Below are positions 1 to 64,000 of a stretch of DNA of 64,000 nt, piece after piece (within the stretch, counting starts at the first letter, position 1; every line of letters begins with the position of its first letter). The position numbers and the translations under genes were made by a program. The stretch spans positions 1 to 64,000 of the forward strand of contig NZ_JACHTF010000016.1 of NCBI RefSeq assembly GCF_014145325.1, read 5' to 3'. The DNA comes from Marilutibacter spongiae (GTDB lineage Bacteria > Pseudomonadota > Gammaproteobacteria > Xanthomonadales > Xanthomonadaceae). The notes under the pieces were generated by a model that was not told where the DNA came from, did not search any database, and saw nothing but the letters and a program-made list of their open reading frames with translations.

Positions 1-145
1 CGCTCATGCCCCCGAACTTGCTCCGCCACAGGTAGTACGACGCCTCGCTGAAGCCGTGCTTGCGGCACAGCTCCTTGACCGGCAGCCCGGCCTCGGCCTC
101 ACGCAGGAAGCCGATGATCTGCTCTTCGGAAAAGCGCTTCTTCAC
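1..145 (-). CDS. IS3-family transposase OrfA, N-terminal part (runs off window)
   Basis: Read on the minus strand this gives MKKRFSEEQIIGFLREAEAG and continues with a helix-turn-helix (VKELCRKHGFSEASYYLWR) to the window edge. This is the standard start of the OrfA DNA-binding protein of IS3-family elements (IS407/IS2-like groups); OrfA binds the element ends and is normally joined to OrfB by frameshifting. The start is a GTG at 145, preceded by an AAGGAG ribosome site seven bases upstream, and I prefer it because the family begins with MKK/MKR. OrfB would lie outside the window, so I cannot say whether the element is complete. Confidence 0.85.
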   Translation of the reverse strand, partial: MKKRFSEEQIIGFLREAEAGLPVKELCRKHGFSEASYYLWRSKFGGMS

Positions 146-212
146 GTCCAATCTCCTTACTCTGGGGAATTGGACTCCAGATCGCCGCGCTACTCAAAAC
201 CGGGGGGACGTC
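1..212 (-). mobile_element. End of an IS3-family insertion sequence
   Basis: The OrfA start is followed by a short leader (146-197) and a run of C residues read as CCCCCCGGTTTTGAG on the minus strand. Many IS3/IS407-group terminal repeats look like this, so the element probably ends close to 212. I cannot see the other end or a target duplication, so the exact boundary is inferred. Confidence 0.6.
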
Positions 213-213
213 G

Positions 214-230
214 CGAGGTCAGCGACCTCG
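214..230. other. Perfect short palindrome beside the IS end
   Basis: CGAGGTC and GACCTCG form a perfect 7-bp stem around a 3-base loop, directly outside the probable insertion-sequence end. It could be a transcription stop or a target-site feature. No T-run follows. The rest of 231-305 shows no gene I can support. Confidence 0.35.
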
Positions 231-305
231 GACAAGAGTCTCACGCACTGGATGATGCGGTCCACGGCCTGGACGAAGAGGAAGTTCGACACCCGTCCGT
301 GAGCG

Positions 306-479
306 CTATCCGATCCCGGACACAATGTCGAACAGGTCGAGCAGCCACCTCAAGAAGCTCCGGGCAATGGGTTTGCGCTTGCGAAGCCTCTCCACCAACA
401 ACCACGTCACCCAGAGCATCAGGATAACGACAGTAGCCAAGACAATCGTTCCAAGAAGGAACGTGAACATGTGCTCCAC
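306..479 (-). CDS. Small single-pass membrane protein, unrecognised
   Basis: A 57-residue product (MEHMFTFLLGTIVLATVVIL...) with one hydrophobic helix of about 22 residues near the N terminus, a basic stretch LVERLRKRK, and an amphipathic C-terminal tail. I start it at the GTG at 479 because GGGAG lies eight bases upstream; an in-frame TTG at 494 and an internal ATG at 470 are alternatives. It is transcribed in the same direction as the 566-1960 gene and lies 86 bp downstream of it. I do not recognise a family. Size and topology would fit a toxin, a leader-type membrane peptide or a small effector, but none of these is shown. Confidence 0.45.
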   Translation of the reverse strand: MEHMFTFLLGTIVLATVVILMLWVTWLLVERLRKRKPIARSFLRWLLDLFDIVSGIG

Positions 480-565
480 GGTTTGAGCTCCCAATGCCTC
501 AGAACATGACGGGACGTGGAATGAGGAAGTCTACTCTTACCCCTGTTTTCTGAGGCCTTAGGGCC

Positions 566-1960
566 TTAGAACAGCCGCTTCTTCAAGTCCGAGAACGCAT
601 TGAGGCCGCCACGCCAATCACTTCCGGTTTTCGGCAGGATAAACGGATAGCGCGCGTCGTCTCGGTAGAGCAGCTTGTAGTGCTTCCCATCTTCATGGAT
701 GACGAAACCTATCTCTTCAAGGTCAGCGCGGACGCCTGCGGTCAGTGACGTGTATTGCCTAAAGACCTCCTTCAGCCGCTCCAGAATTTCTTCCCTATCA
801 CCCGGGTTTTCATTGTTCTCTACTAGGCTAGCGAGGACCTGTTGGCGACGAGAGTGGGCGTCTGACGACTCTGCTGCCTTCTTGAGCGCTTCGGTGATCA
901 GCCCCAGTTGTTCCCCTTGATACAAGTCGTTTTCCGTGGTTTCAATCTGAATTGACCTATCGACATCGCGCTTGGCAAAATTTACGTCGTTCTTGTTGTA
1001 GCGAGCACGAACGAGTTCTGACTCTAAGCGTAGAATCTCTTCTTCCTTCGCGGCGATTTCCCGGTCGAAGTGCTCAATGTACTCGTTGATATCGCCTGAT
1101 CCAGAATCCCTCAGCGCATCGAGCTTCTGCCTGGCTGTCATTTCCTGGAGATATGACCAAGTGCATTGGCGACGTATGCGCTGGTAGAGCAGCGACAGCC
1201 TGATCTTCTTCGCTACTGCAGTCTGCAAAGCAATAGAGTCGCTCCATTTGGATGGAAGATAGAGCCACTTCCCAATGCCGTCTGGCCAGTAGATTGCAAT
1301 GGCACCGTTATAAGCGTTCTCACCGAACACACGTCGCATGATCAACGAAGAAAACTTTCGACTTGGTTCGACAACTACGTGAGCCATTCCGGACACCCAC
1401 TTGGCGAGCGTGTTGGGATCAGCAATGGTTCTTTCATCGCTGTCCCGACTAACGTAGACAACCGGCATTACGCTATCGGTGCCTGCGCAGATAATCTTCT
1501 CAGCCAAGTCGGCTTCGTGCTCCGAGAGGAAGATTGGCCTGTCCGAAACTGAGAGAGTTCCGTCGTATCCGCCGGAAAATCTTTCCATCAGCAATTTGAC
1601 AATGTACGGTCGCTTACCCTGCTCGAGACGCTCAACCGGAAACTCTGAGTCCACGTTGAGTTGAATACTCACGAGAAAGTTATCGAAGGACTTGTAGCCG
1701 ATAACGTCGGTTACCCAGCGAATATTGTCTTGGTCTGTTTTCTCGTAGCGAACACCACCGCAGGCGTCTGTACCCGCTTGGTAGTGGCCAAACGAGACAG
1801 ACTCTTCTTCGCCACCAAATCGTCCGTCCCGAGTTCCCTCGGGAATAGCCGTTCGCAACGAAGTGTGCTGACTGCCGACGATCCAAGTTCTGCAGCAGTC
1901 CATGAAATCGGACATGTTGGTGTTTGGGTGGATCGGGAACTGCGTCTTGAACGTGAGCAT
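566..1960 (-). CDS. Unrecognised 464-aa protein with coiled coil and possible HicA-like C-terminal fold
   Basis: The start is the ATG at 1960, just after a G-rich AGGGGGGGA stretch; the frame stays open further upstream but only as non-coding-looking sequence. Residues 1-210 form a mixed globular domain with motifs VVYVSRDSDE, WVSGMAHVVVEPSRKF and NGAIAIYWPDG. Residues about 270-330 are charged and heptad-like (EHFDREIAAKEEEILRLESE), consistent with a coiled coil. The last 45 residues read GKHYKL...PFILPKTGSDWRGG, then a short helix. A G-x-H-Y/H beta hairpin followed by PKT and a C-terminal helix recalls the dsRBD-like fold of HicA-type RNases (inference only). Codon use is visibly less GC-rich than in the neighbours and it sits beside an insertion sequence, so it is probably horizontally acquired. 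I do not recognise the family; a role in phage defence is a guess from context. Confidence 0.75.
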   Translation of the reverse strand: MLTFKTQFPIHPNTNMSDFMDCCRTWIVGSQHTSLRTAIPEGTRDGRFGGEEESVSFGHYQAGTDACGGVRYEKTDQDNIRWVTDVIGYKSFDNFLVSIQLNVDSEFPVERLEQGKRPYIVKLLMERFSGGYDGTLSVSDRPIFLSEHEADLAEKIICAGTDSVMPVVYVSRDSDERTIADPNTLAKWVSGMAHVVVEPSRKFSSLIMRRVFGENAYNGAIAIYWPDGIGKWLYLPSKWSDSIALQTAVAKKIRLSLLYQRIRRQCTWSYLQEMTARQKLDALRDSGSGDINEYIEHFDREIAAKEEEILRLESELVRARYNKNDVNFAKRDVDRSIQIETTENDLYQGEQLGLITEALKKAAESSDAHSRRQQVLASLVENNENPGDREEILERLKEVFRQYTSLTAGVRADLEEIGFVIHEDGKHYKLLYRDDARYPFILPKTGSDWRGGLNAFSDLKKRLF

Positions 1961-2261
1961 TGAAATCCCCCCCTGAGTGCTAGCTCCCAAATATCTGAAA
2001 AGACGAATCCCTGATCGCATAGCACCCCAGCCCCGGGGCGCTATCCGACCGAATCTACTATAGCGCCGGGGTCGCTCCCCACCCCCGGTGACTAAGCCCC
2101 ACCCCGTCAAGCCGCAGCGCAGCACGGGCGACCAAGGTCGGATTGTTATACTTGGCGGACTCTGCCTTGCCCTTCGCCGTGCCCGTCGACTCCGTCGGCA
2201 GGCCGCGGCGCCGGACGCCGGGCGATCCCAGCCACAGGCGACCCCCCGCCCGGAGCCACGC
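1961..2261. other. Divergent intergenic region, no gene seen
   Basis: This 301-bp stretch separates the leftward accessory gene from the rightward oxidoreductase gene. A TATACT at 2147-2152 is a possible -10 box for the rightward gene, but I see no convincing -35. The left part is moderately AT-rich and the part right of 2160 already has the composition of the core chromosome, so the accessory/core junction probably lies near 2.05-2.15 kb. Long open frames cross it on both strands but lack coding character. Confidence 0.4.
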
Positions 2262-5200
2262 ATGACCAGTACCGCCGAACTTTCCTCCCCCGCCTCGGCC
2301 GGCACCTCGCTGACCCATGGGGTCAACGACCCGGATTACACGCTCGAGCACAAGTACACGCGCGAGTCGGGCCGGATCTACCTGTCGGGCGTGCAGGCGC
2401 TGGTCCGCCTGCCGCTGATGCAGCGGCTGCGCGACCAGGCGGCCGGGCTGGACACCGCCGGCTTCATCTCCGGCTATCGCGGCAGCCCGCTGGGCGGTTT
2501 CGACCTGGAGCTGTGGCGCGCGCGCAAGCACCTGGAAGCCTCGGGCGTGAAGTTCACTCCGGGCCTGAACGAGGACCTGGGCGCGACGATGGTCTGGGGC
2601 ACGCAGCAGACCAACCTGTTCGAAGGCGCGAAGGTCCAGGGCGTCTACGGCATGTGGTACGGCAAGGGCCCGGGCGTGGACCGCTGCGGCGACGTGTTCA
2701 AGCACGCCAATGCCGCCGGCACCTCGCCGCACGGCGGCGTGCTGGCGTTGGCCGCCGACGACCATGCCTGCCGCAGCTCGACCCTGCCGCACGGTTCCGA
2801 GCACGAGTTCGTCAGCGCGATGATGCCGGTGCTGAACCCGGCCGGCGTGCAGGACATCCTCGACATGGGCCTGATCGGCTGGGCGATGAGCCGCTACACC
2901 GGCCGCTGGGTCGGCTTCAAGACGATCGCCGAGACGGTGGAGTCTTCGGCCTCGGTCGACGTGAACCCGCTGGCGCTGCAGATCGTCACCCCGGACGACT
3001 TCGAACTGCCGCCGGGCGGGCTCAACATCCGCTGGCCCGACCCGCCGCTGGACCAGGAGATGCGCCTGCACCAGTACGCGGTCAAGGCCGCGCAGGCCTT
3101 CGCTCGCGCCAACCGCATCGACCGAATGGTGATCGACTCGCCGAACGCGCGACTGGGCATCGTCACCACCGGCAAGAGCTACCTGGACGTGCTGCAGGCG
3201 CTGGAATACCTGGGCCTGGACGAGCGCGCCTGCGCCGACCTCGGCATCCGCGTCTACAAGGTCGGCATGACCTGGCCGCTGGAGCCGGTGGGCATCCGCG
3301 CGTTCGCGCGGGGGCTTCAGGACATCGTCGTGGTCGAGGAGAAGCATTCCTTCATCGAGAGCCAGATGAAGGAGCTGTTCTACAACTTCGACGGCGAGCG
3401 TCCCTCGATCGTCGGCAAGTACAACGAAGGCGGCGAGTGGATCCTGCCCTCGACCTCCGAGCTGACCCCGGCGCGCATCGCCGGCGTGATCGCCAAGCGC
3501 ATCCAGAAGTTCCATGACTCCGAGCAGATGCGCGACGTGCTGCGGTGGATGGAGGAGAAGGAATCGGCGCTGGCGCTGCCGCGCGCGCAGTTCCCGCGCG
3601 TGCCGCACTACTGCTCGGGCTGCCCGCACAACACCTCCACCGTGGTGCCGGACGGCTCGCGCGCGCTGGGCGGCATCGGCTGCCACTACATGGTCACCTG
3701 GATGGACCGCAGCACCGACACCTTCACCCACATGGGCGGCGAAGGCGTCACCTGGGCAGGCCAGGCCGCGTTCACCGAAACGCCGCACGTGTTCCAGAAC
3801 CTCGGCGACGGCACCTACTTCCACTCCGGCTCGCTGGCGATCCGCCAGTCGATCGCCGCCGGCGTGAACATCACCTACAAGATCCTCTACAACGACGCGG
3901 TCGCGATGACCGGCGGCCAGCCGGTCGACGGCACCCTCAGCGTGCCGCAGATCGCGCACCAGGTCCGCAGCGAGGGCGTGCACGCGATCGTGGTGGTGTC
4001 CGACGACGTGTCCAAGTGGCGCAAGCGCGAGCTGTTCCCGTCCGACGTGGAGTTCTTCGACCGCAAGGAGCTCGACGCGGTGCAGAAGCGCCTGCGCGAT
4101 GTCAAGGGCGTCAGCGTGCTGATCTACGACCAGGTCTGCGCGACCGAGAAGCGCCGCCGCCGCAAGCGCGGCAAGATGGTCGACCCGGCCAAGCGCGTGG
4201 TCGTGAACTCGCTGGTCTGCGAAGGCTGCGGCGACTGCGGCAAGAAGTCGTTCTGCGTGTCGGTGCTGCCGAAGGAAACCGAGTTCGGCCGCAAGCGCGA
4301 GATCGACCAGAGCAACTGCAACAAGGACTTCAGCTGCATCAATGGCTTCTGTCCGAGCTTCGTCACCGTCGAGGGCGGCGGACTGAAGAAGAAGAAGGCG
4401 GCCGCGAGCGCGAAGGACCGCTTGAACGACCTGCCGATGCCGACCCTGCCGGCGCTGGACCAGCCCTGGAACATCCTGATCACCGGCGTCGGCGGCACCG
4501 GCGTGGTGACGATCGGCGCGCTGCTCGGCATGGCCGGTCACCTGGAGGGCAAGGGCGCGACCGTGCTCGACCAGACCGGCCTGGCGCAGAAGGGCGGCGC
4601 GGTGACCACGCACATCCGCATCGCGAAGTCGCCGTCGGACATCCACGCCGTGCGCATCGCCGCCGGCGAGGCCGACCTGGTGCTGGGCTGCGACATGGTC
4701 GTGGTCAACGACTACTGGGCGCTGTCGAAGATCCGCGAGGGCCGCAGCCAGGTCGTGCTCAACAGCTACGAGGCGATGCCGGGCACGTTCACGACCCGTC
4801 CGGACATGCAGTTCCCCGCCAACGACATCATCCAGGCCATCTCCACCGCCATGGGCAGCGGCACGCCGCACGTGGTCGACGCCACCCAGGTCGCCACCGC
4901 CCTGCTGGGCAACGCGATCGGCAGCAACCTGTTCCTGCTGGGCTATGCCTGGCAGCAGGGCCTGGTGCCGGTGTCGTTCGAGGCGATCATGCGCGCCGTC
5001 GAGCTCAACGGCGCGGCGATCGAGATGAACAAGACCGCCTTCGCCTGGGGCCGCCTGGCCGTGATCGACCTGCCGGCGGTGCTGGCCGCGGCCGGCATCA
5101 CCCCGAACGTCGCCCAGGCCGACGCGCAGGCCAGCGTGCTGCCGATGCTCGAGCCCGGCGCTTGGGAGAACACCGAGTGGGGCGCGACCTCCGCGCCGCG

Positions 5201-5966
5201 CGAGACCCGCGACGAGGACGACCTGCGGCACCTGCCCAACGCCCTCGGCGGCGCGCGTTCGGACGCCGACAGCGTGGCCTTCCTGCCGCTCGACGACGAG
5301 CGCCTGTCGCGCTCGCTGGACGAGCTGATCGCCCGCCGCATCAGCTTCCTGACCGAGTACCAGGACGCCGCCTATGCCGCGCGCTACAGCAGCTTCGTCA
5401 CCCGCGTGCGCGATGCCGAGCAGGGCAAGGCGCCCGGCAGCACCGACCTCACCGAGGCGGTGGCCCGCTACGCGTTCAAGCTGATGGCCTACAAGGACGA
5501 GTACGAAGTCGCGCGCCTGTACACCAGCGGCGAGTTCCTGCGCCGGCTGGAGCAGCAGTTCGACGGCGACTTCAAGCTCAAGTTCCACCTCGCCCCGCCC
5601 TTGCTGGCGAAGAAGAACGACAAGGGCGAGCTGGTGAAGGCCGAGTACGGCCCGTGGGTGATGACCGCGTTCAAGTGGCTGGCGAAGCTGCGCAAGCTGC
5701 GTGGCGGCACCTTCGACGTGTTCGGCTACACCGAAGAGCGCCGGATGGAACGCCGTTTGATCGAGGAGTACGTTGCCACGGTCGAGTCGCTGTTGCCGAC
5801 GCTGGACGCGGGCAATGTCGGCCTGGCCGCGGAGATCGCCTCGATCCCCGAGCACATCCGCGGCTACGGCCATGTCAAGGAAGCGCACCTGCACAAGGCC
5901 AAGGCCCGCGAGGCCGAGCTGCTGGCCGAGTGGGCGAACCCCTTGCGGGTGGTCCAGGTCGCCTGA
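2262..5966 (+). CDS. Indolepyruvate ferredoxin oxidoreductase family protein (fused alpha-gamma chain)
   Basis: Fused thiamine-pyrophosphate and iron-sulfur 2-oxoacid oxidoreductase, 1234 residues, which oxidatively decarboxylates aryl-pyruvates (from Phe, Tyr, Trp) to acyl-CoA, passing electrons to ferredoxin. The N-terminal half carries the pyruvate-oxidoreductase fold and the TPP region with CSGCPHNTST near residue 450. A cysteine cluster from about residue 653 (CEGCGDCGKKSFCVSV, then C..C...C) is a ferredoxin-like 4Fe-4S segment. From about residue 740 the gamma domain has the nucleotide-like loop GVGGTGVVTIGALLG. The start is the ATG at 2262 with GGAG eight bases upstream, although the frame is open from 2088. 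It stands alone with its own terminator. Length and layout match the fused form common in aerobic proteobacteria. The true substrate cannot be read from sequence. Confidence 0.9.
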   Translation: MTSTAELSSPASAGTSLTHGVNDPDYTLEHKYTRESGRIYLSGVQALVRLPLMQRLRDQAAGLDTAGFISGYRGSPLGGFDLELWRARKHLEASGVKFTPGLNEDLGATMVWGTQQTNLFEGAKVQGVYGMWYGKGPGVDRCGDVFKHANAAGTSPHGGVLALAADDHACRSSTLPHGSEHEFVSAMMPVLNPAGVQDILDMGLIGWAMSRYTGRWVGFKTIAETVESSASVDVNPLALQIVTPDDFELPPGGLNIRWPDPPLDQEMRLHQYAVKAAQAFARANRIDRMVIDSPNARLGIVTTGKSYLDVLQALEYLGLDERACADLGIRVYKVGMTWPLEPVGIRAFARGLQDIVVVEEKHSFIESQMKELFYNFDGERPSIVGKYNEGGEWILPSTSELTPARIAGVIAKRIQKFHDSEQMRDVLRWMEEKESALALPRAQFPRVPHYCSGCPHNTSTVVPDGSRALGGIGCHYMVTWMDRSTDTFTHMGGEGVTWAGQAAFTETPHVFQNLGDGTYFHSGSLAIRQSIAAGVNITYKILYNDAVAMTGGQPVDGTLSVPQIAHQVRSEGVHAIVVVSDDVSKWRKRELFPSDVEFFDRKELDAVQKRLRDVKGVSVLIYDQVCATEKRRRRKRGKMVDPAKRVVVNSLVCEGCGDCGKKSFCVSVLPKETEFGRKREIDQSNCNKDFSCINGFCPSFVTVEGGGLKKKKAAASAKDRLNDLPMPTLPALDQPWNILITGVGGTGVVTIGALLGMAGHLEGKGATVLDQTGLAQKGGAVTTHIRIAKSPSDIHAVRIAAGEADLVLGCDMVVVNDYWALSKIREGRSQVVLNSYEAMPGTFTTRPDMQFPANDIIQAISTAMGSGTPHVVDATQVATALLGNAIGSNLFLLGYAWQQGLVPVSFEAIMRAVELNGAAIEMNKTAFAWGRLAVIDLPAVLAAAGITPNVAQADAQASVLPMLEPGAWENTEWGATSAPRETRDEDDLRHLPNALGGARSDADSVAFLPLDDERLSRSLDELIARRISFLTEYQDAAYAARYSSFVTRVRDAEQGKAPGSTDLTEAVARYAFKLMAYKDEYEVARLYTSGEFLRRLEQQFDGDFKLKFHLAPPLLAKKNDKGELVKAEYGPWVMTAFKWLAKLRKLRGGTFDVFGYTEERRMERRLIEEYVATVESLLPTLDAGNVGLAAEIASIPEHIRGYGHVKEAHLHKAKAREAELLAEWANPLRVVQVA

Positions 5967-5994
5967 GCCGCTCGCTCCCGCGCCGCTCCGCAAT

Positions 5995-6026
5995 GAAAAA
6001 AGCCCCGCGCGATGCGGGGCTTTTTT
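5995..6026 (+). terminator. Rho-independent terminator, probably bidirectional
   Basis: An A-run is followed by AGCCCCGC-GCGAT-GCGGGGCT and six T residues, 28 bp after the oxidoreductase stop codon. The A-tract on one side and T-tract on the other would allow termination from both directions. Confidence 0.9.
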
Positions 6027-6034
6027 CTTGGGTT

Positions 6035-6547
6035 CGTCGTGCGTGTGGGTACGCGGCGGTGGGTTTCGCCTATGGCTCTACCCACCCTACGGGGTGGGGT
6101 GAGAGGCGGAAACGTAGGATGGGTAGCGCGAAGCAAAACCCATCTTTCGTCGTGCGTGCGATCCCGTGATGGTGGGTTTCGCCTTTGGCTCTACCCACCC
6201 TACGGGGTGGGGTGAGAGGCGGAAACGTAGGATGGGTAGCGCGAAGCAAAACCCATCTTTCGTCGTGCGTGCGATCCCGTGATGGTGGGTTTCGCCTATG
6301 GCTCTACCCACCCTACGGGGTGGGGTGGGAGACGGAATCGTAGGATGGGTAGCGCGAAGCAAAACCCATCGCTCGTCTCGCGTGCAATCCCGCGATGGCG
6401 GGTTTCGCCTATGGCTCTACCCACCCTACGGGGCGAGGTGGGAGACGGAATCGTAGGATGGGTAGCGCGAAGCAAAACCCATCGCTCGTCGTGCGTGCGA
6501 TTTCCCGATGGTGGGTTTCGCCTTTGGCTCTACCCACCCTACGGGGC
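6035..6547. repeat. Tandem array of a 113-bp repeat built from inverted REP-like arms
   Basis: The landmark GGGTTTCGCC recurs at 6061, 6174, 6287, 6400 and 6513, an exact spacing of 113 bp, giving four full units plus partial ends. Each unit has two arms that are near inverted copies of one another: one begins GTAGGATGGGTAGCGCGAAG and the other is the reverse complement of GTAGGGTGGGTAGAGCC. Each arm can fold into a GGGT/ACCC hairpin. Units differ by only a few substitutions. Related arms occur at 23.9-24.3 kb. There are no plausible genes in the array; the in-frame readings reflect the repeat. Confidence 0.92.
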
Positions 6548-6578
6548 GTGCATGGCCATGCCGGCATCGGCACCGGGT

Positions 6579-6609
6579 GGTGCAATGCGCTTCGCTTATT
6601 GCACCCTAC
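6579..6609 (-). repeat. REP-like palindrome (GTAGGGTGCAAT family)
   Basis: Read on the minus strand this is GTAGGGTGCAATAAGCGAAG followed by the complementary arm GCATTGCACC. The same element, with small changes, is at 24033-24063 and 58801-58831 on the plus strand. It lies between the 113-bp array and the M61 peptidase gene, where it may also act as an mRNA 3' end. Confidence 0.85.
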
Positions 6610-6625
6610 GAAGCCGAAGCGGGAA

Positions 6626-8554
6626 TCAGAGCGGCTTCAGGATCTCGGCCAGGCGGTCGGGACGGCCGGCGATGCGCTCCAGGTACGGATACTTGAGGCC
6701 ATCGCGGTAGTCGATGGATACCGTCTTGACCACTTCGCCGTGCTTGACGACCAGTTCGACCCGCGGGCCGCCGGCCTGCGCGGCCTTGATCGCGTCGTCG
6801 AGCAGCGCGGGCTCGAAGGCGTAACCGTTCACCGCGAGCAGGGTGGCGCCTTCGGTGATGCCGGCGTCGAACGCAGGGCCGTCCCAGCGCACGCCGGAGA
6901 CGACCGCGTCCTCCAGCCGCACCGCCAGCCCGATCGAGGCCGTGTAATCGGCCTGCTTGCGCTGGGCCAGCAGCGCTTTGTGGAAGGCGCTCGGGGTATC
7001 GCGGTAGGCCAGGCGCCAGCCGGCGGCCTCCAGTCCATCCAGCGGCGGGCGGTGGGCCTCGATCCGGCTGCGCAGGAAGGTGGCCCAGTCGAAGCCCGCC
7101 ACGCCCTGCAGGGTCGCGACGACGTCGTCGAAGTCATAAGGCTTGACCTCCCAGCGGCCGTCGTCGACGCCGAAGAAGGCCGCCGCGAAGTCGTCCAGCG
7201 AGCGCCGGCCCTTGCTCAGCTCGCGCAGCTTGGCGTCGACCGACAGCCACACCAGCGCCCCGGCGTTGTAGTAGTCCTCGCTGAGCTGGTAGCTGCGCCA
7301 GGGCTGGGGGCGGCGCATGGCGATGATCGGATCGTGGGTGGTGTCGAGCACGCTGCGCCAGTCCAGGCCGGGTCGGTCGACGGCGTAGGTGGCGGCGACC
7401 AGGGCCAGCTGGGCCATGGCGTCGTCTCGGCTCCACAGCCCCGAGCGCGCCGCGAGCACCATGCCCCAGTACTGGGTCTGCCCTTCGTAGACCCAGAGCA
7501 GCTCGTCGCGCATCGGCACCTGGAAGTTCGGCGTGGCCAGGCCTTCGGGGCGGCGGAACTTGCCGTTCCAGGAATGCACGAATTCGTGCGGGAGCAGGTC
7601 GCGCGAAGCGACCTGGGCGTCCCAGTCGGTGAAATAGCCCGGTGCCACGCCGTTCTCGCTGGAGCGGTGGTGCTCCAGGCCGTTGCCGCCCATGCGGTCG
7701 GAGAGCGAGAACAGGAAGTCGTAGTGGTCGAAGTGCCGCGAGCCGAACAGCCGGTAGGCCTGCTGGACCAGCGCGCGATGCGCCTTCAACTGCGCGTCGC
7801 TGGCGTCCAGGTAGCGCGGCGCGTCGGCCACGATGTCCAGGTGGACCGGCCGCGCCGCGCCCGGGTCCAGGTCGACCCGGCGGAAGTGACGGCCGGCGTA
7901 GACGGGCGAATCCTGCAGGGTCTCGAAATCGACCTCGCCGTAGCGCAGGGTGTCGCCGCTGCGCGCCTGCAGGTCCAGCGCGGTGCCGGCCTGCCAGCCG
8001 GGCGGCAGGACCAGCGTCGGCGCGAAGCGGATGCGGTCGGCCGCGTGGTTGGCCGGGTACAGCGCGACCGTGTTCCATTGCAGGTTGAGCATGTCCGAGG
8101 TCATGACCACCCGACCCTGGGCCTCCGAGGTGGGCGTGAGCATGTCGAACTCGACGTCCAGCGACGCCACGCCTTCGGGCACCTCGAGCATGAAGGCGAA
8201 GACCTCGCCCGGGTCGCGGGTCCAGTGCAGCGGCCGGCCGTTGCCGCGGATGCGCAGGCCGGCAAGCTTGTGGATGGGGCCGTCGGCGCGATGCTTGCCG
8301 GGGATCCACTTGGGGAACAGCAGCGTCAACGGCCCGGGCGAGACCGGGATCGACTGGCGCACGTGGAAGACGCGGCGCGCGGTGTCGGTGGCGTCGACCG
8401 TCAGCGCGATCGTGCCGGGCCAGGCCTGTCCGGGCGATGCGGGCGTGCCCCAGTCGACGCCACCGGCGGGCGCCTGGGCGAATGCGATCCCCGGCAGGGC
8501 CAAGGCCAGGGCGGAAACGAGGGCAAGCGACAGCGGTACGGCGGCACGACGCAT
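6626..8554 (-). CDS. M61 family metallopeptidase with PDZ domain (exported)
   Basis: 642-residue zinc aminopeptidase-like enzyme of the glycyl-aminopeptidase family. Residues 1-27 form a signal peptide ending ...LPGIAFAQA. The family's N-terminal beta domain precedes the metal motif HEFVHSW (His323, Glu324, His327), and a glutamate in LLWVYEGQTQYWG downstream fits the third zinc ligand. A C-terminal PDZ domain (GLAVRLEDAVVSGVRWDGPA, then DAGITEGATLLAVNG) closes the protein. The ATG at 8554 has GGAG seven bases upstream and is preferred over the adjacent TTG. The enzyme should act in the periplasm or outside the cell on small peptides. It is monocistronic; the gene downstream on the same strand is the REP-flanked gap. 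Confidence 0.93.
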   Translation of the reverse strand: MRRAAVPLSLALVSALALALPGIAFAQAPAGGVDWGTPASPGQAWPGTIALTVDATDTARRVFHVRQSIPVSPGPLTLLFPKWIPGKHRADGPIHKLAGLRIRGNGRPLHWTRDPGEVFAFMLEVPEGVASLDVEFDMLTPTSEAQGRVVMTSDMLNLQWNTVALYPANHAADRIRFAPTLVLPPGWQAGTALDLQARSGDTLRYGEVDFETLQDSPVYAGRHFRRVDLDPGAARPVHLDIVADAPRYLDASDAQLKAHRALVQQAYRLFGSRHFDHYDFLFSLSDRMGGNGLEHHRSSENGVAPGYFTDWDAQVASRDLLPHEFVHSWNGKFRRPEGLATPNFQVPMRDELLWVYEGQTQYWGMVLAARSGLWSRDDAMAQLALVAATYAVDRPGLDWRSVLDTTHDPIIAMRRPQPWRSYQLSEDYYNAGALVWLSVDAKLRELSKGRRSLDDFAAAFFGVDDGRWEVKPYDFDDVVATLQGVAGFDWATFLRSRIEAHRPPLDGLEAAGWRLAYRDTPSAFHKALLAQRKQADYTASIGLAVRLEDAVVSGVRWDGPAFDAGITEGATLLAVNGYAFEPALLDDAIKAAQAGGPRVELVVKHGEVVKTVSIDYRDGLKYPYLERIAGRPDRLAEILKPL

Positions 8555-8645
8555 CAACGGGCTCCAGGCGGCTCGACGGGCCGGTCATGCTACCGGCCGC
8601 TGCCGCCCGTCGCCCCTGCCATAGGGCCCAAGGCGGGCCGCGGGA

Positions 8646-9161
8646 TCAGTCGACCGTGCAGGTCAGCTCGAACGCGAGCGAGCTGTTCGCCGGCAGCGTG
8701 GGGATCGCCACGCCGGATGCGAGCGCCGCCACCAGGGCCGCGTCGGTCGCCGCCGGGCAGGCCGCGCCGCCGGTGGCATTGCCGCAACTGGCCGTGGTGC
8801 AGGTCAGGCCGGTCGGGGGCGGATTCTGCACGACGGCGCCGTTCGCCGCGTCGGGGCCGGCGTTGGCGACGGTGATCGTGTAGACCGTCTGCGCGCCCTG
8901 GGCCAGGGTGTCGCTGGGCAGGTCGACGCCGCCGGGATTGTTGGCATTGGTGATGCTCAGGTTCGCCTGCGGGTTGCGGACGTTGCTGAAGGTGCAGGTC
9001 AGGTCGTCCCCCGCCGCCGCGGTCAGGCTGAAACTGGTGCCGCTTCCGGAGGGCGTCTGTCCGCCCGAAAGCGCATTCGTGCAGCTGTAGGTGGTGGTGT
9101 AGGTGCCCAGGTCGGCGCCGTTGCTGCCCAGTTCGTTGAAGGTGTACTGCTCGCCGTCCAC
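8646..9161 (-). pseudogene. C-terminal remnant of a DUF11 repeat surface protein
   Basis: About 171 residues in one frame read as a beta-sandwich repeat: QYTFNELGSNGADLGTYTTT, then a Cys-containing strand CTFSNVRNP, then NLSITNANNP and VYTITVANAGPDAANGAVV followed by PPPTGLTC. The last part is the DUF11 (conserved repeat) signature of large bacterial surface or adhesin proteins. No start codon with a ribosome site exists: the frame continues upstream through non-homologous sequence into the BCCT gene's shadow frame. No signal peptide or anchor is present. I therefore read it as the 3' end of a deleted large gene rather than an intact small protein. The 128 bp from 9162 to 9289 contain no gene. 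Confidence 0.7.
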
Positions 9162-9289
9162 GCCATGCCATCGGGCGCCCCTCCATCGGGTGCCCGCGCT
9201 GGATCCCTTGCGAATATGGCCGGAATATAACGTCAGCCCGGAACGCTGCCTGCACGCGGCGTTCACACCGCGGAGCGGGCGACGGGGAT

Positions 9290-10849
9290 TCAGGCCGGGT
9301 TGCCGTCCGTGTCGCTGGCCGTGCCGCGCTCGCGTTCCAGCCAGCGCTTCTCCGCGCGGTAGAGCTCGCGCGCCTCCAGGTCCCACGCACGCATGTCGGC
9401 CGAGAGCACGCGGTGCAGGGATACCACCACCAGCACCATCAGGACCGCGAAAGGCAGGGCCGCCACGATGACCACCGCCTGCAGCGCCTCCAGTCCCCCG
9501 GCGGCGAGCAGCGCCGTCGCCACCGCGGCCTGCAGCACGCCCCAGGTGATGCGGCGCGACAGCGGCGGCTCCTGGGCGCTCTCGCTGGACATGCTGGCCA
9601 GCACCAGGGTCGCCGAGTCGGCCGAGGTCACGAAGAAGCTCATCAGCAGGACGATGGCGGTCCAGGCCAGCACGGTCGCCATCGGCAACAGGTCGGTCAT
9701 CGCGAACAGGACGTTCTGGTAGCCGCGCGCCAGCGCCGAGAGCAGGTCGGCATGGTCGAACATCTCCGCGTGCAGGACCGTGCCGCCGAAGCCGGAGAAC
9801 CACAGGAAGCTCACCATCGCCGGCGCGCAGACCACCCCGAGCAGGAACTCGCGCACGGTGCGGCCGTAGGAGATCTTGGCGAAGAAGGCACCGACGAAGG
9901 GCGCCCAGGCGATCCACCACGCCCAGTAGAAGATGGTCCAGTCGCCGACCCAGGCGCGTTGCGAGAACGGCGTCATCCGCAGGCTCATCGACGGCAGCAG
10001 GTTCAGGTAGCTGCCGAGCGTGGTGGTCAGCGTCTCGAAGATGAAGGCCGTCGGCCCCAGTACGATGACGAAGGCCAGCAGCAGGGTGGCGATCGCCAGG
10101 TTGAGGTTGGACAACCATTTGATGCCGCGCTGCAGGCCGGTCGCGCTGGAGGCCATGTAGAGCACGAAGGCCACGGCGATCACGACCAGCTGGGTGCCCA
10201 GGGTGGCCGGGATGCGGGTGACGTGGCCCAGCCCGGCGGTGATCTGGGTCGCGCCGAAGCCCAGCGTGGTGGCGACGCCGACCGCGGTGGCGACCACGGC
10301 CAGGACGTCGATGGCCTGGCCGGCGGGCCCGTGCACGTGGCGGCCGAACAAGGGCTCGACGAGGTCGCTGACCAGCCCGCGCGCCTTGCGGTTGAACTGG
10401 AACCAGGCCATCGCCAGGCCCATCAGGGCGTAGATCGCCCAGGGATGCAGCCCCCAGTGGAAGAACACGTAGCGCATCGCCGCGCGCGCGGCGGCGTTGG
10501 TTTCCGGCGTGATGCCTTCCGGCGGCCGCTGGAAATGCGACAGCGGCTCGGCCGCGCCCCAGAACACCAGGCCGATGCCCATGCCGGCGGAAAACAGCAT
10601 CGCGAACCAGGAGCCGCGGGAAAACTCGGGTTCGGCCTCATGGCCCCCGATCCTCAAGCGGCCCAGCCGGCCGAAGGCGAGGTAGGCGAGAAAGGCAAGC
10701 ACCCCGAACACGATCACCAGGTACAGCCAGCCGGCGCCGGACAGGGTCGCGAGCTGCACCCGCGCACTCAGGGCGCCGAAGGCCTCCGGCGCCAGGACGC
10801 CGGCCAGCACCAGCAGCGTCAGCAAGGCGACGGATACACGAAAAACCAC
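9290..10849 (-). CDS. BCCT family betaine/carnitine/choline transporter
   Basis: 519 residues with about twelve membrane helices. The family signature is clear in helix 8: WTIFYWAWWIAWAPFVGAF, containing the Trp-box, followed by ISYGRTVREF. An earlier FHWGLHPWAIYALMGL segment is also family-typical. The start is a GTG at 10849 with GGAGAG upstream. These carriers import trimethylammonium solutes such as glycine betaine or choline, driven by sodium or proton gradient, for osmoprotection. The short C-terminal tail (ERERGTASDTDGNPA) lacks the long osmosensing extension of BetP, so strong osmotic gating is less likely. No choline-oxidation genes are nearby. Confidence 0.93.
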   Translation of the reverse strand: MVFRVSVALLTLLVLAGVLAPEAFGALSARVQLATLSGAGWLYLVIVFGVLAFLAYLAFGRLGRLRIGGHEAEPEFSRGSWFAMLFSAGMGIGLVFWGAAEPLSHFQRPPEGITPETNAAARAAMRYVFFHWGLHPWAIYALMGLAMAWFQFNRKARGLVSDLVEPLFGRHVHGPAGQAIDVLAVVATAVGVATTLGFGATQITAGLGHVTRIPATLGTQLVVIAVAFVLYMASSATGLQRGIKWLSNLNLAIATLLLAFVIVLGPTAFIFETLTTTLGSYLNLLPSMSLRMTPFSQRAWVGDWTIFYWAWWIAWAPFVGAFFAKISYGRTVREFLLGVVCAPAMVSFLWFSGFGGTVLHAEMFDHADLLSALARGYQNVLFAMTDLLPMATVLAWTAIVLLMSFFVTSADSATLVLASMSSESAQEPPLSRRITWGVLQAAVATALLAAGGLEALQAVVIVAALPFAVLMVLVVVSLHRVLSADMRAWDLEARELYRAEKRWLERERGTASDTDGNPA

Positions 10850-10949
10850 TGCACTCTCCCCGTTTCGGAACCGCGACCGCAGGCGCCGAGGCCGGCGCCG
10901 GCGCGATCATGCCGCTCCGATGGTACCCCCCGCCCCCGTTACGGCGCCG

Positions 10950-11585
10950 TCACCGCTGGCGTCGCCAGGCCAGGCAGCGGTTGTGGGCGGGCATCCCGAC
11001 GTCTTCGAGCAGGACCAGTCCCACCGAGCGCGCCAGTGCATCGACCGCCTCGACATCGCGGATGCCCGAGCGCGGGTCGCGTGCCTTCAGCCAGGCGTCG
11101 AAGGCCTCGTTGCTGGGACTGGTGAATCGACCCTCGCGGTTGAAGGGGCCGTAGACCACGACGGTCGCGTCGGCCGTCATCAGGGCGCCCAGGCCGGCGA
11201 AGCAGGCTTGCACCTCGGGCCAGCCCATGATGTGCAGGGTGTTGGCGCTGAACACCGCGTCATGGCCGGCCGGACCGTCCTTCGGCGCGGGCAGCGGCGG
11301 GTACAGGCCCGGCACCGGCGCCACGGCGGCGGCCAGTTCGCGCGCCGGCGGTGTGTTGGGCAGGCCGGCCTCGTCGAGCCATTGGGCGATCCCGGGGAGC
11401 GCATCGGCACGATCGGTGCACTGCCATTGCAGCCACGGCATCGCGGCGGCGAAATGCACCGCGTGCTGGCCCGTGCCGCTGCCGACCTCCAGCACGTGGC
11501 GCGCCCCGGCGAAATGCCGGAGAAGGACCGGCAGGATTGCGTCGCGGTTGCGCTCGCAGGAGGGCGCGAAGGGCTTTCCGGTCAT
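10950..11585 (-). CDS. DUF938 domain protein, class I SAM-dependent methyltransferase fold
   Basis: 211 residues. The N-terminal APSCERNRDAIL is the DUF938 signature, followed by the SAM-binding loop VLEVGSGTGQHAVHF. FSANTLHIMGWPE and VVYGPFNREGRFTSPSN are further family blocks, and the protein ends near VGMPAHNRCLAWRR. Substrate is unknown for the family in bacteria. The ATG at 11585 is the natural start. It is transcribed toward the BCCT gene with about 100 bp between, and lies head-to-head with the amidase gene across a 255-bp gap that shows no other gene. Confidence 0.9.
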   Translation of the reverse strand: MTGKPFAPSCERNRDAILPVLLRHFAGARHVLEVGSGTGQHAVHFAAAMPWLQWQCTDRADALPGIAQWLDEAGLPNTPPARELAAAVAPVPGLYPPLPAPKDGPAGHDAVFSANTLHIMGWPEVQACFAGLGALMTADATVVVYGPFNREGRFTSPSNEAFDAWLKARDPRSGIRDVEAVDALARSVGLVLLEDVGMPAHNRCLAWRRQR

Positions 11586-11840
11586 GGACTCGCTCGGCAG
11601 GGGGCGGGACGGCTCGCGGCAGCACGCGGTCGGCGCGGGCCAGCGCCCACCATACGCCTGCGTGTCGCAGAGTCTCGACGCAGCGCGTCATGCGGGGGCG
11701 CGCCATGGACCGCCCCGCGGTCCAGGGAACGACGGCGGTCACAGATTACCGGTCCGCCGCCCCGGCTGTCGCCAGGATCGTCCCGCGGGCGGGGTAGAAA
11801 AACCGGGCAGGGGAGATTCCAGACAGGGAGTTCAGTCACG

Positions 11841-13820
11841 ATGAACAGACGCATCACTTTCGCCGCCGCCTCCGTGCTCGCCACTTCGCTGGGCGCGGCG
11901 TTCTGCGCGCCGGCCGCGGTCGCGGCGCCGCCGGCGATCGACGCCGCACCGGCCGCCGAGTCCGCCATGCAACGGCGCCTTGCCGCCGAAGAGGCCTCGC
12001 TGCGACCGCAGCGGATCGCGTTCCAGGGGTATTTCCGCCAGGCCTACGCACGCTATCCGACGATCCCCGCCGGCACCCTGGAGGCCATCGCCTACGTGCA
12101 GAGCCGCTGGATGCAGCTGCAACCGGGCAAGGCGGATTCGCAGGACGAGCGCCACCTGCACATGCCCTTCGCACACGGCGTCATGGGGCTCTACGCCGGC
12201 GAGGGCTTCGCCGACCAGGTGGGCGAAGCGGCCCACCTGCTGGGCGTGGAACGCGACCAGGTCATGCGCGATGCGCGCCTGAACATCCTCGGCGCGGCCG
12301 CCCTGCTCGATCGCGAGATCCGCCGCGACCTGGGCGCGCCCGACCTGGTCCGCGCCGGCGGCACGTCCGTGGGCAGGGCCGACCCCGGCCCCGAACGCAT
12401 CCGTCCGGCGCTGATGCGTTATGCCGGCTTCTCGCCCTCGCCCGCCGAGGCCGTGCGCGCCAGCGCCGCCGGCGACTACGCGCGCACCAGCTTCGCCTAC
12501 GACGTCCTGCTCGCGCAGGATCGCGGCGTCAACGATCGCGGGATCGTGGTCCCCGAACGCGCAATCGCCTGGGAGCAGGCCTTCGAGCCGGACCAGCTGG
12601 TCATGCTGCGGGCCCCGATGCTGCGGCTCGATGCCGCCCGCGACCGCATCGACCTGGGGCCCTACCGCGTCGACCCGCTGAGCGAGACCCTGCAGCGTGC
12701 CGGGGGCGGCGACGCCAAGGCCGGTACCGGCATGCTCGCGCCGGCCGCGACCGACGTCGGCATCCAGAGCACCGACTACGGTCCCGCGCTGTGGGTGCCC
12801 TCGCCGTATTACCGCTCGCGCAGCAGCTACAGCTCGGTGACCATCCACACCGCCCAGGGCAGCTACGCGGGCACCATCAACTGGTTCAAGAGCAATCCCT
12901 ACAGCGTCAGCGCGCACTACGTGATCCGCAGCTCGGACGGCCAGGTCACCCAGATGGTGCGCAACGCCAACGGCGCCCACCACGTCGGCGTCCACAACGG
13001 CACCACCCTGGGCATCGAGCACGAGGGCTACGTCAACAACAGCTCCTGGTACACCACCGCGATGTACAACAGCTCCGCGGCGCTGGTGCGCAGCTTCTGC
13101 AGCAAGTACTCGGCGATCAGCTGCGCGAACGCCTACAACGGGCCTTCGCACAGCGGGGTGGTCGTGCTCTCGACCTCGATCGACGTCAAGGGCCACCAGC
13201 ACTACAGCAGCCAGACCCACACCGATCCGGGCATCAACTGGGACTGGCGCCGCTACTACACCCTGCTCAACCCGGGCAGCGGCGGCACCACGAAATACCT
13301 GGACCGGTTCGAAAGCAGCGTGGGCCACTTCACCACCAGCCCCACGTACTCGGGCAGCACCCGTGGCATCTCCACCGCCTCGAGCGCGACCCGGACCTGC
13401 AGCACGCGCAAGAACGGCAGCTGTTCGCTGCGCGTGCTGCTCAAGGACAACGCCTCGAGCAGCGCCAACTGGTCGGTGCGCCTGCTGTCGGGGGCCGGCA
13501 ACCCTTCCAGCAACACCGCCCTCACCCGCGCCAACGGCAAGATCGGCTTCTGGGTCTACGCCGGCGGCAGCGGGATGAAGGTCGGGGTCGGCATCGACGA
13601 CAGCGACGGCACCGAGCGCTCGACCACGCGCACCCTGTCGGCCAACACCTGGACCTACGTGTCCTGGTCGCTGACCGACGCGGCGCAATGGAACGCCTGG
13701 GTCGGCGGCAACGGTGCGATCACCGCCGGCACGGTGAAACTGGACGCCATCTGGATCGAACGCGCGCAGACGTCCTATGACGTGAACGTCTACATCGACG
13801 ACGTGCAGATCCGGAACTGA
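11841..13820 (+). CDS. Exported N-acetylmuramoyl-L-alanine amidase with lysozyme-like N-domain and C-terminal beta module
   Basis: 659 residues. Residues 1-28 are a signal peptide. Residues about 55-185 resemble a lytic-transglycosylase/lysozyme-like fold (TLEAIAYVQSRW, GVMGLYAG, NILGAAALLDREI), but the usual catalytic Glu position is Gln87. Residues about 320-480 are an amidase_2 zinc domain: first ligand His336 in VTIHTAQG, Glu393 in GIEHEG, and His460 plus Asp462 in THTDPG. The remaining 180 residues form a Ser/Thr-rich beta region with two close Cys residues, probably a carbohydrate-binding jelly roll. The ATG at 11841 follows GGGAG. It should cut the lactyl-amide bond of peptidoglycan, either for self-remodelling or, as suits a predatory bacterium, in prey. 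Transcribed alone. Confidence 0.88.
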   Translation: MNRRITFAAASVLATSLGAAFCAPAAVAAPPAIDAAPAAESAMQRRLAAEEASLRPQRIAFQGYFRQAYARYPTIPAGTLEAIAYVQSRWMQLQPGKADSQDERHLHMPFAHGVMGLYAGEGFADQVGEAAHLLGVERDQVMRDARLNILGAAALLDREIRRDLGAPDLVRAGGTSVGRADPGPERIRPALMRYAGFSPSPAEAVRASAAGDYARTSFAYDVLLAQDRGVNDRGIVVPERAIAWEQAFEPDQLVMLRAPMLRLDAARDRIDLGPYRVDPLSETLQRAGGGDAKAGTGMLAPAATDVGIQSTDYGPALWVPSPYYRSRSSYSSVTIHTAQGSYAGTINWFKSNPYSVSAHYVIRSSDGQVTQMVRNANGAHHVGVHNGTTLGIEHEGYVNNSSWYTTAMYNSSAALVRSFCSKYSAISCANAYNGPSHSGVVVLSTSIDVKGHQHYSSQTHTDPGINWDWRRYYTLLNPGSGGTTKYLDRFESSVGHFTTSPTYSGSTRGISTASSATRTCSTRKNGSCSLRVLLKDNASSSANWSVRLLSGAGNPSSNTALTRANGKIGFWVYAGGSGMKVGVGIDDSDGTERSTTRTLSANTWTYVSWSLTDAAQWNAWVGGNGAITAGTVKLDAIWIERAQTSYDVNVYIDDVQIRN

Positions 13821-13836
13821 TACACCGCCTGCGACA

Positions 13837-13864
13837 CGACCCGCGGCGAAGGCGTCGCGGGTCG
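13837..13864 (+). terminator. Hairpin after the amidase gene (weak terminator candidate)
   Basis: CGACCCGCG and CGCGGGTCG form a perfect 9-bp stem 17 bp after the amidase stop codon. No T-run follows, so it may act with Rho or simply protect the mRNA end. Confidence 0.4.
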
Positions 13865-13921
13865 TCGGAGTGCGGCATGGCGCGAACCGGCCCCACGGGG
13901 CCGGTCGGCTCAATCCGGGGG

Positions 13922-14242
13922 TCAATCCACGGGGGGCACGCGCGGTCGACCCGCCCGGGCCGGCACCTGGCGTATCGCGCGGTGGATGTAGGACCACAGC
14001 CACGCGGCGCTGGCCAGCACCGCGATGCGTGCGAGGTTGACGGGCGTGGTCAAGGCATCGCCGAAACTGCCCTCGATGGTCGGCAGCTCCACCACCAGCA
14101 CGAAGAAGGCCACCAGCGCGACCGCAAGGACCAGCGCCGCGAGCATCCAGGCGCCTTCCCCGAGCCACGCCAGCAGCGCCCGCCACGCGCCGGCGACCGG
14201 GACGGGCGAGGGAGTCTGCGTGGGGCGGATGACCGATGACAT
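13922..14242 (-). CDS. Small inner-membrane protein, two predicted helices, unrecognised
   Basis: 106 residues with hydrophobic segments at about 31-52 (MLAALVLAVALVAFFVLVVE) and 68-86 (LARIAVLASAAWLWSYIHRA), ending in a basic tail. The ATG at 14242 has no strong ribosome site. Composition and codon use look coding, and no competing frame is better. It is head-to-head with the MATE transporter gene. No family is recognised and no function is proposed. Confidence 0.55.
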   Translation of the reverse strand: MSSVIRPTQTPSPVPVAGAWRALLAWLGEGAWMLAALVLAVALVAFFVLVVELPTIEGSFGDALTTPVNLARIAVLASAAWLWSYIHRAIRQVPARAGRPRVPPVD

Positions 14243-14369
14243 GGGGATAGTCTGCCTGCGCGCCGGTCACGGCCGCGTGCAATTCCGGTGAACCGCAGGC
14301 AAACGCCGCGCGGCGCCAGGGGCCGGCCGCGTTCGCATCCCGCCCACGCCGGGGGCGTACCCTGCGTCG

Positions 14370-15815
14370 ATGAAACCGCGCGACCTGACCGACGGCCCGA
14401 TCGCCTCCACCCTGTTCGTCTTCGCCCTGCCGATCCTCGGCGGCAACGTGCTGCAGTCGCTCAACGGCTCGGTCAACGCCGTCTGGGTCGGTCGCTTCCT
14501 CGGCGAACAGGCGCTGACGGCGACCGCCAACGCGAACAACATCCTGTTCTTCCTGATCGGCGCGGTGTTCGGCCTGGGCATGGCGGCGACCATCCTGGTC
14601 GGGCAGGCGATGGGGCGCCGCGACACCGCCATGGCCAAGCGCGTCATCGGCACCGCGGCCACGTTCTTCTTCAGCGTCTCGATCGCGGTGGCCGCGCTGG
14701 GACTGCCGTTCTCGCACCACTTGCTGGGCTGGATGGACACGCCCGCCGACGCGCTGCCGTTCGCCGATGCCTACCTGAAGATCATCTTCATGGCGGTGCC
14801 CTTCATCTACCTGTTCGCGTTCCTGACGGCGATCCTGCGGGGCGCCGGCGACACCCGCACGCCCTTCGTGTTCCTGCTGCTGGTGGTACTGCTGGACATC
14901 GTGCTCAATCCGCTGCTGCTGTTCGGCATCGGTCCCTTCCCGCGCATGGGGATCGCCGGGGCGGCGACGGCGACCTTCGTCGCCAACGGCCTGTCGCTCG
15001 TGGCGCTGCTCGCGTGGCTGCGGCACCGCCGCCACCCGCTCTGGATCGGCCGCCACGAACGCGCGCTGTACCGGCCCGACTGGACGATCGTGCGCACCCT
15101 GGTGACCAAGGGCGTGCCGATGAGCCTGCAGATGATCCTGATCTCGGCGGCGATGATCGCGATGATCAGCATGGTCAACACCTACGGGGTGGAGACCACC
15201 GCGGCCTACGGCGCGGCATTGCAACTGTGGACCTACGTACAGATGCCGGCGATGGCGATCGGCGCGGCCTGCTCGACGATGGCCGCGCAGAACGTCGGGG
15301 CCGGCCACTGGACGCGGGTCGAGGCGACGACCCGCACCGGCGTGCTGTTCAACTTCCTGCTGACCGGTGCGCTGATCGCCCCGCTGGTCCTGTTCGACCA
15401 CGCCACGCTGTCCCTGTTCATGCCCGAGGGCAGTCCTGCGTTGCCGGTGGCGCGGCACCTCAACCACATCGCGGTCGGCTCGTTCCTGTTCTTCGGCGTC
15501 ACCTTCGTGGTGTCGGGCGTGGTCCGCGCGACCGGCGCGGTGATCCCGCCGCTGCTGATCCTGGGCATCGCGTTGTGGGGCATCCGCGTCCCGTTCGCCA
15601 ACCTGCTGCAACCGCAGCTGGGCGTGGACGCGATCTGGTGGAGTTTCCCCGCCAGCTCGGTGTGCGCGATGCTGATGTCGCTGGCCTACTACCGCTGGGG
15701 CCGGTGGCGCGAGGCGCGCATGCTGCCGGTGCGCGCGGCGGGGATCGCGATCCCCGCCGAGGTGCCGGCGCAGGTGCCGGCACCGGTCGCCGATCCCGCC
15801 GCGCGCACCGACTGA
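14370..15815 (+). CDS. MATE family multidrug efflux transporter
   Basis: 481 residues, about twelve membrane helices in two related halves. Typical blocks are GPIASTLFVFALPILGGNVL at the N terminus, ILVGQAMGRRD, FLTAILRGAGDTRTPF in the first half and QNVGAGHWTRVEATTRTG in the second. The family exports cationic drugs in exchange for sodium or protons. The start is the ATG at 14370. The C-terminal 25 residues are Ala/Pro/Val-rich and probably cytoplasmic. It converges on the next gene with only 7 bp between stop codons. The clade cannot be fixed by eye. Confidence 0.93.
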   Translation: MKPRDLTDGPIASTLFVFALPILGGNVLQSLNGSVNAVWVGRFLGEQALTATANANNILFFLIGAVFGLGMAATILVGQAMGRRDTAMAKRVIGTAATFFFSVSIAVAALGLPFSHHLLGWMDTPADALPFADAYLKIIFMAVPFIYLFAFLTAILRGAGDTRTPFVFLLLVVLLDIVLNPLLLFGIGPFPRMGIAGAATATFVANGLSLVALLAWLRHRRHPLWIGRHERALYRPDWTIVRTLVTKGVPMSLQMILISAAMIAMISMVNTYGVETTAAYGAALQLWTYVQMPAMAIGAACSTMAAQNVGAGHWTRVEATTRTGVLFNFLLTGALIAPLVLFDHATLSLFMPEGSPALPVARHLNHIAVGSFLFFGVTFVVSGVVRATGAVIPPLLILGIALWGIRVPFANLLQPQLGVDAIWWSFPASSVCAMLMSLAYYRWGRWREARMLPVRAAGIAIPAEVPAQVPAPVADPAARTD

Positions 15816-15822
15816 ACCCCGC

Positions 15823-16500
15823 TCAGGGCGCCAGGCAGAGGTCGGGATCGCCGAAGATCGTTTCGAGCGATTCGCCATGCTGCACCATCCGGGTCGCGAC
15901 GCATGCGGCGGACTTCACGACGCGGGCGTCTTCGCGCCAGTCGCACCAGTCCGGCGCGGAGCGACCGAAGGTGCGTTTGCGCCAGGTGGTGCGCGGCCCG
16001 CCGCAGGCCGTCGCGGCCGGGAAGGCGTACCACATGCCACCGTCGTGCTTGCGGTTCCAGCCGGTGGCCTGGCATGCGCCGTCGTTGTAGCGGCATTGCC
16101 GGGCGCACTGCTGCAGTTCCTGCAGGGGCAGGTTGGAGGGACAGCCCACGCCCGCGTGCTCGAGGTTGCATTCACAGTAGTCGTTCGGTGCGTCGGCGAT
16201 GCGGGTGACGACATAGCGGATGGCGTAGGCATCGGAATTCCCGGGCACGGTGGCCACGATCGAACGGAAGGACACCGCATCGGTCGCGTTGGCTTCCTGC
16301 AGCGACAACAGGGGCCGGCCCTGCGCATCCTCGTCGATCGGCAAGCGCGACTGCAGCCGATAGACCTGCACGGTCTCGCAGGGATCGCCGCCGGGACAAT
16401 CGGCCCGTGCCAGGCCGGACCAGGCTAGCAGTGGCGTGGCGAGGGCCAGGACGAGGGCGGCCAAAGTGGCGCGTCGCGCGAGGGTTGCCGGGGACTGCAT
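15823..16500 (-). CDS. Exported cysteine-rich protein, unrecognised
   Basis: 225 residues with a clear signal peptide (MQSPATLARRATLAALVLAL... cleaved after ARA). The mature part holds about fourteen Cys residues, including the CECN and CARQCRYNDGACQ clusters, suggesting a disulfide-bonded periplasmic or secreted protein. The start is well supported: AGGAGGTG lies just upstream of the ATG at 16500. I recognise no family. The MATE gene downstream converges on it, so the two are not co-transcribed. Confidence 0.75.
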   Translation of the reverse strand: MQSPATLARRATLAALVLALATPLLAWSGLARADCPGGDPCETVQVYRLQSRLPIDEDAQGRPLLSLQEANATDAVSFRSIVATVPGNSDAYAIRYVVTRIADAPNDYCECNLEHAGVGCPSNLPLQELQQCARQCRYNDGACQATGWNRKHDGGMWYAFPAATACGGPRTTWRKRTFGRSAPDWCDWREDARVVKSAACVATRMVQHGESLETIFGDPDLCLAP

Positions 16501-16674
16501 CGATCACCTCCTGGGGGCTCGGGGACGCGGAACCGGGCGCCGGTCCCGCTCGCCTGTCAGGAACGCGGCCGGATCGCCGCCGTGAAAGCGGCCTTGCCGC
16601 GTCTCACCGGCTGAGACGCCGCTCTGGCCCACTGCCCCCATCACGGGTCGGGACACCGACGGGAGGCAGACACG

Positions 16675-19206
16675 ATGGGACAGGCCATGGTGCGACATCG
16701 CGCGGGCGAGGAAGGGGGCCTGCTGGACACCCCGGCCGGCATGCCGCCGGAGAAGCGGACCGGCGACGGCGGCGCGCTGACCCGTCGCCTCGCGCGCCGG
16801 TACCACGAACGCATCACCGGCCAGTTCACGATCCCCGGCCGCGAGGGCGACTACGCGCCGCTGCCGGCGGACCTGCCGCCGGGCCTGGCGGCGGCGCTGC
16901 GCGGGCGCGGCATCGACCGCCTCTACCGCCACCAGGCCGAGGCCTGGGACGCCGCCCGCCGTGGCGAGCATGTCGCCGTGGTGACGCCGACCGCCTCGGG
17001 CAAGTCGCTGTGCTACACGCTGCCGGTCGCGGCGGCGGCGATCGAGGCCCGCGCGACGGGGGCCTCGTCGAAGGCGCTGTTCCTGTTCCCGACCAAGGCG
17101 CTGGCCCAGGACCAGGTGGCCGAGCTGCTCGATCTCAGCCGCGCCGGCGAGCTGGGCCTGAAGGCCTTCACCTTCGATGGCGACACGCCCGGCGACGCCC
17201 GCCAGGCGATCCGCCTGCACGGCGACATCGTGGTCAGCAACCCGGACATGCTCCACCAGGCGATCCTGCCCCACCACACCAAGTGGGCGCAGTTCTTCGA
17301 GAACCTGCGCTACGTGGTGATCGACGAGGTGCACAGCTACCGCGGGGTGTTCGGCAGCCACGTGACCAACGTGCTGCGCCGCCTGAAGCGGATCTGCGCG
17401 TTCTATGGCGCGTCGCCGCAGTTCATCCTGTGCTCGGCGACGATCGGCAACCCGCGCGAGCACGCACAGGCCCTGGTCGAGGCACCGGTGACCGCGATCG
17501 CCCGCTCCGGTGCCCCCAGCGGGGACCGGCATGTCCTGTTGTGGAACCCGCCGGTGGTCAACCCGGACCTCGGCCTGCGCGCTTCGGCGCGTTCGCAGAG
17601 CAACCGGATCGCCCGGATCGCGATCAAGGCCGGCCTCAAGACCCTGGTCTTCGCGCAATCGCGGACGATGGTCGAGGTGCTGACCAAGTACCTCAAGGAC
17701 GTCTTCGACGCCGACCCGCGCAAGCCGGCGCGCATCCGCGCCTACCGCGGCGGTTACCTGCCCACCGAACGCCGCGCGGCCGAGCGCGACATGCGCGATG
17801 GCCGTGTCGACGGCATCGTCAGTACTTCGGCGCTCGAACTGGGCGTGGACATCGGCAGCCTGGACGTGGTCGTGCTCAACGGCTATCCGGGCAGCGTCGC
17901 CGCCACCTGGCAACGCTTCGGCCGCGCCGGGCGCCGGCAAAAGCCTTCGCTCGGCGTCATGGTCGCCAGCTCGCAGCCGCTGGACCAGTACGTCGTCCGC
18001 CATCCCGAATTCTTCGGCGATGCCACGCCCGAGCATGCGCGCATCGCGCCCGACCAGCCGCTGATCCTGTTCGACCACATCCGCTGCGCGGCGTTCGAGC
18101 TGCCCTTCGAGGCCGGCGAAGCGCATGGCCCGGTCGACCCCGGGCTGTACCTGGAGGCGCTGGCCGAATCCGGCGTGGTGCACCGCGAGGGCGACCGCTG
18201 GGAATGGATCGCCGACAGCTATCCGGCCAACGCGGTCTCGCTGCGCTCGGTCGCCGATGGCAACTTCGTGGTCGTCGACCGCACCGACGGTCGCCAGCGC
18301 ATCATCGCCGAGGTCGACTACTCCGCCGCCGCGCTGACCCTCTACGAGGGCGCGATCCACATGGTCCAGAGCACGCCCTACCAGGTCGAGCGCCTCGACT
18401 GGGAGGGCCGCAAGGCCTACGTCACCCGGACCCATGTCGATTACTACACCGACGCGATCGACTACACCCGGCTCAAGGTGCTCGAACGCTTCGACCGCGA
18501 AGCCGCGGGCCGCGGCGAGGCGCAGCACGGCGAGGTGCACGTGGTGCGCCGGGTGTCGGGCTACAAGAAGATCCGCTACTACACCCACGAGAACATCGGC
18601 TACGGCCCGGTCAACCTGCCCGACCAGGAGCTGCACACCACGGCCGCCTGGTGGCAGGTGCCGCAGCCGCTCCTGCTGGCCTGGTTCGCGTCCCGGCAGG
18701 AGGCCCTGGACGGATTCCTGGGCGCCGCGCATGCGCTGCACCTGGTCGCAAGCGTGGCGGTCATGGCGGACGCCCGCGACCTGCAGCGCGCGGTGGGCAA
18801 TGGCGACGGCGCGTGGTCGGCGACGGCCGATGGCAGCGGTCGCGGCCAGGTCCGCGGCCTGGACGGCCAGCCGCGCGACATCGAGGACGAGGCCCGCTTC
18901 GTCCCGACCGTGTACCTGTACGACAACTTCCCCGGCGGCGTGGGCTTGAGCGAGCCGCTCTGGACGCGCCAGCGTGAACTGGTGCAGCGCGCCAGCGAGC
19001 TGGTGGCGGCCTGCGAATGCAGCGCCGGATGCCCGGCCTGCGTCGGCCCCATCCTCGCCGTCGACGAGGTCGCGCCGGGCACCGGCGCGGACGGTGCCGA
19101 CACCCGACCCGCGACACCGAAGGCGCTGGCGCTGCGGGTACTCGAACTGCTCGCGCCGGCGACGGCCGTGTCGCCGGTGGACGTCGGTCGAGGAACACCG
19201 GCATGA
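16675..19206 (+). CDS. mrfA: DEAD/DEAH helicase with DUF1998 Zn-binding C-terminus (MrfA/YprA type)
   Basis: 843-residue superfamily-2 DNA helicase. Walker A is TPTASGKS with Lys110; Walker B is DEVH at 217-220, followed by SYRGVFGSHVTNVLRRLKRI, which is characteristic of the MrfA/Hrq1-like group. SAT (FILCSATIGNP) and the C-terminal motor (TSALELGVDIGSLD, then QRFGRAGRR) are intact. Near the C terminus four cysteines, C780, C782, C786 and C789 (CECSAGCPACVG), form the family's metal site in the DUF1998 domain. In Bacillus the family acts with the exonuclease MrfB in a UvrABC-independent repair of mitomycin-type adducts. The ATG at 16675 has GGGAGG eight bases upstream. The next gene encodes the partner, 37 bp downstream. 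Confidence 0.9.
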   Translation: MGQAMVRHRAGEEGGLLDTPAGMPPEKRTGDGGALTRRLARRYHERITGQFTIPGREGDYAPLPADLPPGLAAALRGRGIDRLYRHQAEAWDAARRGEHVAVVTPTASGKSLCYTLPVAAAAIEARATGASSKALFLFPTKALAQDQVAELLDLSRAGELGLKAFTFDGDTPGDARQAIRLHGDIVVSNPDMLHQAILPHHTKWAQFFENLRYVVIDEVHSYRGVFGSHVTNVLRRLKRICAFYGASPQFILCSATIGNPREHAQALVEAPVTAIARSGAPSGDRHVLLWNPPVVNPDLGLRASARSQSNRIARIAIKAGLKTLVFAQSRTMVEVLTKYLKDVFDADPRKPARIRAYRGGYLPTERRAAERDMRDGRVDGIVSTSALELGVDIGSLDVVVLNGYPGSVAATWQRFGRAGRRQKPSLGVMVASSQPLDQYVVRHPEFFGDATPEHARIAPDQPLILFDHIRCAAFELPFEAGEAHGPVDPGLYLEALAESGVVHREGDRWEWIADSYPANAVSLRSVADGNFVVVDRTDGRQRIIAEVDYSAAALTLYEGAIHMVQSTPYQVERLDWEGRKAYVTRTHVDYYTDAIDYTRLKVLERFDREAAGRGEAQHGEVHVVRRVSGYKKIRYYTHENIGYGPVNLPDQELHTTAAWWQVPQPLLLAWFASRQEALDGFLGAAHALHLVASVAVMADARDLQRAVGNGDGAWSATADGSGRGQVRGLDGQPRDIEDEARFVPTVYLYDNFPGGVGLSEPLWTRQRELVQRASELVAACECSAGCPACVGPILAVDEVAPGTGADGADTRPATPKALALRVLELLAPATAVSPVDVGRGTPA

Positions 19207-19243
19207 CGCCTCGATTGTCATCGCCGCCAGCGGACCACCTGGC

Positions 19244-20143
19244 ATGAGCCTTGCGCTGGAGTGCCTGCGCACCCTGCAGCGGCAGTCCGGCGCTACGCGT
19301 CCGGCGGCGGCGGACGCACTGCCGCCACGGCCGCCGGATGCGGTCGCCGCGGACACGCCGGCGCAGGCCCTTCGCCGGCTGCTCGCGCCGCGCCTGCGCA
19401 CCCAGGCGCCGGCACCGCTGCCCGCGGCGGCACGCGAACTGCCCGGCGAGGCCATCGCCGATGGCCTGCGGCTGGTCACGAGCTGGCAGGCGTTCGCGCC
19501 GCCGGCCGCGCCCATACCGCTCGCCTTCGCACGGCGCGGGGACGCCGTCGCCCCCGGGCGCTTCCTGTTCTTCGACACCGAGACCACCGGCCTGGCCGGC
19601 GGCACCGGCACCCGCGCCTTCCAGATAGGCGCCGCCGACTGGCACGCGGGCGGCCTGCGGGTGCGGCAACTGCTGATGACCACGATGGCCGCCGAGCCGG
19701 CGATGCTGCGCGCCTTCGCAACGTGGCTGGCACCCGACACGCTGCTGTGCAGCTACAACGGCCGCTGTTACGACGCACCGCTGCTCAAGGCGCGCTATCG
19801 CCTGGCCCGGCTGCCCGAACCGCTCGGCGCACTCGAACACCTGGACCTGCTGTTTCCCACGCGGCGCTTCCACAAGGGGCGTTGGGAGGACTGCCGGCTC
19901 TCGACGATCGAGCGCCGGCTGCTCGGGATCGTGCGCGAGGACGACCTGCCCGGCGCCCAGGCGCCCGCCGCCTGGCTGGGCTACCTGCGCGGTGGCGCGT
20001 CGACCGAGCTGCGGCGCGTCTGCGCCCACAACCACCAGGACGTGGTGACGCTCGCGCGCCTGTTGCTGGCGCTTGCCGGCAGCGCCGACGACAACGCCAT
20101 CGCGTTGCCGGGCCTTCATGCCACGCGAACGGGCGGGGTGTAG
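19244..20143 (+). CDS. mrfB: RNase H-like (DEDD) exonuclease, MrfB/YprB type
   Basis: 299 residues. After an Ala/Pro-rich N-terminal third, the nuclease core starts at about residue 105 with FLFFDTETTGLAGGTGT (motif I, Asp and Glu), continues with LLCSYNGRCYDAPLLKARY (motif II, Asp) and ends with CAHNHQDVVTLARLL (motif III, Asp). These are DEDD exonuclease motifs. It lies immediately behind the MrfA-like helicase and is almost certainly co-transcribed. In Bacillus, MrfB is the nuclease of the MrfAB pathway. The start is the ATG at 19244; the open frame extends upstream into the helicase gene but only as a shadow. The N-terminal segment is longer than I would expect and looks disordered. Confidence 0.87.
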   Translation: MSLALECLRTLQRQSGATRPAAADALPPRPPDAVAADTPAQALRRLLAPRLRTQAPAPLPAAARELPGEAIADGLRLVTSWQAFAPPAAPIPLAFARRGDAVAPGRFLFFDTETTGLAGGTGTRAFQIGAADWHAGGLRVRQLLMTTMAAEPAMLRAFATWLAPDTLLCSYNGRCYDAPLLKARYRLARLPEPLGALEHLDLLFPTRRFHKGRWEDCRLSTIERRLLGIVREDDLPGAQAPAAWLGYLRGGASTELRRVCAHNHQDVVTLARLLLALAGSADDNAIALPGLHATRTGGV

Positions 20144-20175
20144 GCTGCGGCCTGAGCCTGTTCAGGAGCGTTCCC

Positions 20176-20487
20176 ATGTCCACCCCGATCCGCCTGCTGT
20201 CCCTCGCCGCGTCCGCTTCCGCCCTGCTCGCGCTGGCCGCCTGCGCGACCACCGCCTCCGCACCGCCCGCCGGACAGATGGCCGGCACCTGCAACGCGCA
20301 GGGCGCGCACTGGGCGATCGGCAACGCCCCCGACCAGGACGTCGTCAACCGCATCCTGCAGGACACCGGCAGCCGCGACGCCCGCGTGCTGACGCCCGGC
20401 ATGGCGGCGACGATGGACTACCGCCCGGACCGCGTGAACATCGACGTCAACGATCGCGGCGCCATCACCGGCATCCGCTGCGGTTGA
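20176..20487 (+). CDS. I78 family peptidase inhibitor, lipoprotein (copy 1)
   Basis: 103 residues. A lipobox LAALAAC near residue 23 follows a lipoprotein signal peptide. The mature part has the I78 pattern: a Cys near the start, AIGNAPDQDVVNRI, a central Arg-Val-Leu (ARVLTPG), TMDYRPDRVNIDVNDRG and a terminal CG. Two Cys residues could form the conserved disulfide. The family includes small inhibitors of serine and other proteases. The ATG at 20176 has AGGAG seven bases upstream. It starts 32 bp after the nuclease gene and is followed after 14 bp by a related gene. Confidence 0.88.
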   Translation: MSTPIRLLSLAASASALLALAACATTASAPPAGQMAGTCNAQGAHWAIGNAPDQDVVNRILQDTGSRDARVLTPGMAATMDYRPDRVNIDVNDRGAITGIRCG

Positions 20488-20501
20488 GACGGAGCCGCAC
20501 G

Positions 20502-20864
20502 ATGACCGCGTTCGATCGCCATCCCCGCATCCGCTGCCTGACCCTGTCCACGCTCGGCGTGGCGCTGCTGTCGGTGGCGGCCTGTTCCCCCGCCGCGCCG
20601 CCGACCACCACGTCGCGCCAGGCGCCGCCCATGTCGGACCCCATGCCCCCCATGCTCAAGACCTGCGATCCCGAGAAAGCCAAGGCCGATGCCATCGGCA
20701 AGCCCGCCAACGAGGCGAACATCGAACAGGCACGCATCGCCAGCGGCGCCGAACGCGTGCGCGTCATCAAGCCGGGGATGATGGTGACCCTGGAGTTCGT
20801 CGAGAGCCGTCTGAACGTCGACGTCGACGAGGACGGCAACATCAGCAACCTGCGCTGCGGCTGA
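20502..20864 (+). CDS. I78-like peptidase inhibitor, lipoprotein (copy 2, divergent)
   Basis: 120 residues with a lipobox (LLSVAAC). It shares the first copy's layout (Cys, AIGKPANEANIEQARIAS, RVRVIKPGMMVTLEF, RLNVDVDEDGNI, final CG), so it is most likely a tandem duplicate. Its reactive stretch has diverged: the TMDYRPD block of copy 1 is VTLEFVES here, and a Pro/Met-rich linker (PPMSDPMPPM) follows the lipid anchor. This suggests a different target protease, which is inference. The ATG at 20502 has GGAG eight to nine bases upstream. Confidence 0.82.
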   Translation: MTAFDRHPRIRCLTLSTLGVALLSVAACSPAAPPTTTSRQAPPMSDPMPPMLKTCDPEKAKADAIGKPANEANIEQARIASGAERVRVIKPGMMVTLEFVESRLNVDVDEDGNISNLRCG

Positions 20865-20895
20865 CGTCACCACCCGCGCCGCCCGGCACGCGGCT

Positions 20896-21129
20896 TCAGA
20901 CGCGGTCGTCCAGCCCCTTGACGCCGTTGTGGCGGGCGCAGTGGGCGCAGCAATAGACCGTGCCGTCGGCTTCCACGCCGTGGCCGATGACCCGGCAACC
21001 GCAATGCGCGCAGGTTGGCGCGGTGCGCTGGATGGCGCACTCGAACGAGTCGAAGGTGCCGCTGCCCCAGGCCGTGGTGACGGTGAAGGCCTTGTCGTAT
21101 TCGTTGCCGCAGACGTCGCAGGTCGCCAT
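20896..21129 (-). CDS. Small cysteine-rich metal-binding-type protein
   Basis: 77 residues starting MATCDVCGNEYDKAF, with three CxxC pairs (CDVC, CAHC, CAHCAR preceded by CC) and nearby His residues, an arrangement that would bind one or two zinc or other ions. Similar short proteins are often annotated as prokaryotic metallothionein-like, but they lack the high Cys density of true SmtA, so I leave the function open. The ATG at 21129 has GAGG eight bases upstream. It is downstream of and parallel to topoisomerase IB with a 73-bp gap. Confidence 0.8.
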   Translation of the reverse strand: MATCDVCGNEYDKAFTVTTAWGSGTFDSFECAIQRTAPTCAHCGCRVIGHGVEADGTVYCCAHCARHNGVKGLDDRV

Positions 21130-21202
21130 GGGGAATACCTCGGTGCTTTTGGGGTCGGTCGCCAGTGTCCCCCGCGGTGCGGCCAGGGCAGGTGAAGCCC
21201 GT

Positions 21203-22285
21203 TCAGTCGCGTCGCGCGCGCTTGAGGAAGGCCAGCGCGGCGCGTTCCCACTGGCGCGCCCCGCGAGCGCCGTTGGCGCCGCCACGCGCGGCCGCCCGGT
21301 GCACGCGCCCATCCCGCCACCCCGCCCAGACCGTGGGATCGACATAGGCGCGTCGGCACACCGCCGGCGTGTTGCCGAGCAGGCCGGCGACGTCCGCCAG
21401 CACCGCGGTTTCGACGGCCTTGAGTGCGCGCTCCGAGGGCGCCTTGCCATTGCGGCCCTCGGGCACCGGGGTGGTCGCCAGGCGCTGGAATGCGGCGAGC
21501 GTCGCGCCCCAGGTGCGGAAATCCTTGGCGGTGAAGGCCTCGCCCATCGCCTCGTGCAGGTAGTCGTTGAGGTCGCCCGAATCCACCGGCACCACCTCGC
21601 CTTCGTCGTCGCGGTACTGGAACAGCCACTGTCCGGGCAGCTGCTGGATGCGGCGCAGCTGCCGCGCCAGGCGCGCGTCGTCGAGCGCGGCCTCGTGGCG
21701 CAGGCCGGACTTGCCCTTGAAGCGGAACTGCACGCGGCCTCCTTTGAGGAAATCGACATGGCGGTTGCGCAGGGTGGTCAGCCCGAACGAGCCGTTTTCC
21801 CGCCGGTAGGCCTCGTTGCCGACGCGCAGCAGGGTCTCGGCCATCACCGCCACCGCCAGGGCAAGCACCTTGCGCTTGGGCCAGCCGCGCTCGGCCAGGT
21901 CCTGGCGCAGGCGCCTGCGCAAGCGCGGCAGGGCACGGCCGAAGGCGACGATGCGCTCGAACTTGCCTTCGCCGCTGGCCTGCTGCCAGTCCGGGTGGTA
22001 GCGGTACTGCTTGCGCCCGCGGGCATCGCGACCGGTCGCCTGCAGGTGCCCGTTGGCGAATCGGCTGATCCACACGTCGGTGTACGCCGGCGGGATCGCC
22101 AACGCCTTGAAGCGCGCGATCAGGGCCGGGTCGCGGACGATCCGCCCCTCCGGGTCGCGGTAGCCGAAGCCCCGGCCCCGGCGGTGGCGCGAGTAGCCTG
22201 GCATCGCGTCGCTGACATGGCGCAGGCCGGCCTCGCGTGCCTGGCGCGCGGCTTCCGGATCGTGTTCGCTAGGGGCGGCGGTCAT
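21203..22285 (-). CDS. DNA topoisomerase IB (bacterial, eukaryote-like)
   Basis: 360 residues. The N-terminal domain has IPPAYTDVWISRFANGHLQA. The catalytic core shows the Arg of LRVGNEAYRRENGSFGLTTL, the Lys of FKGKSGLRHE, the His/Arg-bearing KDFRTWGATL block and the active Tyr314 in CRRAYVDP. The enzyme relaxes supercoils by making a 3'-phosphotyrosyl nick without ATP. The length is typical of bacterial type IB enzymes (about 350). The ATG at 22285 is the accepted start. It is head-to-head with the lipoprotein/CDF pair, 119 bp apart. Confidence 0.95.
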   Translation of the reverse strand: MTAAPSEHDPEAARQAREAGLRHVSDAMPGYSRHRRGRGFGYRDPEGRIVRDPALIARFKALAIPPAYTDVWISRFANGHLQATGRDARGRKQYRYHPDWQQASGEGKFERIVAFGRALPRLRRRLRQDLAERGWPKRKVLALAVAVMAETLLRVGNEAYRRENGSFGLTTLRNRHVDFLKGGRVQFRFKGKSGLRHEAALDDARLARQLRRIQQLPGQWLFQYRDDEGEVVPVDSGDLNDYLHEAMGEAFTAKDFRTWGATLAAFQRLATTPVPEGRNGKAPSERALKAVETAVLADVAGLLGNTPAVCRRAYVDPTVWAGWRDGRVHRAAARGGANGARGARQWERAALAFLKRARRD

Positions 22286-22404
22286 CCCGGATCGATAGCC
22301 GATCGCGGATCAAGGGCGCGCCAAGATCCGCTCCGCGCCTGCACCTCGCCCACACGCGCCGGCGCCGACACTGCGCATCCGTCTCCTCGATCGAAGCCCG
22401 CCCG

Positions 22405-22914
22405 ATGCCCGTCGCCCCGTCACCCGCATGGCTGCTGCGCTGCCTCGCCGCCCTGGCCCTGCTGGGGCTGGGCGCCTGCAGCGATTACCCGCGCGATCCC
22501 GAACGGACCCTGGCGCAGGTCCAGGGCGGGGTGCTGCACGCGGGGGTCGTGCACGATCCGCCCTTCGTGGTCCTGGTCCCCGGCCGCGCGCCATCGGGAC
22601 CGGAGGTCTGGCTGGTGGAGGCGTTCGCCGCGCGCCACGACGCGCGCGTGGACTGGCAGGTCGGCACGCATGACCGCTTGATGCAACGACTCGAGGACTT
22701 CGGCCTCGACCTCGTCGTGGGCGGCACCGCACCCGACTCGCCCTGGAAAAAGCGCGTCGCGCTGAGCGAGCCGTTCCGCGACGTCGACGAAGCCGGCACG
22801 CCGGTGATGCGCGTCCTCGCGCTGCCGCCGGGCGAGAACGCCTGGCAGCTGGAGGTGGAGGCCTACCTGCGCAGCGGGGCAGCGCGCGCGCGCCTGGGGA
22901 GCGAGGCCCGATGA
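22405..22914 (+). CDS. Short substrate-binding (SBP_bac_3-like) lipoprotein
   Basis: 169 residues. A lipobox LLGLGAC sits near residue 27. The mature part follows the start of a family-3 solute-binding protein: VLHAGVVHDPPFVV, EVWLVEAFAARHDARVDWQVG, then MQRLEDFGLDLVVGGTAPDSPW and ALSEPF. It stops at about 145 mature residues, roughly two thirds of the usual length, so it may contain one lobe only. The reading frame is intact and ends in a clean ATGA overlap with the CDF gene, arguing that the short form is functional rather than decayed. No permease gene is near. Its role with the transporter is unknown. Confidence 0.75.
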   Translation: MPVAPSPAWLLRCLAALALLGLGACSDYPRDPERTLAQVQGGVLHAGVVHDPPFVVLVPGRAPSGPEVWLVEAFAARHDARVDWQVGTHDRLMQRLEDFGLDLVVGGTAPDSPWKKRVALSEPFRDVDEAGTPVMRVLALPPGENAWQLEVEAYLRSGAARARLGSEAR

Positions 22915-23885
22915 GCGTGCGCCCCCACCATCCGCTGCCGACGCGCCAGGCCGCGATGCTCCGTCGCGCGGAAGTGCTGAGCGCGATCACCCTGGTCGCG
23001 CTGGCCTGCACCGCCGTGCTGATGTACCTGGCGATGGGCGAGTCGCAGGCCATGAAGACCGCGTGGGCGGAGGACCTGCTGAGCATGGTGCCGCCGCTGG
23101 GTTTCCTGCTGGCCGCGCGCTTCTCGCGCAAGCCGCCGGACGCGACCTACGTCAACGGTCGCGCGCGCGCCTTCGACATCGCCTTCCTCGCCTCGGCGGT
23201 GGCGCTGTCGGGGGTGGGCGTCTGGCTGGTGGTCGACAACGTGACCGCGCTGGCCACGCGCGAGCATCCCGCGATCGGCAGCGTGCAGCTGCTCGGCCAC
23301 CACGTCTGGCTGGGCTGGGTGATGATCGCCGCCCTGCTGGCCAGCGCGATCCCGCCGGTGATACTCGGCCGGCTGAAGATCAAGCTGGCGCGCGAGTTGC
23401 ACCTCAAGCCCCTGCATACCGACGCGGACATGAACAAGGCCGACTGGATGACGGCGCTGGCGGGCGTGGCCGGCATCATCGGGATCGGCTTCGGCTGGTG
23501 GTGGGCCGACGCGGTCGCCGCGCTGGTGATCGCCGGCGACGTGCTGCACGACGGCGTGCGCAACATGCTGCATGCAATCCGCGACCTGCACGATGCGCGG
23601 CCCGAGACCGTCGAGCGCGGCCAGGCCGATCCGGTGGTCGAGCGCATCCGCGAACGGGTCATGGCGCTGGACTGGGTGGAGGACTGCGAGTTGCGCCTGC
23701 ACGAGGAAGGCATGCGCCTGTGTGGCGTCCTGGTGGTGGTGCCGCGCGACCAGCGCGCGCTGGCCCCGCGCCTGGCCGAGGCGCAGGCGACCGCGCGCGA
23801 GGCGCACTGGCGCGTCGACGACCTGGTGGCGACGTTCGACCAGGCCCTGCCGGCGGAGGTCCCCGCGCCGGACGCGCCCGCCTGA
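22911..23885 (+). CDS. Divergent cation diffusion facilitator (CDF) transporter
   Basis: 324 residues with about six membrane helices and a C-terminal cytoplasmic ferredoxin-like domain (DPVVERIRERVMALDWVEDC...). It starts inside the lipoprotein stop codon (ATGA). The family exports divalent metals. Two features are odd. In helix 2 the expected D/HxxxD pair reads AEDLLSM (Asp55, then Met59), and in helix 5 the pair reads M174-N-K-A-D178. The canonical tetrahedral zinc site is therefore incomplete, so the cargo or mechanism may differ. The usual YPYGH-like loop is replaced by YVNGRARAFD. Confidence 0.85.
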   Translation: MSVRPHHPLPTRQAAMLRRAEVLSAITLVALACTAVLMYLAMGESQAMKTAWAEDLLSMVPPLGFLLAARFSRKPPDATYVNGRARAFDIAFLASAVALSGVGVWLVVDNVTALATREHPAIGSVQLLGHHVWLGWVMIAALLASAIPPVILGRLKIKLARELHLKPLHTDADMNKADWMTALAGVAGIIGIGFGWWWADAVAALVIAGDVLHDGVRNMLHAIRDLHDARPETVERGQADPVVERIRERVMALDWVEDCELRLHEEGMRLCGVLVVVPRDQRALAPRLAEAQATAREAHWRVDDLVATFDQALPAEVPAPDAPA

Positions 23886-23919
23886 CGGCGTCGCCTGGTC
23901 CACCGCCCCCCCTGGAACC

Positions 23920-24318
23920 GCAGGGTGGGGAGCGCGAAGCAGAACCCATCGTCCGTCTTGCGTGCAGCTTCGCGACGGTGGGTTTCGCCCTTGGCTCTAC
24001 CCACCCTGCGAGACGTGGCGAGAGCCAGCACCGTAGGGTGCAATAAGCGGAGCGCATTGCACCTGTTCCGCGAATCGCCGAGGACAACGATGGCGGTCTG
24101 GCCAGCGGATATACGAGGGACCCGCCCAAAGGGGGGACGCCTTTGACTTCACCCTCCACATTTCGAAGCAAAACCCATCATGCGTCGCAGCCTGACGCGA
24201 CGGTGGGTTTCGCCTTTGGCTCTACCCACCCTACGAGACGTGGCGAGAGACAGCACCGTAGGATGGGTAGCGCGAAGCAAAACCCATCGTCCGTCTTGCG
24301 TGCAGCTTCGCGACGCAG
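23920..24318. repeat. REP-like repeat cluster
   Basis: This gene-free stretch holds arms of the same family as the 6-kb array: blocks beginning AGGGTGGGGAGCGCGAAGC (23923) and GTAGGATGGGTAGCGCGAAG (24258), with inverted partner arms GGTGGGTTTCGCC at 23979 and 24201. Inside it, 24033-24063 is the GTAGGGTGCAAT palindrome seen at 6579 and 58801. Between 24085 and 24165 lies a different segment with a CCCGCCC...GGGGGG hairpin. The arms here are dispersed rather than in exact 113-bp register. Confidence 0.85.
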
Positions 24319-24334
24319 CAACAGCCGGACAGAC

Positions 24335-24577
24335 TCAGTCGTCGCCCTTGTTGCCGCTGAAATCGAGCTCGACCTCGTCGTCGTCGGACGACCAGGTCAT
24401 GCCCTGCTCGCGCTCGCACCAGGCCGGTACGGGTTCGCCCTTGGTCTCGCCGCGCATGCCGCTGCATTCGGGACGGGCGTCGACCGCGTCGCGAGTGTCG
24501 TGGTACTCGCCGGCGCCGCAGCCGGCCAGGAGGCCGCTCGCCAGCACCAGCGGCAGGACAGGGGTCAGGATGCGCAT
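24335..24577 (-). CDS. Small lipoprotein, acidic, unrecognised
   Basis: 80 residues. Signal peptide with lipobox LLAGC near residue 20, followed by a charged mature chain with two further Cys residues (PECSGM, AWCERE) and an acidic C terminus (SSDDDEVELDFSGNKGDD). GGAGG lies six bases upstream of the ATG at 24577, which makes the start secure. It is probably anchored in an envelope membrane. No family recognised. Confidence 0.75.
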   Translation of the reverse strand: MRILTPVLPLVLASGLLAGCGAGEYHDTRDAVDARPECSGMRGETKGEPVPAWCEREQGMTWSSDDDEVELDFSGNKGDD

Positions 24578-24644
24578 CGGGAACCTCCGGAAAATGGGCA
24601 CGGACAGAGTATGCGCCCCACGAAGTGGGCACGAGCGCCGTTGG

Positions 24645-25937
24645 TCACGGCCCCGGCGTGCCGTCGACGGGCGTGGCCGGCCTCTCGGCATCGACCGGAT
24701 GCCCCCGCGTCGCCAGGCGGGGCGCCTTGGCCCAGGCGATGGCGACCGCGGTGGCCAGGATGGCCGCGGCGATCAGCCATGGCGCCCCCGGGTGCGCGAC
24801 CGGACGCGCGGTGTCGATGAAATAGCCGAAGCTGCCGGCGAAGAGGCCGGGACCGACGATGCCGGCCATCGCGATCAGGCTCATCAGCGCGCCCTGGATG
24901 CGCCCCTGGACCTCCGGTCCGACCTCGCGCGTGACCAGGGCCTGGGTGGCCGGCGAAGCCAGGGCCCACAGGGCGCTGATCGGGATGCCCAGCAGCCAGA
25001 GGCTGCCGCGGTCGGCCAGGCCGTAGACCAGGAACCCGACCACGCCGGCGCCGAGGCCGAGCAGCAGCGTGCGACGCTCGCCCAGCCAGCCGACCACGCG
25101 CCCCACGAGCAGGCCGTTGACCAGGATGCTGCACACGCCCACCGCGGCCAGCACCCAGCCGACCTCGCGCGGGCCCCAGCCGAAGCGGTAGTCGGCGAAC
25201 AGGACGAACACGCTCGGGTAGACGTAATGCGCCAGGTTCGCCAGGCAGACCACGGCCGCCAGTCCCAGCACCTGCGGATAGCGCTTGAGCAGGCCCAGCG
25301 AGCCGATCGGGTTGGCGTCGCGCCACTCGAAGCGAGCGCTGCGCTTGCCCGGCGGCAGCGACTCGGGCAACACGAACCAGCCGTAGAGGAAGTTCAGCAA
25401 CGCCAGGCCGGCGGCGAACCAGAACGGCAGGCGCAGGTGGATCTCGCCCAGCCAGCCGCCCAGCAGAGGACCGACCACGAAGCCGATGCCGAAGGCGGCG
25501 CCGATCATGCCGTAGCTCTTCGCCCGCTGTTCGGCCGGGACCACGTCGGCGATGTAGGCATTGGCCGTGGTGAAACTGGCCGAGGTGATGCCGGCGATGA
25601 TCCGGCCCACCAGCAGCAGGGGCAGCGTGTGCGCCAACGCCATGAACACGAAGTCCAGGGCCAGCCCCAGGCAGGACAGCAGGATCACCGGGCGACGCCC
25701 GAAGCGATCCGACAGCGCGCCCTGGATGGGCGCGGTCACGAACTGGATGGCCGCGAACACGACGCCGAATATCCCCACCCAGACCGCCGCGTCCGCGGTA
25801 TCGCCGCCGACGAAACGTTCGATCAGGTGCGGCAGGACCGGGATGATCAGGCCGAAGGCGAGGACGTCCAGCAACACCACGAAGAAGATGAAGGCCAGGG
25901 CGGCTCGACGCGCGGCAGGAACGTGGGGCACGGACAC
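24645..25937 (-). CDS. MFS transporter, TetA/TCR-like multidrug efflux
   Basis: 430 residues, twelve helices. The motif-A loop between helices 2 and 3 is [14 protein letters not shown], and motif C near helix 5 is [10 protein letters not shown], both typical of drug/proton antiporters of the tetracycline (TCR) clade. [15 protein letters not shown] at the N terminus is equally characteristic. The start is a GTG at 25937; an internal Met would lose part of helix 1. The ribosome site is weak. It converges on nothing and is head-to-head with gltB. The drug range cannot be predicted. Confidence 0.92.
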
Positions 25938-26257
25938 GGTGACGCCTGCGGGGGACGGGCGCGCAGTCTATCGCAGCCCCGTTGCCGCCCGCCCGGGCGC
26001 GGCGGCGGCCGTCGTCCATTGGTCGCATGGAACGGCAGCGCCGCACGCCGGAGCCTGGAAAATAGTTTCAATTTCAACTGTTTAGCGGCGCCGGCCGGAT
26101 TTGCCGCAGCGCACAATATGTGCTTTAGTCGGGAGACCCTTGGCTCAAGGCCGGCCGGATCGCGCAAGCGAACCGAGGCGCCGCTTCCGCGTTTTCCAGC
26201 GTCGCGCGCCCGCGGCCCGATGCCATCCGGCAACGCCACCCGCGGAGCACGCAGTCC
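25938..26257. other. Divergent upstream region of gltB and the MFS gene
   Basis: 320 bp without a gene. The first 110 bp are GC-rich. From 26060 to 26130 it becomes unusually AT-rich for this genome (TTTCAATTTCAACTGTTTAG and ACAATATGTGCTTTAG), as expected for a regulated promoter. CACAATATGTG is a near-palindrome. The remainder up to the gltB start is untranslated leader. Confidence 0.5.
26101..26129 (+). promoter_or_regulatory. Candidate sigma-70 promoter of gltB
   Basis: TTGCCG (26101-26106), a 17-bp spacer and TTTAGT (26124-26129) give a moderate match to -35 and -10 boxes, 129 bp before the gltB start codon. The assignment is tentative, since another AT-rich stretch lies just upstream. 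Confidence 0.35.
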
Positions 26258-32387
<6,130 letters not shown>

Positions 32388-32412
32388 GGCCAGGCATCCA
32401 CCACCAAACCCC

Positions 32413-32500
32413 GGTAGCCCGGATAAGCGCAGCGCATCCGGGGTCTACCGATCGGACCAACCCGTCGACCCCGGGTGCGGCTTCGCCTTACCCGGGCTAC
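32413..32500. repeat. Inverted pair of REP-like palindromes (GTAGCCCGGATAAGCG family)
   Basis: An element starting GTAGCCCGGATAAGCGCAG at 32414 and its inverted partner ending CGCCTTACCCGGGCTAC at 32500 face each other. Each has its own CCGGG-type stem. The arrangement GTAG, stem, AAGCGNAGCG, stem matches the other REP-like families here, with a different stem sequence. It lies just beyond gltD, where such pairs often protect mRNA 3' ends. Confidence 0.8.
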
Positions 32501-32571
32501 GCATGTCGCCTCACGAACCTCGTTGGGCCTCCTTACGCCACGCACGTGGCGGCACGAGCGCGCCTCGCTCC

Positions 32572-32689
32572 GAATCACGAATCACGGATCACGAATCACG
32601 GATCACGAATCACGAATCACGAATCACGAATCACGAATCACGAATCACGAATCACGAATCACGAATCACGAATCACGGATCACGAATCA
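32572..32689. repeat. Heptanucleotide tandem array, 16 copies of GRATCAC
   Basis: Sixteen uninterrupted 7-bp units run from 32572 to 32683: thirteen GAATCAC and three GGATCAC (units 3, 5 and 16), followed by a partial GAATCA. The array begins about 185 bp after gltD and ends 5 bp before the stop codon of the flavoprotein gene on the other strand. It is not divisible by three, and the His/Glu/Ser/Arg/Ile/Thr/Asn-repeat frames over it are artefacts. Slippage should make its length variable between strains. Confidence 0.95.
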
Positions 32690-32694
32690 ACCAA

Positions 32695-33417
32695 TCACCG
32701 ATACTCCGGATTCGGATGGTCGAAGCGGCAGCCGGCGTCCCATTTGTCGCGCTGGTTGCCGTGGGCGGGGATCCCGCCGGCGTCCTTGAGCAGGCGCGCG
32801 AGGTGCATCAGGTTCCAGGCCATGAAGGTGGTGTTGCGCTGGGTGAAGTCGTTGTCGAAGCCGGCGCCGTCGTCGCCGTAGGACGGGCCGGGCCCGGCCT
32901 CGCCGATCCAGCCGGCGTCGGCCTGCGGCGGGATCGTGTAGCCCAGGTGCTGCATGGCGTACTGCATGGTCATCGCGCAGTGCTTGATGCCATCCTCGTT
33001 GCCCGTCACCAGGCAACCGCCGACGCGGCCGTAGTAGATGTACTGGCCCTTGTCGTTGAGCTTGCCGGACTCGGCGTAGAGCCGTTCGATCACGCGTCGG
33101 CAGACCGAGCTCTCCTCGCCCAGCCAGATCGGCGTGCACAGCACCAGGATGTCGGCCGCCATGACCTTGCGGCACAGGCCGGGCCAGTCGTCGCGCTCGA
33201 AGCCGTGCCCGGTCATGTCGGGCTGCACGCCCGGGGCCAGGTCGAGGTCGACCGGGCGCAGGATCTCGACGTCGACGCCATTGGCCTCCATCACGCCCGC
33301 GGCGACGCGTGCCAGGCGATCGGTATGCGAGTCGACGCCGCTGCGCTTGAGCGTGCAGTTCAGGAACAGCGCGCGCAGGTCGTCGTAGCGGGCGGGCGGC
33401 TTGGGGGCATCACTCAT
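32695..33417 (-). CDS. Flavodoxin-fold NAD(P)H-dependent FMN reductase family protein
   Basis: 240 residues. The start of the fold is clear: RALFLNCTLKRSGVDSHTDRL (phosphate loop region), then ADILVLCTPIWLGEESSVCRRVIERLY, and VGGCLVTGNEDGIKHCAMTM. This is the NADPH-dependent FMN reductase/multimeric flavodoxin family, which reduces quinones or other small molecules using FMN. ATG at 33417 with AGGAG seven bases upstream. The gene is isolated, and its 3' end abuts the heptamer array. Substrate not predictable. Confidence 0.88.
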   Translation of the reverse strand: MSDAPKPPARYDDLRALFLNCTLKRSGVDSHTDRLARVAAGVMEANGVDVEILRPVDLDLAPGVQPDMTGHGFERDDWPGLCRKVMAADILVLCTPIWLGEESSVCRRVIERLYAESGKLNDKGQYIYYGRVGGCLVTGNEDGIKHCAMTMQYAMQHLGYTIPPQADAGWIGEAGPGPSYGDDGAGFDNDFTQRNTTFMAWNLMHLARLLKDAGGIPAHGNQRDKWDAGCRFDHPNPEYR

Positions 33418-33564
33418 GTCGGGTCTCCTGGTTCTGCCGCGTTCGGGCATTCGCGCAGCGCGTTCCGGCCGACCGCCGCGGGCAGCCGGGCACCGGGGCC
33501 GGGCGCGATGGATCGCCGCGTGGCGTCCCTGGCGACGCCAGGGCCCGGCCTCGCGGCTGGGTGA

Positions 33565-34539
33565 TCACACCGGCTGCAACAGGCGCAGGCCGAAGTCGTC
33601 GCCGGGCGCGTTCCAGCGCCGCGTGACGCGCAGCCCGGCGCGGCCGACGAGCGCATCGAAGCTCGCATCGGTGTACTTGTGGCTGTACTCCACCTGCATC
33701 GCTTCGCCGGCCTCGAAGTGGAAGCGTCGGCCGTCGACGTGGACGTCCTGGTCGCGGCGGCTGACGAGGAAGGTCTCGATGCGCTCGCGCTCGCTCGAGT
33801 AGCGCGCCAGGTGTTCGAAGGCCCCGACGTCGAAATCGCTGCCGACGTCGCGGTTGAGGCGGGCCAGCAGGTTGAGGGTGAACGCGGCGGTGACGCCGGC
33901 GGCATCGTTGTAGGCCGCCTCGATGCGCGCGACCTCCTTGACCAGGTCGATGCCGATCAGCGCCTGGCCCCGCGGCCCCATGGTGGCGTGCATCGCGCGC
34001 AACAGGCGTTCGGCGACGTCGAAGGTGAAGTTGCCCAGCGTCGAGCCGGGGAAGAACACCAGGGTGTGCCGGGCGGGACGCTCGGGGCGCGGCAAGGGCA
34101 CGGCCTGGGTGAAGTCCGCGCAGACCGGCAACATCTCGATGTCCGGGAAGGCCTCCGCCAGGCGCTCGACGCTGGCCAGCAGTGCGCTGCGCGAGATCTC
34201 GATCGGCGTGTAGGCGACCGGATCGACGAGGCCCTCCAGCAACAGCTGGGTCTTGCGACCGCTGCCGCTGCCGTACTCGACCACGTGCGGGCAGTCGTTG
34301 ACCGCCTCGGCGATCGACGGCATCGCCGAGGCCAGCAGGGCCAGCTCGACGCGGGTGAGGTAATACTCGGGCTGGCGTGTGATCTGCTCGAACAACTGCG
34401 AGCCGCGCGCGTCGTAGAAGTACTTCGATGACAGCCGTTTGGGCGTGGCCGAAAGACCCGCGAGGGTGTCGCCGAGGATGTCGTCGGGGCTGGGGTGCAG
34501 GTCGGTGAGCGGGGGCATGGTCCGGGCGGTCGGCGTCAT
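33565..34539 (-). CDS. egtD: L-histidine N-alpha-methyltransferase (ergothioneine)
   Basis: 324 residues. It has the DUF2260/EgtD layout: LSSKYFYDARGSQLFEQIT, PEYYLTRVE, the SAM loop VEYGSGSGRKTQLLLEGL, FFPGSTLGNF and a C-terminal MEYSH-like substrate region (QVEYSHKYT). It trimethylates histidine to hercynine with three SAM. Its ATG overlaps the egtB stop codon (ATGA at 34539-34536), so the two are translationally coupled. Length is that of the family (about 320). This identification is supported by the adjacent egtB. Confidence 0.95.
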   Translation of the reverse strand: MTPTARTMPPLTDLHPSPDDILGDTLAGLSATPKRLSSKYFYDARGSQLFEQITRQPEYYLTRVELALLASAMPSIAEAVNDCPHVVEYGSGSGRKTQLLLEGLVDPVAYTPIEISRSALLASVERLAEAFPDIEMLPVCADFTQAVPLPRPERPARHTLVFFPGSTLGNFTFDVAERLLRAMHATMGPRGQALIGIDLVKEVARIEAAYNDAAGVTAAFTLNLLARLNRDVGSDFDVGAFEHLARYSSERERIETFLVSRRDQDVHVDGRRFHFEAGEAMQVEYSHKYTDASFDALVGRAGLRVTRRWNAPGDDFGLRLLQPV

Positions 34540-35843
34540 GGTGCGTCCTTGGCCAAGCGCAGGCCCGAGAACTGCCAGCGATCGGGGGGGTAGAAGAAAT
34601 TGCGGTAACTGGCACGGACGTGGTCGCGAGGCGTGGCGCAGCTGCCGCCGCGCAACACCCACTGTCCGCACATGAACTTGCCGTTGTATTCGCCCAGCGA
34701 GCCGGGCAGCGGCCGGAAGCCCGGATACGGCCCATAGGCGGTGGAGGTCCACTCCCACACGTCGCCGAACAGCTGCGGACTCTCGGCTGCCGCCGCCCGC
34801 GGGTGGAAGCGGTCGTCGTCGGCGAAGTGGCCGCGGACCGGCAGGTGCAGGGCGGCGCGCTCCCATTCGGCTTCGGTCGGCACCCGGGCACCGGCCCAGC
34901 GCGCGAAGGCATCGGCCTCGAAATAGCTCAGGTGGCACACCGGCGCATGCGCTTCGATCGGGCGCATGCCGCCCAGGGTGTAGGCGTGCTCGAGGTCGGG
35001 CTCCCAGTACAGCGGCCGCGACCAGCCTTCGGCCTGCAGCCGGGCCCAGCCCTCGCTCATCCACAACGCCACGTTGCGATAGCCGCCGTCCTCGATGAAG
35101 GCGCGGAACTCGGCGTTGCTCACCGGGCGCGAGGCCAGCGCATGCGCCGGCACCAGCACGCGGTGGCGCGGCGATTCGTTGTCGTAGGCGAAGCCCGCCT
35201 CGCCCGGCCAGGGCGCATGGCCCAGCTCGACGACGCGCTCGTCGAAGGCCTGCCAGGCCAGCGGCGTCGCCGCTGCACCGCCGGGGTCGTGAGCGAGGTC
35301 GCCGCGATACGGCGGGCGCAGCGGGTTGCACCACAGCGCGTGCTTGATGTCGGTCAGCAGCAGTTCCTGGTGCTGCTGTTCGTGGTGCGTGCCCAGCAGG
35401 ACCGCCTGCTGCCCGGCCTCGTCGATGTCGCCGGCGGCGAAGGCCCGTGCGATGCAGGCATCGACCTCTTCCCGATACAGGCGCACTTCCTCCAGGCCCG
35501 GGCGCGAGAGCAGGCCGCGCCGCGGGCGCGCGTGCATCGGGCCCACGCTCTGGTAGTAGCTGTTGAACAGGTAGTGCCAGTCGGGGTTGATCGGCCGGTA
35601 GCCCGGATCGCGCCCCAGCACGAAATGCTCGAAGAACCAGGTGGTGTGCGCGAGGTGCCACTTGGCCGGACTGGTGTCGTCCATGCTCTGGACCATCGCA
35701 TCCTCGGGGGACAGCGGCTCGGCCAGGGCGGCGGTGCGCGCGCGCACCTTGCGGTAGCGGGCCTGCAGCAGATCCGTCGAACCGGCATCGGACCGGGATC
35801 CGGCGGGCGCATCGTGCAGGGCGTGGGCAGCCGTCGATGTCAT
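34536..35843 (-). CDS. egtB: Ergothioneine biosynthesis sulfoxide synthase
   Basis: 435 residues. The N-terminal DinB-like domain carries KWHLAHTTWFFEHFVL and the iron-binding HX3HXE motif at His154, His158 and Glu160 (THHEQQHQE). The C-terminal half is a formylglycine-generating-type lectin fold (VSNAEFRAFIEDGGYRNVAL, ARVPTEAEWERAA, DVWEWTSTAYGPYPGF, VLRGGSCATPRDH). The enzyme joins hercynine to a thiol using oxygen and non-haem iron. No EgtA or EgtC gene is near, so cysteine rather than gamma-glutamylcysteine may be the thiol donor (inference). ATG at 35843; ribosome site weak. Confidence 0.95.
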   Translation of the reverse strand: MTSTAAHALHDAPAGSRSDAGSTDLLQARYRKVRARTAALAEPLSPEDAMVQSMDDTSPAKWHLAHTTWFFEHFVLGRDPGYRPINPDWHYLFNSYYQSVGPMHARPRRGLLSRPGLEEVRLYREEVDACIARAFAAGDIDEAGQQAVLLGTHHEQQHQELLLTDIKHALWCNPLRPPYRGDLAHDPGGAAATPLAWQAFDERVVELGHAPWPGEAGFAYDNESPRHRVLVPAHALASRPVSNAEFRAFIEDGGYRNVALWMSEGWARLQAEGWSRPLYWEPDLEHAYTLGGMRPIEAHAPVCHLSYFEADAFARWAGARVPTEAEWERAALHLPVRGHFADDDRFHPRAAAAESPQLFGDVWEWTSTAYGPYPGFRPLPGSLGEYNGKFMCGQWVLRGGSCATPRDHVRASYRNFFYPPDRWQFSGLRLAKDAP

Positions 35844-35923
35844 GGCCCCGAGCTTATCGCAGCGGATGTGACGTGGCCTGCACGCGGGTGACACCCCTGC
35901 CATGACGGTGGCAGCATGATCGG

Positions 35924-37132
35924 ATGAGCATCGACGGCATGGACACGCATGCGGCAGCCCCGGCCTGGCAGGCAATGGCGCGTTTCGAGCGCGTGGATTT
36001 CCTCGTGCCGGACGATGTCGTCTACCTGAACGCCGCCTCGCATGGGCCCCGCCTCGCCCGCGTGCAGCAGGCGGCACGGCGCGCGCTCGACGCCGGCACG
36101 ACGCCCTGGCGCCTGGACATGGACGCATGGCATGCGTCGATCGAGGATGTTCGCCGCGGCGCCGCCGGCCATCTAGACGGCGACGCCGATGGCATCGCCC
36201 TGGTCCCGTCCGTGGCCTACGGCCTGTCGCTGGCGGCACGCAACCTGCCGCTGGCGGCAGACGAGACCGTGCTGGTGCTGGCCGGCCAGTTCCCCTCCAA
36301 CCTGCTGCCCTGGCAACAGCGATGCCGGGACGTCGGTGCGCGACTGGAACAGGTCGCGCGCCCGGTCGATGCCGATGGCCGCCCGGGCGACTGGAGCGAT
36401 GCCGTGGTCGACGCGATCGCCCGCGCGCCGCACCTGCGCATCGCCGCGCTGCCGCAGGTGCACTGGCACGACGGCAGTCGCCTGGACCTGGACCGGATCG
36501 CCGCGGCGACCCATGCCCGCGGCGCGGCGCTGGTGCTCGACCTCAGCCAGAGCCTGGGCGCGCTGCCGGCGGACATCGTGCGCTGGCGGCCGGATTTCGT
36601 CGCGTCGGTCGGGCACAAGTGGCTGCTCGGCGCCTACGGCCTGGCCTACCTGTGGGCCTCGCCGGCGTGGCGCGAGCGCGGCGTCGCACTGGAGCAGCAC
36701 TGGATCGCGCGCGAGGCCGCCACCGTCTTCGACTCGCCGCCGAGCCCGCCCCCGCTGGCACGCGGCGCGCGGCGCTTCGATGCCGGCGGCGTGGCCGAAC
36801 CGCAGCGGCTGGCGATGTCCGCGGCGGCGTTTTCGCAGTTGCGCGACTGGGGGCTGGAACGCGTCCATGCCGGGCTGCAGGCGCGCGGGCGCTGCCTGCG
36901 CGAGGCCTTGCGGGCGCAGGGCCTGGGCGAGTGGCTGGCCGCGGCACCGGGCGCTCATTTCCTGGGCCTGCGTCCGCCCCCGGAGCGCCTGGCGGGCGCC
37001 GCGGCCGCGCTCGACCGCGCCGGCGTGATCCACACCGCGCGCGGGAGCGTGCTGCGCCTGGCGCCGCACCTGCACGTAGACGATGCGGCGCTGGCCGCGG
37101 TGGCGGCCCTGCTGGCGCGGTCAGGCGGCTGA
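35924..37132 (+). CDS. Class V aminotransferase-fold PLP enzyme, candidate EgtE-type C-S lyase
   Basis: 402 residues. PLP-dependent fold type I, class V: YLNAASHGPRL at the substrate entrance, ALVLDLSQSLGALPADI (cofactor Asp) and SVGHKWLLGAYGLAYL with the Schiff-base Lys232. Related proteins include kynureninases, cysteine desulfurases and the ergothioneine beta-lyase EgtE. It lies divergently 80 bp from egtB, so it may complete the pathway by cleaving the hercynyl-cysteine sulfoxide. That role is inferred from position. The family assignment alone would not distinguish these functions. Start ATG at 35924; an in-frame ATG at 35939 is possible. Confidence 0.8.
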   Translation: MSIDGMDTHAAAPAWQAMARFERVDFLVPDDVVYLNAASHGPRLARVQQAARRALDAGTTPWRLDMDAWHASIEDVRRGAAGHLDGDADGIALVPSVAYGLSLAARNLPLAADETVLVLAGQFPSNLLPWQQRCRDVGARLEQVARPVDADGRPGDWSDAVVDAIARAPHLRIAALPQVHWHDGSRLDLDRIAAATHARGAALVLDLSQSLGALPADIVRWRPDFVASVGHKWLLGAYGLAYLWASPAWRERGVALEQHWIAREAATVFDSPPSPPPLARGARRFDAGGVAEPQRLAMSAAAFSQLRDWGLERVHAGLQARGRCLREALRAQGLGEWLAAAPGAHFLGLRPPPERLAGAAAALDRAGVIHTARGSVLRLAPHLHVDDAALAAVAALLARSGG

Positions 37133-37149
37133 CGCGGCCGCCCGCGGCC

Positions 37150-37740
37150 TCAGCGGCCCGGGCCGACGTCGATGAACTGCAGGAATTCGGCGCGGGTGCG
37201 CGCGTCGTCGCGGAAGCCGCCGAGCATCTTCGAGGTGATCATGCTGACGCCGCGCTTGTGCACGCCACGCGTGGTCATGCACTCGTGCGCGCCCACGATC
37301 ACCACGCCCACGCCACGCGGCTGCAGGACGTCCTGGATGACCTGGGCGATCTGCGCGGTCATCTTCTCCTGCACCTGCAGGCGCCGGGCGAAGGTCTCCA
37401 CCACCCGCGCCAGCTTGCTGATGCCGACCACCTTGCCGTCTGGCAGGTAGCCCACGTGCGCCTTGCCGATGATCGGCGCCATGTGGTGCTCGCAATGGCT
37501 CTCGAACTCGATGTCGCGCAGCACGATCATCTCGTCGTAGCCCTCGACTTCCTCGAAGGTGCGCTTGAGATACTCGGCCGGGTCGGTTTCGTAGCCGCTG
37601 AACCAGTCGCTGTAGGCCTTCACCACGCGCTTGGGCGTGTCGACCAGGCCCTCGCGCGCGGGATCGTCGCCCGCCCAGCTGAGCAGGGTGCGCACGGCCG
37701 CCTCGGCCTGTTCACGGGTGGGTTTGCGGGAGTCGGCCAT
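37150..37740 (-). CDS. folE: GTP cyclohydrolase I
   Basis: 196 residues. It shows the family's zinc and substrate motifs: [20 protein letters not shown] (Cys and two His), [17 protein letters not shown], and [19 protein letters not shown] with the second Cys. It turns GTP into dihydroneopterin triphosphate, the first step of folate synthesis (and of queuosine in some bacteria). The ATG at 37740 is preferred over a TTG at 37752. The ribosome site is weak. It converges with the PLP gene and is otherwise alone. Length is normal. The 287 bp to the next gene (37741-38027) contain a GCCGC/GCGGC stem near 37865 followed by a few T residues on the minus strand, and no gene. Confidence 0.97.
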
Positions 37741-38027
37741 GACATGCGTCAACGGTGGGGGACAGGCATCCTACTCCAGACCGCGCGCACGGCAGAAATC
37801 CGGCGGGTCGGGGCACGCGCAGGAGGGCGCGGCGGGAAGCGCCGCCACCAAGAAAAGCGGAGCCGCAAGGCGGCCCCGGCAATGGGATTTCAGTCGTTGT
37901 CGTCGCACACGTTCGGCGGTGTGCTGCGGCGAACCTACGCCCCCCGGCGCGGTGCCGCAATGACGCGCGACACCTTCGCCCGCCGTCGTTCAGCGGCGGT
38001 TCCGGCGTCCGCGCCCGTGCAAACGTG

Positions 38028-39734
38028 TCATTCCGCGTTGGCGGCAGCGGCGCGGCGTCGGCGCGCACGCACCGTGGAAGTGTCCGCGGCAAGGCCCACG
38101 CTGCTGTGCCCGGCGATGCGCGCGCTCTGCATGGCCGCTTCCGCGCGCGCCAGGAAGGCGTCCACGCTTTCGCCGCGCTCCGACATGGCCAGGCCGATGC
38201 TGATGCTGACGGCCACGTCGACGCCGTCGACCGAGAAGGCCCGTCGCTGGAAGCCTTCGACCAGGCGGTGCGCCAGCTGCTCGCAGTCGTCGCGGTGGCA
38301 TTCGCTGACGACCGCGAACATGTCCGACTCCATGCGCGCGACCGTGTCGTCGGGCCGGACCAGGCCGCGGATGCGCGCCAGCACCTGCTGCATGACGGTA
38401 TCGCCCACCAGGTAACCGTGCTTCTGGTTGACCTCGGAAAAATCGTCCAGGTCGATCAGCAGCACGCCGTAGTCGCTGGCGCCGAGGTGGCCGATCTGGC
38501 CCCAGGCGGCCAGCATCTCGGTGATCGCATTGCGGTTCAGGGCGCCGGTCAGCGGATCGCGCTCGATCGACTGGCGCGCCAGCAGGGCGACGCGGTGGCG
38601 ATTGGCCGCATGCTGGCTGAGCGCGAGGGCGAGCACCGCGGACTGGAGCACCGCCGCCAGCGGCAGCAGGCGCTGGGCCCAGGGCAGGTCGACCAGGCCG
38701 AACTGGTGGCAGACCAGCATCAGCACCACCGCCAGCAGCGGCGTCCAGCCGATCAGGAAGTAGCCCGCCAGCGCGGCCCCCTTGTGCCAGGCCTGGACCG
38801 CGATCACCACCGCGAAGGGCAGGACCAGCAGCAACAGGCCGTTGGAGGCCAGGTAGTACCAGCCATACACGTGCTCGCGTCCGAACAGCAGGATCGCGAG
38901 CAGGACGAAGTGCAGCCAGACGCCCACGTGCAGCACCTTCGCGCGTCGCGGCATAAGCCGGTCCAGCTCCAGGAAACGGATCGTGAAGATGAGCTGCAGG
39001 GCCACCGCCAGGGTCGCCAGTGCGTAGCGGCCCAGTGCGCCGCTGGCGTCGAGCAGGGCCAGCACGCGGATCTCGCTCGCGTCGCCCGACAACAGCATGG
39101 CGTAGGCCGCGATGGCGACCAGATAGGCCGCGTAACTCATGTAGAGCAGGTCGCGGAACGCCACCCACAGCCCGACCATGAAGATCGCCATCAGCATCAG
39201 CGTGGTGAACACCGCGCTGGAGACCCGCGCCTGCTGGCGCTCGGCGAGGATCACCCGGTCCACGTCCATCAGGGCCAGGGTGAGCGGTTGGCTGGAGGTG
39301 CCGTTGACGCGCAGGTAGGCCACGCTGGCCGGCGGCCAGCCCTCGGGTAGGGGCAGGTGCCAACCGCGGCGTAGCAGATGGCTCTCGGCGCCCTCGCCCT
39401 GCTCGACCAGCACCGGGGCGGCGCCCGGCGGATAGAAGGTGACCGGCCCCAGGCTGCGCGGGCCGTCCAGCACCAGCGCCAGCGGGCGGTCGGCGGCGAT
39501 CGGGATGTCGGTCGTCAGGCGCAGCCAGTAGCCGGCCTGGCGCCGCTGCAACGGCAGCCGGACCGCCTCGCCCGGGGCGGTGGCGACCAGGCGCCGTTGC
39601 ACGGGCGCCACCGCGGGCGGCGTTCGCAACTCCTGCTCGGTATGCAGCAGCTCGACCTTGAGCGCCTGCGCGCCGGCCATCGCCGGCCACGCGCATCCGA
39701 CCAGGGCCAGCAGCAGGGCCAGCGCGATCCGCAT
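38028..39734 (-). CDS. Membrane 7TM-DISM protein with degenerate GGDEF domain
   Basis: 568 residues: signal peptide, periplasmic 7TMR-DISM-like beta domain (YWLRLTTDIPIAADRPLAL), seven membrane helices (about 165-370), then a GGDEF domain starting DPLTGALNRNAITEMLAAW. The motif itself reads R467-M-E-S-D-M-F, so both Gly and the catalytic Glu are replaced and diguanylate cyclase activity is unlikely. The inhibitory-site motif RxxD is kept five residues before it (R460-P-D-D463), so it may still bind cyclic di-GMP. GGAGG lies eight bases before the ATG at 39734. It follows the RND operon on the same strand, 79 bp after oprM-like stop, across a strong hairpin. Confidence 0.85.
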   Translation of the reverse strand: MRIALALLLALVGCAWPAMAGAQALKVELLHTEQELRTPPAVAPVQRRLVATAPGEAVRLPLQRRQAGYWLRLTTDIPIAADRPLALVLDGPRSLGPVTFYPPGAAPVLVEQGEGAESHLLRRGWHLPLPEGWPPASVAYLRVNGTSSQPLTLALMDVDRVILAERQQARVSSAVFTTLMLMAIFMVGLWVAFRDLLYMSYAAYLVAIAAYAMLLSGDASEIRVLALLDASGALGRYALATLAVALQLIFTIRFLELDRLMPRRAKVLHVGVWLHFVLLAILLFGREHVYGWYYLASNGLLLLVLPFAVVIAVQAWHKGAALAGYFLIGWTPLLAVVLMLVCHQFGLVDLPWAQRLLPLAAVLQSAVLALALSQHAANRHRVALLARQSIERDPLTGALNRNAITEMLAAWGQIGHLGASDYGVLLIDLDDFSEVNQKHGYLVGDTVMQQVLARIRGLVRPDDTVARMESDMFAVVSECHRDDCEQLAHRLVEGFQRRAFSVDGVDVAVSISIGLAMSERGESVDAFLARAEAAMQSARIAGHSSVGLAADTSTVRARRRRAAAANAE

Positions 39735-39774
39735 CCAGAATGCCTCCTTCCGAAGGCCCAGAGTCTAGGCGCTG

Positions 39775-39801
39775 GCGGGCCGCGACGGTAGGGCGGCCCG
39801 C
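39775..39801 (-). terminator. Strong hairpin at the end of the efflux operon
   Basis: GCGGGCCGC and GCGGCCCGC form a perfect 9-bp stem with a 9-base loop, 12 bp after the outer-membrane factor's stop codon. No T-run. It probably marks the operon's end, with partial read-through into the GGDEF gene possible. Confidence 0.45.
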
Positions 39802-39813
39802 ACCGGATGGCGC

Positions 39814-41283
39814 TCAGCGACCGGCGACGGTTTCCCGTGCCGGCAGGCGCGAGGGCCAGCCCCCGGCCAGGGCGCGATAGACGCCCACCGCCCCGCCGAC
39901 GCTACGGGTGCGTACGTCGGCCAGCGCGTCCTCGGCCTGCAGCCGGCTGCGTTCGGCGTCGAGCACTTCGAACAGGTCGGCCGCCCCCGCGTCGAAGCGC
40001 ACGCGCGCCAGTTCCGCGGCGCGGGCGCTGTCGGCGGCCGCCTGCGTGAGATGGGCGTCCTCGTCGCGGGCGCGGGCATAGCGCACGAGCGCGTTCTCGG
40101 TATCTTCCAGCGCGCGCAGCACGGTCTGCTGGTAACGCGCCAGCTCGCCTTCGGCGTCGGCGTCGGCCGCGGCGATGCGGGCACGCACGCGGCCGATGTC
40201 GAGGAAGGACCAGTCGATGCCGAGGGCGACCAGGCGCGTCTCGCTCGCGCGTTCGAACAGGGCGCTGCTGTCGATCGCCTGGCTGCCGATCAGGCCGCCC
40301 AGGGTGAAGCGCGGGAACAGGTCGGCGGTCGCCACGCCAATGCGCGCCGTGGCCGCGTGCAGGCGCTGCTCGGCCGCGCGCACGTCGGGTCGGCGCCGCA
40401 CCAGTTCGCCGGGCGTGCCTGGATCGAAGCGCGCCGGCAGTGCCGGCAGCGGACGCGGCTCGGACAGGACATCGCGCAGTGCCGCCGGCGCCTGCCCCGT
40501 GAGCACGGCCAGGCGATGCATCTGCACCGCTTCGGCGGCCTCCAGCGCGGGTACGCGGGCGAGCGTGCTCTCGAGCTGGGCGCGGGTGCGCGAGGTGTCG
40601 AACTCGGTGCCCCGCCCGGCCTCCAGGCGGGCGTCGACCAGGCGCAGGGTCTCGCGCTGGTTGTCGGCGTTGTCACGGGCCACGGCCAGGCGGGCCTGCA
40701 GGCCGCGCAGGTCGACGTAGCCGCCGACGACCTCGCCGATGATGGCGACCTGCAAGGCCTCCAGGTCGGCCGCGCTCGCGGCGGCATCGGCGCCCTGCGA
40801 CTCGACGCTGCGACGCACGCGGCCGAACAGGTCCAGCTCCCAGCTGGCGACGGCGCTGGCCTCGTAGGACTCGGCGTCGCGGGCGTCGCGCGGCACGCCA
40901 GGCAGCTGGTCGGCGCTGCTGCGGCCGTCGCTGGCGGTGGCGCTGGCGGTGACCGTGGGGAACCGGTCGAAGCGGGCGCCCCGCAGCAGGGCATTCGCGC
41001 GGTCGTAGCGCGAGAGGGCGATGCGCAGGTCGTGGTTGGCGAGCAGCGCCTCGTCGACCAGGCGGCTGAGCACCGGGTCGTCGAAGGCCTCCCAGAACGG
41101 CGCGTTGGCGTCGGGCGTGGCCTGCAGCGCGGCGGGCGCGCCTTCGGCGGCATCGAAGCGCGCCGGCAGCGGCATGTCCGGGCGGACATGGTCCGGCCCC
41201 ACGGCGCAGGCCGCCAGGGCCAGGGCCAGCGCGGCCGGCATCAGCGCGCGGGCGCGGGAGGCGAAGGGTATCGGGTCATGCAT
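39814..41283 (-). CDS. RND outer-membrane factor (OprM/NodT family lipoprotein)
   Basis: 489 residues. Lipobox ALAAC near residue 26, followed by GPDHVRPDMPLP, the usual start of NodT-type lipoproteins. Two OEP repeats contain LRIALSRYDRANALLRGARF and LRLVDARLEAGRGTEFDTSR, and the second half ARIAAADADAEGELARYQQT. It forms the trimeric channel that connects the pump to the outside. The gene overlaps the pump's stop codon by 8 bp (ATGCATGA), showing co-transcription; GGAG precedes the ATG at 41283. Confidence 0.93.
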   Translation of the reverse strand: MHDPIPFASRARALMPAALALALAACAVGPDHVRPDMPLPARFDAAEGAPAALQATPDANAPFWEAFDDPVLSRLVDEALLANHDLRIALSRYDRANALLRGARFDRFPTVTASATASDGRSSADQLPGVPRDARDAESYEASAVASWELDLFGRVRRSVESQGADAAASAADLEALQVAIIGEVVGGYVDLRGLQARLAVARDNADNQRETLRLVDARLEAGRGTEFDTSRTRAQLESTLARVPALEAAEAVQMHRLAVLTGQAPAALRDVLSEPRPLPALPARFDPGTPGELVRRRPDVRAAEQRLHAATARIGVATADLFPRFTLGGLIGSQAIDSSALFERASETRLVALGIDWSFLDIGRVRARIAAADADAEGELARYQQTVLRALEDTENALVRYARARDEDAHLTQAAADSARAAELARVRFDAGAADLFEVLDAERSRLQAEDALADVRTRSVGGAVGVYRALAGGWPSRLPARETVAGR

Positions 41284-44200
41284 GGTAGCTCTCCATGTCG
41301 GAGGGGCCGTGCGCCGGGGCCGCCGCGGCGCGACGCGACACCAGCTTGCGCAGGGCCACGTAGAACACCGGCGTCAGGAACAGGCCGAACAGGGTCACGC
41401 CGAGCATGCCGGCGAACACGGTGATGCCGGTGGCCGAGCGCACTTCCGCGCCCGCGCCATGCGACAGCACCAGCGGCACGGTGCCGGCGATGAAGGCGAT
41501 CGAGGTCATCACGATCGGGCGCAGGCGCAGGCGGCAGGCTTCAAGCGCGGCCTCCACGATGCCCTTGCCCTGCATTTCCAGCTCGCGCGCGAACTCGACG
41601 ATCAGGATCGCGTTCTTGCAGGCCAGGCCCATCAGCACCACCAGGCCGACCTGGACGAACACGTTGTTGTCGCCACCGGTGAGCTTCACGCCCAGCAGGG
41701 CCGAGAGCATGCACATCGGCACGATCAGGATCACCGCCAGCGGCAGGGTCCAGCTTTCGTACAGCGCGGCCAGCACCAGGAAGGCCAGCAGGATGGCCAG
41801 CGGGAACACCACCAGCGCCGCGTTGCCCTGGGTCGCCTGCTGGTAGCTCAGGTCGGTCCATTCGATGCTCATGCCGTTGGGCAGGACCTGCGCGGCGAGC
41901 TGCTCCAGCGTGCCCATGGCCTGGGCGGAGGAGAGCATGCGCGGGTCGGCCTCGCCTGCGAGGTCGGCGGCGGGATAGCCGTTGTAGCGCAGTACCGGGT
42001 CGGGACCGAAGGTCTGCTTGACGCTGACCATCGAGCCGATCGGCACCATCTCGCCGCGGTCGTTGCGGGTGCGCAGGTTGGCGATGTCCTCGACGCTGTC
42101 GCGGAACGAGCCGTCGGCCTGGGCGATGACCTGCCAGGTGCGGCCGAACTGGTTGAAGTCGTTGACGTAGGCCGAGCCCAGGTAGGTCTGCAGGGTGTCG
42201 AACAGTTCGGTCATCGACACGCCCTGCGCCTTGGCCTTGACCCGGTCGACCTCGGCGTCGAGCTGCGGCACGTTGGCCTGGTAGCTGGTGATCGGGAAGC
42301 CCATGCCCGGGGTCTGCGAGATCGCCCCCTGGAAGCCGTTGACGGCGTTCTGCAGGGCGCCGTATCCCAGGTTGGCGCGGTCCTCGATGAACAGCTGGTA
42401 GCCCGAACCGTTGCCCAGGCCGAGGATCGGCGGCGGCATGAACGAGAAGGTGAAGCCTTCCTGCAGCCCGCCGATCTTCTGGTTGATCTCGGCGTTGATC
42501 TCCTCGGCGGTGCGGCTGCGCTTGCTGAAGGGCTCGAGCGGGAAGAAGGCCACGCCGCTGTTGGGGGTATTGGTGAACTGCAGCGGGTTCAGGCCCGGGA
42601 AGGCGATCGAGTGCGAGACGCCCTCGGTCTCCATGGCGATGTCGCTGACCTTCTGCAACAGCGCGTCGGTGCGCGCGATCGACGCGCCCTCGGGCAGCTT
42701 CACGCCGGCGATCAGGTACAGCTTGTCCTGGATCGGGATGAAGCCCGCCGGCACCGCGTGGAACATGAAGCCGGTCGCCGCCAGCAGCACGGCGTAGACG
42801 GCGAACACCGCGCCGCGCTTGCCGAGCGTCCTCGACACCGTGCGCTGGTACGTGTCCGAGCTGGTGTTGAAGAAGCGGTTGAAGGCGGCGAACAGGCGCC
42901 CGAAAAGGCGGTCGATCAGGCGCGAGGCGCCGTCCTTCTTCGCACCGTGCGGCTTGAGCAGGCGCGCGGCCAGGGCCGGCGAAAGGGTCAGCGAGTTGAT
43001 CGCCGAGATCACCGTGGAGATCGCAATGGTGACCGCGAACTGCTTGTAGAACTGGCCGGTGACGCCCGACAAGAAGGCCATCGGCACGAACACCGCGCAC
43101 AGCACCAGGGCGATCGCGATGATCGGGCCGGACACTTCCTTCATGGCCAGGTGGGCCGCATGCAGCGGCGCGGCGCCCTCCTCGATGTGGCGCTCGACGT
43201 TCTCGACCACGACGATCGCGTCGTCGACCACGATGCCGATCGCCAGCACCAGGCCGAACAGGCTCAGGGTGTTGATCGAGAAGCCCAACAGGTACAGCGC
43301 GGCGAAGGTGCCGACCACCGACACGGGCACCGCGATCAGCGGGATGATCGAGGCGCGCCAGGTCTGCAGGAACAGGATCACCACCAGCACCACCAGGACG
43401 ACGGCCTCGAGCAGGGTGGTCACCACGGCCTTGATCGAGTCGCGCACGAAGATGGTGGTGTCGTAGACGGCCTCGTACTTCACGCCCTCCGGGAAGCGCT
43501 GTGCGACCTCGTCCATGCTCGCGATGACCTGCTCCTGGATGTCCAGCGCGTTCGCGCCGGGCGCCTGGAAGATGCCGATGCCGACCGCGTTCTTGCCGTC
43601 CAGCTGCGAGCGCAGGGTGTAGTCGCTGGCGCCCAGCTCCAGGCGGGCGACGTCGGACAGGCGCACGATCTCGCCGTCGTCGCCGGCCTTGAGCACGATG
43701 TCGCCGAACTCCTGCTCGGTGCGCAGGCGGCCCTGGGCGTTGATCAGGGTCAGGAAGTCGCTGCTGGGCATCGGCTCGGCGCCGATCTGGCCGGCCGACA
43801 CCTGCACGTTCTGCTCGCGCATCGCGCGGACGACGTCGCTGGCGGTCAGGTCGCGCGCGGCGATCTTGTCCGGGTCCAGCCACGCGCGCATGGCGTAGTC
43901 GCCACCACCGAACACCTGGGCGTCGCCGACGCCGGGGATGCGCGCGAGCGCGTCCTTCACGTGCAGGCGGGCGTAGTTGCGCAGGTACAGGGTGTCGTAC
44001 TTGCCGTCGGGCGAGGTCAGGTGCACGACCATCAGGAAGGTCGGCGACTGCTTCTGGGTGGTCACGCCCTGGCGCCGCACGTCCTCGGGCAGGCGCGCGA
44101 GCGCCTGGCTGACGCGGTTCTGCACGCGCACCGCGGCGTCGTCGGCGTCGGTGCCGGGGCGGAAGGTGACGGTGATGACGAGCACGCCGTCGGAGCCGGC

Positions 44201-44449
44201 GACGGACTTGATGTACATCATGTCCTCCACGCCGTTGATCGCTTCCTCCAGCGGCGTGGCCACGGTCTCGGCGATCACCTTGGGGTTGGCGCCGGGATAG
44301 ACCGTGCGCACCACCACCGAGGGCGGCACCACTTCCGGGTATTCGCTGACCGGCAGGATCGGGATCGCGATCAGGCCGGCGGCGAAGATCACGATCGACA
44401 GCACGGCGGCGAAGATCGGCCGGTCGATGAAGAATTTCGAGAAGTCCAT
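41276..44449 (-). CDS. RND multidrug efflux permease (MexF-like, HAE1 family)
   Basis: 1057 residues, twelve helices and two large periplasmic loops. The start MDFSKFFIDRPIFAAVLSIV and EYPEVVPPSVVVRTVYPGAN resemble MexF/OqxB more than AcrB. The proton-relay region GIVVDDAIVVVENVERH in helix 4 carries the two essential Asp residues. Later VGLACKNAILIVEFARELE is helix 10 with its Lys. It exports amphiphilic drugs by the rotating-trimer mechanism. AAGGA is seven bases before the ATG at 44449; the frame extends 51 codons upstream without coding character. Flanked by its adaptor and outer-membrane genes. Confidence 0.95.
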   Translation of the reverse strand: MDFSKFFIDRPIFAAVLSIVIFAAGLIAIPILPVSEYPEVVPPSVVVRTVYPGANPKVIAETVATPLEEAINGVEDMMYIKSVAGSDGVLVITVTFRPGTDADDAAVRVQNRVSQALARLPEDVRRQGVTTQKQSPTFLMVVHLTSPDGKYDTLYLRNYARLHVKDALARIPGVGDAQVFGGGDYAMRAWLDPDKIAARDLTASDVVRAMREQNVQVSAGQIGAEPMPSSDFLTLINAQGRLRTEQEFGDIVLKAGDDGEIVRLSDVARLELGASDYTLRSQLDGKNAVGIGIFQAPGANALDIQEQVIASMDEVAQRFPEGVKYEAVYDTTIFVRDSIKAVVTTLLEAVVLVVLVVILFLQTWRASIIPLIAVPVSVVGTFAALYLLGFSINTLSLFGLVLAIGIVVDDAIVVVENVERHIEEGAAPLHAAHLAMKEVSGPIIAIALVLCAVFVPMAFLSGVTGQFYKQFAVTIAISTVISAINSLTLSPALAARLLKPHGAKKDGASRLIDRLFGRLFAAFNRFFNTSSDTYQRTVSRTLGKRGAVFAVYAVLLAATGFMFHAVPAGFIPIQDKLYLIAGVKLPEGASIARTDALLQKVSDIAMETEGVSHSIAFPGLNPLQFTNTPNSGVAFFPLEPFSKRSRTAEEINAEINQKIGGLQEGFTFSFMPPPILGLGNGSGYQLFIEDRANLGYGALQNAVNGFQGAISQTPGMGFPITSYQANVPQLDAEVDRVKAKAQGVSMTELFDTLQTYLGSAYVNDFNQFGRTWQVIAQADGSFRDSVEDIANLRTRNDRGEMVPIGSMVSVKQTFGPDPVLRYNGYPAADLAGEADPRMLSSAQAMGTLEQLAAQVLPNGMSIEWTDLSYQQATQGNAALVVFPLAILLAFLVLAALYESWTLPLAVILIVPMCMLSALLGVKLTGGDNNVFVQVGLVVLMGLACKNAILIVEFARELEMQGKGIVEAALEACRLRLRPIVMTSIAFIAGTVPLVLSHGAGAEVRSATGITVFAGMLGVTLFGLFLTPVFYVALRKLVSRRAAAAPAHGPSDMESYHA

Positions 44450-44608
44450 GCGGGGTTCCTTGTTGCGCTGGGCTGCAACGGTTCTGTCGCCGGCCCACGC
44501 GCGGGGCGTGGACCGGTTTCGGGTGCGTCCCCCGCCGCGACTGGCGCGGCCTGGGGGTCGGGAGCTGTCGGCTTCCGCGCGGATGCGCGGGGGTGGAGCC
44601 ACGGACCT

Positions 44609-44653
44609 GCCGGCCCTTCCGCACCGGGGGGAGGGATGCGCGGAAGGGCCGGC
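44609..44653 (-). promoter_or_regulatory. Long perfect hairpin between adaptor and permease genes
   Basis: GCCGGCCCTTCCGC (44609-44622) and its exact complement (44640-44653) give a 14-bp perfect stem around a 17-base G-rich loop inside the 246-bp adaptor-permease gap. No T-run follows. It may stabilise, process or attenuate the mRNA. The rest of the gap shows no gene. Confidence 0.6.
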
Positions 44654-44695
44654 GCCGCTATGCCGCGGAGGGCGACGCGCCGGACGAGGACGGCG

Positions 44696-45964
44696 TCATC
44701 GGCTCCCTCCCGCGGGCCCAGGGGAATCGGTGCCGGCGGCGGCGACCTGCGGCGAGGGCGGCGGCGCGCCCATCTCCACCGGCACCGGGGCGACCGGCAT
44801 GCCCGGGAAGAACACCTTCTGCACGCCGTGCACGATCACGCGGTCGTCCGCCTCCAGGCCGGACACGACCTCGCGCAGGCCGTTGACCTCGCGGCCGAGC
44901 ACGATGTCCTTGCGCGTGGCGGTGCTGCCCTCGCCGAGCACGTAGACGTACTTGCGGTCCTGGTCGGTGAGGACCGCCTTGCCGTCGACCAGCAGGGCCG
45001 GGTGGGCCTGGCTGCCCTGCAGGCGGACGCGGGCGAACTGGCCCGGGGTGAGGCGGCCGTCGGCGTTGGGCACGACGGCGCGGACCCGCAGGGTGCCGGT
45101 GTCGCTGTCGACCTGGTTGTCGACGAAGTCCACGCGCCCGGCGTGCGGGTAGCCGTCCTCGTTGGCCAGGCCGACCTCGACCGCATTGCCCTGCACGTCG
45201 GCGGCGGCGCTGTCGCCCGCCGCGACGGCCGCGGCCGCGTAGCCCTGCCAGGTCTGCTCGTCGGCCTCGAAGTAGACGTGCACCGGATCCATCGACACCA
45301 GGGTGGTCAGCACGGTGCTGTCGGCCTGGGCCAGGTTGCCGGTGGTGACCATGGCGCGACCGGCGCGACCTGAGATCGGCGCGCGCACCTCGGCGAACTG
45401 CAGGTCGAGGCGGGCGCGGTCGAGGGCGGCGTCGGCGGCGCGCACCGCGGCCTCGGCCTGCGAGCGGCTGGCGCGGCGGCTCTCGAACTCCTCGCGCGAG
45501 ATCGCCTTGGCATCGACCAGCGACTGCGCCCGCGCGTGCTGGGTGCGGGCCAGTTCGGCCTCGCTGCGCGCACGCGCCAGGTCGGCCTGGGCCTGCTCGA
45601 GTTCGGCTCGGTAGCGGCGCGGGTCGATCACGAACAGCAGGTCGCCCTTCTTGACGACCTGCCCCTCCTTGAAGGCGACGCGTTCGACGTAGCCGCTGAC
45701 ACGTGGCCGCAGTTCGACGGTCTCGACCGCGCGCACGCGGCCGGTGAAGTCGTCCCAGGGCTGCACGTCGCGACTGACGACGGGAGCGACGCTGACTTCC
45801 GGCGGCGGCGGCGCGCCGCCGGGGCTGGCTTCGCTGCCGCAGCCGGCCAGGACCACGGCGACGGCCAGGCCGAGGGTGAGCACCGGCAAGGGCAGGCCGC
45901 GGCCGGACTGGCTCTCGCGCCGGTGCGGGCGATGATGGAGGGCGTTGTGGGGAAGGCGGTTCAT
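44696..45964 (-). CDS. RND periplasmic adaptor (MexE-like, membrane fusion protein)
   Basis: 422 residues. The N terminus is basic (RLPHNALHHRPHRRESQSG) and is followed by a lipobox VVLAGC. ELRPRVSGYVERVAFKEGQV opens the lipoyl domain; an alpha-helical hairpin rich in Glu/Ala/Arg follows, then IRAPISGRAGRAMVTTG-type closing strand and a beta-barrel. It bridges pump and outer-membrane channel. The ATG at 45964 overlaps the SDR-like gene's stop codon (ATGA). Best relatives appear to be MexE/OqxA, matching the permease. Confidence 0.93.
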   Translation of the reverse strand: MNRLPHNALHHRPHRRESQSGRGLPLPVLTLGLAVAVVLAGCGSEASPGGAPPPPEVSVAPVVSRDVQPWDDFTGRVRAVETVELRPRVSGYVERVAFKEGQVVKKGDLLFVIDPRRYRAELEQAQADLARARSEAELARTQHARAQSLVDAKAISREEFESRRASRSQAEAAVRAADAALDRARLDLQFAEVRAPISGRAGRAMVTTGNLAQADSTVLTTLVSMDPVHVYFEADEQTWQGYAAAAVAAGDSAAADVQGNAVEVGLANEDGYPHAGRVDFVDNQVDSDTGTLRVRAVVPNADGRLTPGQFARVRLQGSQAHPALLVDGKAVLTDQDRKYVYVLGEGSTATRKDIVLGREVNGLREVVSGLEADDRVIVHGVQKVFFPGMPVAPVPVEMGAPPPSPQVAAAGTDSPGPAGGSR

Positions 45965-47010
45965 GACGGGAGATCCTTGTCCGGGGAGGAGGGGGAGGCG
46001 CAGGTCGGCAACAGTCCTCGCAACAGCCTGCGCGCCGCCTGCTGACAACCCTCTGTCAGCAGGCGGGACGCACGGGCGTCGGGGTCCGTCGTCGGAGTGG
46101 ACGGGGCGGGGGCGCCGGGCGTGACGCTCCCGTTGGCGGGCCGTGACTGGAAGGACGTTCCAGGCGGCCCCGGTTCGACACCGGCGTCCATGCGGGACGT
46201 CGCGTCGGCACCGGTCGCCACGGGGGCGTCACCGGCGGGCGGGGTGGACTCTACGACCTCAAGCGAACTCGAGGTCAAGCCCTCGGGCGGCAATGCCGCG
46301 GCGAGGGCGGGTTCGGCGAACTGCACCACCGCCGGCAGGGGACTGGAACGGCAATCGCGATCGATCAGGGCCAGGGCCCGCTGGCCGACGGCGCGTGCAC
46401 TGGGCCAGTCGGGGTGCTGGCTGGCCTGACGCGGGTCGATGCAGACGGGACGCGACACGCTGAGCAGGTGCACGCGCACGTCCTGGCGGCGCGCCTCGTC
46501 GTGCAGCACCCGGGCCATCATCCGCAGCGCCGCGGCGCCGACCGAGCGGTGGCCATAGCCGGCCCAGGGCCGCTCGTCGCCGGGGCCGCCGATGAGCACG
46601 TAGGTACGGTTGTGGCCGCGCTCCGACAGCAGCGGCAGCAACTGCCGAGCGGCCGCGAGATGTGGCAGCAGGTCCTCGTCCAGGCGCCGGCGCAGGGCCT
46701 CGGCGGGCTGGTCGAGCAGGCGTCCAGGCCCGGCATGGCCGCACAGGCAGGCGACCATGCCGCCGAGCGGCCGGTCCAGCGCGCGCAGGCGTTCGGCCAG
46801 CGCCGCGCCCTCGCGATCGTCGGCCACCGCGCCGGCGACCACCGTCAGCAGGCCACGCGGCGCCCGGGCCTGCAGCTCGGCAAGCGCATCGGCCTGGCGG
46901 GCGACCGCGATGACGCCGCGGCGGCGCGCCAGCACGGCCTGCACCACGCCGCGGCCGATGCCGCCGTCGGCGCCCAGGACGAGCACGGGGGCGAGCGTTG
47001 TCCCGGTCAC
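45961..47010 (-). CDS. SDR-like Rossmann protein with atypical active site, in efflux operon
   Basis: 349 residues. The first 240 follow the short-chain dehydrogenase/reductase fold: VLGADGGIGRG dinucleotide loop, GMVACLCGHAGPG in place of NNAG, and a helix starting GYGHRSVGAAALRM. The expected YxxxK reads Y152-G-H-R-S156, so the catalytic Lys is missing, and the usual Ser site reads LIGGPGDE. The last 110 residues are Pro/Ser/Thr-rich and look disordered. It may be a sensor or non-classical enzyme rather than a standard oxidoreductase. Start GTG at 47010 with GGGAGG upstream. Its stop overlaps the adaptor gene and its start overlaps the small membrane gene. Confidence 0.8.
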   Translation of the reverse strand: MTGTTLAPVLVLGADGGIGRGVVQAVLARRRGVIAVARQADALAELQARAPRGLLTVVAGAVADDREGAALAERLRALDRPLGGMVACLCGHAGPGRLLDQPAEALRRRLDEDLLPHLAAARQLLPLLSERGHNRTYVLIGGPGDERPWAGYGHRSVGAAALRMMARVLHDEARRQDVRVHLLSVSRPVCIDPRQASQHPDWPSARAVGQRALALIDRDCRSSPLPAVVQFAEPALAAALPPEGLTSSSLEVVESTPPAGDAPVATGADATSRMDAGVEPGPPGTSFQSRPANGSVTPGAPAPSTPTTDPDARASRLLTEGCQQAARRLLRGLLPTCASPSSPDKDLPS

Positions 47011-47264
47011 GGGATTTTACCTCCCGCATACGGGACATTGTCCCGGGAGCGGGCCAAGTCGACGAGGGCCCCGAGGCTGGGCAGCAGCAGCAGCAGGGCC
47101 GGCAGGCCGAGCACGAACGCGAGCACCCACGCCACCATCCAGGCTTCCGCACGACCGGCCATGAGGCCTTCGTGGACCACGGACACGGCCACGCCACCCA
47201 GCAACAGCAGGGCAATCAGCATGGTCGGCAGGTACACGCGGCGGAGCAGGCGAGGCGGCAGCAT
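47007..47264 (-). CDS. Small two-helix membrane protein (DUF2798-like), first gene of efflux operon
   Basis: 85 residues with two hydrophobic segments (LPTMLIALLLLGGVAVSVVH and WVLAFVLGLPALLLLLPSLG). Size, position of the helices and the VYLPTMLI start recall DUF2798 proteins, but the match is by eye. The ATG at 47264 has GGGAG seven bases upstream. Its TGA overlaps the GTG of the SDR-like gene (GTGA), so it heads a five-gene operon with the RND pump. Function unknown. Confidence 0.7.
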   Translation of the reverse strand: MLPPRLLRRVYLPTMLIALLLLGGVAVSVVHEGLMAGRAEAWMVAWVLAFVLGLPALLLLLPSLGALVDLARSRDNVPYAGGKIP

Positions 47265-47314
47265 GGGGGGCTCCCGTGGAAACTGGTGGCCAGACTACGC
47301 CGCCGGGCGGTACT

Positions 47315-47347
47315 TGATTAGTCGGCAAATCAGGGAATAATTGTTCC
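47315..47347. promoter_or_regulatory. Candidate LysR-type operator between efflux operon and regulator
   Basis: Two inverted repeats lie in the only AT-rich part of the 123-bp divergent gap: TGATT-N8-AATCA (47315-47332) and GGAATAATTGTTCC (47334-47347, 12 of 14 positions symmetric). LysR-type regulators bind such elements between their own gene and a divergent target. It therefore probably controls both directions. Confidence 0.5.
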
Positions 47348-47387
47348 GCAATCGGTCCAATACCCCTCTCCCCTCCAGGAACCCCCC

Positions 47388-48440
47388 ATGGCCCGCGATC
47401 TCAACGACACCCTGATCTTCGTCAAGGTGGTGGAAGCCGGAAGCTTCATCGGCGCCGCCCGCACCCTGCGCCTGCCCAAGACCTCGGTCAGCCGCAAGGT
47501 GCAGGAACTGGAAACCCGCCTGGGCGCGCAACTGCTCCACCGCACGACCCGCAAGCTCGGCCTGACCGAGGCGGGCAAGGTCTATTACGAGCACTGCCAG
47601 CGCATCGCGCGCGAACTGGACGAGGCCGAGAGCGCGGTCGGCCAGCTGCAGGCCGGCCCGCGCGGCTGGCTGCGGGTGACCGCGCCCTACTCGCTGGGCA
47701 TCGACCGGATCTCGCCCCTGCTGGGCGAGTTCCACGCGCGCCATCCCGAGGTCCGGGTCGAGATGGTGCTCAGCAACGACACCCTCGACCTGGTCGACAA
47801 GGAGATCGACGTGGCCCTGCGCCTGGGCTCGCTCCCCGACTCCAACCTGGTCGCCCGGCGCCTGGGCGTGCTGCGCACGCAGATCTACGCCAGCCCCCAC
47901 TACATCGAGCGACATGGCGAGCCGCTGCATCCGGACGAGCTGCAGCACCATCGCACCCTGGCGATGAGCAAGAACCGACGCAACGGACAGTTCAGCTGGA
48001 CCCTGGACGGCGGCGACGGGCCGGTCGACTACCGCATCGACCCGGTGATGGTCGCCAACGACCCGGCGGCGCTGAGCGGCGCGATGCTGTGCGGCGAGGC
48101 GATGCTGCTGACCATCGCCGCCAAGGTCCGGCCGTATGTCGAGAAGGGCTACCTCAAGCGCGTGCTCGATGGCTGGAACGGGCCGGAGTACGAATTCAAC
48201 GCGGTGTTCCCGCGCGGGCACGTGCAGTCGCCCAAGGTGCGTGCGTTCGTCGATTTCCTGGTCGAACGCGTCAACATGGACGTCGACTACATGGAGCACA
48301 TGTGCCCGGACGTGCGCCGTACCTGCCAGCAGGGGGCGGCCGCGCACGATGCGGTCATCCGCGCCGAACTCGACAAGGCCTCGGCGGCGGCGAGCACGCG
48401 CAAGGCGCTTGGCAAGGTACGCGAGAAGACCGCGGCCTGA
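47388..48440 (+). CDS. LysR family transcriptional regulator
   Basis: 350 residues. N-terminal winged helix-turn-helix (DTLIFVKVVEAGSFIGAAR, LPKTSVSRKVQELETRLGAQ) and the two-lobed substrate domain (GWLRVTAPYSLGIDRISPLL, EVRVEMVLSNDTLDLVDKEI). About 50 residues of charged tail (MCPDVRRTCQQG...) go beyond the usual 300. It belongs to the subgroup with a DUF-like CPDVRRTC extension often seen beside efflux genes. It is divergent from the MexEF-like operon, a layout that fits a local activator or repressor, though MexT orthology is not claimed. Start ATG at 47388 with AGGA upstream. Confidence 0.92.
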   Translation: MARDLNDTLIFVKVVEAGSFIGAARTLRLPKTSVSRKVQELETRLGAQLLHRTTRKLGLTEAGKVYYEHCQRIARELDEAESAVGQLQAGPRGWLRVTAPYSLGIDRISPLLGEFHARHPEVRVEMVLSNDTLDLVDKEIDVALRLGSLPDSNLVARRLGVLRTQIYASPHYIERHGEPLHPDELQHHRTLAMSKNRRNGQFSWTLDGGDGPVDYRIDPVMVANDPAALSGAMLCGEAMLLTIAAKVRPYVEKGYLKRVLDGWNGPEYEFNAVFPRGHVQSPKVRAFVDFLVERVNMDVDYMEHMCPDVRRTCQQGAAAHDAVIRAELDKASAAASTRKALGKVREKTAA

Positions 48441-48450
48441 GCGCGCCCGC

Positions 48451-49740
48451 TCAGTAGACCCACTGCAAGCGGGTCTGGATGGCGTCGGTGCTGCCGGACT
48501 GGCCCGGCCCGTCGAGGTCGGTGCGCGTCCATTGCACGCCCAGCTTGATCCGGCGCGAGGCCCACCAGTTCGCGCCCACGGTGGCGATGCGGAACGCGCC
48601 GCCGTCGATGCCGGCGTCGGACAGGTCGGCGGCGCCCACGCGGCCGACCAGCTCCAGCGCACCCCAGTGGCCCTCGGGCATGACCCGGCGTGCGTAGCCG
48701 ACCTTGCGGTCGTAGGGCCGGGTCTCGCCGGTCAGCACCCAGGATCCGGTGAGGTGCCAGCCGTGGAAGCGCGGGTCGCCATGCAGCGGCGCGTCGACGT
48801 GGTTGACCGCCCATTCGCCCAGCAGCGACACCGGCCCATGGTTCCAGAGCGCCTCCAGGCCGACGATCCTCGCGCTGTCGGCCTCGAAATCGCCGGTGTT
48901 GGCGTAGTTGGGCAGGACGTTGGACGCCGGCCGGCCGCGGAAATTCAGCACCCCGTCGTTGTCCTCGACATGGCGGACGCTGGCCCCCAGGTGCAGGTAG
49001 CGGCGGCCGTCGTCATGCCACCAGGCCAGGCCGGTGAGGCGCGCGGCCAGCTGGTTGCCGCGCTCGTCGAGGCCGACGTCGCCGGGCTGCGTCCAGGCAT
49101 CGTTGTAGGCACCCAGCTCGAACGTGCCGCGCTCGCCGCCCCATGAGCGCAGCCAGTTGATGCCGACCGACCGCGACTGGAAGAACGGACTCAACACGCG
49201 CTCCTGGTGGGGCAGGTTGGCCGAGTCGCCGACCATCTCGTAGATCGCGGCTTCCTTGACCTTGCCGACCATCAGGGCGCCGGCACGGCCCAGGTCGTAC
49301 TTGAGCTGGATGTCGGTCCAGGCCCAGTTCGGGTCGCCGGGGTTCTTGTTGAAGCCCTTGTACTCGAAGCTCAGCAGGTAGGTGAGCTTGCCCGAATGGC
49401 CGATGCGGCCGCGATTGGTGAAGCGGATCGCCCGCCACTCGTCTTCATGGCCCTGCACCCCGACCTCGGCCTCGGTGTCGGCGTCCTGGTCGATCGCGTT
49501 CCAGTCGTACAGCAGTACCACGCCAGGGGTCCAGGTGAAGGCGCCCTCGTCGTCCTGGATGTCTTCAAGCAGGCGGTTGGATATCTCGGGGATCGCGTAG
49601 TCGTTGAAGCCGGGCAGGGCGGATTCATCGACCTGGTCGGGGATGTCGCTTTCGGGCGACTGCGCGGGCGCCGGCGCGGCGACGGCCAGGAGCAGGACCA
49701 GCAGGCCCGGGGGCAAGAAGCGCATCGGGTGCCACGGCAT
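48451..49740 (-). CDS. OprO/OprP-family porin
   Basis: 429 residues: signal peptide ending APAPAQS, then an N-terminal segment with GFNDYAIPEISNRLLEDIQ, followed by alternating beta strands typical of the phosphate-selective porin family: RAIRFTNRGRIGHSGKLTYL, LMVGKVKEAAIYEM (family GKxKEP-like turn), SRSVGINW, and a C-terminal aromatic strand ending QWVY, as outer-membrane barrels do. It should form a trimeric pore. Which anion it passes cannot be read; a phosphate role is not implied by the name alone. ATG at 49740 with AGGA eight bases upstream; ATG 49725 is an alternative. It converges on the LysR gene with 10 bp between. Confidence 0.85.
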   Translation of the reverse strand: MPWHPMRFLPPGLLVLLLAVAAPAPAQSPESDIPDQVDESALPGFNDYAIPEISNRLLEDIQDDEGAFTWTPGVVLLYDWNAIDQDADTEAEVGVQGHEDEWRAIRFTNRGRIGHSGKLTYLLSFEYKGFNKNPGDPNWAWTDIQLKYDLGRAGALMVGKVKEAAIYEMVGDSANLPHQERVLSPFFQSRSVGINWLRSWGGERGTFELGAYNDAWTQPGDVGLDERGNQLAARLTGLAWWHDDGRRYLHLGASVRHVEDNDGVLNFRGRPASNVLPNYANTGDFEADSARIVGLEALWNHGPVSLLGEWAVNHVDAPLHGDPRFHGWHLTGSWVLTGETRPYDRKVGYARRVMPEGHWGALELVGRVGAADLSDAGIDGGAFRIATVGANWWASRRIKLGVQWTRTDLDGPGQSGSTDAIQTRLQWVY

Positions 49741-49875
49741 GGCGTCCGTCCTGCATGGCGCGCCAGGGAGGTCGGCCAAGCATGGACCCGTGGCCCGGCT
49801 CTTGTCACGCATGCGTTGCCGGCCGCGCGCGACCGCTTCTCGCGCCGTGCGACCGGCGTCCGGCATGATGGCCCG

Positions 49876-52800
49876 ATGCCGTCGCCACCCGACTTCCGCC
49901 TGTACCACTCCAACGCCCTCGAGGTGCTCGCCGGGCTCCTGGCCGACGCGCTGCGCGAACCTGCGCCCGGACAGGCCCTGCTGGCGCCCGACACCGTACT
50001 GATCCCGCAGGTGGCGATGCGCCGCTGGCTGCAGGCCACCCTGGCCGCGCGCCATGGCGTCGCCGCCAACCTGGAGTTCCTGACGCCCGGCGAGTTCGTG
50101 TCCCGCGCGCTCGACGCCAACCTCGGCCCCGTCGCCGAAGACCTCGACGCGACGGGCCTGCAGTGGGCGCTGTATGCCGCGCTGCGGGACGAGGCCTTGA
50201 TGGCGCGCCCGGCGATGGCGGCGCTGGCAGCCTACCTCGCCGCCGGCGATGCGTCGCGGCCGTGGACGCTGGCCAGCGAGCTGGCCGGCGTCTTCGCCAA
50301 GTACCAGGCCTGGCGCCGCGACTGGCTGCTGCGCTGGGAGGACGGCGCCGACCCCGCCGACCCACAGGCGATCCTGTGGCGCGAGGTGGCCCGCGGCCGC
50401 CCGCATCGCGCGCGCCGCATCCAGGACTACCTGGCCCGCTTCGACGCGGGCGATGCCCTGCCACGCGGCCTGCCCTCGCGCCTGTTCGCCTTCGCCACGC
50501 TGAATGTTTCGCCGGACGTGCTGCGGGTGATGGCCACGCAGGCGCGCGTGGGCACCCTGCATTTCTACCTGCCCACGCCGACCCGCGCGTACTGGGGCGA
50601 CCTGCGCAGCCTCGGCGCGCGCGAGCGCGCGGGCAAGCGCTTCGAGTTCGAGGACGACGAGAACCCGCTGTTGCGCGACTGGGGCGCGGCGGGCAGCGAT
50701 TTCGTCGCCCTGCTGGGCAGCTACGAGGTCGTCCACCCCTCGGGCGAGATCGACGCCAGCGTCGACCCGGAAGACATGGGGCCGGCCTCCTTCCGTCCGC
50801 GGGATGGCTCTGCGCGGACCCACGCGGACACGGACGGCGCAGCCCCGCGTTCCACCCTCCTGCAGCGGATGCAGGCCGACCTCTTCCATCGGCGACCCAC
50901 GCCGGCCGTGATCAGCGCCGGCGGCGTCGACACGGGCGACCCCAGCCTGCAGTTCCATGCCTGCCATACCCGCCTGCGCGAGTTGCAGGTGCTCCACGAC
51001 CGCCTGCGCGACCTGCTCGAGGACACGCGCTTCGATCCGCCCCTGCAGCCGCGCGAGATCGCGGTGCTGGCCCCGGACATCGACCCCTACGTGCCGTACC
51101 TGGACGCAGTGTTCGGCGGCGGCGACGGACCCGGCCCGATTCCCTACGCGATGGCCGACGCCAGCCCGCTGGCCGGCGAACCGCTGGCCGAAGTCTTCCT
51201 GCGCCTGCTCGCCCTCCCGGTTTCGCGCTTCGGCCTGGAGGAGATGCTCGACCTGCTGGCCAGCCCGCCGCTGGCGCAGGCCGCAGGCCTGGACGCGAAT
51301 GCCTTCGACCGCCTGCACGGCTGGCTGCATGCCGCCGGCGCGCGCTGGGGCCTGGACGCGGCGCATCGCGCGCGCCTTGGCGCGCCGGCCGACGATGCCT
51401 ACACCTGGCAGTTCGCGCTGGACCGCCTGCTGTTGGGCCATGCCAGTGGAAGCGATGCGTTGATCGGCGGCACGGGCGGCGCGGTGGCGCCCTGGCCGGA
51501 CCTGGAAGGCGGCGCCCTCGACGCCCTCGACGCCCTGCTGCGGCTGATGCGCGTCCTCGCCCGCCACGAGCGCGTGCTGGGCGAGGCGATGCCCCCCGGA
51601 CAATGGCGCGAGCGCCTGCTGGGCCTGCTCGATGCCCTGCTGCCGCGCCCGCCGGCGACCCCGGGCGGCCAGCGCGCGCTCGACCGCCTGCGGACCCTGG
51701 TCGACGGCTTCGCCCACGACGCCCGCCGCCTGGGTTTCGACGCGCCGGTGCCCGCGGAGGTCGTCCGCGCGCACTTCACCGCGGCCCTGGGCGAGGCCGA
51801 CACCCGCGCACCCCTGCTCACCGGCGGCGTCAGCTTCGCGCGCATGGTACCGATGCGATTGCTGCCGTTCCGGGTGATCTGCCTGCTGGGCATGAACGAC
51901 GGCGACTTTCCGCGCCGCGACCCCGCCGCCGGCCTCAACCGCCTGACCGCCGAGCTGGGCAGCGACCGGCGCCGTCGCGGCGACCGCTCCACCCGCGAGG
52001 ACGACCGCTTCCTGTTCCTGCAGTTGTTCGCCGCTGCGCAGGACGTGTTCTACCTGAGCTGGCTGGGCGCGGATCCGCGCGACGGCAGCGCACGCGAGCC
52101 CTCGGCGCTGGTGACCGAGCTGCTGTCGACGGCGGCCGACCACCACGTCGCCGCGGACGCCCCCGCGCGCCCGACGCTGAAGGCGGGCATCGAACGGGCC
52201 CTGGTGGTGGACCATGCCCTGCAGCCGTTCTCACCGGCCGCGTTCGGCGCGCCTTCCGAGGGCATGGCGCGCGACCGGCGCCGCTTCAGCTACCGCGCGG
52301 ACTGGCACCCGGCGGCAGGGCGCGTGTCCGGCACGCGCACGCCACTGGCCCCGTGGATGCCTGCCGGCACGCTGCTGCCCCCGTCGGAGGAGGCCAGCGA
52401 TGCGCTCTCGGTCGACGCCCTGCGCCGCTTCCTGGTCGCGCCGGCCGAGGGATTCCTGCGCCACCGGCTGGGCCTGCGCCTGCCCACGGCGGGGGAAGCG
52501 GGCGACGACATCGAGCCGCTGCAACCCGCCGGCCACGGCCTGGAGCGCACGCGACTCCAGCGCGCGGTGTTCGAGGCCCTGCTGGCCGGCAGCGACGACG
52601 ACGCCCTCTACACCGCCCTGCGCGCGCGTGGCCTGCTGCCGTCCGGTCCCTCCGGACGACGGGCACTGGCCGGGGCCGTTGCCGAGATCCGGCCGTATGC
52701 CCGGGGCTTCGCGGCATGGCGCGGCGATGCGGTCGCCACGACGATCCCCTGCGAGGTCGAGATCGACGGGCTCCGGCTGCACGGTCGTCTCGCGGACGCC

Positions 52801-53327
52801 TGGCCGCAGGGCCTGGCGCGGGTGCGCCTGGGTGCGCCCAACGGCAACTCGGCCATCCGCAACGGGCTGGACTGGCTCCTGGCCCGGGCCAGCGGGCTGG
52901 ACCTGCCTTTCGTCGAGTTCCACGAAAGCGACGGCATCGGTCCGCACGTGCGCGAGGCCATCGGCCGCGACGACGCGCTGGCCGCATTGCGCGCGCTGGT
53001 GGCCTTGAGGCGCGAAGGCCTGCAACGCCCCCTGCCCTTCGCGCCCTACAGCGGATGGGCCTTCTTCAACGCCTCCGATCCCGGGCGCGGGCTGGTCGAG
53101 GCCGCGACACAGTGGCGCGGCGGATACATGAAGTGGGCCGAGGGCGACAGCGAGGCCCTGCGGCTGGCGCTGCGCGGGCGCGACCCGTTCGCCGACGCCG
53201 ATGCCCTGCGCGATTTCGTGCGGATTTCGCGCACCCTGTTCGGCGCGGTCACCGGGCGTGGCCACGCCGCCGCCGACGACGCCGGGCTGGCCCTGCCGCC
53301 GCTCGACGAGGACGCGGAGGACGCCGC

Positions 53328-53331
<4 letters not shown>
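49876..53331 (+). CDS. recC: Exodeoxyribonuclease V gamma chain
   Basis: 1151 residues. FRLYHSNALEVLAGLLADAL at the N terminus and IPQVAMRRWLQATLAARHGV are RecC hallmarks; FPRRDPAAGLNRL, EDDRFLFLQLFAAAQDVFYL and VDALRRFLVAPAEGFLRHRL occur in the family's order. RecC lacks helicase motifs and holds RecB and RecD together, scanning for the regulatory Chi sequence. The ATG at 49876 is chosen by homology; no ribosome site is visible. The gene overlaps recB by 4 bp, and a large C-terminal part is proline/arginine-rich in the other frames, which are shadows. Confidence 0.95.
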
Positions 53332-56923
<3,592 letters not shown>

Positions 56924-56927
<4 letters not shown>

Positions 56928-58780
56928 GCCTGCTGCAGGCCCTGCACCAGGCCGGCGCACTGCGCAGCCTCGACCACGCGCTGGCGCAGAGCCTGCGCCG
57001 GCTCGACCCCGCCACGCCCGACGCCGTGCTCGCGGGCGCGGCCCTCGCCTCCCTGGCGGTCGCGCAGGGCCATGCGGGCTTCGCCCTGGCAACGCCCCGG
57101 ATGCACGTCGATGCGCCCCTGCCGTGGCCCGAGCCGGTCGCCTGGTCGGCGGCGCTCAGGGCCTCGCCCTGGGTCGACACCCCCGCCACCGCGGCGGATG
57201 CCTCGCGCGCGCAGGCGCCGCTCGTGCTGGAAAATGGCCTGCTGTACCTGCGCCGCTATCGCGAGTACGAGCGCCGGCTGGCACTGGGACTGCAGCGCAT
57301 CGCCGGCCGGGCCCTGCCCGCCGATGCACCAGACGAGCTCGCGCCGCTGTTCGCGTCGCTTTTTCCGCCCACCGGCGCCGAAGACCACCAGGCCCGTGCG
57401 GCCGAGGCCGCCCTGCATCATCCACTGCTGCTGGTCACCGGCGGCCCAGGCACGGGCAAGACCCGCACGATCGCCCGCCTGCTTGTCCTGCTGGTCGCCC
57501 AGGCCGCGACCGCCGGCCGTACGCCGCCGCGCATCGCCCTGGCCGCCCCGACCGGGCGCGCCGCCGAACGCATGGCCGAGAGCCTGCGCCTTGCCAGCAC
57601 GACGCTCCAGGGGGACGGTATCGATCCCGCGCTGTGCGCCATGTTGCCCACGACGGGGAGCACCCTGCACCGTCTGCTTGGGACGATTCCCGAATCGCCC
57701 GCCTTCCGCCACGACGCCGCGAACCCGCTGCCGCTGGACATCGTCGTCGTCGACGAAGCCTCGATGGTCGACCTGCCGTTGATGGCCAAGCTCGTCGACG
57801 CGGTGCCCGACGGTGCCCGCCTCGTCCTGCTCGGCGATCCCGACCAGTTGCCGTCGGTCGAGGCCGGCGACGTCCTCAGCGGGGTGTTGCGTGCGGCCGA
57901 AGGCGCTCGCGCGACGGCCCCGTCCCCCACGCCCGCGACGGGCGACCTGTTCGCCGACGCGACACCCATCATCGCCGGAAAACACGGCGCGTTCGCGGCC
58001 GCGCACGTACACCTGGAGCGGGCGTACAGGCAGGCCAGCGCGCTCGACCTCGCTCCGCTCGCACGCGCCATCCGGGAAGGCGACGCCGCGGGCACGCTGG
58101 CCCTGCTGCGCGGCGGCACGCTGGCCGGGATCCACTTCCACGAGGACCAGGTCGACCCCTTGCAGCAGCATCGAAGCCGACTGCTGGCCCACTGGAATGC
58201 CCTGGCCGAGGCCAAGGACCCCGTCGCCGCGCTGGCGCTCGCCGGTCGCCTGCGCCTGCTGACCGCGCTGCGCGAAGGCCCGCAGGGGGCCCGCACGCTC
58301 AATGCGCGCATCGAAGCCCTGCTCACCGGCGGCGGTACCCGCGCGCGTGTCGGCGGCCACTTCCACGGCCGCCTGCTGCTCATCACCGAGAACAGCATCC
58401 GCCACCGCCTGTTCAATGGCGACATCGGCATCTGCCTGCGCGACGGGCAAGGCGCGCTCGCGGCCTGGTTCCCCGACGGCGAGGCCGGCGGCACGGGTGC
58501 CCGCGCATTCCATCCCGCCGCCCTGCCCGCGCACGAGAGCGCCTTCGCGATGACGGTGCACAAGGCCCAGGGCAGCGAGTTCGATGAGGTCTGGCTGCAG
58601 CTGCCCGAGCACGACAACCGCGTCCTCTCGCGCGAGCTGGTCTACACCGGCATCACCCGTGCCCGCCGCGCACTGCACCTGGGCGGCAGCGCTGCGCGCA
58701 TCGAGGAGGCACTCGGGCGGCACGCCAGCCGCGTATCGGGACTGGCCTGGCGCCTGGGCGTGGCCGCGCCCGAGGCGTGA
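56924..58780 (+). CDS. recD: Exodeoxyribonuclease V alpha chain
   Basis: 618 residues, SF1 5'-3' helicase of the RecBCD complex. Walker A GGPGTGKT at 173-180, then ALAAPTGRAAERMAESLR, Walker B IVVVDEASMVDLPLMAKL and motif III VLLGDPDQLPSVEAG. The C-terminal MTVHKAQGSEFDEVWLQLP and TGITRARRALHLGG are motifs V and VI. The ATG at 56924 overlaps recB's stop. The order recC-recB-recD with 4-bp overlaps shows one operon. No ptrA gene lies between recC and recB. Confidence 0.97.
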
Positions 58781-58800
58781 GCCGGCGCGCTACGCCTGGC

Positions 58801-58831
58801 GTAGGGTGCAACAAACGAAGGGCACTGCACC
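58801..58831 (+). repeat. REP-like palindrome after recD
   Basis: A decayed copy of the GTAGGGTGCAAT family (GTAGGGTGCAACAAACGAAG, then GGCACTGCACC), 20 bp after the recD stop codon. The remaining 58832-59027 holds a second palindromic segment near 58872-58900 (GGGTCGAGCGAAGCGGTACC) and no gene. Confidence 0.75.
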
Positions 58832-59027
58832 GTCAGCGCCAGCCCCCGGCGGACGGTTTCTCCTGGGTCCTGGGAAGGGTCGAGCGAAGCGGTACCCATC
58901 GCCCGCTCCGGTCGCGTGTCGATCCAGCGCGCGCTCGACCGTCGTCCACGTGGAGGCGGCACGAGCCGTGCCCGGGTGCCGGCCTCTTTGCAGCACGCCC
59001 CACAGCCCCGGCGCACTGGAGAAGACG

Positions 59028-59738
59028 ATGTCCGATCAAGACAGGCGGGTTCCCGCCGCGACCCTGGCCTCGAAGAACGAAAGCCACTTCCCCAACGAAA
59101 GCGATGCCTACCGTAGCGCACGCAACGCGCTGCTGGCCGAGGAGATCGAGCTGCGCCGGCATATATGGCGCGTCGGCGAAATGCGCAGGGCCTTGCCTCC
59201 CGGTGGCGAGGTGACGACGGATTACCGGTTCGAGGGCGCCCATGGCGCCGTCGGGCTGGACGCGATGTTCGGCGACAAGGACACGCTGATTGTCTACAAC
59301 ATGATGTACGGACCGACGCGCAGGCGCGGCTGCCCGATGTGCACGACCCTGCTGTCTTCCTGGGATCCGATCGTGCCGCATCTGGAACAGCGGCTCGCGC
59401 TGGCGGTGGTGGCACGCTCGCCGTACCCGCGCATCGCCGCGTATGGCATCGAGCGCGGATGGAAGCACTTGAAGCTCTACGCCGACCCCAGCGGCGACTT
59501 CACCCGCGATTTCGTCGGCGACCGCGACGCGGACATGCCCGCCTACACCGTCTTCCATCGCGACGGCGCCACGATCCGCCACTTCTACAGCGCCGAGGGC
59601 AGCCCGGCGATGGCCGACCCCGGCCAGGACCCGCACACCGCCCCCGACATGAACCCGCTGTGGATCCTGCTGGACACGACCCCCGGCGGGCGCGGCACCG
59701 ACTGGTACCCAACGCTGGACGACAAGACCCGGCCCTAG
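59028..59738 (+). CDS. DUF899 family protein (thioredoxin-fold, unknown function)
   Basis: 236 residues. Family blocks: EIELRRHIWRVGEMRRALP, DYRFEGAHGAVGLDAMFGDK, LIVYNMMYGPTRRRGCPMCT (CPMC redox-like motif) and FHRDGATIRHFYSAEG, ending ILLDTTPGGRGTDWYPTLDD. Relatives are thioredoxin-like proteins of unknown role; the CPMC pair suggests thiol chemistry. The ATG at 59028 has GGAG seven bases upstream. It lies upstream of, and parallel to, the VOC gene, with a 91-bp gap that has no terminator I can see. Confidence 0.9.
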   Translation: MSDQDRRVPAATLASKNESHFPNESDAYRSARNALLAEEIELRRHIWRVGEMRRALPPGGEVTTDYRFEGAHGAVGLDAMFGDKDTLIVYNMMYGPTRRRGCPMCTTLLSSWDPIVPHLEQRLALAVVARSPYPRIAAYGIERGWKHLKLYADPSGDFTRDFVGDRDADMPAYTVFHRDGATIRHFYSAEGSPAMADPGQDPHTAPDMNPLWILLDTTPGGRGTDWYPTLDDKTRP

Positions 59739-59829
59739 ATAGGGTGGCTCACTGCCGCATGCCGCGCGTGCGGAAGGCATGGGCGATCGAGCGCCCTCCT
59801 TTCCCCTCTCATCCAGGAAGCCGTTGCCG

Positions 59830-60240
59830 ATGTTCAGTCATGTCATGGTGGGATCCAACGATATCGAACGCTCCGCAGGCTTCTATGGCGCCGTGCTCGG
59901 CGTGCTGGGCGCCGGCGAGCCCTTCCGCGATGTTTCGCCCAGCGGCCACGTGCGCCTGTTCTATCGCCACGACGGCAGCACCTTCTGCGTGAGCGAACCC
60001 ATCGACGGCGCGCCGGCGACCTGCGGCAATGGCGGCACCATCGGCTTCAAGTGCACGTCGCCCGAGCAGGTGCACGCATTCCACGACGCCGCAGTCGCCG
60101 CCGGCGGCACCTCCATCGAGGACCCCCCCGGCCTGCGCAGCAACGACAAGGGGGCCTTGTACCTGGCCTACGCGCGCGATCCCGACGGCAACAAGCTCTG
60201 CGCATTGTTCCGCCCCCGCCCGGCACCGAAAGTGGCGTAA
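59830..60240 (+). CDS. VOC (glyoxalase/bleomycin-resistance) superfamily protein
   Basis: 136 residues. Begins MFSHVMVGSNDIERSAGFYG with two beta-alpha-beta-beta-beta modules; the second ends PDGNKLCALFR with the usual final Glu position replaced by Leu/Cys region. The fold binds a divalent metal and acts on small oxoacids, aromatics or antibiotics. The start is the ATG at 59830, preceded by AGGAAG. Substrate cannot be predicted; DUF899 and VOC genes often sit together, perhaps as a stress-response pair (inference). Confidence 0.85.
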   Translation: MFSHVMVGSNDIERSAGFYGAVLGVLGAGEPFRDVSPSGHVRLFYRHDGSTFCVSEPIDGAPATCGNGGTIGFKCTSPEQVHAFHDAAVAAGGTSIEDPPGLRSNDKGALYLAYARDPDGNKLCALFRPRPAPKVA

Positions 60241-60470
60241 CCATGGCGGGGCCGCGGCTGGCGTCCGGCCTCGAGCCCGGCAGCGTCAGCGTGCTCCGCC
60301 ACGCGCCCGCGGCGTTCCTGCGGATGATCGCGATCCACCCGCGGGCCCACGCCCAGGGAACCCCGGCGACGCAGGAGGGGTCGAGCGGAGCGATACCGAT
60401 CGCCCACTGCAATCGCCACGCCTGGCGCGGCCTCGAAAGCCGGGCGTCGCGTGGGTCACGACGGCCGCAT

Positions 60471-60493
60471 CCCAGCGTTCGCCGGGATGACGG
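60471..60493 (+). repeat. Short palindromic repeat CCCAGCGTTCGC..GGATGACGG
   Basis: CCCAGCGTTCGCCGGGATGACGG with an internal CCCAGCG/CGCCGGG stem. The same element, one base different in the stem, is at 62758-62780, and a more divergent relative at about 62641-62663. The rest of the 265-bp gap (60241-60505) holds another REP-like piece near 60378 and no gene. Confidence 0.7.
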
Positions 60494-60505
60494 ACTGGGC
60501 TGCCT

Positions 60506-61285
60506 TCAATTCCCGATGGCACGCCCCGTCATGGGGCGCATGGGCGGGCCTTGTTCGCCCGCCAGCAGGGGATAGGGATTGATCGGGTCACCCTCCCACC
60601 AATGCCGCTCGGGCCCGAGCCTGAAGATCGCGAAATGCAGGTGCGGGGCGTCTTCAGCCGCGTTGCCGGTGCTGCCCACGTAGCCGATCACCTCGCCCTG
60701 GCGAAGCGGCTGGCCCTCTTGCAGCCCGGTCGCGTAACGATCCAGGTGCGCGTAGTAGTACGCATAGCGTCCACTGGGCTCGAACTGGTAGACCGTCAGT
60801 CCCCCGCGATCGCTGTCGAAGAGTTTTTCCACCGTGCCGTCGGCGACCGCGACCACGGGCGTGCCACGCGGCGCCATGATGTCGATCGCATCGTGCCGCC
60901 GGCCTTCGCCACGGGCGTCGTCGTAGGTGTTGGCGAGCGCTCGCGCGACCACGCCCTGGACCGGAATGCGGAGTCCGGCCGGCGCCTGGCCGGCGCTGGG
61001 CGCTGGCGTTGCAAGGTCGGGGGTCGGCGTCGCCGCTGCGGTCGGCGCGCCGGCCTGACCGGCAGGCGGTGCGGGCACCGAAAGGTCCGCGGGCTCCTCC
61101 GCCGGCGGCTGCGCTGTCGCTTCCCGCGGCGGCACGGGCACCGCGTCATCGGCCGGCGCGACCGGCGCATGGCTGACGTGCGGACTCGCCTCCGGCGCTC
61201 GACCCGACCCGCGGTGCATGGCGAAATAGGTGAGGTTGGCGCCCAGGAGCAGGCCGACCAGCACCAGCAGGAAGGACCTCAGCAC
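60506..61285 (-). CDS. M23 family zinc peptidase, membrane-anchored
   Basis: 259 residues. A GTG at 61285 (GGAGA seven bases upstream) begins a signal anchor (MLRSFLLVLVGLLLGANLTY). A long Pro/Ala/Thr linker (residues 30-110) precedes the peptidase: RHDAIDIMAPRGTPVVAVAD, YYAHLDRYATGLQEGQPLRQ and APHLHFAIFRLG. The first metal ligand block (usually HxGxD) reads RHDAID and the HxH reads HLH, so a zinc site is plausible. The linker could span the periplasm. The enzyme likely cuts peptidoglycan cross-bridges or regulates amidases. It lies next to an L,D-transpeptidase on the same strand. Confidence 0.9.
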   Translation of the reverse strand: MLRSFLLVLVGLLLGANLTYFAMHRGSGRAPEASPHVSHAPVAPADDAVPVPPREATAQPPAEEPADLSVPAPPAGQAGAPTAAATPTPDLATPAPSAGQAPAGLRIPVQGVVARALANTYDDARGEGRRHDAIDIMAPRGTPVVAVADGTVEKLFDSDRGGLTVYQFEPSGRYAYYYAHLDRYATGLQEGQPLRQGEVIGYVGSTGNAAEDAPHLHFAIFRLGPERHWWEGDPINPYPLLAGEQGPPMRPMTGRAIGN

Positions 61286-61370
61286 GCCGGTCTCCGGCGC
61301 CCCCGGGGGCTGGCGCCCGACACATGCCGACCGCTTACGGATGCATCCACGATGCCGCGCGCGCCGCCCA

Positions 61371-62414
61371 TCACTCGCGCAGGACCGCGACCGTACCCGG
61401 GGCGACCGCCTCTGAGAGCGCCCTCGCGCTCCAGTTGGTCATGCGGATGCAGCCATGCGATGCGGTCTTGCCAATCGTGGACGGTTCCGGCGTGCCATGG
61501 ATGCCGTAGTGCGGCTTGGACAGGTCCACCCACACCACGCCGACCGGGTTGTTGGGGCCGGCCGGGATCACCGCCTTGTCGTCGGAGGCGTCGGCGTCCC
61601 AGAACAGGTCCGGGTTGTAGTGGAACACGGGGTCCCTGGCCACGCCGTTGATCGTCCATTCGCCGATCGGCAGTGGGTCGTGTTCGCTGCCCATGGTCGC
61701 CGGGTACTGCGCCAGCACCCTGTCGGCCGCATCGACCAGCATGATGACCGCGTCGGACTTGTCGACCACCACCTTGCCCGCCTGGGGCAGCGGCGCGACG
61801 CCGTCGAGCACGTTCGGGACGCGGATGGACTCGCCCGCGGCGAAGCGCGCGCCCGGATTGAGCCGGCGCAGCAGGTCCGGACTTGCGTGGAAGCGCTCGC
61901 CGAGCGCTTCCACCGGCGATTCGTAGCCCAGGGCCTCGAGCTTGGCCTTGGCCTCCATGTCGTCGGGCATCTCGACGAACGGGCCGGCGACGTCCGCCGC
62001 CGCGATCGTGCGCTCGACGGTCGGCGCGGGCGCCCCGTCGGTCAGCGCGCGCCAGGTGGCGGCATCGAGCTCGCCGCTGGCGTCCAGCCCCGCATGGCGC
62101 TGGAAGCCGGCGATCGCGCGCGCCGTATTGGAGCCGAACACGCCGTCGATCTCGCCCGGGGAGAAATGCGCGCGATCGAGCAACACCTGCACGCGCAGCC
62201 AGCCGTCGGCGCGCGGGTCGTCTTCGGCAGGCGGCGAAGCGGACGGAGCGTCCGCGGGCGGCGCGGCGCGAGGTGCCTGGGACGCGCTCGCGCCGGCCTG
62301 TTGCGACAGCGCCGGCAGGGGCAGGCACAGGGACATGGCCAGGGCCAGCATGCCCAGCCGCGTGCGCGGCAGCGGGGCGGACGGTACTCGATCTTGCGGG
62401 TCGATCACGGGCAT
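61371..62414 (-). CDS. L,D-transpeptidase (YkuD) with peptidoglycan-binding and LysM-like domains
   Basis: 347 residues. Signal peptide ([20 protein letters not shown]), Ala/Pro linker, a PG_binding_1 domain ([31 protein letters not shown]), a LysM-like stretch ([20 protein letters not shown]) and the YkuD catalytic domain ending in [20 protein letters not shown] with active-site Cys. It makes 3-3 cross-links or attaches proteins to peptidoglycan. I start it at the ATG at 62414; the open frame reaches 62477 and a GTG lies at 62417. It precedes the M23 gene, 85 bp apart, so the two may act on the same wall. Confidence 0.88.
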
Positions 62415-63181
62415 CACCGGTTCGCGAAGGTGCCGACGATGCTGCGCGAGCGGATCGGGGCTCCACGTGAAATCCATCGCCCAGGCTTGCTCGCAGCTGA
62501 AGCCACGGTGTCGCTCACTTCCTCCTCACGCGACGTGTATCGGCGCCCCGGGATGGGTCGGGCACGCTCCCCATCAACCGGGGGAATGCCGCGCCTGGCC
62601 CGGCATCCAAGCCCCGGTGTCGCATGGAAGGCAAGTTGGGGTTCCAGCGCTTGCCGGGGCGGGGTGAGACCGTTTTCGCGGCCGTGCCATGCGGTCTTGC
62701 CGAACGCCCAGCACGCTGCGCTGGGCCGGGTCGCCAAGCCCAGGGCACGGGCCGGGTCCCAGCGTTCGCTGGAATGACGGCAGTAGCCTGGCTTCCAACG
62801 CTCCATGTCGCATCACGGCATGGCGTACGGTGTGCGACCCGCACCGATGACAGCGTTGGACGCCAACTTTGACCCGACAGGTCATCCGGGCGGGCGCTGC
62901 AAGCTCACGCATCGGCGGTGCCGGGCAACCTTCGCTCCCCGTCGCCGGCTGCCTGGCCGTTTTCGTTTGCGCGCCAGCAGCCCGCAGGTGTTGCTACCAC
63001 GGCGTTGGCCGGAAATCCCGACGACCGGTTGCCTGGGCCGCTACGGGTGTGACCGGAGACAAGAAATAGCTCCTTTGGCGGATGATAGCGTTGTCATCGA
63101 TGCGCCCCCACCGCCGCTCGTGCAGGCGCCGCATCCCACGACACGCACGATTTCAAACCCACAAGGAAGGAGGACGGCAAC
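62415..63181. other. Long intergenic region with palindromic repeats, no gene supported
   Basis: 767 bp. From about 62560 to 62830 it holds several palindromic segments, including the CCCAGCGTTCGCTGGAATGA element at 62758 and diverged relatives near 62595 and 62641. From 62870 to 63080 the sequence is less repetitive and has no open frame with a ribosome site. The last 120 bp lead into the glucanase gene and include the operator-like palindrome at 63082. Small overlapping frames here have repeat-like or arginine-rich content and are not called. Confidence 0.5.
63082..63097. promoter_or_regulatory. LacI-type operator-like palindrome before the glucanase gene
   Basis: ATGATAGC and GTTGTCAT meet at a central CG, giving an imperfect 16-bp palindrome (half sites ATGATAGC and, complemented, ATGACAAC). 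LacI-family sugar regulators of proteobacteria commonly bind CG-centred operators of this kind. It sits 85 bp before the GH16 start codon. Confidence 0.5.
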
Positions 63182-64000
63182 ATGAAGTTCCCGGCAAAGT
63201 GCATGGCAATCCTGGCCTTTTCGCTCATCTCGGGCAGCGCGTTCGCACAGAACTGGCAGCTGGTCTGGAGCGACGAGTTCAACGGCTCGATCGGACCCGA
63301 CTGGGTGTTCGAAACCGGCAACGGCAGCGGCGGGTGGGGCAACAACGAGCTGCAGTATTACCGGCGCGAGAACGCCACGATCGAAAACAACACCCTGGCG
63401 ATCACCGCCCGTCGCGAAGATTTCGGCGGGTTCCGCTACACCTCCGCGCGCATGAAGACGCAGGGCCGCAAGACCTTCAAGTACGGTCGGATCGAGGCGC
63501 GGATGAAACTGCCTTCGTTCATGGGGGCCTGGCCGGCCTTCTGGATGCTCGGCGCGAACCTGCCCCAGGTCGGCTGGCCCGCTTCGGGCGAGATCGACGT
63601 GATGGAGCACGTCAACAACGAGAACCGCAGCTACGGCACCATCCACTGGCAGGACCACAACGGCAACTACGCCCAGTACAGCGGGCATACCGACGTCACC
63701 GTGCAGGACTGGCACGTGTACTCGATCGAGTGGGACGCCAACGCCATCCGCTGGTACGTCGACGGCAACAAGTTCCACGAGGCCAGCATCCAGGGCGGGG
63801 TCAACGGCACGCAGGAGTTCCACAACGACTTCTTCCTGCTGCTGAACTTCGCCATCGGCGGCAACTGGCCGGGCTTCAACGTGGACGAGAGCCGGCTGCC
63901 GGCGAAGATGAACGTCGACTACGTGCGCGTGTACTCCGGCGACGGCGGCACGCCGGGCGTCGCCTCGGTCCACCAGCACTGCAACTACGGCGGTTACGGC
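63182..64000 (+). CDS. GH16 family beta-glucanase (laminarinase-like), exported, partial
   Basis: 273 residues seen; the frame continues past the window. Signal peptide to about residue 23 (SGSAFAQ). The catalytic domain has WQLVWSDEFNGSIGPDWVFE, GWGNNELQYYRRENA, and the active-site motif GEIDVMEH with Glu137, Asp139 and Glu142, typical of beta-1,3(4)-glucanases. After the domain, from about residue 258, SGDGGTPGVASVHQHCNYGG begins what looks like a beta/gamma-crystallin-like or carbohydrate-binding C-terminal repeat. The ATG at 63182 has GGAGG eight bases upstream. Such secreted glucanases degrade fungal or algal walls, in keeping with a Lysobacter-like lifestyle. Confidence 0.93.
   Translation, partial: MKFPAKCMAILAFSLISGSAFAQNWQLVWSDEFNGSIGPDWVFETGNGSGGWGNNELQYYRRENATIENNTLAITARREDFGGFRYTSARMKTQGRKTFKYGRIEARMKLPSFMGAWPAFWMLGANLPQVGWPASGEIDVMEHVNNENRSYGTIHWQDHNGNYAQYSGHTDVTVQDWHVYSIEWDANAIRWYVDGNKFHEASIQGGVNGTQEFHNDFFLLLNFAIGGNWPGFNVDESRLPAKMNVDYVRVYSGDGGTPGVASVHQHCNYGGYG

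What the first reader, a model, noticed from the sequence alone, without database searches (positions are those of the whole stretch)
566..1960. Unrecognised accessory protein with coiled coil and HicA-like tail beside an IS end
The 464-aa product has no family I know. It combines a globular N-domain, a coiled coil and a C-terminal GKHYKL...PKTGSDWRGG segment that looks like the beta-hairpin/PKT/helix of HicA-type RNases. It is less GC-rich than its surroundings, next to an IS3 element and a small membrane protein. Large coiled-coil proteins with RNase-like tails are common in anti-phage systems, so this is the best candidate here for an undescribed effector.
Basis: partly seen in the sequence, partly recalled or inferred. 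Interest (0 to 1): 0.62.

Follow-up and report, generated by a model that had tools for sequence, protein, structure and literature searches.

The report
Mobile defence protein with toxin-like tail
This gene makes a protein that travels on prophages, plasmids and genomic islands and joins the front half of a catalogued but little-studied anti-virus protein to a tail folded like a small RNA-cutting toxin, so it is probably a one-gene phage-defence device, although no activity has been measured.

Summary
The 464-aa gene (minus strand, 566-1960) is real, foreign in composition (GC 0.52 against 0.71) and under purifying selection. Homologues are rare and scattered: lambdoid prophages (7 of 10 inspected E. 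coli loci) or beside tRNA-Phe (3 of 10), viral contigs, small Klebsiella plasmids, and, at 3 of 10 cellular loci, next to DarTG-like, PDC-S47 or MADS/RM-like genes. Residues 13-342 are homologous to PADLOC's candidate defence protein HEC-07 (profile-profile probability 99.1), but the tail is not. Here the tail is an alpha-beta-beta-beta-alpha domain whose top PDB matches include several HicA toxins (low absolute scores), with the GxH histidine invariant. Residues 140-257 are predicted as a thioredoxin fold without CXXC. No conserved partner was found; the membrane ORF is not conserved. Best reading: a single-gene, probably self-inhibited defence protein with a HicA-like RNase (or RNA-binding) tail, a domain-swapped variant of HEC-07. 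Nuclease activity and defence are untested. A 2026 paper validated an E. coli HicA-domain defence system whose architecture I could not see; it may be this family.

The parts
566..1960 (-). The gene: 464-aa HEC-07-related protein with HicA-like tail
   Evidence: ORF and translation; full-length homologues; purifying selection
1571..1960 (-). Residues 1-130: beta-rich N-terminal domain, fold not assigned
   Evidence: AlphaFold2 secondary structure; only weak Foldseek hints
1190..1543 (-). Residues 140-257: thioredoxin-fold region without CXXC
   Evidence: VIA-align Z 10.2, rmsd 2.7, 102 residues with 3apo; no CXXC in 24 of 24 aligned sequences
974..1090 (-). Residues 291-329: long helix, coiled coil
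   Evidence: AlphaFold2 model; coiled-coil proteins are the weak PDB sequence hits
569..751 (-). Residues 404-464: HicA-like (alpha-beta-beta-beta-alpha) domain
680..682 (-). Codon of H427, the invariant histidine of the GKH motif, proposed catalytic residue (by analogy with HicA, recalled)
   Evidence: invariant
1..214 (.). End of an insertion sequence cut by the contig start
   Evidence: 10 matches in the own genome, 6 within 33 bases of a contig start; transposase-like frame on the minus strand

Best explanation
A single-gene, mobile anti-phage defence protein. The HEC-07-type front (beta-rich domain, thioredoxin-fold domain without redox motif, coiled coil) senses infection and dimerises or scaffolds the protein; the C-terminal HicA-like domain is the effector, most likely an mRNA-cleaving RNase kept inactive within the protein and released on infection, so that translation and phage growth stop. 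Shown by computation: the gene, its domain order, homology to HEC-07, the HicA-like fold and invariant histidine, mobile and partly defence-rich contexts, no conserved partner. Inferred: sensing, dimerisation, self-inhibition, RNA cleavage, protection.
For: Homology to HEC-07 over residues 13-342 (hhalign prob 99.1, E 1.9e-18; PADLOC HEC-07 in 10 of 10 relatives). HicA fold of the tail: Foldseek rank 1 is a HicAB entry (6g26_F, E 0.18, prob 0.77) and rank 4 the S. pneumoniae toxin-antitoxin entry 5yrz_B; VIA rows 1, 2, 5, 6, 8 and 19 are these, 6hpb, 1whz, 4p78 and 4c26, Z 4.3 to 2.8, 55-58 residues aligned (5yrz and 1whz are HicA by recall, their titles do not say so). PADLOC HicA-like 9.2e-9 in a distant relative. 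Invariant H427. Mobile context: 7 of 10 inspected E. coli loci are lambdoid prophages and 3 of 10 lie beside tRNA-Phe; 33 loci in viral contigs; 10 plasmid records. Neighbours at 3 of 10 cellular loci are defence-like. No neighbour family in more than 3 of 19 loci. Precedents read: HicA-domain defence system and antitoxin-free RNase DS-3 (PMC13092281, sections 5 and 7).
Against: Absolute scores of the HicA match are low and two rows of an unrelated ligase tie with it (Z 4.1 and 4.0). No Pfam HicA match; weak profile match to 9 HicA sequences (prob 3.4); window protein only E 0.047 with PADLOC's HicA-like model. 7 of 10 cellular loci had no adjacent defence gene located by me, and the window itself shows none on its visible side. 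No isolated phage of 50,697 records matched. No activity data.
Confidence: 0.52

Rival explanations
1. Same defence role with the ends reversed: the C-terminal HicA/dsRBD-fold domain binds phage or host RNA as the sensor, and the N-terminal half is the effector or recruits one.
For: HicA folds are dsRNA-binding-type folds (PMC10865869 abstract); the N-terminal half is also well conserved and shared with canonical HEC-07, whose tail differs.
Against: The invariant GKH histidine and S/R/N set lie in the tail, the part that differs between HEC-07 branches, as effectors usually do (general knowledge); no known enzyme fold was found in the front half.
Confidence: 0.2
2. A stabilising or regulatory gene of prophages and plasmids (addiction, superinfection exclusion or lysogeny control) whose benefit is to the element and not chiefly defence of the cell.
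For: Fixed place in lambdoid prophages on the opposite strand to the flanking phage genes; small plasmids with a RelE/ParE gene next door.
Against: No partner antitoxin gene recurs; chromosomal copies lie next to defence-like genes at 3 of 10 loci.
Confidence: 0.17
3. A cellular redox or housekeeping protein.
For: Thioredoxin fold at 140-257.
Against: No CXXC in 24 of 24; 1 of 7 genomes of the genus, 9 of 299 of the order, 24 of 5426 E. coli genomes for one variant.
Confidence: 0.03

Closest known systems
HEC-07 (PADLOC-DB 2.0.0; Hma-embedded candidate; source preprint Payne et al. 2024, doi 10.1101/2024.01.29.577857, seen only as a reference)
   Same: Front half, residues 13-342 including the thioredoxin-fold region and the start of the coiled coil; single gene
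   Different: Canonical members L036 and L022 score 602 and 407 bits over the whole model, the window protein 27 bits over part of it; their tail is unrelated to the HicA-like domain (E 0.26)
HicA toxins (PF07927)
   Same: Fold and length of the tail, GxH histidine
   Different: No Pfam match; fused to a 400-residue front; no HicB or other recurrent partner
SMC-HicA fusions (class 14 of Gerdes 2024, PMC10865869)
   Same: C-terminal HicA domain after a coiled coil
   Different: Here 464 aa, no Walker A motif in the sequence and no SMC or ATPase Pfam match
HicA-domain defence system of E. coli in DefensePredictor (PMC13092281)
   Same: An E. coli defence system with a HicA domain among 42 validated of 94 tested (section 5)
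   Different: Architecture and accession not seen (figures and supplements not held); it may or may not be this family

Membership tests
HEC-07 | Homologous N-terminal and coiled-coil part | tested here: met
   hhalign prob 99.1, E 1.9e-18, residues 13-342; PADLOC 3.8e-7, 10 of 10 relatives
HEC-07 | Match over the whole model, C-terminus included | tested here: not met
   Window match ends at residue 402, 27 bits; tail unrelated to four canonical members; two of those four were scored by PADLOC, two were recognised by similarity
HEC-07 | Protection against phage | not testable with these tools
   No paper in the library holds 'HEC-07'; some HECs were verified according to PMC12409356 (passage) and PMC12988326 (passage)
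HicA toxin | Alpha-beta-beta-beta-alpha (dsRBD-type) fold | tested here: met
   AlphaFold2; HicA chains among the top rows of Foldseek and VIA-align, low absolute scores
HicA toxin | Conserved GxH histidine | tested here: met
   H427 invariant (10 rows; 22 rows; 19 rows); role recalled
HicA toxin | Pfam PF07927 match | tested here: not met
   none in the own genome
HicA toxin | Adjacent or fused HicB antitoxin | tested here: inconclusive
   No neighbour family in more than 3 of 19 loci; HicB models were not searched for by name
HicA toxin | RNA cleavage | not testable with these tools
   needs an assay
SMC-HicA (class 14) | SMC ATPase domain | tested here: not met
   No Pfam match at E 1; no GxxxxGK[ST] in the sequence
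Thioredoxin | Thioredoxin fold | tested here: met
   Z 10.2 over 102 residues; Foldseek alone had no match at E 0.001
Thioredoxin | CXXC redox motif | tested here: not met
   0 of 24 sequences
Mobile or island-borne defence gene | Sporadic, on mobile elements or beside defence genes | tested here: met
   neighbour scan 43 PADLOC families among 125 proteins against 11 among 125 control proteins, a rough contrast

The most novel reading that the evidence does not exclude
HEC-07 is a modular defence platform: a conserved sensor front (beta-rich domain, redox-dead thioredoxin-fold domain, coiled coil) is coupled to exchangeable C-terminal toxin-like domains. The HicA-tailed branch would be a genetic context of HicA domains that is not among the 14 listed by Gerdes: an antitoxin-free RNase switched on by infection and spread by prophages and small plasmids.
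Probability: 0.4. Interest if true: 0.68.

Novelty: new variant of a known kind. Interest (0 to 1): 0.52.

Why it matters
It turns a 'hypothetical protein' of E. coli prophages and Klebsiella plasmids into a testable defence candidate, gives the little-studied HEC-07 family a domain anatomy (thioredoxin-fold region, coiled coil, exchangeable tail), and suggests how a HicA-type RNase could be controlled without an antitoxin gene.

Tried and rejected
Membrane ORF as partner: rejected, no relative in the fetched loci. Conserved neighbour: none in more than 3 of 19 loci. Housekeeping thioredoxin: no CXXC and scattered distribution. PDB sequence searches with the protein, the family profile and the C-domain profile gave only weak, mostly coiled-coil or unrelated hits. 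Foldseek with the full model had no match at E 0.001 in PDB or BFVD, and the same holds for the C-domain in PDB. NCBIfam gave nothing near a cut-off for the protein. The first viral scan with the single sequence found no relative, and one with a canonical HEC-07 sequence found none either. 'mad2' (PDLC04134) rings in 14 of 14 control genomes, so it is no proof of a MADS system; NCBIfam puts MAD2, MAD5, DarT and DarG at these loci but all below their curated cut-offs, hence '-like'. The split gene in G387 is interrupted by a transposase-like ORF; the three pieces in G807 were not examined further. The G013 copy has an in-frame TAG. Rows dropped before the neighbour scan: 5 window ORFs and 4 others of the 134 listed, leaving 125. 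Controls: 125 of 171 ORFs drawn at random from 13 stretches of 7 of the genomes; only 25 of the 43 matched families were shown, and how many proteins they stand for is not told. Literature: no paper holds 'HEC-07' or WP_000873394; other searches were made; the Payne preprint and Brenes and Laub 2025 are not held. Papers seen in part: PMC10865869 (outline with abstract, section 5, passages), PMC13092281 (outline with abstract, sections 5, 7, 15, passages), PMC12988326, PMC12111858, PMC10855318, PMC11411939, PMC11980606, PMC12242098, PMC12409356 (passages only).

Full report
Observation. The gene is a 464-aa ORF on the minus strand (566-1960), with one match in its own genome. Its GC is 0.523, against 0.712 for the window from 2264 on. 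Synonymous sites are near saturation while amino-acid changes are few (window against L015: pS 0.87, pN 0.21; C-terminal domain pN 0.13), so it is a selected protein-coding gene. Bases 1 to about 214 match 10 places of this genome, this one included and six of them partial; 6 of 10 lie within 33 bases of a contig start. The contig, and the window, therefore begin at a repeat, and what lay beyond the IS cannot be seen. On the other side stands a metabolic gene with POR and DUF6537 domains.

Family. In the order, 9 of 299 genomes match, 7 of them (own included) over the whole length, one of these 7 (G013) with an in-frame stop codon; the other two are a fragment and a canonical HEC-07 relative. 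In the genus only the window's own genome matches, 1 of 7. Samples of the phylum and class gave 8 of 398 and 7 of 369, own genome included and several partial. A Paenibacillus has a 31% identical homologue. Viral contigs gave 33 loci, plasmids 10 records, 6 with at least 80% of the query, and E. coli 24 of 5426 genomes for one variant. No isolated phage among 50,697 records matched three members used as queries.

Domain anatomy. AlphaFold2 on 24 aligned sequences gave mean pLDDT 82.8, pTM 0.60. Residues 140-257 match thioredoxin folds by VIA-align (best Z 10.2, rmsd 2.7, 102 residues), though Foldseek alone reached only E 0.0072; none of 24 sequences has a CXXC. A long helix (291-329) follows, a low-confidence stretch (323-343), then helices and a C-terminal alpha-beta-beta-beta-alpha unit. 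Folded alone this unit (pLDDT 77) has as Foldseek rank 1 a HicAB entry and as rank 4 the S. pneumoniae toxin-antitoxin entry 5yrz (E 0.18 and 0.41). VIA-align puts 5yrz, 6g26, 6hpb, 1whz, 4p78 and 4c26 at ranks 1, 2, 5, 6, 8 and 19 (Z 4.3 to 2.8, 55-58 residues); a pantoate ligase ties at ranks 3 and 4. That 5yrz and 1whz are HicA proteins is recalled; the other four titles say so. The absolute scores are low; the weight lies in several independent HicA structures on top with whole-domain coverage. By sequence, PADLOC's HicA-like model matches 5 of 10 relatives at E 0.01 or better, a more distant relative at 9.2e-9 and the window protein only at 0.047. PHROG 2053, of unknown function, matches the window's tail at 9.6e-9. 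Pfam HicA does not match, and a comparison with 9 HicA sequences is weak (prob 3.4, P 0.013), though the GKH/GSH register is the expected one.

Relation to HEC-07. PADLOC's candidate HEC-07 matches the window protein at 3.8e-7 and 10 of 10 relatives at E 0.01 or better. Two canonical members met in the searches (L022, L036) score 407 and 602 bits over nearly the whole model. A profile-profile comparison of the window family with these two and two similar proteins gives prob 99.1, E 1.9e-18 over residues 13-342, and nothing for the C-terminal domain (E 0.26). The two branches share the front and differ in the tail. I could not read the preprint that defines HEC-07. One paper says that some HEC systems were verified later (PMC12409356, passage), another that several HECs including HEC-06 were active (PMC12988326, passage), a third studies a HEC-04 homologue (PMC12111858, passages); nothing I saw tells whether HEC-07 was tested.

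Genomic context. Of 10 E. coli loci inspected (34 records were found), seven are lambdoid prophages in which the gene lies between the P/ren genes and ybcN, on the opposite strand to both; three lie beside tRNA-Phe, two of them with integrase genes and one cut short among IS elements. Klebsiella carries it on 5.9-kb plasmids, the inspected one a mobilizable ColRNAI plasmid; broken copies occur on larger plasmids. Of 10 cellular loci, DarT- and DarG-like genes follow it on the same strand in L017, PDC-S47 lies upstream in L016, and S-subunit-like and methyltransferase genes resembling MAD5 and MAD2 lie upstream on the same strand in L018; at the other seven I located no adjacent defence gene. 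Among 125 neighbours at the 10 loci, 43 PADLOC families matched at 1e-10, against 11 among 125 proteins from other places in 7 of these genomes; related models can hit the same protein, so this is a rough contrast. No neighbour family recurs in more than 3 of 19 loci, which suggests that the gene acts alone.

Mechanism. The best-supported reading is a one-protein defence device with its own sensor and a HicA-like effector held in check within the protein. Shown: anatomy, homology, contexts. Inferred: trigger, inhibition, RNA cleavage, protection. DefensePredictor gives precedents: a validated HicA-domain system, and DS-3, an RNase without cognate antitoxin that its authors suggest is auto-inhibited (PMC13092281, sections 5 and 7). 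The chief uncertainty is whether the tail cuts RNA or only binds it.

Novelty. The front half is catalogued, HicA is known, and a HicA role in defence has been proposed (PMC10865869) and in one case validated (PMC13092281). The combination is not among Gerdes's 14 HicA contexts, and no paper in the library names HEC-07. I could not see the figure and tables of PMC13092281, so an E. coli member may already have been tested; I put this at about one in four (a judgement, not a result).

Noticed in passing
L036 250-1869, P0002 (L022), L083, L084: Canonical HEC-07 proteins end in a shared motif like LRIYYFWD...HL that is not the HicA-like tail; it recalls RelE-type toxins to me, but no Pfam model matched two of them.
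   Followed up: no
L036 1883-2851: The gene after a canonical HEC-07 looks like a RelE-like segment joined to a UvrD-like helicase (by eye from the translation).
   Followed up: no
L040 (G387), G807:C1:52188-57183, L021 (G019): Broken copies: G387 is interrupted by a transposase-like ORF, G807 lies in three pieces, G019 in two frames beside a transposase-like ORF.
   Followed up: partly
L019 8008-8622: A gene with a weak SymE (endoribonuclease) match, below its cut-off, lies next to the homologue.
   Followed up: no
L028 733-2458, L029 7976-9713, L031 1-1723: Two genes of unknown function (PHROGs 8728 and 8026 in L028) precede the homologue in three related viral contigs.
   Followed up: partly
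window 8646-10118: An ORF with SpaA prealbumin-like and DUF11 domains, probably part of a surface protein; the frame upstream overlaps another ORF.
   Followed up: no
L042 3983-7056: mcrC and an AAA ATPase gene lie about 5 kb from the homologue in the same E. coli prophage region.
   Followed up: no
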